A program made the translations under genes and the position numbers. This document shows, in pieces, positions 1-43,549 of a DNA stretch of 43,549 bases. The stretch is from a virus. The stretch spans positions 1 to 43,549 of the IMG/VR virus record IMGVR_UViG_3300030060_006148; one strand, written 5' to 3'. The notes beneath the pieces were generated by a model, which searched no databases, was not told the DNA's origin, and saw only the letters and a program-made list of their open reading frames with translations. The first letter of the stretch is position 1. Every line of letters begins with the position of its first letter.

Positions 1-615
1 TCTAAGCACAGCCATAGCTATTTGATTTTGAAGCTTAAGTCTATCTGTACGTTCTTCATAAGCTCGCTCATCTCCTATCTCTAACCTTCTCATGTTATAC
101 GCTGCCTCATTATCTGCACGAACTCCTTGTTGTCTAATCTGCTCTAAACTTGCTGCCAGCATTTGACTTTGCTGTAGCAGTCCTTTATCACGAACGGCCC
201 TTGCATCTGTAGCGCTTTTGCTATCAAATTTTGCATCACCTATGGCTGTGCTTAGATCCAATTGATTTTGTAAAATTACTGGCTGTGCTTTTGTCCTATA
301 TTTATTTGCGAATTCATAAGGATCTTGCGACATATCATATTCTGGAATTCCACTATCGGGTGTCCCAGCTACTTCAAGAATTTTTGCAACCCTAGGATCT
401 TGGTACGCCTCTCTGCTTCTTCTTTTTTCTGCTTTTCTGGTTACTCTATCTATATCAAAGCCCGGGACAAATCGTTGCAAACCAATGTCTAATTCATTAT
501 CCTCGTTAAATCCCGCATCTACTACTCCCTTTTCTAAATATCTAGGAGTATCAGCTACCATTGGGATTAAAGGCAGTGCCCCTAAAGCCAATAATCCAGC
601 ACCTATATAACCCAT
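1..615 (-). CDS. Unknown protein, 3' end cut by window edge
   Basis: A continuous minus-strand frame begins at an ATG whose complement is at 613-615 and runs off the left edge, giving about 205 residues. It starts MGYIGAGLLALGALPLIPMV, a hydrophobic segment that could be a signal anchor. The rest is charged and Gln/Arg-rich, predicted helical (for example RRSREAYQDPRVAKILE). I recognise no family. It heads the same direction as the block up to 6849 and is probably a virion-associated protein like its neighbours, by context only. Confidence 0.75.
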   Translation of the reverse strand, partial: MGYIGAGLLALGALPLIPMVADTPRYLEKGVVDAGFNEDNELDIGLQRFVPGFDIDRVTRKAEKRRSREAYQDPRVAKILEVAGTPDSGIPEYDMSQDPYEFANKYRTKAQPVILQNQLDLSTAIGDAKFDSKSATDARAVRDKGLLQQSQMLAASLEQIRQQGVRADNEAAYNMRRLEIGDERAYEERTDRLKLQNQIAMAVLR

Positions 616-661
616 AATATTTTTGCAATTGTATGTCTTTAATTATTTTACCAATACTTAG

Positions 662-1129
662 TTAGAAGATTCCTTCAAGAGCACCACCTACAGTTTTACC
701 TAAAAATGATCCGGCCATTGAACCCACTGGTCCGAGTCCTGGTATGAATGATCCTGCAACTCCTCCTAATAAACCTAACCCTGAACTAAGCATTCCTGAA
801 CTGCCACCACCTCCTCCTCCTGATCCTCCACTTAAGCTCTGTAATTCTTCTAGTTGTTGGAGTTTATTTTCATTCGCTTGTAAAGCTCCAGCATTAGCAA
901 TTATTGATGCATCGGTAATTGCGTTTCCTGTTGCATATTCTCCAGTTATACCAGTGTAATCTGGACTTTTAGCTTTTATTGATTTATAAACACTTGGAAG
1001 TGTAGATAGTCCTGCAGCTTTTGAGAATCCACCTGGCTGTACGTTAAACGTAGGATCTTCACTGCGATATGCATATCCCCCGCGATACCCGGTATATGGA
1101 TTACTTACGTAACTAAAACTTCTAGCCAT
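662..1129 (-). CDS. Gly-rich protein with glycine-zipper C-terminus (putative virion protein)
   Basis: 155 residues. The N-terminus is rich in Tyr, Gly and Ser. A poly-glycine linker (SGGSGGGGGGSSG, about residues 99-111) leads into a hydrophobic C-terminal tail with repeated GxxxG spacing (GLLGGVAGSFIPGLGPVGSM and on to the end). Such glycine zippers pack helices in membranes and occur in membrane-active or ejection proteins of phages. No enzyme motif is seen. It sits in the minus-strand block after the 127-aa gene with a short gap. Function in virion or membrane is inference. Confidence 0.7.
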   Translation of the reverse strand: MARSFSYVSNPYTGYRGGYAYRSEDPTFNVQPGGFSKAAGLSTLPSVYKSIKAKSPDYTGITGEYATGNAITDASIIANAGALQANENKLQQLEELQSLSGGSGGGGGGSSGMLSSGLGLLGGVAGSFIPGLGPVGSMAGSFLGKTVGGALEGIF

Positions 1130-1155
1130 TTACTTTCTTCTTACCTTTATCCATT

Positions 1156-1539
1156 TTACAAACTTGAAAATAAATTACTTCCACTAAATTCAGAAGGTAC
1201 TGTAATGCCAAGGTCCAGGTCTAGTGGAGTAAAGTCTGTTACAACATCTGAATTTCCATTGTCAAATAATCCTTTTATACCTGAACCTATTGTCGATTGA
1301 ACGTAAGGATTGCTTAGAAAACCAAGCCCATCTCTCCCATCTCTTCCGTCTCTTGCTCTATTCAATGCACCTGTAGCCATGTCTATTGCATTTTGAGTTT
1401 CAGCGCCAATTGCATCTGCTGCTGCTGAAGCTAGATACCTATCTTGGAAACTATCAGCTGCAGCAAAACGCTGTGCCATTTCCCCGTAAAAATCATCTCC
1501 ATCAAGAAAGTCTGTTATGTCTCCAACTGGTACGTACAT
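1156..1539 (-). CDS. Unknown 127-aa protein with short collagen-like GRD repeat
   Basis: Starts MYVPVGDITDFLDGDDFYGE. The middle carries a short GRDGRDGLG repeat (about residues 64-72), resembling the collagen-like spacers of phage virion proteins. The C-terminus is acidic and hydrophobic. The start codon overlaps the stop of the upstream 406-aa gene by one base (1539), so the two are probably translationally coupled. No family recognised; a structural role is inferred from position. Confidence 0.7.
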   Translation of the reverse strand: MYVPVGDITDFLDGDDFYGEMAQRFAAADSFQDRYLASAAADAIGAETQNAIDMATGALNRARDGRDGRDGLGFLSNPYVQSTIGSGIKGLFDNGNSDVVTDFTPLDLDLGITVPSEFSGSNLFSSL

Positions 1540-2759
1540 TAGAAACCTACCTCAGATGATTCAGGATTTAATGCCATTGTTCGTGGCATCTGAGCGTAAG
1601 CAGCCTGATTACGATTACGCCTTTCATTCTCAATTATATTACCTACAACTGCACCGGCTGCATAACCTCCAAACCCTCTCATTAAACCTTGCCTAATTGG
1701 AGTTTTTGTCCTGACACCAGAAGCAGTACCAGCAATAGCTGTGACAGTGGGAAGTATTGTTGTTGCAACAGGTAGACTGCGCCCAAGGAATTGAACTTCA
1801 GGTCCGTGAATGCCTTCAGTAGTGGCTTTAAGTACACCAGTAGGCAACGTAATATTTCCATCATCAAATGGATTTAGGTCCGCTTTTTTATCATACTTAA
1901 ATGCTTTATATCTCATGTAATCGCCCTTGCTGACATCTGGCCTTACTTTTTTAAATTCATCCCAAGGAAGCAATTGTCCAGTCCTACCAAGGATATATTT
2001 AGCAGCTACTTCACCAATGATGTTTGAAGTTTTTGTTGGGTCTTCCTGACTTGGCATAGCAGCGGTGTATCCATCAGTTCCTCCCATAAAGTTTGTAAGC
2101 CCCATACCTGCGTTAATCGCTAATGCTGCGGGTGCAGTTAACGTTGCTACTGCTCCAGGTGCGTACCTTCTTTTGGTGTAGTACTGCTGTTTAGTTTCTG
2201 GATCGAATTGCTTGCTGTACCCAGCTCTTGTCCTTTTAGTCTTCTCATCGAGTATCCCCATATCTACTGCAGTCTTCTGAGTTGACGGATCAACCCGTAC
2301 TCTGCGATCTACCTTTGTGTTTGTGCCTGGTCGCTGTACGTAGTCCTGTTTATAGAGATTGGGATTGGCTTGGCTCACTGCAGCTTCAGCACCCACCGTG
2401 GCTACAGCCTGAGGAGCGTTCAGCAGCCACCAGATGCTTCGTGTCTTGTCATTGATAATGTCATTACCTAAACGCCCTAGCAGCTGCCCCGCTTTGCCTG
2501 ACTTTGTATCCTTCAACCCCATACCCATCGCACGTCGGGCTTCACGATCTTCTGGATTCGAAGTTCCTGTTAGATCTCGAAGAGTCGTAATTGTTGGGTT
2601 GGTCCCAATCATCTGACTAAATTTTTGGGAGTCCGTAGGATCTTTTCCTTTAGCCTTACGTGCTTCAAAGTATGCTTCACGGAAGTCTTCACTTCCTTCA
2701 TCCATTGAACCCCTGAAGCCTGTTAGGAACTCATTTAACTTTGAGTTTAAATCTGCCAT
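1539..2759 (-). CDS. Unknown 406-aa protein with Ala/Gly-rich hydrophobic segments
   Basis: The N-terminal 110 residues are charged. Several hydrophobic Ala/Gly-rich stretches follow: around 112-130 (WWLLNAPQAVATVGAEAAV), 200-225 (GAVATLTAPAALAINAGMG), and near the C-terminus (PVATTILPTVTAIAGTASG, GFGGYAAGAVVGNIIENERR). A soluble head with membrane-inserting helices is typical of internal virion or DNA-ejection proteins, but no homologue is recognised. Start and stop overlap both neighbours by one base at 2759 and 1539, indicating one operon. Confidence 0.7.
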   Translation of the reverse strand: MADLNSKLNEFLTGFRGSMDEGSEDFREAYFEARKAKGKDPTDSQKFSQMIGTNPTITTLRDLTGTSNPEDREARRAMGMGLKDTKSGKAGQLLGRLGNDIINDKTRSIWWLLNAPQAVATVGAEAAVSQANPNLYKQDYVQRPGTNTKVDRRVRVDPSTQKTAVDMGILDEKTKRTRAGYSKQFDPETKQQYYTKRRYAPGAVATLTAPAALAINAGMGLTNFMGGTDGYTAAMPSQEDPTKTSNIIGEVAAKYILGRTGQLLPWDEFKKVRPDVSKGDYMRYKAFKYDKKADLNPFDDGNITLPTGVLKATTEGIHGPEVQFLGRSLPVATTILPTVTAIAGTASGVRTKTPIRQGLMRGFGGYAAGAVVGNIIENERRNRNQAAYAQMPRTMALNPESSEVGF

Positions 2760-3346
2760 TACGCCAATCCATTCTGCTGAAGGAAGAAGTCCACAGGTGA
2801 GTATCCTGCAAGTCCGTGCTGAGCAAGTATCTGTTGCTCTAATGCCCTTCGGTCTTGATCCATAAGTTTTTCATACGGAGTTGTCCCTCCTCCTTTAACT
2901 CTTGCGAGTTGATCTCCAATACCAGCACCTACCATATATCCGGCTTGGCTTCCTCCCATATCAGCTAATAAAGCCATTGTTTGTCCAGAGTTTGGCATAA
3001 ACTTTTTAGTTAACCCTCTGGCAGCTTTACCTCCAAGTGCGGACCCACCAAAATCAGTCGCAAAATATAATCCCTTATCTACTAAATCTCCCGGCGCCAT
3101 TACCGCACCAATTCCAGCCATTAATGCATCTGGACCATAGAACGCTGCAAGTTCTCCTAAACGTCCTCCAGCCATTCTGCTGGTATTACCTACAACGTCT
3201 GCAACTGTTTTTCCACTCATTCCTACACCAGGTAACATCCTGGTAGGTGCCATTGCAGGGCCTTGCAGTTTTTGACCGATACCAAACAACCTTTGAATTG
3301 CTGGAGTTGCTTTAGAAATTAATCGTGTTGCTGAACCAACCATCAT
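2759..3346 (-). CDS. Gly/Ala-rich 195-aa protein (putative virion or ejection protein)
   Basis: Begins MMVGSATRLISKATPAIQRL; a start one codon later is equally possible. Most of the protein is Gly/Ala/Met-rich and hydrophobic, with many small-xxx-small motifs (for example YMVGAGIGDQLA, DFGGSALGGKAARGL). The C-terminus is Gln-rich. It overlaps the upstream 105-aa gene by 4 bases and the downstream gene by one, so the block is one transcript. Composition matches membrane-penetrating virion proteins; no specific family can be named. Confidence 0.7.
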   Translation of the reverse strand: MMVGSATRLISKATPAIQRLFGIGQKLQGPAMAPTRMLPGVGMSGKTVADVVGNTSRMAGGRLGELAAFYGPDALMAGIGAVMAPGDLVDKGLYFATDFGGSALGGKAARGLTKKFMPNSGQTMALLADMGGSQAGYMVGAGIGDQLARVKGGGTTPYEKLMDQDRRALEQQILAQHGLAGYSPVDFFLQQNGLA

Positions 3347-3660
3347 CCTTGCTCCTTAGATTTCTGTTGTTCGGCTTGCGCCATCATCATCTGTCTTTCT
3401 CTAATCTGATCAGGATGATTACCCGACATTGTCATTTTAGCTTGATTAAACTCAAAGCCTTCATTTGACTGATTAAACTGATCGTTCCATTGACCGATAC
3501 TTGCAGCGACTTGCGGATTGTTAATGATATCTAATGCAAACTCTCCCCTTTCTCCAGCCATCCTGGGCCTGTCACCTTGAAAGGTTTGAGGAGTTTCCTC
3601 ACGTTCTCTTCTGATACGTGTGCCGTTTTGTATTACTGCTGGATCGTATTGGTTTTTCAT
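3343..3660 (-). CDS. Unknown 105-aa polar protein
   Basis: Highly polar: Arg/Glu-rich N-terminal half, Asn/Gln-rich middle, and a Met/Gln/Lys-rich C-terminal helix (RERQMMMAQAEQQKSKEQG). No membrane segment and no recognised domain. It lies two bases after the 611-aa gene and overlaps the next gene by 4 bases. It could be a small virion, scaffold-like or assembly protein; this is guesswork from context. Confidence 0.65.
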   Translation of the reverse strand: MKNQYDPAVIQNGTRIRREREETPQTFQGDRPRMAGERGEFALDIINNPQVAASIGQWNDQFNQSNEGFEFNQAKMTMSGNHPDQIRERQMMMAQAEQQKSKEQG

Positions 3661-3662
3661 GA

Positions 3663-5498
3663 TCAGGCTCTCCGTGGAAGTCTTGTCTGTAAAGCAGAGG
3701 GCGGAAGCCGACTGATAATTTCACTTGCCTGCTCAGCACGTCTCCGTTGTGCATCTTCTGCACGTTTACGAGCAACGTAAGTTCTTACTTGTTTATCCCG
3801 TAATTTACCCATCTCATCCCGATACTCAGCTTGTCTTATTGGATTTGGACCTTGACCACGCTTTCTTATATTCTCTTTCAGCTGAGCAATACGAGTTTCT
3901 CTTGTGTCAATCTCATCTCTACCAAAGTACATGCCACGACCGGTTGGTTTTTCTTCGCCCCTCACTGCACCGATATAAGGCTTTTCACCTCTTCTCTTTA
4001 ACTCCGCAACAATGCCTAACTCTTTTAAACCTTTTGTCTGTGGAGATCCCATAGGCCTTTCTGCACCCGCTTCTCTTACTTTAATTTTGCTTCCTTTTGG
4101 AATCTTTGCTAGTGGAGCAGCTCCGCCTTGATTATTCAGTGCCTCAGCTGCGTCATACGCCACTTGAGGCGCCCCCAATGGACTTGGTCCTTGCAGTGGT
4201 GTTCTTTGAGCATAAGCACCAGACTGTTGCTCATTTAATCCTCTTTGTTTCGCTACTTCTAACTGCACCAAGGCATTCGCAAACCGTTCCTCATCACCTG
4301 ATGTTTTTAACAAAAGGTTGGCAACTTCTTCTGCGCCTGGATTTATTGATGGCCGTGGCTGAGGCTTACCTTCTTCCCCTCGCACTCTCAAAGGTATTCT
4401 ATTCTGTTTAGCTTGGTTAACAATGTAATTTACTACTTCCTCATATTCACCTAATGATCTAATGTTACTTCCGACCTGGGGCATTCCACTATATGCTGGA
4501 TTCTGACTAAGCTCCTTGAGCTTGTTCGCCATATTTGTTGTTTCCAGCGTTATATCTACTTGTGGGTAATCTCCGAATGAACTTCCGGTTTCTGAAGGGC
4601 GGTAATTCGGTTGTCTGGCAATTGCCCAATCCGCAGCACTCATTGGAGCATTAAGCCCATCTCTTGTGCCCATATTGTTTGGTGAAGCTGCCTGCATCAA
4701 CATATGTGGCGGAATTTCTGGCCCTTGCGCTGCAATAGGCGCTCCAGTGCGTGGATCTGTATATACAGTCTCACCTGGAGTTAATCTTGTGTCTGCATAA
4801 CCCATAATTGGGTCTTGTACTAAGAACTTACTAGCCTCTTCTCCTTTAAGAGCACCTGAGTTTCCTAATTGCGCGATTTGTCCAGTTCTTTCTAATGTTT
4901 CCATCCCTGATCTGGTCATATCTCCTCGAAGCATCCTTTCTGCTTCAATTTGAGCGGCAATATTGCTGTATGCCTGACGTAATGGGTTTTGATTGGCTTG
5001 ATCTCTCCTCACCATCTCTGAAACTAGGGATGCTTCAGCAGCACGGTTAGGAGTAATGGAATCTTCTAATCTTCCTTCGACATCTGCAGCTCCTGGGAAG
5101 GCATCGTAGCCATATTGAGCTGTTCCTTTTTGTAATTGAGCTAAAGCGTCTACTACTGCAGACTTTGGAGCCATTGTCACTGGTTCACCACGTAATTCTT
5201 CAAATGTTTCCCTTCTGATTACTCCTGTATCCTCATCTTCGGTAAATCCACGGTCATCTGCCCTATATGTTTGCAGTTCATCCTGCATTTCACCAAACGG
5301 ATCTACAACTGCCTTATCAAGCAGGTCTGTATCCGGCATATAAGCTTGTGTTCCTTGATTGCCCAACCTTCGCTGCTCATCTGCAAATAAAGCAGCTTCT
5401 TCAGCACGTTTATTTTGTCTTTCTTTGATACGTTGAGCTTTTCTATCGCCAACAATTAATTCAGCGCCACGAATTAAATCATTTGTAAGAGGATTCAC
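3663..5498 (-). CDS. Large (611 aa) mostly disordered protein
   Basis: The longest gene of the minus block. The first 60 residues are a charged helix (AQRIKERQNKRAEEAALFADEQRR). The middle is rich in Pro, Gly, Gln and Asn with little predicted order. The C-terminal 120 residues are very Arg/Lys-rich (IREARIAQLKENIRKRGQG-like composition, ending LPRRA). The basic tail could bind DNA inside the capsid. No known domain is visible. It starts 46 bases after the stop of the 434-aa gene. Confidence 0.7.
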   Translation of the reverse strand: MNPLTNDLIRGAELIVGDRKAQRIKERQNKRAEEAALFADEQRRLGNQGTQAYMPDTDLLDKAVVDPFGEMQDELQTYRADDRGFTEDEDTGVIRRETFEELRGEPVTMAPKSAVVDALAQLQKGTAQYGYDAFPGAADVEGRLEDSITPNRAAEASLVSEMVRRDQANQNPLRQAYSNIAAQIEAERMLRGDMTRSGMETLERTGQIAQLGNSGALKGEEASKFLVQDPIMGYADTRLTPGETVYTDPRTGAPIAAQGPEIPPHMLMQAASPNNMGTRDGLNAPMSAADWAIARQPNYRPSETGSSFGDYPQVDITLETTNMANKLKELSQNPAYSGMPQVGSNIRSLGEYEEVVNYIVNQAKQNRIPLRVRGEEGKPQPRPSINPGAEEVANLLLKTSGDEERFANALVQLEVAKQRGLNEQQSGAYAQRTPLQGPSPLGAPQVAYDAAEALNNQGGAAPLAKIPKGSKIKVREAGAERPMGSPQTKGLKELGIVAELKRRGEKPYIGAVRGEEKPTGRGMYFGRDEIDTRETRIAQLKENIRKRGQGPNPIRQAEYRDEMGKLRDKQVRTYVARKRAEDAQRRRAEQASEIISRLPPSALQTRLPRRA

Positions 5499-5544
5499 AG
5501 TATCTACTATATAAGCCTAAATCTATTGTAGATATATTTAAATA

Positions 5545-6849
5545 TCAACCAAAATAGTTTTGAGCATACTGTTCAGATTCGGGATCATAACCAAATGGGT
5601 CAAATTCCTTATTCATCTCAGCAGGTGTTGCCATATTTTCTACAAAATTAGCTGTTGACACATCCATATACTTTGTTGTCTTACCATCAGTTGCATCAAA
5701 TCCTTCGCCTGCTCCAAGCATTGGATTCTGAGCAGTAGCAGATGGTGCTGTTACGTTTTTAATGCTGTTATTCAATAATTCCTGTGCTTTTAACTGTGAT
5801 ACTTCTTCCCCACTGAGTTCAGACCCTAAATCTGCAGGATCATTCGACTTTAAGAACTCATTAGTGATGGCATATTTTTTATCACCTGCAGTTATGTAGC
5901 CCCTTTGCATTTCTCTGTTCTTTAATCCCTGCAGACTGCTATCTGCATCTAAGAATGCACCCCTTCTCATCATTTCAGCGTTTCTATAAGGCACCATATA
6001 GTCTGTTTTACCGTCAATTTGTGGGCGCTCTACAGTTTTTTTAGTTTGAGTTTCAGGTTTTGCGGCTTTTCTCATGGCATTACGCTCTCTTACCATCTTT
6101 TTAATGTCTTCTGTACTTCTTTGGCCCTTTTCTGCGTCGGATAATTCGTAATCACTGTCGATAACTACCTCATCTAGGGCTTCACCACGCTGTAATCTGT
6201 TAATTTCTTCTGGTGTTCTACCTCCGTAGAGCATATCTTCCATATCATCTTCATTTGCCAGTCTTGATAGAGGAACATCTGCCTCTCTTATACCCATTCC
6301 TGGGACTAAATCACTAGCAGCACGGCCATACATTGCTAAATTCTGTGCACCACCTAGGAAAGAAAGCATCTCTTCTGGTGAAGGTTGGCGCATACTTAGT
6401 TGAGTACCTAAAGCGCCAGTTTTATTAGGATCAGGTGTAAGTCTAGGCGGATTTTGCTTTTCTTCTTTTGGATATAGCCTTGCAATATCTGCATCTACTT
6501 TTCTGTGAACCTCAGACAACCTCTGCATTCGAGGACTAATTGCATATGAACCAGGAGTAGCAGGAGGATATAACTTAGGGTCTAGATTTGCAGGTTTAAG
6601 ATTTGCAGGTTTAGCTGGTGCATATCTAGAATCAGTAAGCGCCGCCATTCCACCAGCAGGATCTATACCTGCTTGATAGGCACTATATAACGTTGGAGGT
6701 ATGGCCATTACAGCAGCTGCCGGGTAAGCCAATGCACCTAATCTTTGTCCTATAGCGTTTGTACCAAGTTGCTTTAACGCATCTTTATAAATATAATTTC
6801 CCATCTTTATGGGATCGTTAAAAAATCCCTGAGTTACTTGAGGAGCCAT
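5545..6849 (-). CDS. Unknown 434-aa protein, first gene of minus-strand block
   Basis: Residues about 38-65 are hydrophobic (LGALAYPAAAVMAIPPTLYS), the rest polar, with Pro-rich and acidic stretches and a Met/Thr/Asn-rich end (SEQYAQNYFG). No family recognised. It is the promoter-proximal gene of the leftward block, so expression would be driven from the 6850-7696 control region. Composition matches the downstream genes, suggesting the block works together, probably in the particle. Confidence 0.7.
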   Translation of the reverse strand: MAPQVTQGFFNDPIKMGNYIYKDALKQLGTNAIGQRLGALAYPAAAVMAIPPTLYSAYQAGIDPAGGMAALTDSRYAPAKPANLKPANLDPKLYPPATPGSYAISPRMQRLSEVHRKVDADIARLYPKEEKQNPPRLTPDPNKTGALGTQLSMRQPSPEEMLSFLGGAQNLAMYGRAASDLVPGMGIREADVPLSRLANEDDMEDMLYGGRTPEEINRLQRGEALDEVVIDSDYELSDAEKGQRSTEDIKKMVRERNAMRKAAKPETQTKKTVERPQIDGKTDYMVPYRNAEMMRRGAFLDADSSLQGLKNREMQRGYITAGDKKYAITNEFLKSNDPADLGSELSGEEVSQLKAQELLNNSIKNVTAPSATAQNPMLGAGEGFDATDGKTTKYMDVSTANFVENMATPAEMNKEFDPFGYDPESEQYAQNYFG

Positions 6850-7696
6850 TTTTATGCAACAGACATATCTTCTTATTCTATAAAAACTACAATGCTACGT
6901 TCACTACGCTATGTTCTATACCTTTCAAAATTAAATAGATAGTACATAAGAGAGTGCTCGTATTAAAAAAGGCATATATAGTAAATCAGGCGTATTTAGC
7001 GTAGCAGTGTAGTTGACACAAAAAGCAGGGGCAAAATAGTTTTCCACAGTACCTATTTATTTTGGGGAACACAGCCACCAGTAGTATCTGTACAACAAAT
7101 GTCAGCGAAACTACATAATTATCACTATAAAAACCGACTCGAATAATGGCCCTATACGAGGGCTAAAAAGTTCAAAAAATATTATTTGCTATATAACAGA
7201 CACCCCCTTCTGGCAAAAAACCTATACAGGGCTAAAAGTACTACAGAATTTTTGACACTTCAAACCCCGTCTGTGCCCCGCTACCTTGTCAAACAAAAAA
7301 AATAAACTATGGGGCTATCATCTGTAACTATCACCTGTGAGTTACCTGTGTGATGCCCCTGTTATTTACCTGTGTAATGCACACATCTGTTTGCCGGTAG
7401 CTTACTGAAGCTTCAGCACCCTGAGTCTTCACGTCCGATTCAACAAATGTTAATTCATTTGCATTCTTATGTTACATTTGTTCGTGAATCGAACTCATGT
7501 TATCAATCACTTGTTATGTAACTTCGCTAGCGAATGTTTATAACACTTGCTTTAAGTGAATGTATAACTCAAGGCTACTTCAGTTCAGCACATATCTTTT
7601 CCGCTACTGCCACTAATGCTCCGCATTTATGTGGCTGTGTAGCTGTGATATTTGTGCCTACCACGCCCACCAACAGCCGGAGGTTGAACACACTTT
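6850..7696. promoter_or_regulatory. Divergent non-coding control region
   Basis: About 850 bases with no convincing gene, between the leftward block and the rightward small genes. It holds GCGTAGCA-type sites near 6893-6910 and 6996-7006, an AT-rich block shared with 18.8 kb, a direct repeat of the form CCTATAC...AGGGCTAAAA (7151-7167 and 7222-7237), and three ACCTGTG repeats (7333, 7344, 7368). Palindromes CTGAAGCTTCAG (7405-7416) and TTCGCTAGCGAA (7523-7534) and further inverted repeats at 7442-7522 follow. It must carry divergent promoters. Palindromes plus iterons would also fit a replication origin. Confidence 0.7.
6931..7025. repeat. Control-island copy A (partner of copy B near 18.8 kb)
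   Basis: TTAAATAGATAG, then an AGAGAG-containing stretch, TATTAAAAAA, ATATATA and TTAGCGTAGCA (6996-7006) occur in the same order as at 18825-18900. AGGGGCAAAA follows near 7028 and recurs near 19455. The diverged dispersed repeat suggests duplication of a control element that may bind the ribbon-helix-helix protein encoded at 19098. Confidence 0.6.
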
Positions 7697-7712
7697 GGCG
7701 CCTCTCGGCGCC
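7697..7712 (+). repeat. Linker 1: hairpin GGCGCC-TCTC-GGCGCC
   Basis: Six-bp stem with TCTC loop, followed by TGTTCTT at 7725-7731; 33 nt separate the hairpin from the ATG at 7746. First member of the linker family. Confidence 0.85.
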
Positions 7713-7745
7713 TGTAACAGTTAGTGTTCTTTATGTAACAGCCTC

Positions 7746-7928
7746 ATGAAGGTTTACACCGTTCGCCTCACAACTTTCAGTTGCGATGACGGCCATGGCG
7801 AAGATAACTATCATGACTTCGCAACACGCAAACAAGCAGAGGCTTTCGCTTCACGCTACGGCGATGATCCTATCGAGGTAGCCGTGTTTGCAAGAGAGGA
7901 GATTCCTTTTGAGGATATCCCTTTCTGA
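7746..7928 (+). CDS. 60-aa early protein ending in an SSB-type docking tail (EDIPF)
   Basis: MKVYTVRLTTFSCDDGHGED begins a small predicted alpha/beta domain. The last 12 residues are AREEIPFEDIPF, containing two I-P-F units, the second at the extreme C-terminus. Bacterial SSB proteins end in an acidic stretch plus IPF (E. coli DDDIPF), which docks onto RecQ, RecO, PriA, exonuclease I, Pol III chi and others. The rest shows no OB-fold, so this would be a tail mimic rather than an SSB. First gene after the control region and linker 1, hence likely early. No Shine-Dalgarno sequence. The mimic role is inference. Confidence 0.75.
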   Translation: MKVYTVRLTTFSCDDGHGEDNYHDFATRKQAEAFASRYGDDPIEVAVFAREEIPFEDIPF

Positions 7929-7939
7929 ACACACATATG

Positions 7940-7955
7940 GGCTCCGCTCGGAGCC
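7940..7955 (+). repeat. Linker 2: hairpin GGCTCC-GCTC-GGAGCC
   Basis: TGTTCTT at 7968-7974; 31 nt from hairpin to the ATG at 7987. The stem differs from linker 1 by compensatory changes. Confidence 0.85.
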
Positions 7956-7986
7956 TATCACTTGTTGTGTTCTTATAACTTTCACT

Positions 7987-8184
7987 ATGTTCAACAATCC
8001 TTACACTGCAATTCTTGCTGGTGCTATTACTGGCTTCAGTATCATCGCCATCCATGCAAACATTGTTAACCACATTGCAGCTCTTGAGGCTGCTGAGGTT
8101 CAGCAATGTAGAACTATGGACTGGCCAGCTGACAAGCATGAAGCCATGATGCATCACTGCATTGCACTTGGTGTTCTTGAGTAA
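7987..8184 (+). CDS. Small membrane protein, 65 aa
   Basis: MFNNPYTAILAGAITGFSII begins a single hydrophobic helix (residues about 8-24), followed by an amphipathic segment and a His/Cys/Met-containing tail (CRTMDWPADKHEAMMHHC). Probably a host-membrane protein with a soluble tail; the His/Cys residues could bind metal. Start chosen at 7987 because the longer in-frame ORF would translate through linker 2. Confidence 0.65.
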   Translation: MFNNPYTAILAGAITGFSIIAIHANIVNHIAALEAAEVQQCRTMDWPADKHEAMMHHCIALGVLE

Positions 8185-8203
8185 CAACAACGAACGCAAC
8201 TAT

Positions 8204-8219
8204 GGCGCCTCTCGGCGCC
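8204..8219 (+). repeat. Linker 3: hairpin GGCGCC-TCTC-GGCGCC
   Basis: TGTTCTT at 8232-8238; 33 nt to the ATG at 8253. Confidence 0.85.
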
Positions 8220-8252
8220 TTTATCGTTTGCTGTTCTTTATATAAGACATCA

Positions 8253-8438
8253 ATGTCTAACTCACTATGTGTTATCTGGTGCAAGCAGCACGATACCACT
8301 TACTGGCACAAGATGCCTTATGCTCCTCGCTCCTATGAAGCGTGTGAGCCAATCATCGAAGCTTATGAAGATAAGTGGGGTAGTTTCTATACCTACGAAA
8401 TTACTCCCAACAACGACTTCTATAAGCCTCGCGGTTGA
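8253..8438 (+). CDS. Unknown 61-aa early protein
   Basis: MSNSLCVIWCKQHDTTYWHK begins a compact aromatic-rich protein (many Trp, Tyr, His). No family recognised. Placed in the early micro-gene run between linkers 3 and 4. Start chosen at 8253 by linker spacing; the longer frame crosses the hairpin. Confidence 0.65.
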   Translation: MSNSLCVIWCKQHDTTYWHKMPYAPRSYEACEPIIEAYEDKWGSFYTYEITPNNDFYKPRG

Positions 8439-8448
8439 ACACAAGATT

Positions 8449-8464
8449 GGTTCCTCTCGGAACC
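8449..8464 (+). repeat. Linker 4: hairpin GGTTCC-TCTC-GGAACC
   Basis: TGTTCTT at 8477-8483; 39 nt to the ATG at 8504. Stem changed on both sides, loop kept. Confidence 0.85.
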
Positions 8465-8503
8465 TTTCTTTGTTTGTGTTCTTTATCACCTGAGGTGATC
8501 TTT

Positions 8504-8872
8504 ATGCAACTTACTGTTGCCACTCTGACCAAGCAAACCACTAAAGGTTTGAGCACTTGGTCCTTCGTTGTATGCAACGGAGTTTACATCGGCTTCGGAG
8601 GTTGCTCCAACCGTTGTAGGACTTTCCGTTCCATGCAACAGATGAAGGACTGCATTCATAACTTTGTTCTCAAGTATGGCTATGTGCCTGACACCAAGTC
8701 AGCACCTAAGCCTGTGAAGAAAGTGAATGCTGTTAAGTCCTTCACTCGTCCTGACTCTCAGCTGCCTGAGGATCTCCAGAAAGATCTGTGGGCGCTTGAG
8801 TGTTCACTCGTCGAACCAGAGCTTGCTACTCAGGGTGGATCCCCTGTTGTAGTCCAAGCTTCCTTGTTCTGA
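8504..8872 (+). CDS. Unknown 122-aa early protein
   Basis: N-terminal half (MQLTVATLTKQTTKGLSTWS) looks like a small beta domain with several Cys (VVCNGVYIGFGGCSNRC), then a helical segment, a basic Pro/Lys linker and an acidic C-terminal part. No recognised family. A TGAGGTGAT stretch lies about 10 bases upstream of the ATG and is the closest thing to a ribosome-binding site in this run. Confidence 0.7.
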   Translation: MQLTVATLTKQTTKGLSTWSFVVCNGVYIGFGGCSNRCRTFRSMQQMKDCIHNFVLKYGYVPDTKSAPKPVKKVNAVKSFTRPDSQLPEDLQKDLWALECSLVEPELATQGGSPVVVQASLF

Positions 8873-8884
8873 CCATGGGACTAT

Positions 8885-8900
8885 GGCGCGTCTCCGCGCC
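8885..8900 (+). repeat. Linker 5: hairpin GGCGCG-TCTC-CGCGCC
   Basis: Compensated stem variant. A second hairpin (TGCTC...GAGCA) and a CGTTCTC box at 8937-8943 follow; 50 nt to the ATG at 8951, the longest spacing in the run. Confidence 0.8.
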
Positions 8901-8950
8901 TTTCCCTCTTATTGCTCTATTGAGCATTGTTCACTTCGTTCTCTATCGCT

Positions 8951-9217
8951 ATGCGTTTCAAAATCCCCGGTATGACTGTCCATGTGCGCCTCTTCGAAGA
9001 AGTTGCCACTGTTGACAATCAGTACCATGTCTTCGATTCAGGTCTTGAATACAAAGACGGGTCCGTTGATAGCCTTGCTGTCGGCGGCTCTTTCGCTACT
9101 GCTAAGGGTTGGGTTGATAACGCCAACGCTAAAGCAGACAAGCGTAAAGCTAAGAAGGCTGCTAAGAAAGCACGGAAAGAAGCAGATGCTTCTGAACCTG
9201 CTGTTGCAGCCGTCTGA
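8951..9217 (+). CDS. 88-aa protein with Lys/Ala-rich tail
   Basis: MRFKIPGMTVHVRLFEEVAT begins a probable beta-rich domain (to about residue 55), followed by a strongly basic helix (KADKRKAKKAAKKARKEAD) and an Ala/Pro end. The tail resembles non-specific nucleic-acid-binding tails. No family recognised. ATG at 8951 preferred over upstream frame starts because of linker 5. Confidence 0.7.
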   Translation: MRFKIPGMTVHVRLFEEVATVDNQYHVFDSGLEYKDGSVDSLAVGGSFATAKGWVDNANAKADKRKAKKAAKKARKEADASEPAVAAV

Positions 9218-9228
9218 TAGCAACTATT

Positions 9229-9244
9229 GGTGCCTCTCGGCACC
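9229..9244 (+). repeat. Linker 6: hairpin GGTGCC-TCTC-GGCACC
   Basis: 32 nt to the ATG at 9277. The TGTTCTT box is degenerate here (ACATCTGTAATG region). Confidence 0.8.
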
Positions 9245-9276
9245 TTTATTTCATTTTTACATCTGTAATGTAACTA

Positions 9277-9795
9277 ATGAATGCTATCCAAAATTACCAA
9301 TACATTGGTATCCAAAAACGTACACCATCTAAGCAGCGCATCGTGCATGCCTTCGACTTAGATGATACGTTAACTCTTAAACCTGATGGTTTTAAATCTG
9401 CTGGAATGACCAAAGATGACTTCTTTGATGCAGCTCGGTCATTCTCTCCAGATCACGCTATTACTGATCTACTCCGACTTATGCATAAGTTCGGTGATCG
9501 TATAGCTATCTGTACTGCACGTCCACCTGAAAGATTGTTCGAATCTTATCAGTGGCTAACCAAATGGCGTATCCCATTCGACTGTCTTATGGTATCTACT
9601 GGCATAGAGTGTTCCGGCATTGCCAAACAATATATGCTCAAGTATCTCCGTAAACAGTACCGTATGGTCGGCACTTTGATTGACGACAGTCCTTACAATA
9701 TTCAGGGTGCTGCATTCCAACGTATTAAGCGCATTCATGTACTCAAGAATTGCGAATACTGGAATCTTCATCCAGAAATTGTTAAGAAAGTCTAA
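9277..9795 (+). CDS. HAD-superfamily phosphatase/hydrolase
   Basis: 172 residues with HAD motifs in order: motif I AFDLDDTLTL (about residues 25-34, DxDxT nucleophile), motif II ICTARP (about 76-81), and motif IV GTLIDDSPYN (about 133-142) with the metal-binding DD pair. Size fits compact HAD proteins such as 5'-deoxynucleotidases or polynucleotide 3'-phosphatases; the substrate cannot be read. In the early region, a nucleotide- or end-processing job is plausible. Confidence 0.85.
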   Translation: MNAIQNYQYIGIQKRTPSKQRIVHAFDLDDTLTLKPDGFKSAGMTKDDFFDAARSFSPDHAITDLLRLMHKFGDRIAICTARPPERLFESYQWLTKWRIPFDCLMVSTGIECSGIAKQYMLKYLRKQYRMVGTLIDDSPYNIQGAAFQRIKRIHVLKNCEYWNLHPEIVKKV

Positions 9796-9811
9796 AGCAA
9801 TACATCTGCAG

Positions 9812-9829
9812 ATATATAAACAAGCAGGT
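9812..9829 (+). promoter_or_regulatory. Candidate phage promoter ATATATAAACAAGCAGGT
   Basis: An 18-base motif that recurs, with one change (C to T), at 11465-11482. It contains a TATAAA core similar to T4-type late promoters (TATAAATA). No rival coding explanation. Followed by linker 7 and the 59-aa gene. Confidence 0.5.
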
Positions 9830-9846
9830 TCCTAAACACACTGGAG

Positions 9847-9862
9847 AACGCCTCTCAGCGTT
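9847..9862 (+). repeat. Linker 7: hairpin AACGC-CTCTCA-GCGTT
   Basis: Five-bp stem, loop-closing pair lost. TGTTCTT at 9875-9881; 33 nt to the ATG at 9896. Confidence 0.8.
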
Positions 9863-9895
9863 TCTCTACTGTCGTGTTCTTTATAAATTCCAACT

Positions 9896-10075
9896 ATGTC
9901 CTCATTTGTACACGACTATATGTCCGAGATTGCTTCTCGTGACGGCTCAACTGTGTCTGAGCTACGTCGTTCTATGCGTCCAGCTGTAATCACAGATGAA
10001 TCAGCCCGCTTACAGGGCTTTGATTCTAAGGAAAAGTACCTGGAGGCTCTACACGAGTTCTTGAACTCCAATTGA
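9896..10075 (+). CDS. Unknown 59-aa early protein
   Basis: MSSFVHDYMSEIASRDGSTV and the following residues are predicted to form two or three helices (EKYLEALHEFLNSN at the end). No family recognised. Start set by linker 7. Confidence 0.65.
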   Translation: MSSFVHDYMSEIASRDGSTVSELRRSMRPAVITDESARLQGFDSKEKYLEALHEFLNSN

Positions 10076-10081
10076 GACTAT

Positions 10082-10097
10082 GGCTCCTCTCGGAGCC
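10082..10097 (+). repeat. Linker 8: hairpin GGCTCC-TCTC-GGAGCC
   Basis: Box TGTCCTT at 10110-10116; 31 nt to the ATG at 10129. Confidence 0.85.
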
Positions 10098-10128
10098 TCT
10101 CACTTTTGGTGTCCTTCATGTACTTCAC

Positions 10129-10278
10129 ATGTACGCACCAAACACCGTTCCTCTCGACACCGTTGATGAGATGTCTCTCGACGTGTGGTCTTGGTACGAA
10201 GAAAAGACAGCCCGGTACTCCCATGAGGCCTGGCTTGCCTACCAAGATGAGGAACATACAGAGCCTTTAGTGCTCTGA
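10129..10278 (+). CDS. Unknown 49-aa acidic early protein
   Basis: MYAPNTVPLDTVDEMSLDVW starts a small acidic protein rich in Glu, Asp, Trp and Tyr; such small acidic phage proteins often inhibit host enzymes, but nothing specific can be claimed. Start at 10129 by linker spacing; a longer frame would read through the hairpin. Confidence 0.6.
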   Translation: MYAPNTVPLDTVDEMSLDVWSWYEEKTARYSHEAWLAYQDEEHTEPLVL

Positions 10279-10348
10279 ACACTAGTGGTAGCGGCGGTGT
10301 ATCCCGATTCTCGGGGTTATATTCCGCCCTCTACACCATATCTAGTGT
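10279..10348 (+). ncRNA. Structured RNA element, nested long hairpin
   Basis: Starts directly after the stop of the 49-aa gene. Outer stem ACACTAG (10279-10285) with CTAGTGT (10342-10348); middle stems GTAG (10288-10291)/CTAC (10331-10334) and GGCGG (10293-10297)/CCGCC (10324-10328); apical stem CCCGA (10303-10307)/TCGGG (10311-10315). About 21 base pairs in 70 nt is far more than expected by chance. It could be a stable 3' end or processing structure, or a small RNA. Function unknown. Confidence 0.55.
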
Positions 10349-10354
10349 CCTAAG

Positions 10355-10370
10355 GGCTCCCCGTGGAGCC
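10355..10370 (+). repeat. Linker 9: hairpin GGCTCC-CCGT-GGAGCC
   Basis: Loop variant CCGT. Box TGTCTTT at 10384-10390; the first ATG downstream (10402) is 31 nt away, matching the family rule. Confidence 0.75.
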
Positions 10371-10401
10371 TTTCATTTGTACGTGTCTTTTAGATCTACA
10401 A

Positions 10402-10518
10402 ATGATTTATGTGTGTCAAACACATCCTATATGCACTCCTATGCATATTCTTCAACTACCAAGCTGTGTCACACAGTCTTGTCCTGTTACCTCCAATACC
10501 TGGGCTCTACAGCCCTAA
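10402..10518 (+). CDS. Candidate 38-aa Cys-rich microprotein
   Basis: ATG lies exactly at the distance set by the other linkers. The frame starts MIYVCQTHPICTPMHILQLP and has five Cys in 38 residues, ending WALQP. Its DNA is full of short inverted repeats (10409-10425, 10429-10448, 10464-10476), so the stretch could instead be a structured non-coding element. If translated, the Cys pattern suggests metal binding. The call rests on spacing alone. Confidence 0.4.
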   Translation: MIYVCQTHPICTPMHILQLPSCVTQSCPVTSNTWALQP

Positions 10519-10524
10519 GGTAAT
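10486..10524 (+). terminator. Nested hairpin between convergent genes
   Basis: Outer stem GTTACCT (10486-10492) with AGGTAAT (10518-10524), inner stem GGGCT (10502-10506)/AGCCC (10511-10515). It lies between the rightward micro-genes and the leftward gene ending at 10543, so it may terminate both; there is no long T-run. Confidence 0.5.
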
Positions 10525-10542
10525 AACTATCTAGCTCTGACC

Positions 10543-10917
10543 TCACATCAGCGGCAGCTGTGTATCTGTCTGTTGGTTAGCACCGTTTTGCTGACCAAAG
10601 GCAGTGGTCAACTGAGCTAGTCCCAAGCCAGCTGCTGTTAATCCACCTGCCTGGATGCCTCTAGTGGCAAGCATGGCGGCAACTCCAGCCTTGTCGTTAG
10701 TGAATCCACCCCTGGTTGGAATACCACTACCGGCACGAGGGGCATGGATGGTGTTCGCCAACATCTGTCTAAGCCCACGCATCCGAGCATCCTGTGGCAA
10801 TTGACTGCCATCTGCAGGTACTCGCAGTATCCGCTCACGAATTGCTGCCTGTGTCATGTCATCTAACTTTCCCAAGTTACCAGTGACATATTGGGCAGCT
10901 TTTCTAACTCTATTCAT
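10543..10917 (-). CDS. Unknown 124-aa protein, Gly/Ala-rich, isolated on minus strand
   Basis: Basic N-terminus (MNRVRKAAQYVTGNLGKLDD), central Arg-rich part, then a Gly/Ala-rich hydrophobic segment (ATRGIQAGGLTAAGLGLAQL) and a Gln/Asn-rich end. Composition is like the 1-6849 block rather than its plus-strand neighbours, so it may be a displaced virion gene. No family recognised. Confidence 0.65.
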   Translation of the reverse strand: MNRVRKAAQYVTGNLGKLDDMTQAAIRERILRVPADGSQLPQDARMRGLRQMLANTIHAPRAGSGIPTRGGFTNDKAGVAAMLATRGIQAGGLTAAGLGLAQLTTAFGQQNGANQQTDTQLPLM

Positions 10918-10979
10918 GACATCTAAATCTATATCATTACTATTCTATTCAATACAATGTAATTGTAATTATTTACACC

Positions 10980-11180
10980 ATGCATACTCCAATACTCCTG
11001 TTCTTATTAACAGTAGTTGCTTTTATCTCTGAGTCTGTTGCTCTGGATAAACCATCTCGACATCGGCTCTGTACCGAGATAAAAGTCGAGGTCCTCCATG
11101 CTGTTGAGAAAGGCATACTCAGTCGAACTGAAGGTGTCGAAGTTATCAACAACTGTCTTCGCCACTATCCAAATACATGA
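10980..11180 (+). CDS. Small secreted protein with signal peptide, 66 aa
   Basis: MHTPILLFLLTVVAFISESV is a signal peptide with likely cleavage after the Ala near residue 21. The mature part of about 45 residues has two Cys (31 and 59) that could form a disulfide in the periplasm. No family recognised. It heads a three-gene overlapping set (10980, 11177, 11299). Confidence 0.65.
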   Translation: MHTPILLFLLTVVAFISESVALDKPSRHRLCTEIKVEVLHAVEKGILSRTEGVEVINNCLRHYPNT

Positions 11181-11302
11181 CTACTGTGCCCAATTGGCAG
11201 CATCACTCGACTAAAGAGCAGAAGAGGCGGTTAAAGCCGCAAGCGGCTCGCGCCCGGAAATCTGCTCTTAAAGCTCTCAAACGTAAACTCCTATCCAAAT
11301 GA
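11177..11302 (+). CDS. 41-aa strongly basic protein
   Basis: ATG overlaps the previous stop (ATGA). MTTVPNWQHHSTKEQKRRLK continues into a Lys/Arg/Ala helix (ARARKSALKALKRKLLSK). Probably binds nucleic acid non-specifically. The overlaps on both sides support it as real. Confidence 0.55.
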   Translation: MTTVPNWQHHSTKEQKRRLKPQAARARKSALKALKRKLLSK

Positions 11303-11409
11303 ATGAACTTGAACTAAAACTTATCAAACTCTACCAAAAAGCTGAAGACGCTAAGTCATATAAGAAAGCTAAGAAGATCCTCAAGAAGTACGCTAAACTC
11401 ACCAAATAG
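11299..11409 (+). CDS. 36-aa Lys-rich helical peptide
   Basis: Overlaps the 41-aa gene by 4 bases. MNELELKLIKLYQKAEDAKS then KKAKKILKKYAKLTK: an amphipathic Lys/Leu helix. Very short, so uncertain, but codon-level overlap and composition fit a real micro-gene. Confidence 0.45.
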   Translation: MNELELKLIKLYQKAEDAKSYKKAKKILKKYAKLTK

Positions 11410-11464
11410 AGCGGTAATTACGGCTCTCTGTATAGCTGAACAGTCTATATATTTAAGGGAGCCT

Positions 11465-11482
11465 ATATATAAATAAGCAGGT
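11465..11482 (+). promoter_or_regulatory. Candidate phage promoter ATATATAAATAAGCAGGT
   Basis: Second copy of the 18-base motif seen at 9812. It ends one base before the ATG at 11483, so either the AGCAGGT part serves as the ribosome site or the transcript is nearly leaderless. Confidence 0.5.
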
Positions 11483-11770
11483 ATGTTATCTCACTCCCAT
11501 TATCAGGACATCACACATTTTCTTGGTAACTTCTCTAACTGGACACATCCACTGGATGGGAAAGTCTATGTAATACCTGATTCAGAGTACAAAGAACTCA
11601 AGCAGGAACAAGCACGAGAAGATATCAAGCTAATGGAACTACGTGCATTGTCCTATGAAAAGACAGCTCTCCTCATTCGTGAGAATGTAGAGAAGCTCAA
11701 GAAAGACGTTGGCCTTCTGCCAGAAGAAACAGCCAAAGAAACGGCGCCGCTCAGCGCCTCTCAGGACTAA
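11483..11770 (+). CDS. Unknown 95-aa coiled-coil protein
   Basis: N-terminal aromatic part (MLSHSHYQDITHFLGNFSNW), then a long charged helix from about residue 36 to 80 with heptad-like Leu spacing, likely a coiled coil. The last residues (TAPLSASQD) are encoded by linker 10, so hairpin and gene overlap here, unlike most of the family. Confidence 0.65.
   Translation: MLSHSHYQDITHFLGNFSNWTHPLDGKVYVIPDSEYKELKQEQAREDIKLMELRALSYEKTALLIRENVEKLKKDVGLLPEETAKETAPLSASQD
11743..11758 (+). repeat. Linker 10: hairpin GGCGC-CGCTCA-GCGCC
   Basis: Lies inside the end of the 95-aa gene. TGTTCTT at 11771-11777 sits in the loop of a second hairpin (ACTAATG...CATTAGT); 32 nt to the ATG at 11791. Confidence 0.8.
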
Positions 11771-11790
11771 TGTTCTTACATTAGTAACTC

Positions 11791-11949
11791 ATGAAGTGGT
11801 CGGTCTACGACGTAGCAGCTGACGATATTATTGGAGTTTGGAACTCCTATGAAGATGCAGAGATGTTCTGGCTAGATCATCAGCATCTGACAAACATAAA
11901 CTGGCAGCTGTTTCCTTGTGATGAGATTTACTCTCACGCAACGATCTAA
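11791..11949 (+). CDS. Unknown 52-aa early protein
   Basis: MKWSVYDVAADDIIGVWNSY then EDAEMFWLDHQHLTNINWQL: small, acidic, Trp-rich, probably one beta-alpha-beta unit. No family recognised. Start fixed by linker 10. Confidence 0.6.
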   Translation: MKWSVYDVAADDIIGVWNSYEDAEMFWLDHQHLTNINWQLFPCDEIYSHATI

Positions 11950-11962
11950 ATAACACACAATT

Positions 11963-11978
11963 GGCTCTTCTCAGAGCC
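11963..11978 (+). repeat. Linker 11: hairpin GGCTCT-TCTC-AGAGCC
   Basis: Closing pair changed from C-G to T-A with pairing kept. TGTTCTT at 11991-11997; 35 nt to the ATG at 12014. Confidence 0.85.
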
Positions 11979-12013
11979 TTTAATTTTTAGTGTTCTTTTA
12001 CATGAGTTAATTC

Positions 12014-12226
12014 ATGAGCATAGTCTACGATTTCCAGATCATCAGCAAAGCTGAGGTGCCTGGGCTCTCGTTGATTATTGCTCAAAACGAAGACGCCTTC
12101 AGCTATCTCACTGACGAACTTCAGTACACAACTCTCAAAGACGGGTCTGCACCCGTTTGGAAAGAGACTGTGGGTGACTTCATCAGTGACGCTGAGCAAG
12201 CTCACTTATGCTGCGAATACGTTTGA
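12014..12226 (+). CDS. Unknown 70-aa early protein
   Basis: MSIVYDFQIISKAEVPGLSL suggests a beta-rich start; the remainder is acidic and ends AHLCCEYV. No family recognised. Between linkers 11 and 12. Confidence 0.65.
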   Translation: MSIVYDFQIISKAEVPGLSLIIAQNEDAFSYLTDELQYTTLKDGSAPVWKETVGDFISDAEQAHLCCEYV

Positions 12227-12249
12227 GTAATAATTAAGTAAGACAGTTT

Positions 12250-12265
12250 GGCTCCTCTCGGAGCC
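12250..12265 (+). repeat. Linker 12: hairpin GGCTCC-TCTC-GGAGCC
   Basis: TGTTCTT at 12278-12284; 30 nt to the ATG at 12296. Confidence 0.85.
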
Positions 12266-12295
12266 TTTCTGAACTGTTGTTCTTTATATCCGCTT

Positions 12296-12442
12296 ATGGC
12301 TGATTTACCCCTAGATCCAGAAGATTATCCTGGTACTCCTGAGTATCAAGAGAATCAAGAAGATCTCAAAAACCGACGCAATAGAGCGTTATTCCTTCAA
12401 TACGAAGAAGATCAAGCACGGCGCTTCTGTCGGCACGCTTGA
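12296..12442 (+). CDS. Unknown 48-aa early protein
   Basis: MADLPLDPEDYPGTPEYQEN is an acidic, Pro-rich and probably disordered head; then a charged helix (DLKNRRNRALFLQYEEDQAR). No family recognised. Start set by linker 12. Confidence 0.55.
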   Translation: MADLPLDPEDYPGTPEYQENQEDLKNRRNRALFLQYEEDQARRFCRHA

Positions 12443-12465
12443 TAAACCAAACGAAGTGAACCACT

Positions 12466-12481
12466 GGCTCCTCTCGGAGCC
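12466..12481 (+). repeat. Linker 13: hairpin GGCTCC-TCTC-GGAGCC
   Basis: TGTTCTT at 12494-12500; 31 nt to the TTG at 12513, versus 61 nt to the first ATG. Confidence 0.85.
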
Positions 12482-12512
12482 TTTCTTTTTGAATGTTCTT
12501 AACTACCGAAAT

Positions 12513-12890
12513 TTGACCCAGTCAATTCCAAACGGCTTTTCTATGGATGAGCTGAAGTCCATGATGGACAAAGCACCTCATGACAGAGAAGAGTGCGATT
12601 GTTGCTCAGAAACATCTGACGAATCTAAGATCGTAGATATAGCAGTAGACATACTTCAAGAAGCTTTAGACAGAGCTGACGGAGATATCATGATCCACAA
12701 AATGCTTGTACTCATGATCTCACGTAGATTTGAAATGTGGCATGAATCTATTGCTGAACATTTAATGGAAGATGGCATGCATGAACATGCAGCAGACTGG
12801 TTGAAGGATGCTGGCCATTGCCAAATAATCAACCGCACAATGCTAAGCATTAGCTGCGGCCCTGATGACTTCACACTTGATGAAGACTAA
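12513..12890 (+). CDS. Unknown 125-aa helical early protein (TTG start proposed)
   Basis: Start placed at TTG 12513 because it matches linker spacing; the first in-frame ATG is 12543. N-terminal part has a Cys/Asp/Glu cluster (HDREECDCCSETSD) that could bind metal, followed by helices (VDIAVDILQEALDRADGD, RRFEMWHESIAEHLMEDG) and an acidic tail (PDDFTLDED). No family recognised. Confidence 0.65.
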   Translation: MTQSIPNGFSMDELKSMMDKAPHDREECDCCSETSDESKIVDIAVDILQEALDRADGDIMIHKMLVLMISRRFEMWHESIAEHLMEDGMHEHAADWLKDAGHCQIINRTMLSISCGPDDFTLDED

Positions 12891-12902
12891 TAACAACTCA
12901 AG

Positions 12903-12918
12903 AGCGCCTCTCGGCGCT
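12903..12918 (+). repeat. Linker 14: hairpin AGCGCC-TCTC-GGCGCT
   Basis: TGTTCTT at 12931-12937; 39 nt to the GTG start of the SSB-like gene at 12958. Confidence 0.85.
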
Positions 12919-12957
12919 TTTCTTTCACATTGTTCTTTTTAACTACTCTCGTAAGTA

Positions 12958-13482
12958 GTGAACTCCTTGACTCAGTACAAAAACTACGCCGACTTCAACA
13001 CCGTCACCTTCCAGGGACGTGTAGCCAGTGCAAAAATTTGCATGGGCAATGCAGGCGAGTTTCTTGCAGTAACTGTCCTCGCTAACCTCACCGAGGATAA
13101 GAGCGTTGCTATCGAATTCAAGAACAGCAACGGCTTGATAAAGCTCTTCAACAACGGCAACCTTCCTATTGGCAGGGTTGTCACTGTTGTTGGACGCATC
13201 AACACAGTGTCTGAGACCTACTTCGATAAGAAGACTGGTCAAACACTCATGCTCAAATCACCCAAGATTGACTTGGGATTTGATGCATCTATCCCTACGG
13301 GTGGGCTTGGTCCTATCCCTGCAGCTGCCAAAGCTCAAAGAGCTGTTGGTGGCACTGTTGTGAACAACGCACCAGTGGATGAAACACCTGACTTCGATGA
13401 GGATCCTCTCATGGAAGAAGACTATCCTGCAGAAAACACTGCACCAGCAGCAGAATTACTGGCTAAGCCTGTAATCTCCTGA
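12958..13482 (+). CDS. Single-stranded DNA-binding-like protein (OB-fold)
   Basis: 174 residues from a GTG start. Residues about 14-110 read like an SSB/OB-fold: NTVTFQGRVASAKIC, GEFLAVTVLANLTEDK, VVTVVGRINTVSETYFDKKT and LKSPKIDLGF. The C-terminal 60 residues are acidic, Ala/Pro-rich and disordered (ETPDFDEDPLMEEDYPAE), as in SSB tails, but the extreme end (AKPVIS) lacks the usual acidic-IPF docking tip. That tip instead appears on the 60-aa protein at 7746. Last gene of the linker run. Confidence 0.75.
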   Translation: MNSLTQYKNYADFNTVTFQGRVASAKICMGNAGEFLAVTVLANLTEDKSVAIEFKNSNGLIKLFNNGNLPIGRVVTVVGRINTVSETYFDKKTGQTLMLKSPKIDLGFDASIPTGGLGPIPAAAKAQRAVGGTVVNNAPVDETPDFDEDPLMEEDYPAENTAPAAELLAKPVIS

Positions 13483-13490
13483 GCTATACA

Positions 13491-13512
13491 CCCGCCTCTC
13501 GGCGGGTTTTTT
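13491..13512 (+). terminator. Rho-independent terminator (CCCGCC-TCTC-GGCGGG plus T-run)
   Basis: Same TCTC architecture as the linkers but with a stronger stem (13491-13496/13501-13506) and followed directly by T6, then TTCGTTTTTT. No TGTTCTT box. It ends the small-gene run, facing the leftward gene at 13522. Confidence 0.9.
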
Positions 13513-13521
13513 CTTCGTTTT

Positions 13522-13746
13522 TTAACTACGGAAAAAAGCTTCTGCAGTTCCATTACCATTTATATGTCCATTTCCGTTCTCACCATTGGCACGAACATAA
13601 ACTTTAGAACCGTCACCTGCGTTAACAACGAATGGTTTCTTTCCATAGACTAAACCTTGTGCTTGAGCTCTGACCTCCTCTGCTTCCATATCAGATAATA
13701 GTTCAGGTGTAATATTCAAGTATTCTCCTGCAGATCTATTAGTCAC
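13522..13746 (-). CDS. Unknown 74-aa protein sharing a C-terminal motif with its neighbour
   Basis: Residues 8-35 (EYLNITPELLSDMEAEEV and onward to QAQGLVYG) match the C-terminus of the next leftward gene: both read G-x-x-LNI(T/S)P, a spaced Met-x-Ala, then Q-x-QG-x-V-x-G. The remainder has a Gly/Asn repeat (NGENGNGHINGNG). The shared motif may be a docking or packaging tag. No family recognised. Confidence 0.6.
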   Translation of the reverse strand: MTNRSAGEYLNITPELLSDMEAEEVRAQAQGLVYGKKPFVVNAGDGSKVYVRANGENGNGHINGNGTAEAFFRS

Positions 13747-13818
13747 GGTGCTTCAGTGTATGATATTTACATTTTACTTTATTAGCACAAGTAATTACTT
13801 AAATGCTCAAATACTCAA

Positions 13819-14421
13819 TTATTTATTTATTACATTGCCAAGCACAACACCTTGTGTTTGCATCTTATTGATATCTCTAGCACGCATGCCTTCCATCATT
13901 TGAGGAGAAATATTTAATTTATCTCCTGCTTTTCGATAAGCTTCAGTCAATAAATCATTTATAAAATTATTCATATCAGGCACAGCTTTCTTTAAATATT
14001 GTTCACCCACATGCTTTCTATAAGCCAATGGAAGTTCACTAGCTTCCATAATGTCTTGAACAAACCCCACTTGCTCCTTTTTATTTGGATGATATTCATA
14101 TCCAAATCCTTTTGCCATTGGATGAATACCACCTTGATGCGTAGAAGCAGGCATTGGTATTAAATTTTGAATATGGTTACCTATTCCTCCATATTGGTTT
14201 AAATGTGCAGTTAATTCCGCTGCTTCCGACTCTGATAATCCTTTATATAACGGAGTAAGCGTTTTTAAAATCGCTTTGTGATGAATATGTTCTCCTTTTG
14301 CAGGCATTAATACTCGTCTTACATCAGGATCATCTATAGCATTTACTTGCGTTATATATGATCCTGCGGCTGATCTAGCCAATCCTGGTGACTGTAAATC
14401 TACATCTATTTTTCTGGACAC
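13819..14421 (-). CDS. 200-aa protein with His-rich HNH/toxin-nuclease-like core
   Basis: Residues about 44-110 contain the order HIHHKAILK, GLSESEAAEL, an Asn-Leu-Ile-Pro step (IQNLIPMPAS) and HQGGIHPMAKG. This His-His...Asn...His...His layout resembles HNH/AHH-type nuclease domains of polymorphic toxins. The C-terminus carries the LNI(S)P...QTQGVVLG motif shared with the 74-aa gene. Could be a virion-carried nuclease; nuclease assignment is tentative. Confidence 0.6.
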   Translation of the reverse strand: MSRKIDVDLQSPGLARSAAGSYITQVNAIDDPDVRRVLMPAKGEHIHHKAILKTLTPLYKGLSESEAAELTAHLNQYGGIGNHIQNLIPMPASTHQGGIHPMAKGFGYEYHPNKKEQVGFVQDIMEASELPLAYRKHVGEQYLKKAVPDMNNFINDLLTEAYRKAGDKLNISPQMMEGMRARDINKMQTQGVVLGNVINK

Positions 14422-14531
14422 TCATATCTATACCTATGTACGTATCTATCGCATAAGTATTAGTCACCTCTTATAGATTTTATCTAATTACTAATACTTA
14501 GTAGAATAGATTTACTGCGCTATATATAAAC

Positions 14532-14681
14532 ATGCAACGCAAAGGTAATCCAGAGCATGCACAAGAATTAAAGAATACTTATGTTGCTGCTATTCAGGCG
14601 GCTAAAAAGCCTGGACAAACTAGAGATTTAACAGGCGGAAACATGCAAGATGAGAAACGTCCTGCATTTGAGACTGCTTAA
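14532..14681 (+). CDS. Unknown 49-aa protein
   Basis: MQRKGNPEHAQELKNTYVAA followed by a Lys/Gly-rich stretch and an acidic end. Preceded directly by TATATATAAAC, a possible promoter core, leaving almost no leader. Opens a rightward group of polar, possibly structural genes (14532-16753). No family recognised. Confidence 0.5.
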   Translation: MQRKGNPEHAQELKNTYVAAIQAAKKPGQTRDLTGGNMQDEKRPAFETA

Positions 14682-14735
14682 ATTTATATAGCTAATAATT
14701 TATTATCATTGATAAAGACTTGCTAGTAATTATCA

Positions 14736-16466
14736 ATGGCTAAGAACCGCAATAAAAGACAAAAAGCACGGCAACGAGCTAAAGCAAGAAGGCAAGCTAG
14801 GCAGCAGAAGAAATCTGCACAACCGCTTATTGACAGAATTAAAAGCATCCCTAGATCAAAACGAACTGAGAAACAGAAAACCAATCTAAAAAATGCTAGA
14901 AAAGATGTTAGACAGTCAAATAAAGTAATTGCAAATACTGCTCCTAGACAAAAAGCAATAAAAAGTACTGGAGCATTTACACGCACAAACAAAGCAGGGA
15001 AAACAGTAGCTATTGCGCCTGCTAAAGCTGTAAATAATGCTGGAAGACTGAAAGGCAACGTAACATATAATGCAGGCAGAGCTATGAACAATAGAGATAC
15101 TGCTAGGCTGCAAATGGCAGGATTAAATTCACAAGAAGTAAGAAATATCCAAAATCAAAATGCAACTAATTTTGGGCGTGGTTTTAATGCTCAAGATAAT
15201 CGTCGTATGAAAGCTGCTGGCATGAGCCAAGACGAGATTGCAAAAGCAGTACAAAAAAGTGGTATTGCTAGATCTTCAGAAAAAGGACAAGAAATTTTAA
15301 AGCAGGCAAGCCTTGCTGCTAGACGAGAAATGTTTCAAGAACAAGACAGGCAGAACCAACTGGAACGGAATGAACAGGGACGTCAGAACAGTAATGATAG
15401 ATATGCAGCAGGTAAAGCAGCTTATGAACAGAATCTAAGGAATCAACAACTACAAAACAACCGACCTTCTGGTTTAGTTGATGTAGATGGTATTAATAAT
15501 AAAATAGATGGGAGATTAAATGGTACTCAAACTCTGACACCAACTCCTCAATTAGATTCAAATCCTCAACTAGATTCAAATCTTCAACTTAACCCAACTC
15601 CTCAACTAGATTCAACCCCTCAACCAGATCTTACTAATGCAACAGGAAGATCTCAAGAAGATATTGATACAATAAATGACCTAACTAGCAAAAATGATGC
15701 ACTTCAAGCGATTATCGACAATTCCGAAAACATAGCACTGCCTTCTACTGAAGCAAATGACCCAATGGGTAACTATGAAATTGGTGTTGAACCAGCACCA
15801 ACTCCAACGCCAGCACCGGCATCTACAAGTGATCTTGGAGATCGGGAAAGCTTAGTTGCTGATATTACAAATAATGTATTGGCTGGATTAAATACTAATA
15901 AAGCACAAGACTTCCTGAATGGAAAAATTGAAAAAACATTAGATGGTGGCATGAGTGATCGTAGTGAAAAAACTAAAACTACAACACTCTCTGAAACACC
16001 TCGTGAAGAGTACAAAACTATTGATTCTTATACACCTTCTAAAATGTTCACGTCTGGTCAGGCTCAAGTAGCTACTGATTTTGATAATAGTGGAAGTCCT
16101 AAAATACAACCTGTTAATCCCTTTACTGGATTAGCATACACACTTGATCCAAGTACTGGCATGACTGCTAATCCACTGCAAGAAATGTACTCGACTATAC
16201 CTGGACAATTAACAAGTCAAGGAACTATTAAAGGAGGGTATCAGCCTTATGTACCCGAAATTCCTGACCTTAAACCTCCTACTGTAAACGAAGTAACAGT
16301 ACCTACTATTCCTACTCCAACTCAGTCTCCTTATCAAACACAATTTGAAAAAGATGGTATGGGTTATCTGCCTGGACAAGCGGGGTCTAAGGCTAAAAAA
16401 ACAACAGATAGATATAAGTTTGGCTCTGATTACAGCAATCTAGTAGGCACCTATAATTTCATTTAA
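14736..16466 (+). CDS. Large (576 aa) low-complexity protein with basic N-terminus
   Basis: The first 40 residues are almost all Lys/Arg/Gln/Ala (NRNKRQKARQRAKARRQA), likely DNA- or RNA-binding. Middle is Asn/Gln-rich and helical, with a loosely repeated unit (ARLQMAGLNSQEV and NRRMKAAGMSQDEI). Around residues 265-300 is a tandem repeat of the type TPQLDSNPQLDS, visible in the DNA at about 15541-15640. The C-terminal third is Pro/Thr/Ser-rich. Probably a virion or DNA-condensing protein; no family recognised. Confidence 0.7.
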   Translation: MAKNRNKRQKARQRAKARRQARQQKKSAQPLIDRIKSIPRSKRTEKQKTNLKNARKDVRQSNKVIANTAPRQKAIKSTGAFTRTNKAGKTVAIAPAKAVNNAGRLKGNVTYNAGRAMNNRDTARLQMAGLNSQEVRNIQNQNATNFGRGFNAQDNRRMKAAGMSQDEIAKAVQKSGIARSSEKGQEILKQASLAARREMFQEQDRQNQLERNEQGRQNSNDRYAAGKAAYEQNLRNQQLQNNRPSGLVDVDGINNKIDGRLNGTQTLTPTPQLDSNPQLDSNLQLNPTPQLDSTPQPDLTNATGRSQEDIDTINDLTSKNDALQAIIDNSENIALPSTEANDPMGNYEIGVEPAPTPTPAPASTSDLGDRESLVADITNNVLAGLNTNKAQDFLNGKIEKTLDGGMSDRSEKTKTTTLSETPREEYKTIDSYTPSKMFTSGQAQVATDFDNSGSPKIQPVNPFTGLAYTLDPSTGMTANPLQEMYSTIPGQLTSQGTIKGGYQPYVPEIPDLKPPTVNEVTVPTIPTPTQSPYQTQFEKDGMGYLPGQAGSKAKKTTDRYKFGSDYSNLVGTYNFI

Positions 16467-16468
16467 CT

Positions 16469-16753
16469 ATGAACTATTCACAAGCAGCGCAATCAGGAAA
16501 GTTTCAATCTACTTTTACACCTAGTAAAAGCCGAATGGCAGGTGACTACTTAAAAAAATTCCAACCAGAATTGTCTAAGTTCACTCCTAGGCAAAAGATT
16601 GACCACAAAAGCTATGGATCACAAATGGGCATGATTGATCCTGCTTCTCAAGTTTCTGCAGATTATTCAACTGTGGCTAATAAAGCAGATCAAAAGAGAA
16701 GAGAGAATATGACTACAGTTCCTACACGTGAAACAACTAATCTGAATTGGTGA
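16469..16753 (+). CDS. Unknown 94-aa polar protein
   Basis: MNYSQAAQSGKFQSTFTPSK starts two bases after the stop of the 576-aa gene, so they are probably co-translated. Polar, Lys/Ser/Gln-rich, no membrane segment. Composition matches its upstream partner. No family recognised. Confidence 0.6.
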   Translation: MNYSQAAQSGKFQSTFTPSKSRMAGDYLKKFQPELSKFTPRQKIDHKSYGSQMGMIDPASQVSADYSTVANKADQKRRENMTTVPTRETTNLNW

Positions 16754-16762
16754 CCATGAATG

Positions 16763-16778
16763 GGCGCGTCTCCGCGCC
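16763..16778 (+). repeat. Linker 15: hairpin GGCGCG-TCTC-CGCGCC
   Basis: Box TGTCTTT at 16791-16797; 32 nt to the ATG at 16811. A copy of the linker outside the main run. Confidence 0.8.
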
Positions 16779-16810
16779 TCTCGTGTTTGATGTCTTTTGA
16801 CTTCAAACCA

Positions 16811-17023
16811 ATGGATCAAAAAATGGTCATGATCTCACGTGACACAATTGACCAAATGCTAACCATGTTGCATCGGTCAAAAGGTTACTGTGAAAAAGCA
16901 CGACCTGCTAGGTGGGAAGAAGATCCCCATGCAGAACCAACTGAGTTTTATTCAGGTGCATCAGGCTTTGCATTAGGTACTATGAAGTACACTATTGAAA
17001 AGCTTGAATCACATCTGCAATGA
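16811..17023 (+). CDS. Unknown 70-aa protein behind a linker
   Basis: MDQKMVMISRDTIDQMLTML: helical N-terminus, then KARPARWEEDPHAEP and a C-terminal helix (GTMKYTIEKLESHLQ). Start 16811 chosen by linker spacing; an alternative ATG lies at 16790 inside the box. The linker suggests it belongs to the early gene set. No family recognised. Confidence 0.6.
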   Translation: MDQKMVMISRDTIDQMLTMLHRSKGYCEKARPARWEEDPHAEPTEFYSGASGFALGTMKYTIEKLESHLQ

Positions 17024-17120
17024 TTGTTAGTTAACATTATTGCAGGCGTGAAGAAGAACGACGGCAACGCCTACCCGATCGGGTTTCAGGCATTTTTGTC
17101 GTTTCTGTCTGTGTAATAGA

Positions 17121-17149
17121 GGGACTGCCTTATGTGGTCCCTTTTCCCC
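17121..17149 (+). terminator. Terminator before tRNA-Leu
   Basis: Stem GGGAC (17121-17125) with GTCCC (17137-17141) followed by TTTTCCCCTTT. The stretch 17027-17120 also has AGGCGT/ACGCCT and ACCCGATCGGGT inverted repeats and no gene. Confidence 0.65.
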
Positions 17150-17154
17150 TTTAA

Positions 17155-17236
17155 GCCCAGGTGGCGGAATCGGTAGACGCATCGGACTTAAAATCCGCTG
17201 ACTTATGTCGTGCGAGTTCAAGTCTCGTTCTGGGTA
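17155..17236 (+). tRNA. tRNA-Leu (anticodon TAA)
   Basis: Cloverleaf folds: acceptor GCCCAGG with TCTGGGT (G-T at the first pair), long class II variable arm, T-arm GCGAG-TTCAAGT-CTCGT, anticodon loop centred on TAA (…ACTTAAAAT…). CCA is not encoded. No intron, although cyanobacterial trnL(UAA) often carries a group I intron. Reads UUA codons, frequent in AT-rich genes. Sits directly before talC. Confidence 0.9.
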
Positions 17237-17279
17237 TCAACTAACTAGCATTATTATGATGCAAAAACATTCAACTATC

Positions 17280-17924
17280 ATGAAAATATTTCTCGATACT
17301 GCTGACGTAGAAGAAATCAAAGCTTGCAGAGAATATGCTTTGATTGACGGCGTGACTACTAACCCCACACTTATCAGGCAATCAGGTAAAACTCCTGATG
17401 ACGTATATAACGCACTGGCTGATCTTGGCTTAAAAGATATCAGCATGGAAGTTTCAGGAACTCCTGAAGAGATGTATGACGAGGCTATTCGTCTGTCAGA
17501 CCTCTTTGGATCTGTAACTACGATCAAACTTCCTATGACAAAAGAAGGACTTCAAGTCTGTGCTGTGCTCAACAAAGAATTAGTAAGGACTAACGTTACT
17601 CTTGTCTTCAATGCTGCTCAAGCACTACTTGCTGCAAGAGCAGGAGCAACTTATGTGTCTCCTTTCGTAGGACGTATTGATGACCAAGGATACGCAGGGC
17701 TAGAAGTTGTAAGAAGCATCGCTAGTTTGTTCTGCAATATGGGTTGCAGTACTGAAGTACTTGCAGCATCTATTCGTACACCACATCGAGCTGTGCGATC
17801 TTTCTTCAACGGCGCAAGCATTGTCACTATGCCACCTAAGGTTTTCAACTCTATGTATGACCATGTACTTACAGAGAAAGGACTAGAGATATTTGAAAAC
17901 GATATTAAAGCAATGACTACTTAA
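17280..17924 (+). CDS. talC: Transaldolase-like protein TalC (FSA type)
   Basis: 214 residues, the short length of the TalC/fructose-6-phosphate aldolase family. Motifs: MKIFLDTADVEEIK at the start, GVTTNPTL (24-31), the Schiff-base lysine K83 in TIKLPMTKEG, and YVSPFVGRIDD. Transaldolase moves a dihydroxyacetone unit between sugar phosphates in the pentose phosphate pathway. Cyanophages carry it to raise NADPH and ribose supply. The frame can extend upstream into the tRNA, so ATG 17280 is the sensible start. Between two tRNA genes. Confidence 0.93.
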   Translation: MKIFLDTADVEEIKACREYALIDGVTTNPTLIRQSGKTPDDVYNALADLGLKDISMEVSGTPEEMYDEAIRLSDLFGSVTTIKLPMTKEGLQVCAVLNKELVRTNVTLVFNAAQALLAARAGATYVSPFVGRIDDQGYAGLEVVRSIASLFCNMGCSTEVLAASIRTPHRAVRSFFNGASIVTMPPKVFNSMYDHVLTEKGLEIFENDIKAMTT

Positions 17925-17926
17925 CT

Positions 17927-18000
17927 GGTTCCGTAGCTCAGTGGAACAGAGCAGCGCTCTTCTAAAGCGTCGGTCGTTGGTTCGAATCCAACCGGAATCG
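17927..18000 (+). tRNA. tRNA-Arg (anticodon TCT)
   Basis: Acceptor GGTTCCG pairs with CGGAATC; D-stem GCTC/GAGC; anticodon stem GCGCT/AGCGT around loop CTTCTAA (anticodon TCT); T-arm GTTGG-TTCGAAT-CCAAC. Reads AGA/AGG. Begins two bases after the talC stop. Confidence 0.93.
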
Positions 18001-18009
18001 TTAATTATT

Positions 18010-18032
18010 AGCCTATATAATTTAAATAGGCT
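18010..18032 (+). terminator. Hairpin after tRNA-Arg
   Basis: GCCTAT and ATAGGC flank an AT-rich loop (TAATTTAA), followed by TTTAAT. Likely 3' end of the talC-tRNA transcript; a TATATAAT string in the same stretch could also act as a -10 element for the next gene. Confidence 0.5.
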
Positions 18033-18047
18033 TTAATGTATTGTGCA

Positions 18048-18710
18048 ATGGCAAGAACACGAATAGGAGGTATGTCTCTTAAGGCAAGAAATCCTGATAA
18101 TCTTACCGACTATTACCCTACTGATGACGAAGGCAATGAAACTGGTGAAGTAGTTAAAAAGAATCCATTTGCTGAAGAGCGATATGCTCCTTTGTATGAT
18201 GACTTTTCTAATAAGGAAATTGCTCGTGGAGCAAGAGCATTAGACATCAATAACATTAATAAAGACCGCGAAATAGCTGCTATCGCTGATTATCTAAATG
18301 ATCGAGCAGGTGGTAGCAATGAAGAAGGTCCTGGAAATTACGACTTTGAATATACTTTAAATGATAAAGGCAAAAAAATATTCAGTTCTTTTGACGAAAG
18401 ACAAGCTTTTCAAGATAGAAAGCGAAATAGAGTTGAAAAACGATTAGCTGAAGAAGAACGAGATGCTGATACAGATGTAATCGAAACTGTCGCAGATGAC
18501 CCCTTTTTACAAGGCAATGTTGACAGAGTAGATGAAATGTTTACAGAAATGAGAGATCCTGGTGGTGGCTATGCACAGTATTTAACTTCAAATTCTGACT
18601 TTGATCAAACACCCTCTTCAATTGAAGCTGAGGATGATTCAACTAAAAATTTATTAGATAATTATATTGCCAGAATTATTCAAGAAAAAACGCAGCGATT
18701 CAGAACTTAG
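18048..18710 (+). CDS. Unknown 220-aa charged protein
   Basis: Starts MARTRIGGMSLKARNPDNLT; an alternative ATG lies at 18036. Strongly charged, with many Asp/Glu/Arg and a central Arg/Glu helix (ERQAFQDRKRNRVEKRLAEE). No membrane segment or known domain. Possibly structural or assembly-related. Its stop codon overlaps the first TTAGCGTAGCA site (18707-18717), so the control island starts inside its last codons. Confidence 0.65.
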   Translation: MARTRIGGMSLKARNPDNLTDYYPTDDEGNETGEVVKKNPFAEERYAPLYDDFSNKEIARGARALDINNINKDREIAAIADYLNDRAGGSNEEGPGNYDFEYTLNDKGKKIFSSFDERQAFQDRKRNRVEKRLAEEERDADTDVIETVADDPFLQGNVDRVDEMFTEMRDPGGGYAQYLTSNSDFDQTPSSIEAEDDSTKNLLDNYIARIIQEKTQRFRT

Positions 18711-19020
18711 CGTAGCATTTTCAAAGTTAGCGTAGCAACTGCAATCCCTTGCAGTGCAGTGTCTTTGAGTGCTTTCGAACTAAATTGCTACGCTACACTA
18801 CGTCAAACTCCATACTGTTTAATTTTAAATAGATAGAGAGAGAAGAGAGCGTACTGTATTAAAAAAAGAATATATAAGAGATTTAGTGTAGCTAACGTAG
18901 TATTTTCAAGAAAAAACTTTATTGAGAAAGCACCCTTTCTCTGTGCTTGCAATAACATTCGAGCAAAAAAACACGGTTTACAATTGCTACACTCTCAATA
19001 AGATTCATTTGCACTTCTTA
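18707..19020. promoter_or_regulatory. Control-island copy B with GCGTAGCA iterons
   Basis: TTAGCGTAGCA at 18707-18717 and 18727-18737, 20 bases apart; the same site inverted at 18786-18795 (TGCTACGCTA); related sites near 18884-18900 and 18984-18993. Between them lies the AT-rich block shared with copy A (18825-18900). No gene for about 390 bases. The encoded ribbon-helix-helix protein starts just downstream at 19098, so these are likely its operators. Confidence 0.65.
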
Positions 19021-19097
19021 CTCAAATGAGTTGGATTTATTGCGTAATATTACTTACAAAGGTACAATATGAACATATTTTCAACTTGGAGGTAGTA

Positions 19098-19343
19098 ATG
19101 ACGTCAAATAAACGAATCAATTTCAATGTTGCCCCTGAGTGCCACGCTTTACTCAAAAGTGTTTGTGCGATTAAGGGAGTTAGCGTAAGTGATTATTGTT
19201 ACGAACTTATAGCTCAAGCATTTGAGCGAGAAGTACGTTCTGATCCACAAATCAGACAAATGTTTATGGCTGGCGAGTATCCGCCTGGCTCAAAAGCCAA
19301 TCGTCTCAAGCAAGCAATTATTCAAGAAAGTAACTTTGAGTAA
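19098..19343 (+). CDS. Ribbon-helix-helix (Arc/CopG-type) DNA-binding protein
   Basis: 81 residues. KRINFNVAPECHALLKSVCA is a beta strand plus helix A, and VSVSDYCYELIAQAFERE is the second helix: the Arc/MetJ/CopG pattern. A GGAGG at 19089-19093 places the ATG at 19098. Such proteins dimerise and bind repeated sites, usually repressing their own promoter. The GCGTAGCA iterons just upstream and at 6.9-7.0 kb are candidate targets. Helix-B residues and the site sequence have not been matched to a known pair. Confidence 0.75.
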   Translation: MTSNKRINFNVAPECHALLKSVCAIKGVSVSDYCYELIAQAFEREVRSDPQIRQMFMAGEYPPGSKANRLKQAIIQESNFE

Positions 19344-19363
19344 ACGCACTTGTGAGTCCAAAA

Positions 19364-19382
19364 TATACATTTTTCATGAAAA
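19364..19382 (+). terminator. AT hairpin after the ribbon-helix-helix gene
   Basis: TTTTTCATGAAAAA is a perfect inverted repeat near 19369-19382. A wider inverted repeat (GTGAGTC near 19350, GACTCAC near 19446) spans the 150-base gap to the next linker; AGGGGCAAAA near 19455 matches copy A. Confidence 0.45.
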
Positions 19383-19500
19383 AGTATCGGTTTATACCAT
19401 TAGTGATAATCATTCTCGTATAGTCCTTGCAACCCAATAAGCGACGACTCACGTAGGGGCAAAAGGAAATAAATAGGTAGGCATTTTACTTTTAACCATT

Positions 19501-19516
19501 GGCGCTTCTCAGCGCC
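19501..19516 (+). repeat. Linker 16: hairpin GGCGCT-TCTC-AGCGCC
   Basis: Degenerate box (TGTCCAA, near 19529); 36 nt to the ATG at 19553. Confidence 0.8.
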
Positions 19517-19552
19517 TTTCAACCTCAATGTCCAATACATGGCTACGAAATC

Positions 19553-20509
19553 ATGCCTTCAAATTTCACATCAGGCTGGCTCGGCAACGGAGAATCTGCT
19601 TGGCATGGCCAAGGGGCCGTCACTGACGGAACACTCCCAGCGCGAGAAGCGTTTGAAATCGCAGACGCGCTATTCAGTGTGGAGAAGCGAGAGCTTTCCT
19701 ACCCAGTCTGGCCTGACGGCGACACAAACTTGCCTCACATTGACCAGCCATCTGGCACCTTCGGAGTTGTCCGAACAGACACCCAAGTTCTCCTTGGTGT
19801 CGTCACTAAGCAATACGAGCTGGTGCAGAACGAAGCCCTCTTACGCATGGCGGAGTTCATCCGTGAGGAGGCGGATATGGATTGCGTCGTCGTACTGGCA
19901 GACGGGGCCAAAGTCGCCTTTACCGCCACACTCCGTGGTGCGTCGTCGGACGTCGTCCCTGGAGACACAATCAAACGTCGTTTAGTTGGCTATCTCGGCC
20001 ATGACGGCAAAACTGGTTGTGGTGCAAAGTTCACTGACCATAGAGTTGTCTGCAAGAACACTCTTGTTGCCTGTTTAAGGGACAGTGGTGCTGGACGCAG
20101 CATCACCCATAAGAATGGTGCTAACGAACAGTTTGATGTACTCATTCAATCAATCGACACTGCACGTCAATCATTTGATGAGCAGATTGATCTGATGAAA
20201 GAATTCTCCCGTGCCTCTATGGGCATGACTGGATTCCGTGAGTTTGTCAACGAGGTTTACAACGTTGAAGAAGATCAAGTATTCCGCAAGCGCGAGAAGC
20301 TTGAGCGTCTCTTCCGTTATGGCAAAGGTATGGACTTTGCTCCGTACTCTGTCTGGAATGGTGTCAATGCCATCACTGAGCTGGAGACTTCCACGCTTAA
20401 CCAAACCGCTGCCGGTACTAAGCGTCAGTTTGCACGAGCTAACTTCGGAGCTGGCTTCGATATCAGCAAGAAAGCAATGACTGTTGCTAAGCAACTAGTG
20501 ACTGCTTGA
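19553..20509 (+). CDS. DUF932 phage/plasmid-like protein
   Basis: 318 residues with the layout of the DUF932 (TIGR03299) family: GNGESAWHGQGAVTDG near the N-terminus, GTFGVVRTDTQVLLGVVTKQ, and GYLGHDGKTGC...HRVVCKNTL in the middle. The family is widespread in phages and plasmids with no assigned activity. The first half is visibly more G+C-rich than neighbouring genes, suggesting recent acquisition. Start 19553 follows linker 16; the upstream in-frame ORF reads through the hairpin. Confidence 0.85.
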   Translation: MPSNFTSGWLGNGESAWHGQGAVTDGTLPAREAFEIADALFSVEKRELSYPVWPDGDTNLPHIDQPSGTFGVVRTDTQVLLGVVTKQYELVQNEALLRMAEFIREEADMDCVVVLADGAKVAFTATLRGASSDVVPGDTIKRRLVGYLGHDGKTGCGAKFTDHRVVCKNTLVACLRDSGAGRSITHKNGANEQFDVLIQSIDTARQSFDEQIDLMKEFSRASMGMTGFREFVNEVYNVEEDQVFRKREKLERLFRYGKGMDFAPYSVWNGVNAITELETSTLNQTAAGTKRQFARANFGAGFDISKKAMTVAKQLVTA

Positions 20510-20515
20510 TATATA

Positions 20516-20538
20516 GGGGGAACATATCCCCCTTTTGT
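20516..20538 (+). terminator. Rho-independent terminator after DUF932 gene
   Basis: GGGGG (20516-20520) and CCCCC (20528-20532) with loop AACATAT, then TTTTGTAATTG. Confidence 0.8.
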
Positions 20539-20575
20539 AATTGTTACATTGGTAACTAATTTCTTTAAATTAATA

Positions 20576-20920
20576 ATGACTAAACTTCTTAGTGCAATAG
20601 CAGCTGCAGCATTGGCTGTAGTAAGTCTTCCTGTAAAAGCGGCTGATACTTCAATGGAAACATCGTGGTATGGGCCATACTTTCATGGAAGAACTACTGC
20701 AAATGGTGAGGTCTACAATATGTATGCCTTAACAGCTGCACACAAGACACTTCCGTTTGGGACAAGGCTTCGAGTTTGCCTTAACGGTTGTGTAGATGTT
20801 CGCATCAATGATCGTGGCCCATATGTTGGAAAACGTGATCTTGATCTATCATTCAGGGCAGCAGAGATCATAGGACTTACACGTCCTGGTGTTGCTTATA
20901 CATCAGTGACCTATCTTTAA
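20576..20920 (+). CDS. Secreted RlpA-like double-psi beta-barrel protein
   Basis: 114 residues. MTKLLSAIAAAALAVVSLPV is a signal peptide, likely cleaved near VKA-AD. The mature part follows the RlpA domain: SWYGPYFHGRTTANGEVYNM, ALTAAHKTLPFGTRLRV, VDVRINDRGPYV and KRDLDLSFRAAEIIGL. Bacterial RlpA acts on peptidoglycan in the periplasm, some as lytic transglycosylases. Roles in lysis, superinfection exclusion or wall remodelling are possible. The next gene follows 67 bases on. Confidence 0.82.
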   Translation: MTKLLSAIAAAALAVVSLPVKAADTSMETSWYGPYFHGRTTANGEVYNMYALTAAHKTLPFGTRLRVCLNGCVDVRINDRGPYVGKRDLDLSFRAAEIIGLTRPGVAYTSVTYL

Positions 20921-20987
20921 GTACATTATTATTGCTCCACTTTTATGAGCATTTAATTATATATTAAGGATAGTTCAAGGAGAATTC

Positions 20988-21140
20988 ATGTCTAAAACTT
21001 CCAGGCACGAACGCACTAAGGGAAATTTAGATCGTCTTGAGAAAATCAGAAAAGAAAGAAAGCTCATTCGTTGTTTAAAAGCGGATGAGCTATTTTGTGA
21101 CTTTGATAATATCGAAAATTTACTTCAAAGTGAGTATTAA
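20988..21140 (+). CDS. Unknown 50-aa basic protein
   Basis: A good Shine-Dalgarno (AAGGAG, spacing 6) precedes ATG 20988. MSKTSRHERTKGNLDRLEKI then a Lys/Arg helix and an acidic end (CDFDNIENLLQSEY). Bipolar charge. No family recognised. Just upstream of psbA, possibly the same transcript. Confidence 0.6.
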   Translation: MSKTSRHERTKGNLDRLEKIRKERKLIRCLKADELFCDFDNIENLLQSEY

Positions 21141-21230
21141 TACACTCATTGTTTGAGGATAAAGATATTACAATACTTAATGTAGGCCTTAACCGGCTGA
21201 GTCATACCCGAAAAATCGTCTTATTTAAAA

Positions 21231-22313
21231 ATGGCACAAGCTACAATTTCGGGTACCCAGGCCCGTAATATCTGGGAAAATTTTTGCGAGTGGGTCACCT
21301 CCACCAACAACCGTCTGTATGTCGGTTGGTTTGGTGTACTTATGATCCCTACATTACTCGCCGCTACAATTTGCTTCATTGTTGCATTCGTTGCAGCCCC
21401 ACCTGTTGATATCGATGGAATTAGAGAACCAGTTGCAGGATCCCTGCTATACGGAAACAACATTATCTCAGGAGCTGTTGTTCCCTCAAGTAACGCAATC
21501 GGCTTACATTTTTACCCAATCTGGGAAGCCGCAAGCCTTGATGAGTGGCTCTACAACGGAGGACCATACCAACTTGTCGTCTTCCACTTTCTTATCGGTG
21601 TCTTCGCTTACATGGGACGCGAATGGGAACTTAGTTATCGATTAGGAATGAGGCCTTGGATCTGTGTTGCATATTCTGCCCCAGTTGCCGCAGCTAGTGC
21701 GGTATTCCTGGTATATCCGTTTGGACAAGGTTCTTTTTCTGACGGCATGCCGTTGGGCATTTCCGGTACGTTCAACTTCATGCTGGTTTTCCAAGCTGAG
21801 CATAATATTCTTATGCATCCTTTTCACATGCTTGGAGTGGCTGGTGTGTTTGGTGGGAGTTTGTTCAGTGCTATGCACGGATCTCTTGTCACGTCGTCCT
21901 TGGTCAGAGAAACTACTGAAGACGTATCGCTCAACAACGGTTATAAGTTCGGTCAAGAAGAAGAAACCTACAATATCGTTGCGGCGCATGGGTATTTCGG
22001 AAGGCTTATCTTCCAATATGCTTCGTTTAACAATAGTCGTAGTCTTCATTTCTTCCTTGCTAGCTGGCCCGTCGTTGGCATTTGGTTTACTGCCCTTGGA
22101 GTTTCTACTATGGCGTTTAACCTAAATGGTTTTAACTTCAACCAGTCAATCCTGTCTGGCGAAGGTCAAGTTATCAATACTTGGGCTGATGTACTGAACC
22201 GTGCCGACCTTGGCATGGAAGTCATGCACGAGCGCAATGCTCACAACTTCCCTCTTGATCTGGCTTCGAACAATATCGTGCCAATCGCTCTGAAAGCACC
22301 TGCTATCGGCTGA
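21231..22313 (+). CDS. psbA: Photosystem II D1 protein
   Basis: 360 residues, full length. Recognisable throughout: [20 protein letters not shown], the YZ tyrosine region ([11 protein letters not shown]), [10 protein letters not shown] with the P680 histidine, and the C-terminal [18 protein letters not shown] where the D1 tail is processed. Position 130 ([10 protein letters not shown]) is Glu, the high-light D1:2 type. Phage D1 replaces the fast-turning host protein to keep photosystem II working during infection. The stop overlaps the next ATG (TGATG). Confidence 0.98.
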
Positions 22314-22513
22314 TGCAGTTTAAAGAGGAATTCCTCGCCCGCCTGGCTCTTGTTATGCAGGAGCTGGGCATTACTTCTAGTGACGAACTAGAGATATGCA
22401 TCGGTGGTAAATCTATTTACGAGGGAGTAGTAGCCCGCCGCAAACATGGTTTCATAATTCTTAGGAGACCCAGCACAGTTGTATTAACAAAATCTAGTAA
22501 TGACGACACTTAA
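22313..22513 (+). CDS. 66-aa protein between psbA and psbD
   Basis: ATG at 22313 overlaps the psbA stop; the stop (22511-22513) overlaps the psbD start by 14 bases. Sequence begins [20 protein letters not shown]: one helix, then [20 protein letters not shown] and [15 protein letters not shown], which look like beta strands. No family recognised. Overlap on both sides suggests coupled synthesis with D1 and D2; a role in photosystem II is inference. Confidence 0.75.
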
Positions 22514-23561
22514 TGGACAACTTTCTACAGACAGGAGAGCTTGGTTCGACACACTTGATGACTGGCTCAAACGTGATCGGTTTGTTTTTGTGGGTTGGAG
22601 CGGTCTCCTGCTTTTCCCTACTGCTTATCTTGCTATCGGAGGATGGCTCACAGGAACCACCTTCGTCACCTCCTGGTACACGCACGGGCTTGCTTCCAGT
22701 TACCTTGAAGGTGCCAACTTCCTCACAGCAGCAGTCTCGTCACCAGCTGACGCGATGGGACATTCGCTCCTACTGCTCTGGGGTCCTGAAGCACAAGGCA
22801 GTTTCATCCGCTGGTGCCAGCTTGGTGGCCTGTGGACTTTCGTTGCTCTTCATGGTGCCTTTGCCCTCATTGGCTTCATGCTCCGACAATTCGAGATCGC
22901 AAGACTCGTCGGCATCCGGCCTTATAACGCGATTGCGTTCAGCGGACCTATTGCCGTTTTCACGTCAGTTTTCCTCATCTATCCCCTTGGCCAAAGCAGT
23001 TGGTTCTTCGCCCCTTCGTTTGGCGTAGCGGCAATCTTCAGATTCCTACTATTTCTACAGGGTTTCCATAACTGGACACTCAATCCATTTCATATGATGG
23101 GAGTTGCAGGAATACTTGGAGGCGCACTTCTGTGTGCAATCCATGGTGCAACTGTAGAAAATACGCTTTACGAAGATGGAGAATCATCTAATACATTCAA
23201 GGCATTTGAGCCAACTCAAGAGGAAGAAACCTATTCAATGGTCACAGCGAATAGATTCTGGTCTCAGATCTTTGGAGTTGCTTTCAGTAATAAGCGCTGG
23301 CTTCATTTCTTTATGCTTTTTGTACCTGTTATGGGGCTCTGGGTCTCCAGTATTGGAATCATCGGTCTTGCACTTAATCTCCGCGCTTATGACTTCGTAA
23401 GTCAAGAGATACGTGCAGCAGAGGATCCTGAGTTTGAAACTTTCTATACGAAAAACATTCTTTTGAATGAAGGCTTACGTGCATGGTTAGCCCCTGTTGA
23501 CCAGCCGCATGAAAGCTTTGTGTTTCCAGAAGAAGTTTTACCGCGAGGTAACGCTCTTTAA
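22500..23561 (+). CDS. psbD: Photosystem II D2 protein
   Basis: 353 residues, normal D2 length. Starts [40 protein letters not shown], the TyrD region ([16 protein letters not shown]), [18 protein letters not shown] with chlorophyll and quinone-site residues, and the end [20 protein letters not shown] are all D2 hallmarks. Partners with D1 in the reaction centre. Starts inside the 66-aa gene. Confidence 0.98.
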
Positions 23562-23597
23562 AATGTTAGGCTCTCACAATAGGGCCTAATATATCTC

Positions 23598-23756
23598 ATG
23601 GAACTTACAACTGAAGAGCTAAAGGAAGTGCGTGTTGCTACCATTTATTATATGCAGCACCACATTTCAATTAAAAGCCCACGCTACAAAGAGTATGAAG
23701 TTATACTACAGAAGTTGAGCAAATCTATACAAAACATTAATGACCACAACAACTGA
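23598..23756 (+). CDS. 52-aa protein overlapping hli
   Basis: MELTTEELKEVRVATIYYMQ then a short helical protein ending SIQNINDHNN. Its last 17 bases overlap the hli start. Predicted all-helical and soluble. No family recognised; probably part of the psbA-psbD-hli transcript. Confidence 0.55.
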   Translation: MELTTEELKEVRVATIYYMQHHISIKSPRYKEYEVILQKLSKSIQNINDHNN

Positions 23757-23946
23757 AGAACGTGGAAAGCTTAATTTATTTGCGACTGAACCACGTATGT
23801 ACATTGACCACGATTACGCCCCTTTATACAGAATTATCATGAATGAAAAAGCAGAACGCATTAACGGTCTCGCTGCAATGCTTGGCGTTGTTGCTGCCCT
23901 TGGTGCTTATGGATTCACCGGCCAAATCATTCCCGGCATTTGGTGA
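23740..23946 (+). CDS. hli: High-light-inducible (Hli) protein, atypical motif
   Basis: 68 residues. The C-terminal helix reads AERINGLAAMLGVVAALGAY then TGQIIPGIW, the single-helix chlorophyll a/b-like protein (Hlip) pattern. The usual motif is ExxNGR; here Arg is replaced by Leu (ERINGLAAM), so the Glu-Arg salt bridge that binds chlorophyll would be lost or altered. Hlips protect photosystems and carry chlorophyll during D1 repair, which fits the psbA/psbD neighbours. Confidence 0.92.
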   Translation: MTTTTEERGKLNLFATEPRMYIDHDYAPLYRIIMNEKAERINGLAAMLGVVAALGAYGFTGQIIPGIW

Positions 23947-24028
23947 ACTAAACATAGGGTGGGCATCTGGATTCTATTCGGGTCCTACCCTAATGTTCAA
24001 CTTATTTAAGTGGTGATATCTAATGACA

Positions 24029-24046
24029 AGCCGTTTCTTAACGGCT
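24029..24046 (+). terminator. Hairpin AGCCGTT-tctt-AACGGCT
   Basis: Perfect 7-bp stem, 80 bases after hli, no T-run. A weaker TAGGGT/ACCCTA pairing lies at 23955-23992 and CCCCTAAAGGG at 24062-24072. Likely ends the photosystem transcript. Confidence 0.55.
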
Positions 24047-24094
24047 ATATTAAATAGGTAGCCCCTAAAGGGTTGATGTTTATATTCTTGAAAC

Positions 24095-24262
24095 ATGGAA
24101 CTTTCACGTCCTCACCTCGACGAACTAACAGAGGTAATTGAAGACACTGTCGAATATGCCTGCGATCTTCACCAGCTTTCTGGGGAGCTTGTATGGACTG
24201 TTGTGCAGTGTTTGGCAACGGCAAAACTGGCTGAGCTTAACAACCAAGTAGCAGCAGCCTGA
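24095..24262 (+). CDS. Unknown 55-aa acidic helical protein
   Basis: MELSRPHLDELTEVIEDTVE then YACDLHQLSGELVWTVVQCL and AKLAELNNQVAAA: a small all-helical protein. No family recognised with certainty. It ends 10 bases before linker 17. Confidence 0.6.
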   Translation: MELSRPHLDELTEVIEDTVEYACDLHQLSGELVWTVVQCLATAKLAELNNQVAAA

Positions 24263-24272
24263 ATACAACCTT

Positions 24273-24288
24273 GGCGCTTCTCAGCGCC
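24273..24288 (+). repeat. Linker 17: hairpin GGCGCT-TCTC-AGCGCC
   Basis: Followed by GCCCttatGGGC and a TGTTCAC near 24317; 53 nt to the ATG at 24342. Box weak and spacing long. Confidence 0.7.
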
Positions 24289-24341
24289 TTTAACGGTTAT
24301 TGCCCTTATGGGCGTTTGTTCACGTACATTTTTTTATTCAC

Positions 24342-25016
24342 ATGACTATTGTTTCCACTGCATTTGACACTCAAGTTGTTGACAACTCTGCACTTATTGT
24401 TGCCGAGCTTGAAGGCGGTCAGACTTCAGATGTACAGATGATGATTGGCATTGGACTTGTCAAAGATTCCGATGCTGTCTTCTTTGAGTACGTTGGAGAA
24501 AAAGAGCACCGTGCACTGACTATTCCTACTACTGGCAAGCCACTGGGTACTCTTTATGACATTCTTCTGACTGGCATTTCAGTTGCTGATGATATTGGTG
24601 AATTCAAAGCTAGCAAGCTTAATCTGTTTGTTACTACCAAAAGTGGTCACGAGATCATGATTACTTCAGGACTCACTACTCTTTGGTCTCAGTGTGTAAT
24701 GACTGGACTGCTGGGATTGGAGCAGCAAGACGGTCTTACGAGTCCCTTCAGCCTTGATACATGGAAAGGCTCTACTGGTATGCGTCCTTGTCTTGCAGCT
24801 ATCAAAGTAGGCCGTGCACGTATCTCTGATCAGGGTATGTATGACCAGTTCAAAGATCTGCGTGGTCTGAAAAATAAAGTAGCCAAAGCAGAAAAGCTCG
24901 ATGAGACTATGCGATCTGCAGTGAATATCATCAGATCTGGACTTGGATTCCAGGAGCCTATCGAACCAGTTACCGTAGAGACTGTAGATACTAAGTCTGA
25001 AGAAGGCGACTTTTGA
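24342..25016 (+). CDS. Unknown 224-aa protein with acidic-Phe C-terminus
   Basis: MTIVSTAFDTQVVDNSALIV starts a probable beta-rich domain (to about residue 150) with Gly-rich turns; then a helical region (QFKDLRGLKNKVAKAEKLDE) and an acidic tail ending KSEEGDF. The tail resembles the acidic-Phe ends of T7 gp2.5 and gp4. A replication or recombination role is suggested by the tail alone; no family recognised. ATG 24342 preferred over an upstream in-frame start at 24300. Confidence 0.7.
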   Translation: MTIVSTAFDTQVVDNSALIVAELEGGQTSDVQMMIGIGLVKDSDAVFFEYVGEKEHRALTIPTTGKPLGTLYDILLTGISVADDIGEFKASKLNLFVTTKSGHEIMITSGLTTLWSQCVMTGLLGLEQQDGLTSPFSLDTWKGSTGMRPCLAAIKVGRARISDQGMYDQFKDLRGLKNKVAKAEKLDETMRSAVNIIRSGLGFQEPIEPVTVETVDTKSEEGDF

Positions 25017-25056
25017 AATCCATTGTCGAACGTCATATCTGAACTGTGTTTGACTC

Positions 25057-25080
25057 GGAGGTACCTTACCTCCGTTTTGT
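25057..25080 (+). terminator. Rho-independent terminator
   Basis: GGAGGTA (25057-25063), loop CCT, TACCTCC (25067-25073), then GTTTTGTT. It ends the 24342-25016 gene; an upstream TTG-started frame (25023) that would cross it is therefore unlikely. Confidence 0.8.
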
Positions 25081-25106
25081 TAAACCTCGATCTAAATGCA
25101 AATGAT

Positions 25107-25214
25107 ATGCAGTTATCTACCTTCATATCATTGTTGCAGCATTTAGAGAACAACCCACAAGAATACTTGGAAATTATAAATGGACAAATCTCTTCCAGCA
25201 GAACTCAAACTTGA
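25107..25214 (+). CDS. Possible 35-aa peptide
   Basis: ATG 25107 opens MQLSTFISLLQHLENNPQEY, ending SSSRTQT, and overlaps the next ATG at 25180. No ribosome site. It may be just leader sequence of the following operon. Confidence 0.35.
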   Translation: MQLSTFISLLQHLENNPQEYLEIINGQISSSRTQT

Positions 25215-25416
25215 AAGTTACGATGTGCTTGATCTTGTGTTGCTATGTCATGCAGCACTTGCTCAAGATTCACCCGAACGTCCTGAGCATTATCTAAACC
25301 AAATACTTAATATTTTGTTTGGTTATCTCACGATGGATCAGCGTAAAACAGTTGAAGAGTATCTTGCAGAGAAGAAATATCTTCCGCCACTTAAATTGCA
25401 CCTACCGAACTCATGA
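25180..25416 (+). CDS. Unknown 78-aa protein
   Basis: MDKSLPAELKLESYDVLDLV with Leu-rich helices (LVLLCHAALAQDSPERPEHY, MDQRKTVEEYLAEKKYLPP). All-helical, soluble. First clear gene of the overlapping micro-gene operon that runs to 28.5 kb. Overlaps the next ATG by 4 bases. Confidence 0.6.
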   Translation: MDKSLPAELKLESYDVLDLVLLCHAALAQDSPERPEHYLNQILNILFGYLTMDQRKTVEEYLAEKKYLPPLKLHLPNS

Positions 25417-25568
25417 ATGACTACGACATTATTTATGTAGATGATCGTGGAGATAAACAGGAGTTTGTTGTGACTTCGGTAGATACAAGATCTGCAATCA
25501 AAGATTTATACGATTTATGCCCTGATGCTAAGCGAATCATTCGCTGCACACCCAAACCTAATTCTTGA
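25413..25568 (+). CDS. Unknown 51-aa protein
   Basis: MNDYDIIYVDDRGDKQEFVV then TSVDTRSAIKDLYDLCPDAK: a beta-alpha pattern seen in many phage micro-proteins. Overlaps the preceding stop (ATGA). No family recognised. Confidence 0.55.
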   Translation: MNDYDIIYVDDRGDKQEFVVTSVDTRSAIKDLYDLCPDAKRIIRCTPKPNS

Positions 25569-25615
25569 TCTTCAATTGCTGCATTGGACAGGATCCACTC
25601 ACACCTGATTGACCC

Positions 25616-25864
25616 ATGAACCTTACACAAGAAGAATGCGAAGTTTTTCTTAAGCTTCTCAAAATGAGATGCAAGTATTGGCAACGCCGATACGACCAAT
25701 CTTTTGAAAGCCGTGATGACAAGCTTGATTGGCTAATTCAACTCAATACTGACGAAGAGCACGATGCGAATAATCGCAGATGGCGTGCCGAAGCTGAGAA
25801 ATATCTATCTAAGTACAAACCAATCATTGCCAAACTTGACCCACCTACCCACACACCTGATTGA
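25616..25864 (+). CDS. Unknown 82-aa helical protein
   Basis: MNLTQEECEVFLKLLKMRCK and the rest are predicted helical and rich in Lys, Glu and Trp (NNRRWRAEAEKYLSKYKPII). Preceded by ACACCTGATTGACC, a string that also sits at the next two gene junctions. No family recognised. Confidence 0.6.
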   Translation: MNLTQEECEVFLKLLKMRCKYWQRRYDQSFESRDDKLDWLIQLNTDEEHDANNRRWRAEAEKYLSKYKPIIAKLDPPTHTPD

Positions 25865-25867
25865 CCG

Positions 25868-26149
25868 ATGAAAATCACCTGCATCATCGAAGTTCCCATG
25901 GAGGTTTACATTACTGTGGAACGCGATCAATTGCCTGACAGCAAACTTCAGTTTCTGCGCGGCATCACTCTTAAAGAGCAGCGGAATGGAGGAATCGGCT
26001 TTTCATCCTGGCATCAAGACAACAAGGATGAAGTTGACTTCTACGATCGCACTGACAGCATCACTCACACTTGGGATAACTCCACGTCTGACGATGTAAA
26101 AGTGTGTGATGAGGAAGGCAATCAAATTACATTCACAACACCTGATTAA
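25868..26149 (+). CDS. Unknown 93-aa beta-rich protein
   Basis: MKITCIIEVPMEVYITVERD then alternating beta-like strands and acidic loops, ending TFTTPD. Starts three bases after the previous stop within the repeated CACCTGATTGACC junction. No family recognised. Confidence 0.6.
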   Translation: MKITCIIEVPMEVYITVERDQLPDSKLQFLRGITLKEQRNGGIGFSSWHQDNKDEVDFYDRTDSITHTWDNSTSDDVKVCDEEGNQITFTTPD

Positions 26150-26152
26150 CTC

Positions 26153-26467
26153 ATGGCAAAACAATTACAAGCAGAAATGGAAGCAATTCCTGTTTCCACT
26201 CCAGGGCCACGCACTGTCTTCAATCCAACGACTTTGGAAGAAGATCAAAACTTCGGCTACGAAGCCGAGATACAATACAAACGCAAGCCGCCGTCAACTA
26301 GGCTCATTCTGTGTAATCGTTTGGACACAGTAAGGGTTGGCGAACCCGTGATGATTAGTTATCATTCAGGCATGCGCTGCTACAAACATAGCCGCCATAT
26401 TACTACATCTAACTTAGATAATTGCATTGGTGGCTTTTATTTCACCAATGGTCAATCTGCTGAATAA
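26153..26467 (+). CDS. Unknown 104-aa protein
   Basis: MAKQLQAEMEAIPVSTPGPR; later RLILCNRLDTVRVGEPVMIS and SRHITTSNLDNCIGGFYFTN look beta-rich. Starts after the third CACCTGATT junction. Abuts the thioredoxin-like gene with no gap. No family recognised. Confidence 0.6.
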   Translation: MAKQLQAEMEAIPVSTPGPRTVFNPTTLEEDQNFGYEAEIQYKRKPPSTRLILCNRLDTVRVGEPVMISYHSGMRCYKHSRHITTSNLDNCIGGFYFTNGQSAE

Positions 26468-26818
26468 ATGATGAAATCCTATCACTTATATGTCTTTACC
26501 CAAGACAACTGTGCTCCATGTAATCGACTAAAAGAGCATGTTAATACTTTGACAGAATCTGAAAAACTTGAGTTGGATTTTGTACCACTTAAGGCACCCA
26601 ATGGCTCACCTACAGCGCTTGCGGAAGAACTTAAAGTTGATCTATCACCAACTCTTGTAGTCGTACATGAAACAGTTGCATGCGATATTGATCCTGAAAC
26701 AGAATATGAATTCTGTGCACACGAAGAAGAGAGTGTAGAACGCTTTGTTGGTGCCAACAGCATCATTGAACATCTACAAGCAACACTTGATGCATACACT
26801 TACGCACACCCTGAATGA
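26468..26818 (+). CDS. Thioredoxin-like protein
   Basis: 116 residues. YHLYVFTQDNCAPCNRLKEH is the first strand plus a CAPC redox motif; LSPTLVVVHE contains the cis-proline segment that faces the active site. An acidic insert (CDIDPETEYEFCAHEEESVE) follows and may change partner choice. It would re-reduce ribonucleotide reductase, encoded 1.7 kb downstream. Confidence 0.85.
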   Translation: MMKSYHLYVFTQDNCAPCNRLKEHVNTLTESEKLELDFVPLKAPNGSPTALAEELKVDLSPTLVVVHETVACDIDPETEYEFCAHEEESVERFVGANSIIEHLQATLDAYTYAHPE

Positions 26819-26949
26819 CAACCTACAAAGTCTCCTTTTTTATAACAACTGACTTGCATCCAGATAAATGGGTGCTGCCAGCGATTGAACAAGTTCGGCA
26901 TGTTTCCGAAGAACTAACTGACTATGAAGTACAAGAGGTAACTAAATGA
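26815..26949 (+). CDS. 44-aa micro-protein
   Basis: ATG overlaps the previous stop. MTTYKVSFFITTDLHPDKWV then a helix (LPAIEQVRHVSEELTDYEVQ): a beta-alpha-beta ferredoxin-like half. Overlaps the next ATG (AAATGA). No family recognised. Confidence 0.55.
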   Translation: MTTYKVSFFITTDLHPDKWVLPAIEQVRHVSEELTDYEVQEVTK

Positions 26950-27095
26950 CACGCGACCAAATGATTAAAGAGATCATTGTTGTTAGCAATGACCTCATGG
27001 AACGAGATGATTTTCTCGACAGTTCAGACAAAGAAGTCCACATGAGCTATTGCGAATGGTTGGGCTATGACCCATTTGAAGTGTTCCCACTATGA
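26946..27095 (+). CDS. 49-aa acidic micro-protein
   Basis: MTRDQMIKEIIVVSNDLMER then DDFLDSSDKEVHMSYCEWLG, ending DPFEVFPL. Overlaps both neighbours by 4 bases. No family recognised. Confidence 0.55.
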   Translation: MTRDQMIKEIIVVSNDLMERDDFLDSSDKEVHMSYCEWLGYDPFEVFPL

Positions 27096-27256
27096 AAGCT
27101 GAAGACTACATACAAGCCTGGATTGACATGAATCCAGAGCTTGAAAAAGAATCACCTGGGATACGTCTAGCAATCCCTTCACTTGAACGTACTAAAGAAT
27201 GGATAAATGAAACACCAGAATCTTGGCATAACCCAACAACTGGACAATGTGGTTAA
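27092..27256 (+). CDS. 54-aa micro-protein
   Basis: MKAEDYIQAWIDMNPELEKE then ERTKEWINETPESWHNPTTG; helical and acidic. Overlaps the preceding stop by 4 bases and the following frame by 50. Confidence 0.5.
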   Translation: MKAEDYIQAWIDMNPELEKESPGIRLAIPSLERTKEWINETPESWHNPTTGQCG

Positions 27257-27362
27257 GCTATTGGATGGTGAATTAACTCACCAAACAATGCTTGATTCAA
27301 AAGGCAACATTCAATATAGGTACATCATTACATACACCAAATGCGATACGTCTACACCTTAG
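27207..27362 (+). CDS. 51-aa micro-protein, large overlap
   Basis: MKHQNLGITQQLDNVVKLLD then DSKGNIQYRYIITYTKCDTS. It shares about 50 bases with the preceding gene in another frame and 22 with the next. The beta-like C-terminal half and the continuing overlap chain favour a real gene. Confidence 0.45.
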   Translation: MKHQNLGITQQLDNVVKLLDGELTHQTMLDSKGNIQYRYIITYTKCDTSTP

Positions 27363-27496
27363 TGATCGACAATGATGAAGATCCTGAACCGAAAATCTGG
27401 GAGGCGCTCAATGAGCGCTTCCTGGCTGGTGCTGATCACATCTATTTAGAACTCAAAGACTACTACAACTTTCCACCAATTGATGACAGAACATGA
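27341..27496 (+). CDS. 51-aa micro-protein
   Basis: MRYVYTLVIDNDEDPEPKIW then EALNERFLAGADHIYLELKD: again a beta-helix-beta pattern similar in layout to the 44-aa gene at 26815. Ends within the next gene's start. Confidence 0.5.
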   Translation: MRYVYTLVIDNDEDPEPKIWEALNERFLAGADHIYLELKDYYNFPPIDDRT

Positions 27497-27692
27497 AAGA
27501 GAAGAGTTTATCTTTGATTTAGCTCTTCATATGCTCAACAAAACATCTAAAGCGGGGATCTTTGCCCATGCCGTAGATCGCATCTGTGATTTGCTTGATA
27601 GAAACACAGATGAGCAATTGATTCGAATGGCTCCTGACAATTTAATAGTTCAGAAAAAGAAAAGAAAAAAGGGAAAGGCTAAAGGATTTTAA
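27483..27692 (+). CDS. 69-aa protein with Lys-rich tail
   Basis: MTEHEREEFIFDLALHMLNK and more helices, ending in a basic tail (QKKKRKKGKAKGF). Likely binds nucleic acid through the tail. Stop overlaps the next ATG (TAATG). Confidence 0.6.
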   Translation: MTEHEREEFIFDLALHMLNKTSKAGIFAHAVDRICDLLDRNTDEQLIRMAPDNLIVQKKKRKKGKAKGF

Positions 27693-27853
27693 TGACAGCA
27701 GTTAAATATTTACTCCTTATCGGAGAATTAGAAGGCTGCTCTGCTCATTTAAAAGACCTAGAAGAATTCGAAGACAGAGCGGCTATTAAAGCGCTGTGCT
27801 CAAAATACTACAAACTATATTTCAGTACTAAAAAACATGAGCAAAAAAGCTAA
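27692..27853 (+). CDS. 53-aa micro-protein upstream of IF-1
   Basis: MTAVKYLLLIGELEGCSAHL then DLEEFEDRAAIKALCSKYYK. Small, mixed charge. Overlaps the IF-1 start by 17 bases, so expression of the two is likely coupled. No family recognised. Confidence 0.55.
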   Translation: MTAVKYLLLIGELEGCSAHLKDLEEFEDRAAIKALCSKYYKLYFSTKKHEQKS

Positions 27854-28064
27854 TGTAATACAAGCAAAGGGCACGATATTTAAAGAAAGTGGCAATGGAT
27901 ATTTCAATGTTGAATTGGAAGAACCAACTGGTCACAAATGTCTCTGCCGTGCTTCCGGTAAATTAATTACAAGAAAGATCCAACTACTAGTTGGTGATCG
28001 AGTAACAGTTGAATTAAGTCCCTACGATTTAGATCGTGGCCGTATTACCCTCCGTGAAAAATAA
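27837..28064 (+). CDS. infA: Translation initiation factor IF-1 homologue
   Basis: 75 residues, the normal IF-1 length. AKGTIFKESGNGYFNVELEE, the SGKL-x-x-x-KI block (RASGKLITRKIQLLVGDRVT) and VELSPYDLDRGRITLREK match the bacterial IF-1 OB-fold along its length, including the SPYDL-x-x-GRI signature. IF-1 sits in the ribosomal A site and assists IF-2 and IF-3 in start selection. The host must have its own copy, so the phage gene would boost or bias initiation. Followed directly by mazG. Confidence 0.9.
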   Translation: MSKKANVIQAKGTIFKESGNGYFNVELEEPTGHKCLCRASGKLITRKIQLLVGDRVTVELSPYDLDRGRITLREK

Positions 28065-28505
28065 ATGACACTTCTTGAACAAGCAGTTGTGTTTCGTAAA
28101 ATCTTTGGACAAGAGATTTTGCCAAACATTTCTAGATACGGTTTCATTAAAAAGAAACTATGGGACATGCAGAAAGATCTTATTCGGGAAGAAGGTAAAG
28201 AGCTTCTTGAAGCGATCGATGAATGCTACGCAGATCCTGAAAATGTTACTACTAGAATGAATCTCATTAAAGAGCTTTCAGATTTGGTATTTGTTTGTTA
28301 TCAGTTTGCAGCTGCATTTAATATAGATCTTGATAAAGCAATGAACCTCGTTTATGAGAGTAATCTAAGTAAACTAGATACACAAGGTAATCCGATTTAC
28401 AGAGAAGATGGCAAGGTTTTAAAAGGTCCAAACTACAAACCACCTTCGCTTGAAGACTGTATCCCTGAATTAACACCTACTCACTACGACACAAATGGAA
28501 AGTAA
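28065..28505 (+). CDS. mazG: MazG-like nucleotide pyrophosphohydrolase
   Basis: 146 residues. IREEGKELLEAID is the Glu-rich metal-binding helix; ELSDLVFVCYQFAAAFNIDL carries the second part (ExxD) and DKAMNLVYESNLSKLD the end of the fold. Cyanophage MazG was proposed to lower ppGpp or clean nucleotide pools; in vitro it prefers dNTPs/NTPs. Last 11 bases overlap the RNR gene. Confidence 0.88.
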   Translation: MTLLEQAVVFRKIFGQEILPNISRYGFIKKKLWDMQKDLIREEGKELLEAIDECYADPENVTTRMNLIKELSDLVFVCYQFAAAFNIDLDKAMNLVYESNLSKLDTQGNPIYREDGKVLKGPNYKPPSLEDCIPELTPTHYDTNGK

Positions 28506-29934
28506 TAAAGCAATTGCCCGCACAGGTCGGGTTCAAAACTGGATCGATAATCCCACCAGTCGATTACCAGTTTCATGCACGGTCTACGTGGTGGAAGATT
28601 CGATGACAGGCCCTAATGGAATTGAAGCATCTTGGAGATTTGTCAGCCACGCTCTTCGCTTTGGAGCGGGAGTTGCGGTCCACCTCTATAAACTCAGAGC
28701 TGCAGGCATTGATAACGGCAAAGGACTCGTTGCAAGTGGCCCGGTCAGCTTTGGCAAGATATATAGCTGCCTCAACGAACAGCTCCGTAGAGGAGGTGTT
28801 TACAAAAATGGAGCAGTTGTACTGCACTTAGATATCAACCACCCAGATATTCTTGAGTTTGTCAATTGCCCTAGATCAGAGCTTCCCTGGGCTAAGCGTT
28901 GCATCAACTTGACTATGCCTCTATGGCAAAGCACCAGCGATGAAGTCAAAGGCGAAATTCTCAAAGGGATTGCTAGAGGTGATATCTGGTTAGCCAAGAT
29001 CCGTCACGATCAAGATGGTCAAAGAATTCACGCAAATGTGTGTTTAGAAGTCTTCCTGCGTAGCCGTGGCACTTGTTTACTTGAGCACATCAATGTCTCT
29101 GGGTGTTCTCTTGAAGAGTTACCACAAGCCTTTACTGATGGAATGCAAGAACTAGTAAATCTGCATAGTAAAACAGGTGTGGAGAGTACAGGTGAATACC
29201 TAACTCAAGAAGAAGATCGGCAAGTTGGTTTAGGCATCCTTGGCTTAGCGAATCTGCTAGCTCTTGAGGGTGTTACTTACTCACAATTCGCTGATGCACT
29301 TGAGTTTAACAACCACGAACAGTGGGAAATGATGGTGACTCAACCTGCACTTAATATAGTGAAAGCACTTCAAAAAGGAATTAACTCAGCAGCTGCTGTA
29401 GCACGTGAGGCCAATATGGACCGTGCGTTTGCTATTGCTCCTACTGCTAGTTGCTCCTATCGCTATACAGACCGAGCAGGCTATACAACTACCCCCGAAA
29501 TCGCACCGCCGATCGGGCGTAATGTTGATAGGGACAGCTCTACATTTGGTGTTGAAACATTTGACTACGGCAATGTTGAAACAGCTGAAGAGGTAGGCTT
29601 TGATGTCTATAAAAGAGTTGTTGATGGGATCATGGAAATGATTAATCAAACAGGTCTTGCTCATGGCTATAGTTACAACACATGGTCGGACGTTGTTTCA
29701 TACACCAACGAATTTATTGAAGAGTGGATCAACTCTCCCCAAACCAGTATGTATTACTCTCTGCAAGTAATGCAAAATACTCAAGCCAAAGATGATGCAT
29801 TAGCTGCGCTCGATGGCGACTTTGGAACTATGTTCGGGTTTGAAGAGTGGGATAGCAAAGGAATGCAAGATATGGATAAAGAGATTGATGAACTTTTCAA
29901 CGGCCCTGAAAATTGCGTTGGCTGCGCTGAGTAA
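28495..29934 (+). CDS. Ribonucleotide reductase class I alpha subunit (compact)
   Basis: 479 residues, shorter than host NrdA. C28 (PVSC) and C204 (VSGC) fit the redox pair, N181-C183-E185 (NVCLE) the thiyl-radical site, PTASCS the substrate loop, and C474/C477 (CVGC) the C-terminal dithiol. No ATP-cone at the N-terminus. This matches the compact cyanophage alpha type formerly called class II and later paired with a small beta subunit encoded next door. Makes dNDPs for phage DNA synthesis. Confidence 0.88.
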   Translation: MESNKAIARTGRVQNWIDNPTSRLPVSCTVYVVEDSMTGPNGIEASWRFVSHALRFGAGVAVHLYKLRAAGIDNGKGLVASGPVSFGKIYSCLNEQLRRGGVYKNGAVVLHLDINHPDILEFVNCPRSELPWAKRCINLTMPLWQSTSDEVKGEILKGIARGDIWLAKIRHDQDGQRIHANVCLEVFLRSRGTCLLEHINVSGCSLEELPQAFTDGMQELVNLHSKTGVESTGEYLTQEEDRQVGLGILGLANLLALEGVTYSQFADALEFNNHEQWEMMVTQPALNIVKALQKGINSAAAVAREANMDRAFAIAPTASCSYRYTDRAGYTTTPEIAPPIGRNVDRDSSTFGVETFDYGNVETAEEVGFDVYKRVVDGIMEMINQTGLAHGYSYNTWSDVVSYTNEFIEEWINSPQTSMYYSLQVMQNTQAKDDALAALDGDFGTMFGFEEWDSKGMQDMDKEIDELFNGPENCVGCAE

Positions 29935-29951
29935 ACCAAATTCCCAAAAAC

Positions 29952-30683
29952 ATGAAAGCAGAAACTCCTTACATTCATTTGCATGAGCGCAAGCGTACCT
30001 GGACTCCAGTACAGATTGACGCCGGTACTCTCCTCGAAGGTGGTGAAGAAGTCATTCAACGTGCATTAGCACTGAGATGCCTTGAGATCCCTGTAGGTGA
30101 CTTCATTAGTGAAGCTATGAAAGGTGATCTCCCGGATGTCAAAGGTTGCAAAGAACTACTTATCTCAAACGTTGAGGATGAAGACAAGCATGACATTGCA
30201 CTTAATTATGCAGCACGAGCCCACAAGGTACCAGCTCAGTTTGAGCGAGAAGCTGCCCATATATGCAAAACATGGCTGGAACTGGATAGGCACCCTGTTC
30301 TCAAAGCTGTTGTACTTGAGAGATCCGTGTTCTTTGTCCTCCTCCCGATCTTCCGATTCTTAGGTGACACAGGATTGCGTACAACTAGTGCAGATATCTC
30401 ACGTGACGAACAGACTCATGTCGCGGCTAACACTTTGGTTTGCGAGCAAATGGGGCTTAAGTCTGATAAGCAGATGAATGCTCTTCGTCGTGCCACGATT
30501 GCCTGGGTACTGCAACCTCTGCAAGCAAAACACGAAAGTCGTTACCTTTCAGGCAATTTCTGGATGACTAATTCAGATCACCTGTATTCCAAAGGTAAAG
30601 CAGCAGGTCTTATTGAAACACGCAGCTCCAGAATGCCTGCGTTTTTTGAGACAAACAACATTAATCTTCCTCAATACGCTTAA
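29952..30683 (+). CDS. Ribonucleotide reductase beta-like subunit (compact)
   Basis: 243 residues, much smaller than standard NrdB. Two ExxH pairs (E77-H80 in VEDEDKH; E153-H156 in DEQTH) fit the dinuclear metal site of a ferritin-like four-helix bundle, and E123 (VLERS) is a further candidate ligand. I cannot locate an obvious radical tyrosine near the site, so a non-tyrosyl subclass is possible. Encoded 17 bases after the alpha subunit. Confidence 0.78.
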   Translation: MKAETPYIHLHERKRTWTPVQIDAGTLLEGGEEVIQRALALRCLEIPVGDFISEAMKGDLPDVKGCKELLISNVEDEDKHDIALNYAARAHKVPAQFEREAAHICKTWLELDRHPVLKAVVLERSVFFVLLPIFRFLGDTGLRTTSADISRDEQTHVAANTLVCEQMGLKSDKQMNALRRATIAWVLQPLQAKHESRYLSGNFWMTNSDHLYSKGKAAGLIETRSSRMPAFFETNNINLPQYA

Positions 30684-30940
30684 TGACAAAAGTACAATTT
30701 ATTGCTGATGATGTAGATATAGACAATTTTGATGATGCAACTTTACCAACAGATGTTCATCTTATAACCTTCACTGAAGAAGGTGATACTAAGATACATG
30801 CTGTTCGCGCATACACTAAGGTTGATATATTTGATCATTACTATGACAAGCTAAAAGGCAAAGGCACAATTCAATCAATTCATTCTGGTTTTGGAAGAAT
30901 CAGACCAAATTTATATGGCAAAATCACGGACCAAAGCTGA
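30683..30940 (+). CDS. Unknown 85-aa acidic protein
   Basis: MTKVQFIADDVDIDNFDDAT: acidic N-terminus, then a beta-rich part (HAVRAYTKVDIFDHYYDKLK) ending KITDQS. Starts on the stop of the RNR beta gene. No family recognised. Confidence 0.6.
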   Translation: MTKVQFIADDVDIDNFDDATLPTDVHLITFTEEGDTKIHAVRAYTKVDIFDHYYDKLKGKGTIQSIHSGFGRIRPNLYGKITDQS

Positions 30941-31031
30941 TCTAATAGCTAGACTGCAGTTGATTGTAGCTGGCTACGGATCACAATTAACAATGAAACA
31001 ATTACGTAAACTAATTGCTAAATATGCATGA
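30915..31031 (+). CDS. 38-aa basic micro-protein
   Basis: MAKSRTKADLIARLQLIVAG then MKQLRKLIAKYA. Overlaps both neighbours (26 and 8 bases). Helical, basic. No family recognised. Confidence 0.5.
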   Translation: MAKSRTKADLIARLQLIVAGYGSQLTMKQLRKLIAKYA

Positions 31032-31674
31032 AGCTAAACTTGTATGGATAACACCTGACGCTGAAAAGCTAATTGGTAAAATAGCAAGAGTATCAAACCC
31101 AAATAACGAGGATAATCCAAATGTCGAAGGACTGCTCAAATATCTCATCAAAAACGGACACTGGTCTCCCTTTGAGATGGCAAGTCTCTGCGTCGAGATC
31201 CAGACTACAAGAGCTATTAGCCCGCAAATTCTCAGACACAGATCTTTCTCATTTCAAGAGTTCTCACAGCGCTATGCAGTAGCGATGGATCTGGACCTAC
31301 CGCATTTACGTCGTCAGGACACAACAAACAGACAAAACTCCATAGACGATTTAAATGTGGCTGTGCAAGACCGGTTGCAGCACAGTATAAATAAACACTT
31401 CGAGGAATCTAAAGCTCTCTATAACAAGCTGCTAGGTCACGGAGTTGCTAAAGAATGTGCTCGATCTGTACTCCCTTTAAATACAACTACAAGGTTGTAT
31501 ATGTCAGGCACAATCCGCAGCTGGCTGCATTACTGCGACTTAAGAGCTTGGCATGGTACGCAATGGGAACACACAAAGATCGCTCTCAATTGTATGGAGA
31601 TCTTAAAAGAAAATGTTCCTACAGTTGCAAATGCCATGTGGCCCACGGATAGCCAATCTGGGGATGTAGTATGA
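31024..31674 (+). CDS. thyX: Flavin-dependent thymidylate synthase ThyX
   Basis: 216 residues. The signature RHRxxSxxxxSxRY is present at 71-84 (RHRSFSFQEFSQRY). The C-terminal half has RLYMSGTIRSWLHYCDLRA and HGTQWEH, typical of the FAD/dUMP site. Methylates dUMP to dTMP using FADH2. ATG 31024 preferred; an in-frame TTG at 31015 is also open. Works with RNR and MazG in dNTP supply. Confidence 0.93.
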   Translation: MHEAKLVWITPDAEKLIGKIARVSNPNNEDNPNVEGLLKYLIKNGHWSPFEMASLCVEIQTTRAISPQILRHRSFSFQEFSQRYAVAMDLDLPHLRRQDTTNRQNSIDDLNVAVQDRLQHSINKHFEESKALYNKLLGHGVAKECARSVLPLNTTTRLYMSGTIRSWLHYCDLRAWHGTQWEHTKIALNCMEILKENVPTVANAMWPTDSQSGDVV

Positions 31675-31701
31675 GAACTGGTAAAACTAATATTGGTGAT
31701 A

Positions 31702-32361
31702 ATGAACTTTATTACAGCAACTGTTGAACTCAAATCCCATTCATCAGATACAATTACATTTGCTGGCATCGATTATTGTGTTGCAAATGCTGTCGTGCCT
31801 TCTGCTAATAGCAACGGAGAGGTCAAGCTTAGGCTTCTCTGTTACAACAATGAAGGACCCAAGCTCAAAGCATTCAAGGGTTGGCAGCCTAATTCAAGAG
31901 TCCTTGTAAGTGGACAAGTAAGTTTCTCTGATGATCCTAAAGAGCCTCTTGATTTAATTATCAAAACGTTAGAGCCTAATATTCCTCAAAACATGTACAT
32001 CAATCAAATCGTTTTGGGTAACGCTTTCTTTGGTGATGATCAGATTAAAGAACGTAAAAATAACCAAGTAGCAGTCAAAATTGGTACTACTTTAGATGAT
32101 TCAGAAATTACTACATGGCTATACATGGAGACACATGAACAACGTAAAAAGAAAATCTCTGCGCGTATTCGTAAGGGACGCCCTATCTGTGTGCAAGGCT
32201 ATCTGCGCGAATACCGTAAGGATGATTCTGACAGTGCCTATCGCGCCATTGTCGCGGATGATTTCACTACTAGAAAGGAACGTGCACCAGCTAAACGGGG
32301 TGCGCCAGCGGACTCTAGCTCGGTTGGATACTCGGAGATTGATCCGACGCCAGACTACTAA
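31702..32361 (+). CDS. Two-OB-fold ssDNA-binding-like protein
   Basis: 219 residues. Two similar beta-rich halves: TFAGIDYCVANAVVPSANSN...NSRVLVSGQVSFSDD and YINQIVLGNAFFGDDQI...RPICVQGYLREYRKDD, each like an OB-fold of the SSB type. A disordered tail follows, ending SEIDPTPDY, an acidic-aromatic tip. Probably a phage SSB or recombination mediator. A TTG at 31693 would add three residues. Confidence 0.7.
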   Translation: MNFITATVELKSHSSDTITFAGIDYCVANAVVPSANSNGEVKLRLLCYNNEGPKLKAFKGWQPNSRVLVSGQVSFSDDPKEPLDLIIKTLEPNIPQNMYINQIVLGNAFFGDDQIKERKNNQVAVKIGTTLDDSEITTWLYMETHEQRKKKISARIRKGRPICVQGYLREYRKDDSDSAYRAIVADDFTTRKERAPAKRGAPADSSSVGYSEIDPTPDY

Positions 32362-32388
32362 GCCTTTGTTCTGTAAGTACAGAAAGCG

Positions 32389-32405
32389 CCCACCGTATTG
32401 GTGGG
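32389..32405 (+). terminator. Hairpin CCCACC-gtatt-GGTGGG
   Basis: Six-bp stem between the SSB-like gene and the inverted HNH gene; no T-run. A smaller CTGTaagtACAG hairpin lies just upstream. May end transcription from both sides. Confidence 0.55.
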
Positions 32406-32415
32406 AGCACCCTGT

Positions 32416-32826
32416 TTACAGAGATTTCCGCACTTCAATCAAACGTTGAATAGCACGGTCGATTTCTTCTTTAGATGTCTGCCGTGATTTATTTTCTATG
32501 TCATCAATTATATTGTTGAGAAAGCATCCTGCTTGTAAATTTTGCATTGTGTTATTTAAATGATTGCCATCAATATGGCATGCATGCTCCCACACTTCTA
32601 ACACTCTGTTTAATTTTGCAGACAGTACAACTCTAGATACTCTGCGTGTTTTTTTCTTTCCATTTATAACCATTCCAACTCTCATGTCTCTACGTTTAGA
32701 CCTTGGGCTTATTAATTCACTTTGTTTGAGTATTTTTTTCTTCCCGGTTTTATAAGAGTACACTTCACCTGATTCAGTTGCAATATACTTTCCTTCTGTG
32801 CCGGGAACAGGATATTCCCGTTCCAT
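32416..32826 (-). CDS. HNH homing endonuclease (NUMOD4 + HNH)
   Basis: 136 residues. YIATESGEVYSYKTGKKK is the NUMOD4 DNA-binding motif; EVWEHACHIDGNHLNNTMQN is an HNH_3 core (H-x-DGN-x-x-NN). Free-standing genes of this kind are mobile and copy themselves by cutting uninvaded genomes. It is the only minus-strand gene in this replication region, between two replication genes, as expected for an insertion. Confidence 0.85.
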   Translation of the reverse strand: MEREYPVPGTEGKYIATESGEVYSYKTGKKKILKQSELISPRSKRRDMRVGMVINGKKKTRRVSRVVLSAKLNRVLEVWEHACHIDGNHLNNTMQNLQAGCFLNNIIDDIENKSRQTSKEEIDRAIQRLIEVRKSL

Positions 32827-32864
32827 AGTTATATATAATTCCTTTCAGAATCTAACCAATAATC

Positions 32865-32874
32865 TATATAAATA
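32865..32874 (+). promoter_or_regulatory. Possible promoter TATATAAATA
   Basis: Core similar to the TATAAATA elements at 11465 and 42834, 67 bases before the gene at 32942; would restart transcription after the inverted HNH gene. Confidence 0.4.
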
Positions 32875-32941
32875 TGAGCTTTTGTTGGCCCACATTTAAT
32901 CAATTACCGGCTTATATTAATAGGGTCAACAAATATTTAAT

Positions 32942-33682
32942 ATGACCCTTCAAGTACTTCCACCCGAACTTTTAGAAACACCTAAAGATAAAATTGAAAC
33001 TAAAGAACCACAACCCTATTGGAAACCAAGCTCACTTAAAGATGGTGATTCCGAAGAGTTTCGCCTGCTCGGATGCTACGAAACAGGACACGCAATCGTC
33101 GGATGGCAATATGCATCCGAATGCCGTGATGACAAGACTGGTGATCTTCGTTTCAACGGCTACGTTGTTACTCGTTCTCATCCTGGAACACCGAGTGATC
33201 TGGCTAGAGAAACCGACTGGAGTAAACCAGACCGCCCCAAAATTGATGGCACCTTCGTCAAGCCACGACGATTCCTAGCTTGGACTGCTAGTTCTGCGTC
33301 TCGTGCACGTCTTGAAGTGATGTTTATAGAACAAAAATCATTGCGTGAGCAACTAACTGAAATCTTGCAAGAAATTGATGACTACACTTGGACAGAAGAA
33401 GGGCTCGCTAATTTCTCGATTAAAATCAGCCGTAAAGGCACTGGTCTTGAAACAAGCTATAGTATCTTACCAAAAGTCCGAGCTGTTTCTCCAAAGATTA
33501 AAGAGCAGTGGGCTAAAGAAAAAGAATCAATCTGGCTTCCTAATTTCTTTGAAGGGAAGGATCCATTTGATGGAAAACAGGTTGATGAGAAAGGTCTCCC
33601 GGCTGGTGGTGACGACAAAAGCGGAGCGCGAGTAACTCCTAAAAAAGCAACGAAAAAACAATCTAATGATACTGACTTCTAA
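32942..33682 (+). CDS. Putative phage ssDNA-binding/replication protein
   Basis: 246 residues. The segment NFSIKISRKGTGLETSYSIL is like the conserved part of phage ssDNA-binding proteins (pattern: I-x-R-x-GTG-x-x-T-x-Y). N-terminus contains a beta-rich domain; the C-terminus is Lys-rich then ends KQSNDTDF, an acidic-Phe tip as on T7 gp2.5. Stop overlaps the next ATG. SSB assignment is tentative. Confidence 0.62.
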   Translation: MTLQVLPPELLETPKDKIETKEPQPYWKPSSLKDGDSEEFRLLGCYETGHAIVGWQYASECRDDKTGDLRFNGYVVTRSHPGTPSDLARETDWSKPDRPKIDGTFVKPRRFLAWTASSASRARLEVMFIEQKSLREQLTEILQEIDDYTWTEEGLANFSIKISRKGTGLETSYSILPKVRAVSPKIKEQWAKEKESIWLPNFFEGKDPFDGKQVDEKGLPAGGDDKSGARVTPKKATKKQSNDTDF

Positions 33683-34029
33683 TGACTAATTCAAATATAA
33701 ATAATCTTCCACCTGAATTACAGGCACGTATTGCAGCAATTATGACTGGCAGTAACGACCCTGGAACTCCTCATCAAGCAGCCATTGCTCCACAGCCTGT
33801 TCAGCAACCAGCGCCGCCTGTAGTTAAACAGCCTAGCCTGATGGATCATGTAATTGCTCTTCGTCAAGAAGTAGCTGAACTTAGACAACAAGTTGCTGCT
33901 ATGGCTCAAGTGACAGAAGCTGTTGGAAATGCTACGGGGCAGCTATATGCCATGTTTCAACAACAGACCCAACCTACAAATTTCAGCTCAGGTTTTCAAG
34001 AGGAACAACTAACACAAGATGACTACTGA
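33682..34029 (+). CDS. Unknown 115-aa coiled-coil protein
   Basis: Pro/Gln-rich first half (PVQQPAPPVVKQPSLMDHVI), then a helix with heptad spacing (ALRQEVAELRQQVAAMAQVT), likely a coiled-coil dimer, ending QEEQLTQDDY with an acidic-aromatic tip. Overlaps the next gene by 11 bases. Possibly an adaptor in the replication complex; no family recognised. Confidence 0.6.
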   Translation: MTNSNINNLPPELQARIAAIMTGSNDPGTPHQAAIAPQPVQQPAPPVVKQPSLMDHVIALRQEVAELRQQVAAMAQVTEAVGNATGQLYAMFQQQTQPTNFSSGFQEEQLTQDDY

Positions 34030-34792
34030 TCAGCCTTTCCGCATTCAAACGGCAGCTGGTTATCGTAAATACCTATGTAGCGGAATGTATATGCCTTCCG
34101 TTACTACCGTGCTGTCTGCTACAGAATCAGAAAAATCGAAGAAATCATTGGCTACATGGCAAACAAATAATCCCGGTGCACTAGAAGAAGCATCTAAGAG
34201 AGGTTCTGCCATCCACCTTGGCTGCGAAAACTATCTTAGAGGTTTAGACCCAGCTGTTCCAGAAGAGTATCAACCCTTTTGGAATGGCATGTCAACCTAC
34301 CTGGACTGGTTTGATGTACTGCATTGGAGTGAGCGCCCACTTAGGCCTGACTGGTACCACCTACGGAGCGACGACAAAGAAGTTGCTTTTGTCTGGAGTA
34401 CAGAACATCGTTACGCTGGATGTCCAGACTTGATAGGTGAGATTGGAGGTGTTAAGGTGATAGCGGACTTTAAGACAAGCAACGGTCCATATAGAAATTC
34501 GTTCCCTGATAGAGGTGATCGAATGGGCTTCGGTGGGTTTAGGAAGTATCAAAAGTGTGCTCAACAAATGGCGGCTTACCGGCTTGCCTTAGAAGAGCGT
34601 ACTGGTTTTAAATGCGATGTAGCTTTAATCATCGTCTCTACACCGGAGATTTCCCAAGGTATATTTATTGATGGCGATCAACTTAATTTATACGAAAGTA
34701 GATTCCTAAAAAGAGTCAGTCAATTCCACGAAATAGATAATGAAACTGAAAATATCGGTTCACAAGAGATGCAAGAACAAGCAAAATCCTGA
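34019..34792 (+). CDS. PD-(D/E)XK nuclease, RecB/Cas4-like exonuclease
   Basis: 257 residues. Core motifs: YAGCPDLIGEIGGVKVIADF (acidic G-x-x-D residue and D-x-K as ADFKTS) and a QMAAYRLALEE helix (the QxxxY motif of RecB-family nucleases). Likely a 5'-3' exonuclease for recombination or host DNA breakdown. It overlaps the primase-helicase start by 53 bases. Confidence 0.82.
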   Translation: MTTDQPFRIQTAAGYRKYLCSGMYMPSVTTVLSATESEKSKKSLATWQTNNPGALEEASKRGSAIHLGCENYLRGLDPAVPEEYQPFWNGMSTYLDWFDVLHWSERPLRPDWYHLRSDDKEVAFVWSTEHRYAGCPDLIGEIGGVKVIADFKTSNGPYRNSFPDRGDRMGFGGFRKYQKCAQQMAAYRLALEERTGFKCDVALIIVSTPEISQGIFIDGDQLNLYESRFLKRVSQFHEIDNETENIGSQEMQEQAKS

Positions 34793-36971
34793 GAAGGTTT
34801 CCAAAGGTTGGTCTAATATTTTTGAAGATATTGACTGGCTACTTGGATGGGTACAGCACGGCTATGGCTGGTGTGCCACTCATTTCCTAGATCGTCACCG
34901 TAAGTCTGATAACGCAAACGGTAGTAACTTAATTGTTATCGATTTTGACGGCGATACTACTCTTGATAGATTCTGGGAATGTGATACAGCAAATCAATGG
35001 TGTGTTGCTACTTATACTTCATCTAGTCACAGTGATCAAGAGCATAGATTCAGAGCGTTATTCCCACTGGAAATTACACTTGAATCAATCAACCAGCATC
35101 GAGGTGCTTACTGGTTAGTTGTTAACCGTTTACTTGCCGAGCTAGAGCTTGAAAAGCTTGCAGACAATTGCGGTCAAAAACCTGAGCGACTTTGGTATGG
35201 CAATACACAAGCAATAGTCAAGAAGAATGATGGTGCCTTTGTGCCTGAATTCCTTTTAAAGGATATTGACTATGAAGACAGGCCTACTGACTTTGTTGCT
35301 AACGATGTCTCTCCTATAGATATTGAACGCTGCCAGTGGTTGCTAGCAAACTTTCTAAAGCCCTCAGAAGATGGTGAGTACGAAAGCTACTACGTGCCTG
35401 TTATGGCTGCATGTGCTGGCATTGGCAACGTCATGTTTGATAGTTGGGTTGAATGGGTACTTAAAGGTCACCATGGCGAGAAGGAAGAGAATATCCGTCC
35501 CTTCAAATGGAAGGGATTAGGTAACTATTCAGGGCACACTACGCTATATTCATTAGCGAAGAAACAAGATAGTAGTTGGACTAAGCATCTACCAGATCAT
35601 CTTCGTTTTGGTGCTGTAGGAAACGCACTCGGATATACCGAATTCGATCCTATCCCTGATCTAGATCAAATAATTACTCATCATAAAGGAGGTAATAATA
35701 TGAGTGAGGCTCCAGAGATTGAACCTATACCAGACATTAGTTTGGTTAAGAAGCGTGGTCGCCCTAAGAAGGGCTCTGATGATGCTGCTAAAGAACGAGC
35801 GAATGATGTTGAATCAGTTAAGTCTGTATTTTCTGATCTTAGGAAAAATGAATTAACTGGATCTATTGAATATACAACTAATACTGGACTAACAATTGCC
35901 CTACAAGGCAATGACTTAGAACTTATGACTACTAAACTTAGTTGTGAGAATGGTATTTTCATACCTGAACAAAGAGTCAAAGCTGCTATTCAATACGCTG
36001 CAGGTAGAAATAATTATTGTCCTATTAAGCGTTATCTAAATAATTGCGCTGACAATAATGCTCCCCATGCAGGTTGGGAAAATATTGGTGAAATTTATTT
36101 AGGTAACACTCATCGTATTGCTACTCTTGCACTCCAAAGAATGATGATAGGTGCAGTTGCTAGGGCATTTGATCCTGGTTGCTCTATGTCATGGTTACCA
36201 ATTTTAGTTGGTGCTCAAGGTGCTGGTAAATCTATGTTCAGTAGACATCTAGTTCCGTCTGGTTTATTTGCTGAAATTACTACTCCTTTAGATACACTAA
36301 TGAAGGAGCAGTATCGAATGCATGTTGCGTGGTTATTGGAACTGCCTGAGATCGATCATTTCTTTAGTGCTAAGAATATTGAAAACTTCAAGAATCTAAT
36401 TACTACTAGATGTGATGAAGTACGTTATCCTTATGCTGCATTACCTTCTAAGCTTAATCGCAGGTTTTTTCTTATTGGTACTACTAATCGTAACCAGTTT
36501 CTGGTTGACAGTACCGGTAACAGGAGGTTTATCCCACTAGAACTTCCTAATGGATTTCAAATTCCTTGGAAACGCCTGTCTCAAGAAAGAGATTCTATGT
36601 GGTCTGCAGCTGTGCAGGCTTATAGAAACGGGCAGCTCTATGAATTCGATAGTGGCGAGATTGCTCAAATCTCTGAATACATACAACAGTTTGGTGATCC
36701 TGATCCTTGGATGGATAAGATCGCTTCTTATGTTGCCATTAGAGAAGAGGTTAATGTCACTGACATCTTGACCACAGCACTTGAGCTTGACCCCAGACAA
36801 CAGGGTAGAAGAGAATCCCGTCGTGTTACAGACTGCCTTCAAACATTAGGTTGGAGAAAGTTTGTAACTTCCCGAAAGGATTCTGTTACTGGCAAGTTCA
36901 AGTCAATCCGTGTTTGGCAACGTCCTCTTGATGATCCTCTTCCTGAAGATCACATTTTAAAGGACTTTTAA
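34740..36971 (+). CDS. Primase-helicase: PrimPol-like N-terminus, VirE-type P-loop C-terminus
   Basis: 743 residues. N-terminal AEP-like primase: VIDFDGD (catalytic DxD, residues 68-70), SSSHSDQEHRFRALFPL with His-Arg, and PERLWYGN. C-terminal SF3/VirE-like ATPase: GAQGAGKS Walker A (491-498) and WLLELPEID Walker B (531-539), TRCDEVRYPYA and GTTNRNQFLVD. Plasmid and phage replication proteins share this order. Ends HILKDF. A strong internal ribosome site starts a helicase-only frame at 35700. The start at 34740 is the only suitable one seen. Confidence 0.85.
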   Translation: MKLKISVHKRCKNKQNPEKVSKGWSNIFEDIDWLLGWVQHGYGWCATHFLDRHRKSDNANGSNLIVIDFDGDTTLDRFWECDTANQWCVATYTSSSHSDQEHRFRALFPLEITLESINQHRGAYWLVVNRLLAELELEKLADNCGQKPERLWYGNTQAIVKKNDGAFVPEFLLKDIDYEDRPTDFVANDVSPIDIERCQWLLANFLKPSEDGEYESYYVPVMAACAGIGNVMFDSWVEWVLKGHHGEKEENIRPFKWKGLGNYSGHTTLYSLAKKQDSSWTKHLPDHLRFGAVGNALGYTEFDPIPDLDQIITHHKGGNNMSEAPEIEPIPDISLVKKRGRPKKGSDDAAKERANDVESVKSVFSDLRKNELTGSIEYTTNTGLTIALQGNDLELMTTKLSCENGIFIPEQRVKAAIQYAAGRNNYCPIKRYLNNCADNNAPHAGWENIGEIYLGNTHRIATLALQRMMIGAVARAFDPGCSMSWLPILVGAQGAGKSMFSRHLVPSGLFAEITTPLDTLMKEQYRMHVAWLLELPEIDHFFSAKNIENFKNLITTRCDEVRYPYAALPSKLNRRFFLIGTTNRNQFLVDSTGNRRFIPLELPNGFQIPWKRLSQERDSMWSAAVQAYRNGQLYEFDSGEIAQISEYIQQFGDPDPWMDKIASYVAIREEVNVTDILTTALELDPRQQGRRESRRVTDCLQTLGWRKFVTSRKDSVTGKFKSIRVWQRPLDDPLPEDHILKDF
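35700..36971 (+). CDS. Nested helicase-only product (proposed internal start)
   Basis: GGAGG at 35688-35692 with 7-base spacing to ATG 35700, in frame (residue 321 of the long protein). It would give 423 residues: the VirE-type ATPase without the primase, preceded by an AT-hook-like KKRGRPKKG (residues 17-25 of the short form). T7 gene 4 makes a long primase-helicase and a short helicase the same way. This is the best Shine-Dalgarno in the whole replication region. Confidence 0.55.
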   Translation: MSEAPEIEPIPDISLVKKRGRPKKGSDDAAKERANDVESVKSVFSDLRKNELTGSIEYTTNTGLTIALQGNDLELMTTKLSCENGIFIPEQRVKAAIQYAAGRNNYCPIKRYLNNCADNNAPHAGWENIGEIYLGNTHRIATLALQRMMIGAVARAFDPGCSMSWLPILVGAQGAGKSMFSRHLVPSGLFAEITTPLDTLMKEQYRMHVAWLLELPEIDHFFSAKNIENFKNLITTRCDEVRYPYAALPSKLNRRFFLIGTTNRNQFLVDSTGNRRFIPLELPNGFQIPWKRLSQERDSMWSAAVQAYRNGQLYEFDSGEIAQISEYIQQFGDPDPWMDKIASYVAIREEVNVTDILTTALELDPRQQGRRESRRVTDCLQTLGWRKFVTSRKDSVTGKFKSIRVWQRPLDDPLPEDHILKDF

Positions 36972-37000
36972 TTAAACTTTTATTAGTATTGGTAATCAAT

Positions 37001-37234
37001 ATGAATGCAGACGATGTACAAATCGGGCAACGAGTTCGTGTTGCTCCTAACAACATGATTGCTCTAGTTGTTGGCAGGCCTGAGTACTACACACCAAGGG
37101 CCAAGCTTGTGCGTATTAAATACGAAAACTCCACTCGCTATGAATATATGATCAATAAACACTTGGAACTTCTCCCTGCTGATGATCAATATCCTGCCTT
37201 GGGTGGTTCATACACAGCTCAAAATACAATCTAA
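37001..37234 (+). CDS. Unknown 77-aa basic protein
   Basis: MNADDVQIGQRVRVAPNNMI: small SH3-like beta-barrel pattern (RVRVAPNNMIALVVGR, AKLVRIKYENSTRYEYM), common in nucleic-acid-binding proteins. ATG 37001 preferred to an in-frame TTG at 36989. Its stop overlaps the next ATG. Confidence 0.6.
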   Translation: MNADDVQIGQRVRVAPNNMIALVVGRPEYYTPRAKLVRIKYENSTRYEYMINKHLELLPADDQYPALGGSYTAQNTI

Positions 37235-38046
37235 TGTCTGAGTCACAGCCCAGTAAGAAACGCGGTGGACATGCTTATGGCAGACGAAATCTACAACTGT
37301 CTAATGTCGCAGAGCCAGGTGAGCTTTGTCTCTATGCCGGACATGCCATAGGTCGCTTTAGTTGCAGCTCCATGCGCTTTGACAGCCATCAGGCATGTGT
37401 CAGGTGTGTAGCTGCTGCTAGGGAAGGCAGGCTTTCCTTCGATATCAACCGGCTTCTTAAAAAAGAGCGGAAACGTGCTTTGAAATTTTGGAGTCAAGTA
37501 GATATAGGAGATCCACATGAATGCTGGGACTGGAATGGCTGCCGTAATCCAAATACACAGCAGCCTCAGTTCTCTTGGAGAAGGCACGGCATTAGCTCCT
37601 CTACACAGCACCATCCTCAACGTGTTGCTATGTGGTTTACCTGGGGTGACTTAGGTTTTACTGGAGTTAAGACTACATGTGGCAATAAGTACTGCTGTAA
37701 TCCATTTCATTTAATACCACAAAAGATTGGGGTATTTGTAGATCAAGAATCTTTCAGCGAAAGTTTTGAACTTGCGTGTCAGTTGCACTCCTTAAAACAG
37801 CAGATCGCAGAATATGAAATGGAAGAGGCAATTAAAGAGCAAGAGAAACTCGAAGCTAATTCTGAATCCGTTATTGATGAAGACATGATGCTTGATCCAA
37901 ATACAGACTTTGGCTCACGCTTCCAAGCTGTAATGATTGACATGTTAACTGGCACCCACCCAAGTCAAATTAATAAAGATTATTTAGATCTTCTGAATAA
38001 TCCTATTGATAACGACGAAGATGAAAATCCCACAAACGACTTTTAA
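37234..38046 (+). CDS. HNH-fold nuclease-like protein lacking the first catalytic His
   Basis: 270 residues. N-terminal Cys/His-rich part (CLYAGHAIGRFSCSSM, QACVRC) may bind zinc. The core follows the phage HNH layout CWDWNG...RVAMWFTWGDLG...VKTTCGNKYCCNPFHL: normally V-x-H-x-C and NPxHL. The NPxHL part (156-160) is kept, but the His of V-x-H is Thr147. Acidic C-terminus ends PTNDF. Probably binds DNA; cleavage doubtful. Confidence 0.72.
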   Translation: MSESQPSKKRGGHAYGRRNLQLSNVAEPGELCLYAGHAIGRFSCSSMRFDSHQACVRCVAAAREGRLSFDINRLLKKERKRALKFWSQVDIGDPHECWDWNGCRNPNTQQPQFSWRRHGISSSTQHHPQRVAMWFTWGDLGFTGVKTTCGNKYCCNPFHLIPQKIGVFVDQESFSESFELACQLHSLKQQIAEYEMEEAIKEQEKLEANSESVIDEDMMLDPNTDFGSRFQAVMIDMLTGTHPSQINKDYLDLLNNPIDNDEDENPTNDF

Positions 38047-38078
38047 ATTAATTATTCTTTAGAGAGAGTCATCCAATT

Positions 38079-38501
38079 ATGTCTAGAAGAACAGATCTTT
38101 TACAACAGCTTATTAAATCCGACAAGTTTGGTGAAGATAAGAAGCAAGAGCAGAAATTCCTTATGGCAACTGCTGAATTGATACTTTCTGATCTTATTGA
38201 TATTGCTCTCAACGGTCTTTCTAAGAAAGGCGCGGGGTCTCTTGTCATTAACTTGATGAACGATTCAACTACATATATGTCAGGCAATGAAATTGAATTT
38301 GACATTCGTGTAGCTGAACGTGAAGAAGATGAGGACATCCTCAAGTTCCTTCGTGGACTTATGGAAGAGATTGATGAAAATGATTGGACTCAAAACGTTT
38401 TAATTACATTGATCAGTGATGCTGGAACAAGAACATTTGCAATCGAAGCAGGTCGGGGCCAAGAAAGCCTCAGAGCGATTGCATCAGAATTTACAGGATA
38501 A
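38079..38501 (+). CDS. Unknown 140-aa protein
   Basis: MSRRTDLLQQLIKSDKFGED; helical N-terminus, hydrophobic Leu/Ile helix (TAELILSDLIDIALNGLSKK), then beta-like strands with acidic loops (FDIRVAEREEDEDILKFLRG). Overlaps the next gene by 83 bases, which is unusually long. No family recognised. Confidence 0.62.
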   Translation: MSRRTDLLQQLIKSDKFGEDKKQEQKFLMATAELILSDLIDIALNGLSKKGAGSLVINLMNDSTTYMSGNEIEFDIRVAEREEDEDILKFLRGLMEEIDENDWTQNVLITLISDAGTRTFAIEAGRGQESLRAIASEFTG

Positions 38502-39087
38502 ACTAAAACAAGAAAGTTTAAAACTTCCTCTTTATCCAACACCTCAAATTATTGAGCGTGCTCGATCTGTAATGGGAAGTATTGATTTTGATCCTACTTC
38601 TGATCCTGTTCAACAGGTGCTCGTAAATGCGACATCTATACCATCTATTGAGGTTAATCCGCTTCAAGAACGGTGGCATGGAAACGTCTGGGTTGCAGCA
38701 AAAGGAGCGGTTAAAAACTCTAGGATATGGCTTAACAAAACCATCAACGAATATAGAAACGGCTATATCAATAGCTTTGTTTATTTTTCGAGTGCTTCAG
38801 AAATTCTACGAGCTTGCCCTGTTATTTGGGATTATCCTATTTGTATTCCATTTAAAAGGATTAAGCAGCTTCGAGCAACGTCAGCAGGATTTGAATCCGT
38901 GTGTCCATCAACCTGGAATGTCATTGTCTATGGTCCCCCCTTAGATCACTCCGTAAGTGATATTGACCGCATCTCTCTGTTTTATAGTTCGTTCAGAGAT
39001 GTAGGAAGAGTTATTTACAATGAATATGCAGGAGATAACTGGAAGAAAGATTTGGAATATTACGAGGACACTAAAGGTGAGATTTAA
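38419..39087 (+). CDS. Dam-like N6-adenine methyltransferase homologue without NPPY motif
   Basis: 222 residues. YPTPQIIERARSVMGSIDFD and ERWHGNVW then TINEYRNGYINSFVYFSSAS and PVIWDYPICIPFKRIKQL follow the phage Dam family (PF05869-like) in order: TP...IDxDP...W-G-x-VWxNPPY...RIxF. But the NPPY that flips and methylates adenine is replaced by VAAKGA (residues 92-97). It should not be an active methylase. Start uncertain: ATG 38419, with GTG 38416 and TTG 38479 as alternatives. Confidence 0.7.
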   Translation: MLEQEHLQSKQVGAKKASERLHQNLQDKLKQESLKLPLYPTPQIIERARSVMGSIDFDPTSDPVQQVLVNATSIPSIEVNPLQERWHGNVWVAAKGAVKNSRIWLNKTINEYRNGYINSFVYFSSASEILRACPVIWDYPICIPFKRIKQLRATSAGFESVCPSTWNVIVYGPPLDHSVSDIDRISLFYSSFRDVGRVIYNEYAGDNWKKDLEYYEDTKGEI

Positions 39088-39497
39088 TGTCCAAGCACAT
39101 AACTAAGGATTACTTCTACAATTTGCCTTCTGGGAACTCAGTTCATCCTTGCCGTCTTATTCAAAAAGATGGGATGCTTATGTGGAAGCACGCTCTTCTT
39201 TATTATGGTGAATTGTTTATTCCAGAAGAGCATGCACATGAAGCTCACATAGTAAAAACTGCCCAGCGCCTTGAGGAACTGAACAGTTGGGTTTCACAAG
39301 GGCTAGATCCTTGGGAATGTTTTCAAGTATATGCTTGGTATTATCCGCTTGATAAGGAGTTAGCTAACGGTTACTGCGTTTATTTTAAGCACCATATCCA
39401 CGATACAGATCAAATTTATAAACAATTAATGCCACATATACAGGATCATGAATCCCTAGAACTACGTAACAATTATCTGTTCTTTCGTCGATGTTAA
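39087..39497 (+). CDS. Unknown 136-aa protein
   Basis: MSKHITKDYFYNLPSGNSVH: rich in aromatic residues and His (WKHALLYYGELFIPEEHAHE, YCVYFKHHIHDTDQIY). Starts on the previous stop. Mixed alpha/beta. No family recognised. Confidence 0.65.
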   Translation: MSKHITKDYFYNLPSGNSVHPCRLIQKDGMLMWKHALLYYGELFIPEEHAHEAHIVKTAQRLEELNSWVSQGLDPWECFQVYAWYYPLDKELANGYCVYFKHHIHDTDQIYKQLMPHIQDHESLELRNNYLFFRRC

Positions 39498-39507
39498 CGA
39501 TCGTCAA

Positions 39508-39523
39508 GGCGCTTCTCAGCGCC
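39508..39523 (+). terminator. Hairpin GGCGCT-TCTC-AGCGCC between convergent genes
   Basis: Same TCTC architecture as the linkers but without TGTTCTT box or downstream rightward gene; it lies between the convergent 39497 and 39527 stops and can serve as a two-way terminator. Confidence 0.75.
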
Positions 39524-39526
39524 TAT

Positions 39527-39871
39527 CTAGTCTAGCGAATCAATCAGTTTGTTTAAATACCAACGTGCTTTCTGTGCATCTTGTTTAGCATCAATTTTGT
39601 GCCACAACCTGAGCATGTACTTAAGTACTTGTCCCTGCAAAAATCCTGTATAAGCACCGGGAGCTTCGCTGACTGCATCCTCTATGACTTCAATTGCTTC
39701 AGCCCTACCTTTTGTGTAATGACTTGGACTATTTACCAAATCTTCTTCAAAAGCGATTGATGTCTTCCATGTTGATCTTTGATCATCACCCCAGTTATCA
39801 TCAAAAAAAGTTTGAGGAAAATCAATTGTGTTTTTGTTATATGCCTTGTTAGTGAACTCTTTCTTATTCAT
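39527..39871 (-). CDS. DUF3310 protein
   Basis: 114 residues. The C-terminal 65 read as DUF3310: NSPSHYTKGRAEAIEVIEDA, FLQGQVLKYMLRLWHK and AQKARWYLNKLID (usual form: NxPxHYx...GNxxKYxxR...KAxWYL). Sometimes annotated as phage nucleotide kinase-related without proof. Divergent from the 39935 gene across a 63-base promoter region. Confidence 0.85.
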   Translation of the reverse strand: MNKKEFTNKAYNKNTIDFPQTFFDDNWGDDQRSTWKTSIAFEEDLVNSPSHYTKGRAEAIEVIEDAVSEAPGAYTGFLQGQVLKYMLRLWHKIDAKQDAQKARWYLNKLIDSLD

Positions 39872-39934
39872 TTGATGTTCGCGTTATCGTCTTTCAATAT
39901 CTAATATAGAAATACTAGAGTCATAACGTGACAT

Positions 39935-40489
39935 ATGCCAAGTCCTAAAGGAGATCCAACATATATTAAGAACAAAGATCGATTCTTTCTGACACTTGCT
40001 AAAACAATTGCACAAGCATCCTCGCATCCTATTGCACCCGGAGGTTGTGTCCTTGTTCGGGATAGAGAAGTTATCGGAGATGGCCGTAGCTTTTATACAG
40101 CTTCTCAAGTAGAAGTCGATTGTCTGTCACATGCAATTGCAACTGCAGCAAAGCGAGGTACTCCTACACCTGGAGCTGTTGTATATACAACACGCTATCC
40201 GTTTTCACATTGCGTCTTCCAGTGCTATGTTATGGGCATTAGAAACATCTATTTCTTGTCCCACGATTGGGAGACACGCTATAAAGACGAATTTAAACGA
40301 GCAGCAAGATTAGCCAGAGAATTAGCTATATCAATTGAGCCCATATCTTTAGACGATCAATACTCACTTAATTCCTATGATGACCCAAAAAGCGACCCGA
40401 AAAATTTCACGGGAAGAAAAGATTTCGCACCAGATGAATTTGATGTCGCAGATCCAGAAACAACCAATGACAACTCAACTATTATTTGA
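39935..40489 (+). CDS. dCMP deaminase-like protein missing catalytic and zinc residues
   Basis: 184 residues. Lines up with phage dCMP deaminase: GGCVLVRDREVIGDGRSFY, then DCLSHAIATAAKRG where active enzymes have HAExxAIxxAAxxG, then YTTRYPFSHCVFQCYVMGI where they have TxxPCPxC...GI. So the catalytic HAE is D62-C63-L64 and the first Cys of PCxxC is F90; only C93 remains. A pseudo-deaminase or regulator is likely. C-terminal 45 residues are acidic and disordered. Confidence 0.72.
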   Translation: MPSPKGDPTYIKNKDRFFLTLAKTIAQASSHPIAPGGCVLVRDREVIGDGRSFYTASQVEVDCLSHAIATAAKRGTPTPGAVVYTTRYPFSHCVFQCYVMGIRNIYFLSHDWETRYKDEFKRAARLARELAISIEPISLDDQYSLNSYDDPKSDPKNFTGRKDFAPDEFDVADPETTNDNSTII

Positions 40490-40991
40490 CCTTGAATCTA
40501 CCGGCCTTCTCAGGCGTGGTTCCAGTATTCACTGTATTGTTACTCGCAATGGTGATGATGGTAATACTTACGTCTATGATCATAAACCTGAGCGAGAACT
40601 CATTCAGGGAGTAATGCAATTAGAAAATGCTGATGTGCTTATTGGGCATAACATCATTTCATTTGACATTCCACTTCTCAAAGAACAGTTTCCTGCCTTC
40701 AATCCTGTCGGCACAGTGATGGATACTCTTGTTCTTAGCAGACTATTTTATCCGCACATTCAAGATAGAGATCACGAACGGCAGCCTGCAGGCATGCCTC
40801 TTCGCTTGTACGGGCGTCATTCCCTTGAAGCCTGGGGTCACAGACTTAAATGCTTTAAAGGGGATTTTGGTAAGCACGACGGAGCATGGGATAAATATAC
40901 TCCTGAGATGCTTGACTATTGCATTCAAGATACAGCTGTAACTATGAAACTTTGGGCACTTATGCAACGCAGGATGAATGATTATGTCTGA
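40467..40991 (+). CDS. 3'-5' exonuclease, detached from DNA polymerase
   Basis: 174 residues. DnaQ-like motifs: LLFDLESTG (ExoI, D8/E10), IGHNIISFDIPLL (ExoII), and YCIQDTAVTMKLW (ExoIII, YxxxD). Matches the N-terminal proofreading half of T7-type PolA, here as its own gene with the polymerase 340 bases downstream. ATG 40467 overlaps the preceding gene by 23 bases. Confidence 0.88.
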   Translation: MTTQLLFDLESTGLLRRGSSIHCIVTRNGDDGNTYVYDHKPERELIQGVMQLENADVLIGHNIISFDIPLLKEQFPAFNPVGTVMDTLVLSRLFYPHIQDRDHERQPAGMPLRLYGRHSLEAWGHRLKCFKGDFGKHDGAWDKYTPEMLDYCIQDTAVTMKLWALMQRRMNDYV

Positions 40992-41112
40992 TGAATTTTA
41001 TGATTGGCTAGACTCATGCCCAGTAATGTGGCTAAGAGACAGCTTTACTAATAACTGGTACACCTATCGCTTTTATTCAGATGAAGAAAACAACGGAGAG
41101 AACAATGCCTGA
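40984..41112 (+). CDS. 42-aa acidic aromatic micro-protein
   Basis: MSDEFYDWLDSCPVMWLRDS then FTNNWYTYRFYSDEENNGEN. Overlaps the exonuclease stop and the next gene start by 8 bases each. It lies between the exonuclease and polymerase and might help join them. No family recognised. Confidence 0.5.
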   Translation: MSDEFYDWLDSCPVMWLRDSFTNNWYTYRFYSDEENNGENNA

Positions 41113-41341
41113 AAAAAATGATCCTCTTACTCCAGAAGAAATTACCGAAGCTTCTGATCGTTTTTTCCCACTCTTTGACATTGTGCATAAACGTATGCCA
41201 AAAACTTCTTCTATTGAAGATACTCTCAAAGTTATGGAGAACGTAGCGAAGCTTGCTCAAAAGAGTCGGTCTGAAGAAAGAGAGAAGTCGATTAAAGAAA
41301 AATTTGGATTCAACAAAGCAATGGAGGTTGATGATGCTTGA
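41105..41341 (+). CDS. Unknown 78-aa protein between exonuclease and polymerase
   Basis: MPEKNDPLTPEEITEASDRF begins; ATG 41105 has GGAG upstream. Helical and charged (VMENVAKLAQKSRSEEREKS), ending AMEVDDA. Overlaps the polymerase start. Fits as a small polymerase-associated subunit; function not known. Confidence 0.58.
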   Translation: MPEKNDPLTPEEITEASDRFFPLFDIVHKRMPKTSSIEDTLKVMENVAKLAQKSRSEEREKSIKEKFGFNKAMEVDDA

Positions 41342-42635
41342 TTGTGTTTCTCTTGAAATGCGTATGGCGGAACTAATGGCTCAACAAGAGGCCAGTGGCT
41401 TTCGCTTTGATATGGATGCAGCGGTCCGTGTCAGATCTGAACTCTCAGCTGAGATGAATGATATCGAAGAGAAGCTTTTGACTAAATATAACTATGTTCC
41501 TGGCAAGGTTTTTACACCTAAGCGCAAGAATGCTAAAGAGGGCTACTTTGCTGGTGCCCCTATGACCAAGCTACTGCCATTCAATCCTACGAGTAGGCAG
41601 CATATTGCTTGGGCTCTTCAGCACTTTAGGGGTGCTCGTTTTATTAAAGTAACTGAGACAGGCAAACCAAAGGTTGATGAAGCTACTCTTTCAGAGATGA
41701 GAGATGTTGCACTTCAGCAAGACAACCAAGCACTGCACGATGATTGTGAAAGTTTTATTCGTTTGCTGACATTACAGAAGTGGTTGGGACAGTTATCAGA
41801 GGGTACCAATAGCTGGTTTAATACAATCGAAGATGATGGATGTATTCATCACACTTGCTCTTTAGCAACTATCAGCGGAAGAAACGCGCACCGATCTCCA
41901 AATTTGGGCCAGGTCGTTTCTGCACCTTGGGCACGACAACTATTTATTCCACATCCTGGAATGGTAATGGTTGGAGCTGATTTAGAAGGGCTCGAACTAA
42001 GGTGCCTAGGCCACTATCTCAGCGTTTATGACAATGGCAACTTTGCTGACGTTGTACTCAATGGTGATATACACCAGCAAAATGCTGATCGTGTTGGCTG
42101 TACTCGTAAAGAAGTCAAGACTATCACTTATGCTTTCATTTATGGGGCTGGTGACGCAAAGCTTGGCCACTCATTACATCCTGAGTACTCTGACGCACAG
42201 AAAAAATCTCTCGGCCAAGACTTAAGAAGAAAGTTTTTAGATGCTATTCCTGGATTGGAGCCTTTAATTAATGCCGTCAAACAACGAGTTCGTGGAGCTG
42301 GCCGCCTTACTGGTCTTGATAGGAGGCCTATTTTTTGTAGGGCTGAGCATAGTTCCTTAAACTTCCTCTTGCAAAGTGCGGGGGCGATTTTATCTAAGCG
42401 GTGGTGTGTCGTAGGTCAGGATCTTCTTGATGAGGCAGGCCTCACCTATAACACCGATTACACGCGCTGTGCATACGTACACGATGAAGTACAGCTCTCT
42501 GTAGTTCCATCTGAAGTAGAGCGAGTCAAGAGCTTATTAGAAGCTGCTGCTCCATTAGCAGGTGAATACTATAAGTTCAGAGTCCCTATTGCTGCTTCTG
42601 CAGACAGTGGAGACAATTGGGCTAATACACATTGA
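41334..42635 (+). CDS. Family A DNA polymerase, polymerase domain only
   Basis: 433 residues. Motif A GADLEGLELRCL (D216), motif B KTITYAFIYGAG (K262, Y266, Y270), motif C VHDEVQ (382-387). Position equivalent to E. coli Pol I 762 is Tyr (KTITY), as in T7 polymerase; that choice is linked with fast lytic phages. The exonuclease is a separate gene upstream. GGAGG at 41323-41327 supports ATG 41334 (an ATG one codon earlier is also present). Confidence 0.92.
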   Translation: MLDCVSLEMRMAELMAQQEASGFRFDMDAAVRVRSELSAEMNDIEEKLLTKYNYVPGKVFTPKRKNAKEGYFAGAPMTKLLPFNPTSRQHIAWALQHFRGARFIKVTETGKPKVDEATLSEMRDVALQQDNQALHDDCESFIRLLTLQKWLGQLSEGTNSWFNTIEDDGCIHHTCSLATISGRNAHRSPNLGQVVSAPWARQLFIPHPGMVMVGADLEGLELRCLGHYLSVYDNGNFADVVLNGDIHQQNADRVGCTRKEVKTITYAFIYGAGDAKLGHSLHPEYSDAQKKSLGQDLRRKFLDAIPGLEPLINAVKQRVRGAGRLTGLDRRPIFCRAEHSSLNFLLQSAGAILSKRWCVVGQDLLDEAGLTYNTDYTRCAYVHDEVQLSVVPSEVERVKSLLEAAAPLAGEYYKFRVPIAASADSGDNWANTH

Positions 42636-42647
42636 TACAATATCTGT

Positions 42648-42833
42648 ATGGAAAATGATACCGTACAGATAACAATAGATGAGCGAGGCGTTCGCGCCTT
42701 GCACTCTGCAGTTTCTCTTACTTTAGAGAAATGGTCGGGTCAAGGTGATGTTGATCAAGAACAGCTATTACATTTAAAGCCCTTTTTACAGGGTTGTATA
42801 TTTGAATTCGAGTTTGCTAGAGATATAGGGTAA
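42648..42833 (+). CDS. Unknown 61-aa acidic protein
   Basis: MENDTVQITIDERGVRALHS, then a helix with a Trp (AVSLTLEKWSGQGDVDQEQL) and an acidic/hydrophobic end. No family recognised. Its end is followed by the riboswitch promoter. Confidence 0.6.
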   Translation: MENDTVQITIDERGVRALHSAVSLTLEKWSGQGDVDQEQLLHLKPFLQGCIFEFEFARDIG

Positions 42834-42845
42834 AATATAAATAAG
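42834..42845 (+). promoter_or_regulatory. Candidate promoter AATATAAATAAG
   Basis: TATAAATA core shared with 11465 and 9812. A start a few bases downstream would put the riboswitch at the very 5' end of the transcript, as is usual for this class. Confidence 0.5.
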
Positions 42846-42900
42846 TGCGTTGAACCTTTAGCTAGGTCGCAAGTAACCCTTGAGGGGGCGAAGCAACGGG
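42846..42900 (+). ncRNA. Glutamine riboswitch candidate (glnA / Downstream-peptide class)
   Basis: P1: CGTTG (42848-42852) pairs with CAACG (42894-42898). P2: ACCT (42854-42857) pairs with AGGT (42864-42867). Between P2 and P3 lies CGCAAGTA, matching the conserved GxAAGUA of glnA RNAs. P3: ACCC...GGGG around TTGA. Then CGAAGCAACG, the conserved GAAG before P1'. The three-way junction, order and conserved bases fit this family, known from marine cyanobacteria and a cyanophage. Upstream of a short peptide, as the class name implies. No aptamer assay or covariance test was possible. Confidence 0.8.
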
Positions 42901-42929
42901 AATTCATTCACACTTTTGAGGACAACCAA

Positions 42930-43100
42930 ATGACTAACGTAACCGTTCAAGGCATGCTTTCTGCACGCCGTAAAGATCTGCGTTCTAAAGTTGAGCGTGA
43001 TCATCATCAGCTTAATGATATGCAAGTTGTTAGTTTTATCAGAGAAGATAAAACAGGTAGATGCTATACATATCGCGGCGTAGAGTATTGCTATCAGTGA
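42930..43100 (+). CDS. 56-aa riboswitch-controlled downstream peptide
   Basis: GAGGA lies 7 bases before ATG 42930. MTNVTVQGMLSARRKDLRSK, then DMQVVSFIREDKTGRCYTYR and GVEYCYQ at the end. The final YRGVEY resembles the YRG-x-x-Y motif of small cyanobacterial DUF4278-type proteins. In hosts, peptides under glutamine riboswitches include glutamine synthetase inactivating factors; a phage version could adjust nitrogen assimilation. That role is inference. Confidence 0.7.
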   Translation: MTNVTVQGMLSARRKDLRSKVERDHHQLNDMQVVSFIREDKTGRCYTYRGVEYCYQ

Positions 43101-43144
43101 AATAGCAATCCCGTTAATTGCATAATTGTTCTTATAATATTCCT

Positions 43145-43159
43145 AGCAGGATCCCTGCT
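43145..43159 (+). terminator. Hairpin AGCAGG-atc-CCTGCT
   Basis: Perfect 6-bp stem after the peptide gene. A TTGTTCTTATAAT at about 43126-43138 upstream resembles the TGTTCTT box of the linkers with a -10-like TATAAT. Confidence 0.5.
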
Positions 43160-43174
43160 CTGAATATATTAATT

Positions 43175-43531
43175 ATGTTTTTTAAATCAATTGTGGCAAT
43201 AGCTTTTGGAACTATTCTCAACACTCCATCAGTTTTGCCACAAGTTCACGAATCAAATCGATACCCTGCTACAGACTTTGAGCTTTATTGTAATACTAAT
43301 ATTCAATCTAATTTCATGGCTGTACTTGAAGATCATGCTGGTGTAGCAACTGCATTCTTTCGTGATGGTGCTGTACTAGCTATCAGTAAAAAAGGGGAAA
43401 AACCTCAACTAGTTGGGGCTTGGAAAACTGGTCCAACAAAAAATGATATTACTATCACACCTGTAACAGGATTTGTAAGTGTTATTTACGATCTTGAATC
43501 CAAGAAATGTGACTATCATTTTACCAAGTGA
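43175..43531 (+). CDS. Unknown secreted protein, 118 aa
   Basis: MFFKSIVAIAFGTILNTPSV is a signal peptide. The mature part has two Cys (ELYCNTNIQS and SKKCDYHFTK), beta-rich strands (ATAFFRDGAVLAISKKGEKP, FVSVIYDLES) and is likely exported to the periplasm. No family recognised. ATG 43175 preferred; the upstream frame runs through the hairpin. Confidence 0.62.
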   Translation: MFFKSIVAIAFGTILNTPSVLPQVHESNRYPATDFELYCNTNIQSNFMAVLEDHAGVATAFFRDGAVLAISKKGEKPQLVGAWKTGPTKNDITITPVTGFVSVIYDLESKKCDYHFTK

Positions 43532-43549
43532 TATCCACCCTTTATCTAT

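Follow-up and report, generated by a model that had tools for sequence, protein, structure and literature searches.

Initiation factor IF1 occupies the A site of the 30S subunit, where it contacts S12 and helix 44, and Arg69 of the E. coli protein is required for 30S binding, while start-codon discrimination is credited mainly to IF3 (PMC4611024). E. coli IF1 also acts as an RNA chaperone and as an antiterminator (PMC3017892). An E. coli TG1 strain deleted for infA can be kept alive by a plasmid (PMC13030852). Among viruses, IF1 and IF3 have been reported in huge phages (PMC7162821). We found full-length IF-1 in Prevotella Lak phages, Sinorhizobium phage Phosso and uncultured phages of 484-595 kb. 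These proteins have 37-42% identity to the IF-1 described here, fall elsewhere in the tree and come from genomes of 469-595 kb with other hosts. In Bacteroides phages of 167-179 kb, an IF-1-like gene is annotated as hypothetical. Cyanophages are known for their photosynthesis and carbon genes; in the lineage described here, a translation factor is fixed like the replication genes. A literature search combining cyanophage with "translation initiation factor IF-1" found no paper. IF-1 is known from huge phages, and in the literature searched we found no mid-sized cyanophage with a host-type IF-1 among its core genes.

The IF-1 gene and its neighbourhood

The window, i.e., the whole stretch of DNA analysed, is a 43.5-kb (43,549 nucleotides) IMG/VR record classed as linear. 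It carries psbA, psbD, talC, a ribonucleotide reductase pair, thyX, a VapE-type helicase and a family A polymerase. The features around the IF-1 gene are as follows, with the evidence in brackets.

26468-26818, plus strand: thioredoxin-like gene lying upstream of IF-1 (synteny conserved in nearly all contigs; named from its CxxC-bearing sequence)
27692-27853, plus strand: 53-aa ORF directly upstream of IF-1 (sequence; relatives in only some contigs)
27837-28064, plus strand: IF-1 gene, 75 aa, ATG start and TAA stop (TIGR00008, PF01176, AF2 OB fold, lineage-wide presence)
27966-27983, plus strand: codons 44-49 (ITRKIQ) of IF-1, part of the loop between strands 3 and 4, TKFRIK in the host (alignment)
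28041-28055, plus strand: codons 69-73 (RITLR) of IF-1, in which R69 and R73 correspond to R65 and R69 of the E. coli protein (arginine alignment)
28065-28505, plus strand: MazG/PRA-PH-like nucleotide pyrophosphohydrolase (PF01503, 3.3e-7; PF03819, 1.2e-4; synteny)
28495-29934, plus strand: ribonucleotide reductase large subunit, overlapping MazG by 11 nt (PF02867, 3.9e-21)
29952-30683, plus strand: ribonucleotide reductase beta-like subunit of cyanopodovirus type (phrog_6799, 4.7e-100)
31015-31674, plus strand: thyX, in the same operon-like block (TIGR02170, 3.3e-48)

Positions 27837-28064 encode a complete IF-1. The protein scores 68.2 bits against NCBIfam TIGR00008 (infA; equivalog cut-off 61.15), with residues 4-73 aligned to positions 1-68 of the 69-position profile, and residues 8-73 match Pfam PF01176 (eIF-1a/IF-1) with an E-value of 2.4e-16. 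In a phmmer search of the PDB, all 12 matches are IF-1 (best 9.7e-17). The signature reads SPYDLDRGRI. The preliminary description had taken the 75-aa protein for IF-1 along its full length, with the motif SPYDL-x-x-GRI, and both the profile score above the cut-off and the signature bear this out. It had also proposed that failure to group with IF-1 in a phylogeny would speak against the assignment; the ORF groups with IF-1, in a clade supported at 100/99.

The predicted structure agrees with the family assignment. The single-sequence AF2 model had a pLDDT of only 56, and the model built from an alignment with 26 relatives was used in its place (mean pLDDT 84.4). It has the single S1-type OB fold of about 70 residues, i.e., a five-strand barrel with a short helix (41-45) between strands 3 and 4. 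In a Foldseek search of the PDB, the eleven top matches are IF-1s, free or in 30S complexes. They include T. thermophilus IF-1 (1hr0_W), and 30S-bound E. coli IF-1 (9fco_I) was matched with an rmsd of 0.8 over 71 columns.

The N-terminal OB domain of RsgA (YjeQ) was considered as a source of the gene. It shares the fold of the phage protein, is its second-best Pfam match (8.6e-8) and appears among the Foldseek matches (1u0l, 4a2i). However, it is weaker than IF-1 in all comparisons, and SPYDLxRGRI is the IF-1 signature. The circularly permuted GTPase domain typical of RsgA is absent; the protein stops after the OB fold and MazG comes next. As the host's own IF-1 has the same RsgA-like look, an RsgA-derived domain is ruled out.

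The 53-aa ORF, read to its stop at 27853, overlaps the IF-1 start by 17 nt, and the IF-1 stop directly abuts the MazG start (TAA followed by ATG). Hence, IF-1 is probably translated in a coupled manner within a nucleotide supply and replication operon. Judged from the gene arrangement, coupled translation within a polycistron would be a simpler reading than the short leaders proposed earlier. Farther downstream, DNA polymerase A consists of separate exonuclease and polymerase ORFs (window 40377-42635), as it does in two related contigs, G200 and G203.

Phage lineage and core-gene status

The window is a fragment from an uncultured marine cyanophage lineage with genomes of about 80 kb. No close isolate was found across the window, and the megablast matches listed fall in psbA and psbD, at 76-80%. 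The likely hosts are picocyanobacteria, as judged from psbA/psbD, talC and the kinship of IF-1 rather than from an isolate.

Related contigs of up to 106 kb share the IF-1/replication block. In one of these, G203, genes for a phrog_38 terminase, for a sigma factor and for virion proteins were identified as well. A search with Pfam Terminase_6N gave no terminase; the PHROG terminase turned up on a relative. The Synechococcus phage S-EIV1 (KJ410740) is the best isolate match for the terminase large subunit (55%) and for one virion protein (49%) of G203, a comparison that rests on G203 as the window fragment stops short of these genes. S-EIV1 also shares thyX, exonuclease and polymerase genes with the lineage at 33-49% and is its only isolated relative found, but it lacks IF-1, even under relaxed thresholds. 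One longer gene of S-EIV1 matches both the exonuclease and the polymerase ORF of the window. Two further features of these genomes were observed. Window positions 662-6849 form a minus-strand block, possibly virion-related, in which five proteins were scanned and gave no PHROG matches. In the 106-kb contig G200 (L223-L228), genes repeat about 81 kb apart with differences; the contig either wraps an ~81-kb genome or joins two variants.

IF-1 is a core gene of this lineage. Searching with IF-1 recovered about 60 contigs with identities of 76-100%, and the order trx-IF1-MazG-RNR-nrdB-thyX-ssb-exo-helicase is kept in every contig long enough to show it. With nrdB-like as an independent query, IF-1 was present in 43/43 contigs spanning the site. 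The gene is under strong purifying selection: the median pN/pS is 0.167 for IF-1, 0.136 for psbA and 0.190-0.354 for the eight other genes among the ten compared. These values serve for ranking only, as synonymous sites are near saturation; for vapE, the eleventh gene, there were no pairs that could be used. In one contig (L055, 2875-3103) the IF-1 frame is broken, through either an assembly error or decay of the copy.

The chance that IF-1 is a stray host gene or an assembly artefact is practically nil. Some IF-1-bearing "phage" records do resemble artefacts, e.g., Acinetobacter phage MD-2021a, in which truA and leuB are adjacent, and MT835508, which has an rpmJ-like ORF near infA. In the present lineage, however, phage synteny is constant in about 60 contigs and IF-1 occurs in all 43 covering contigs. 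Its identity to the host gene is 61%, hence there was no recent copy. Host contamination is ruled out by the fixed phage synteny, and no lineage contig without IF-1 at the site was seen.

The preliminary description called IF-1 unexpected here. This holds only in part: reports of IF1 in huge phages exist (PMC7162821), and relatives of IF-1 are encoded on at least 218 contigs of IMG/VR, some of which may not be real phages. Among the records collected, CAKLQH020000005 and MT835508 look bacterial, with truA and leuB as neighbours or an rpmJ-like ORF near infA.

Kinship with the host IF-1

Among cellular genes, infA of Prochlorococcus and Synechococcus comes closest, with 57-62% identity. Phage and host proteins share a two-residue insertion (P30 and residue 31) and the motif CLCRA-x-GKL, and in the phylogeny they form the single clade with 100/99 support. 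In the family that holds Prochlorococcus, which we take to be the Cyanobiaceae of GTDB, 80 of 81 genomes have exactly one IF-1 match, and this is divergent (60-67 bits), whereas IF-1 of most other cyanobacteria sampled scores about 98-131 bits. As the sole IF-1 in these genomes, the divergent subfamily very likely fulfils the essential cellular function of IF-1.

The genomic position of the host gene is unusual as well. It lies far from rpsM in 3/3 host genomes compared (G075 (L300), G037, G010), and one host genome has the order adk-rpmJ-rpsM with no infA between, whereas in two other cyanobacteria infA is located about 240-290 bases upstream of rpsM. The comparison thus exposes an odd fact about the host: in the Prochlorococcus/Synechococcus family, IF-1 is divergent and encoded away from the ribosomal operon, and its closest relatives are phage genes. 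At one locus (L076), the divergent infA adjoins a thioredoxin reductase-like gene, and a secY-adk-rpmJ-rpsM operon lacking infA was read in a host genome.

The trees do not settle the direction of transfer. An outgroup-rooted mixture-model tree nests the host genes among those of the phages, whereas the LG+G4 tree has the phages as one clade (85/91), and a single phage clade is not rejected by the AU test (p 0.355). The sole IF-1 of Prochlorococcus, Synechococcus and their kin might be of phage origin, if in their ancestor an infA from a phage took the place of the one in the ribosomal operon. The mixture-model nesting, the canonical-type N terminus that phages have and hosts lack, and the host operon without infA point this way, yet we regard the scenario as rather doubtful.

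Both sides also have traits of their own. The phage protein has an MSKKAN-like N-terminal extension, as in other bacterial IF-1s, and no tail, whereas the host-family protein starts with MIET and usually has a basic or R/G-rich tail. These derived traits on each side argue that the phage gene was not recently copied from present-day hosts.

Predicted role on the ribosome

R69 and R73, the counterparts of two C-terminal E. coli arginines that contact 16S rRNA, do not vary among the 56 phage copies (56/56) and are likewise invariant in host and other cyanobacterial IF-1. The phage protein probably is a working IF-1 fitted to picocyanobacterial ribosomes, which would keep or raise initiation on viral mRNAs (probability roughly 0.72). 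The bases of this reading are the sequence, the fold, the conserved 30S-contact arginines, core status and synteny, purifying selection and the kinship with host IF-1; ribosome binding, timing and benefit are inferred. The factor would be made in a polycistron with nucleotide-metabolism and replication genes. It would then sit in the A site of the host 30S subunit beside host IF2 and IF3, and may keep or raise initiation on viral mRNAs during shutdown of host gene expression. Such a role implies that translation initiation is under selection while the phage infects some of the most abundant photosynthetic cells, and the phage IF-1 is a small, testable protein.

The OB-fold protein could instead moonlight as an RNA chaperone or transcription antiterminator, melting RNA hairpins for the host RNA polymerase on phage operons. 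The chaperone and antitermination activity of E. coli IF1 (PMC3017892) gives a precedent, and the sigma factor in a lineage relative fits the use of host RNA polymerase. However, the residues needed on the ribosome are invariant and the family tracks the host ribosomal IF-1, and this role appears improbable.

The phage protein differs from the host form in the loop between strands 3 and 4. T45, R46 and K47 occur in 56/56 phage copies, and I44 and Q49 in nearly all; 36/36 host copies have T44, K45, F46, R47 and K49. After SGK, the loop reads I-T-R-K in the phage, R-K-N-Y in E. coli and T-K-F-R in the host, with R-K/R-N-F/Y as the canonical form. Hence, the rRNA contacts of the phage protein may differ from canonical and host ones. 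The basic loop, a common but non-defining IF-1 trait, is absent in the phage; as the only IF-1 of the host family also departs from R-K-N-Y, the loop does not decide family membership.

Going by these residues, the phage protein could act as an IF-1 in modified form, or as an inhibitory one. In a generalised form of the idea in the preliminary description, it might compete for the A site with host IF-1, change which mRNAs are started and favour phage over host mRNAs, in line with the fixed differences from the host form in loop 44-49 and at both ends, where the host R/G-rich tail is missing and the MSKKAN-like extension is present. We consider such competition unlikely, as the gene shows no association with tRNAs or with genes poor in Shine-Dalgarno (SD) sites, and IF1 is not known to choose mRNAs by SD.

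The counts behind this concern the proposal of the preliminary description, namely that IF-1, two phage tRNAs and mRNAs without SD sites form a module that shifts start-codon choice. Its parts are present in the window: both tRNAs were found, tRNA-Leu(UAA) at 17155-17236 and tRNA-Arg(UCU) at 17926-18001, and the lack of SD sites is broadly true, with an SD 4-mer at -20 to -4 before 8 of 44 genes (shuffled mean 4.2). The module itself was not supported. Nine stretches of two long IF-1-bearing contigs, among them a whole 106-kb contig, gave no tRNA, and tRNA-Leu(UAA) occurs in only 2/23 other loci scanned. S-EIV1 is even poorer in SD 4-mers (5/50; shuffled 5.6), and the podovirus S-RIP2 has them before 12/51 genes (shuffled 4.3). 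Both phages lack IF-1, so a scarcity of SD sites does not go together with IF-1, and with tRNAs missing from most relatives, the tRNAs and SD pattern of the window are no conserved module with IF-1. As partner translation genes, neither peptide deformylase nor bS21 was found in 19 records. In the window, the two tRNA genes flank talC (17155-18001); the listed start of the talC ORF overlaps a tRNA, and the family match begins 25 codons later.
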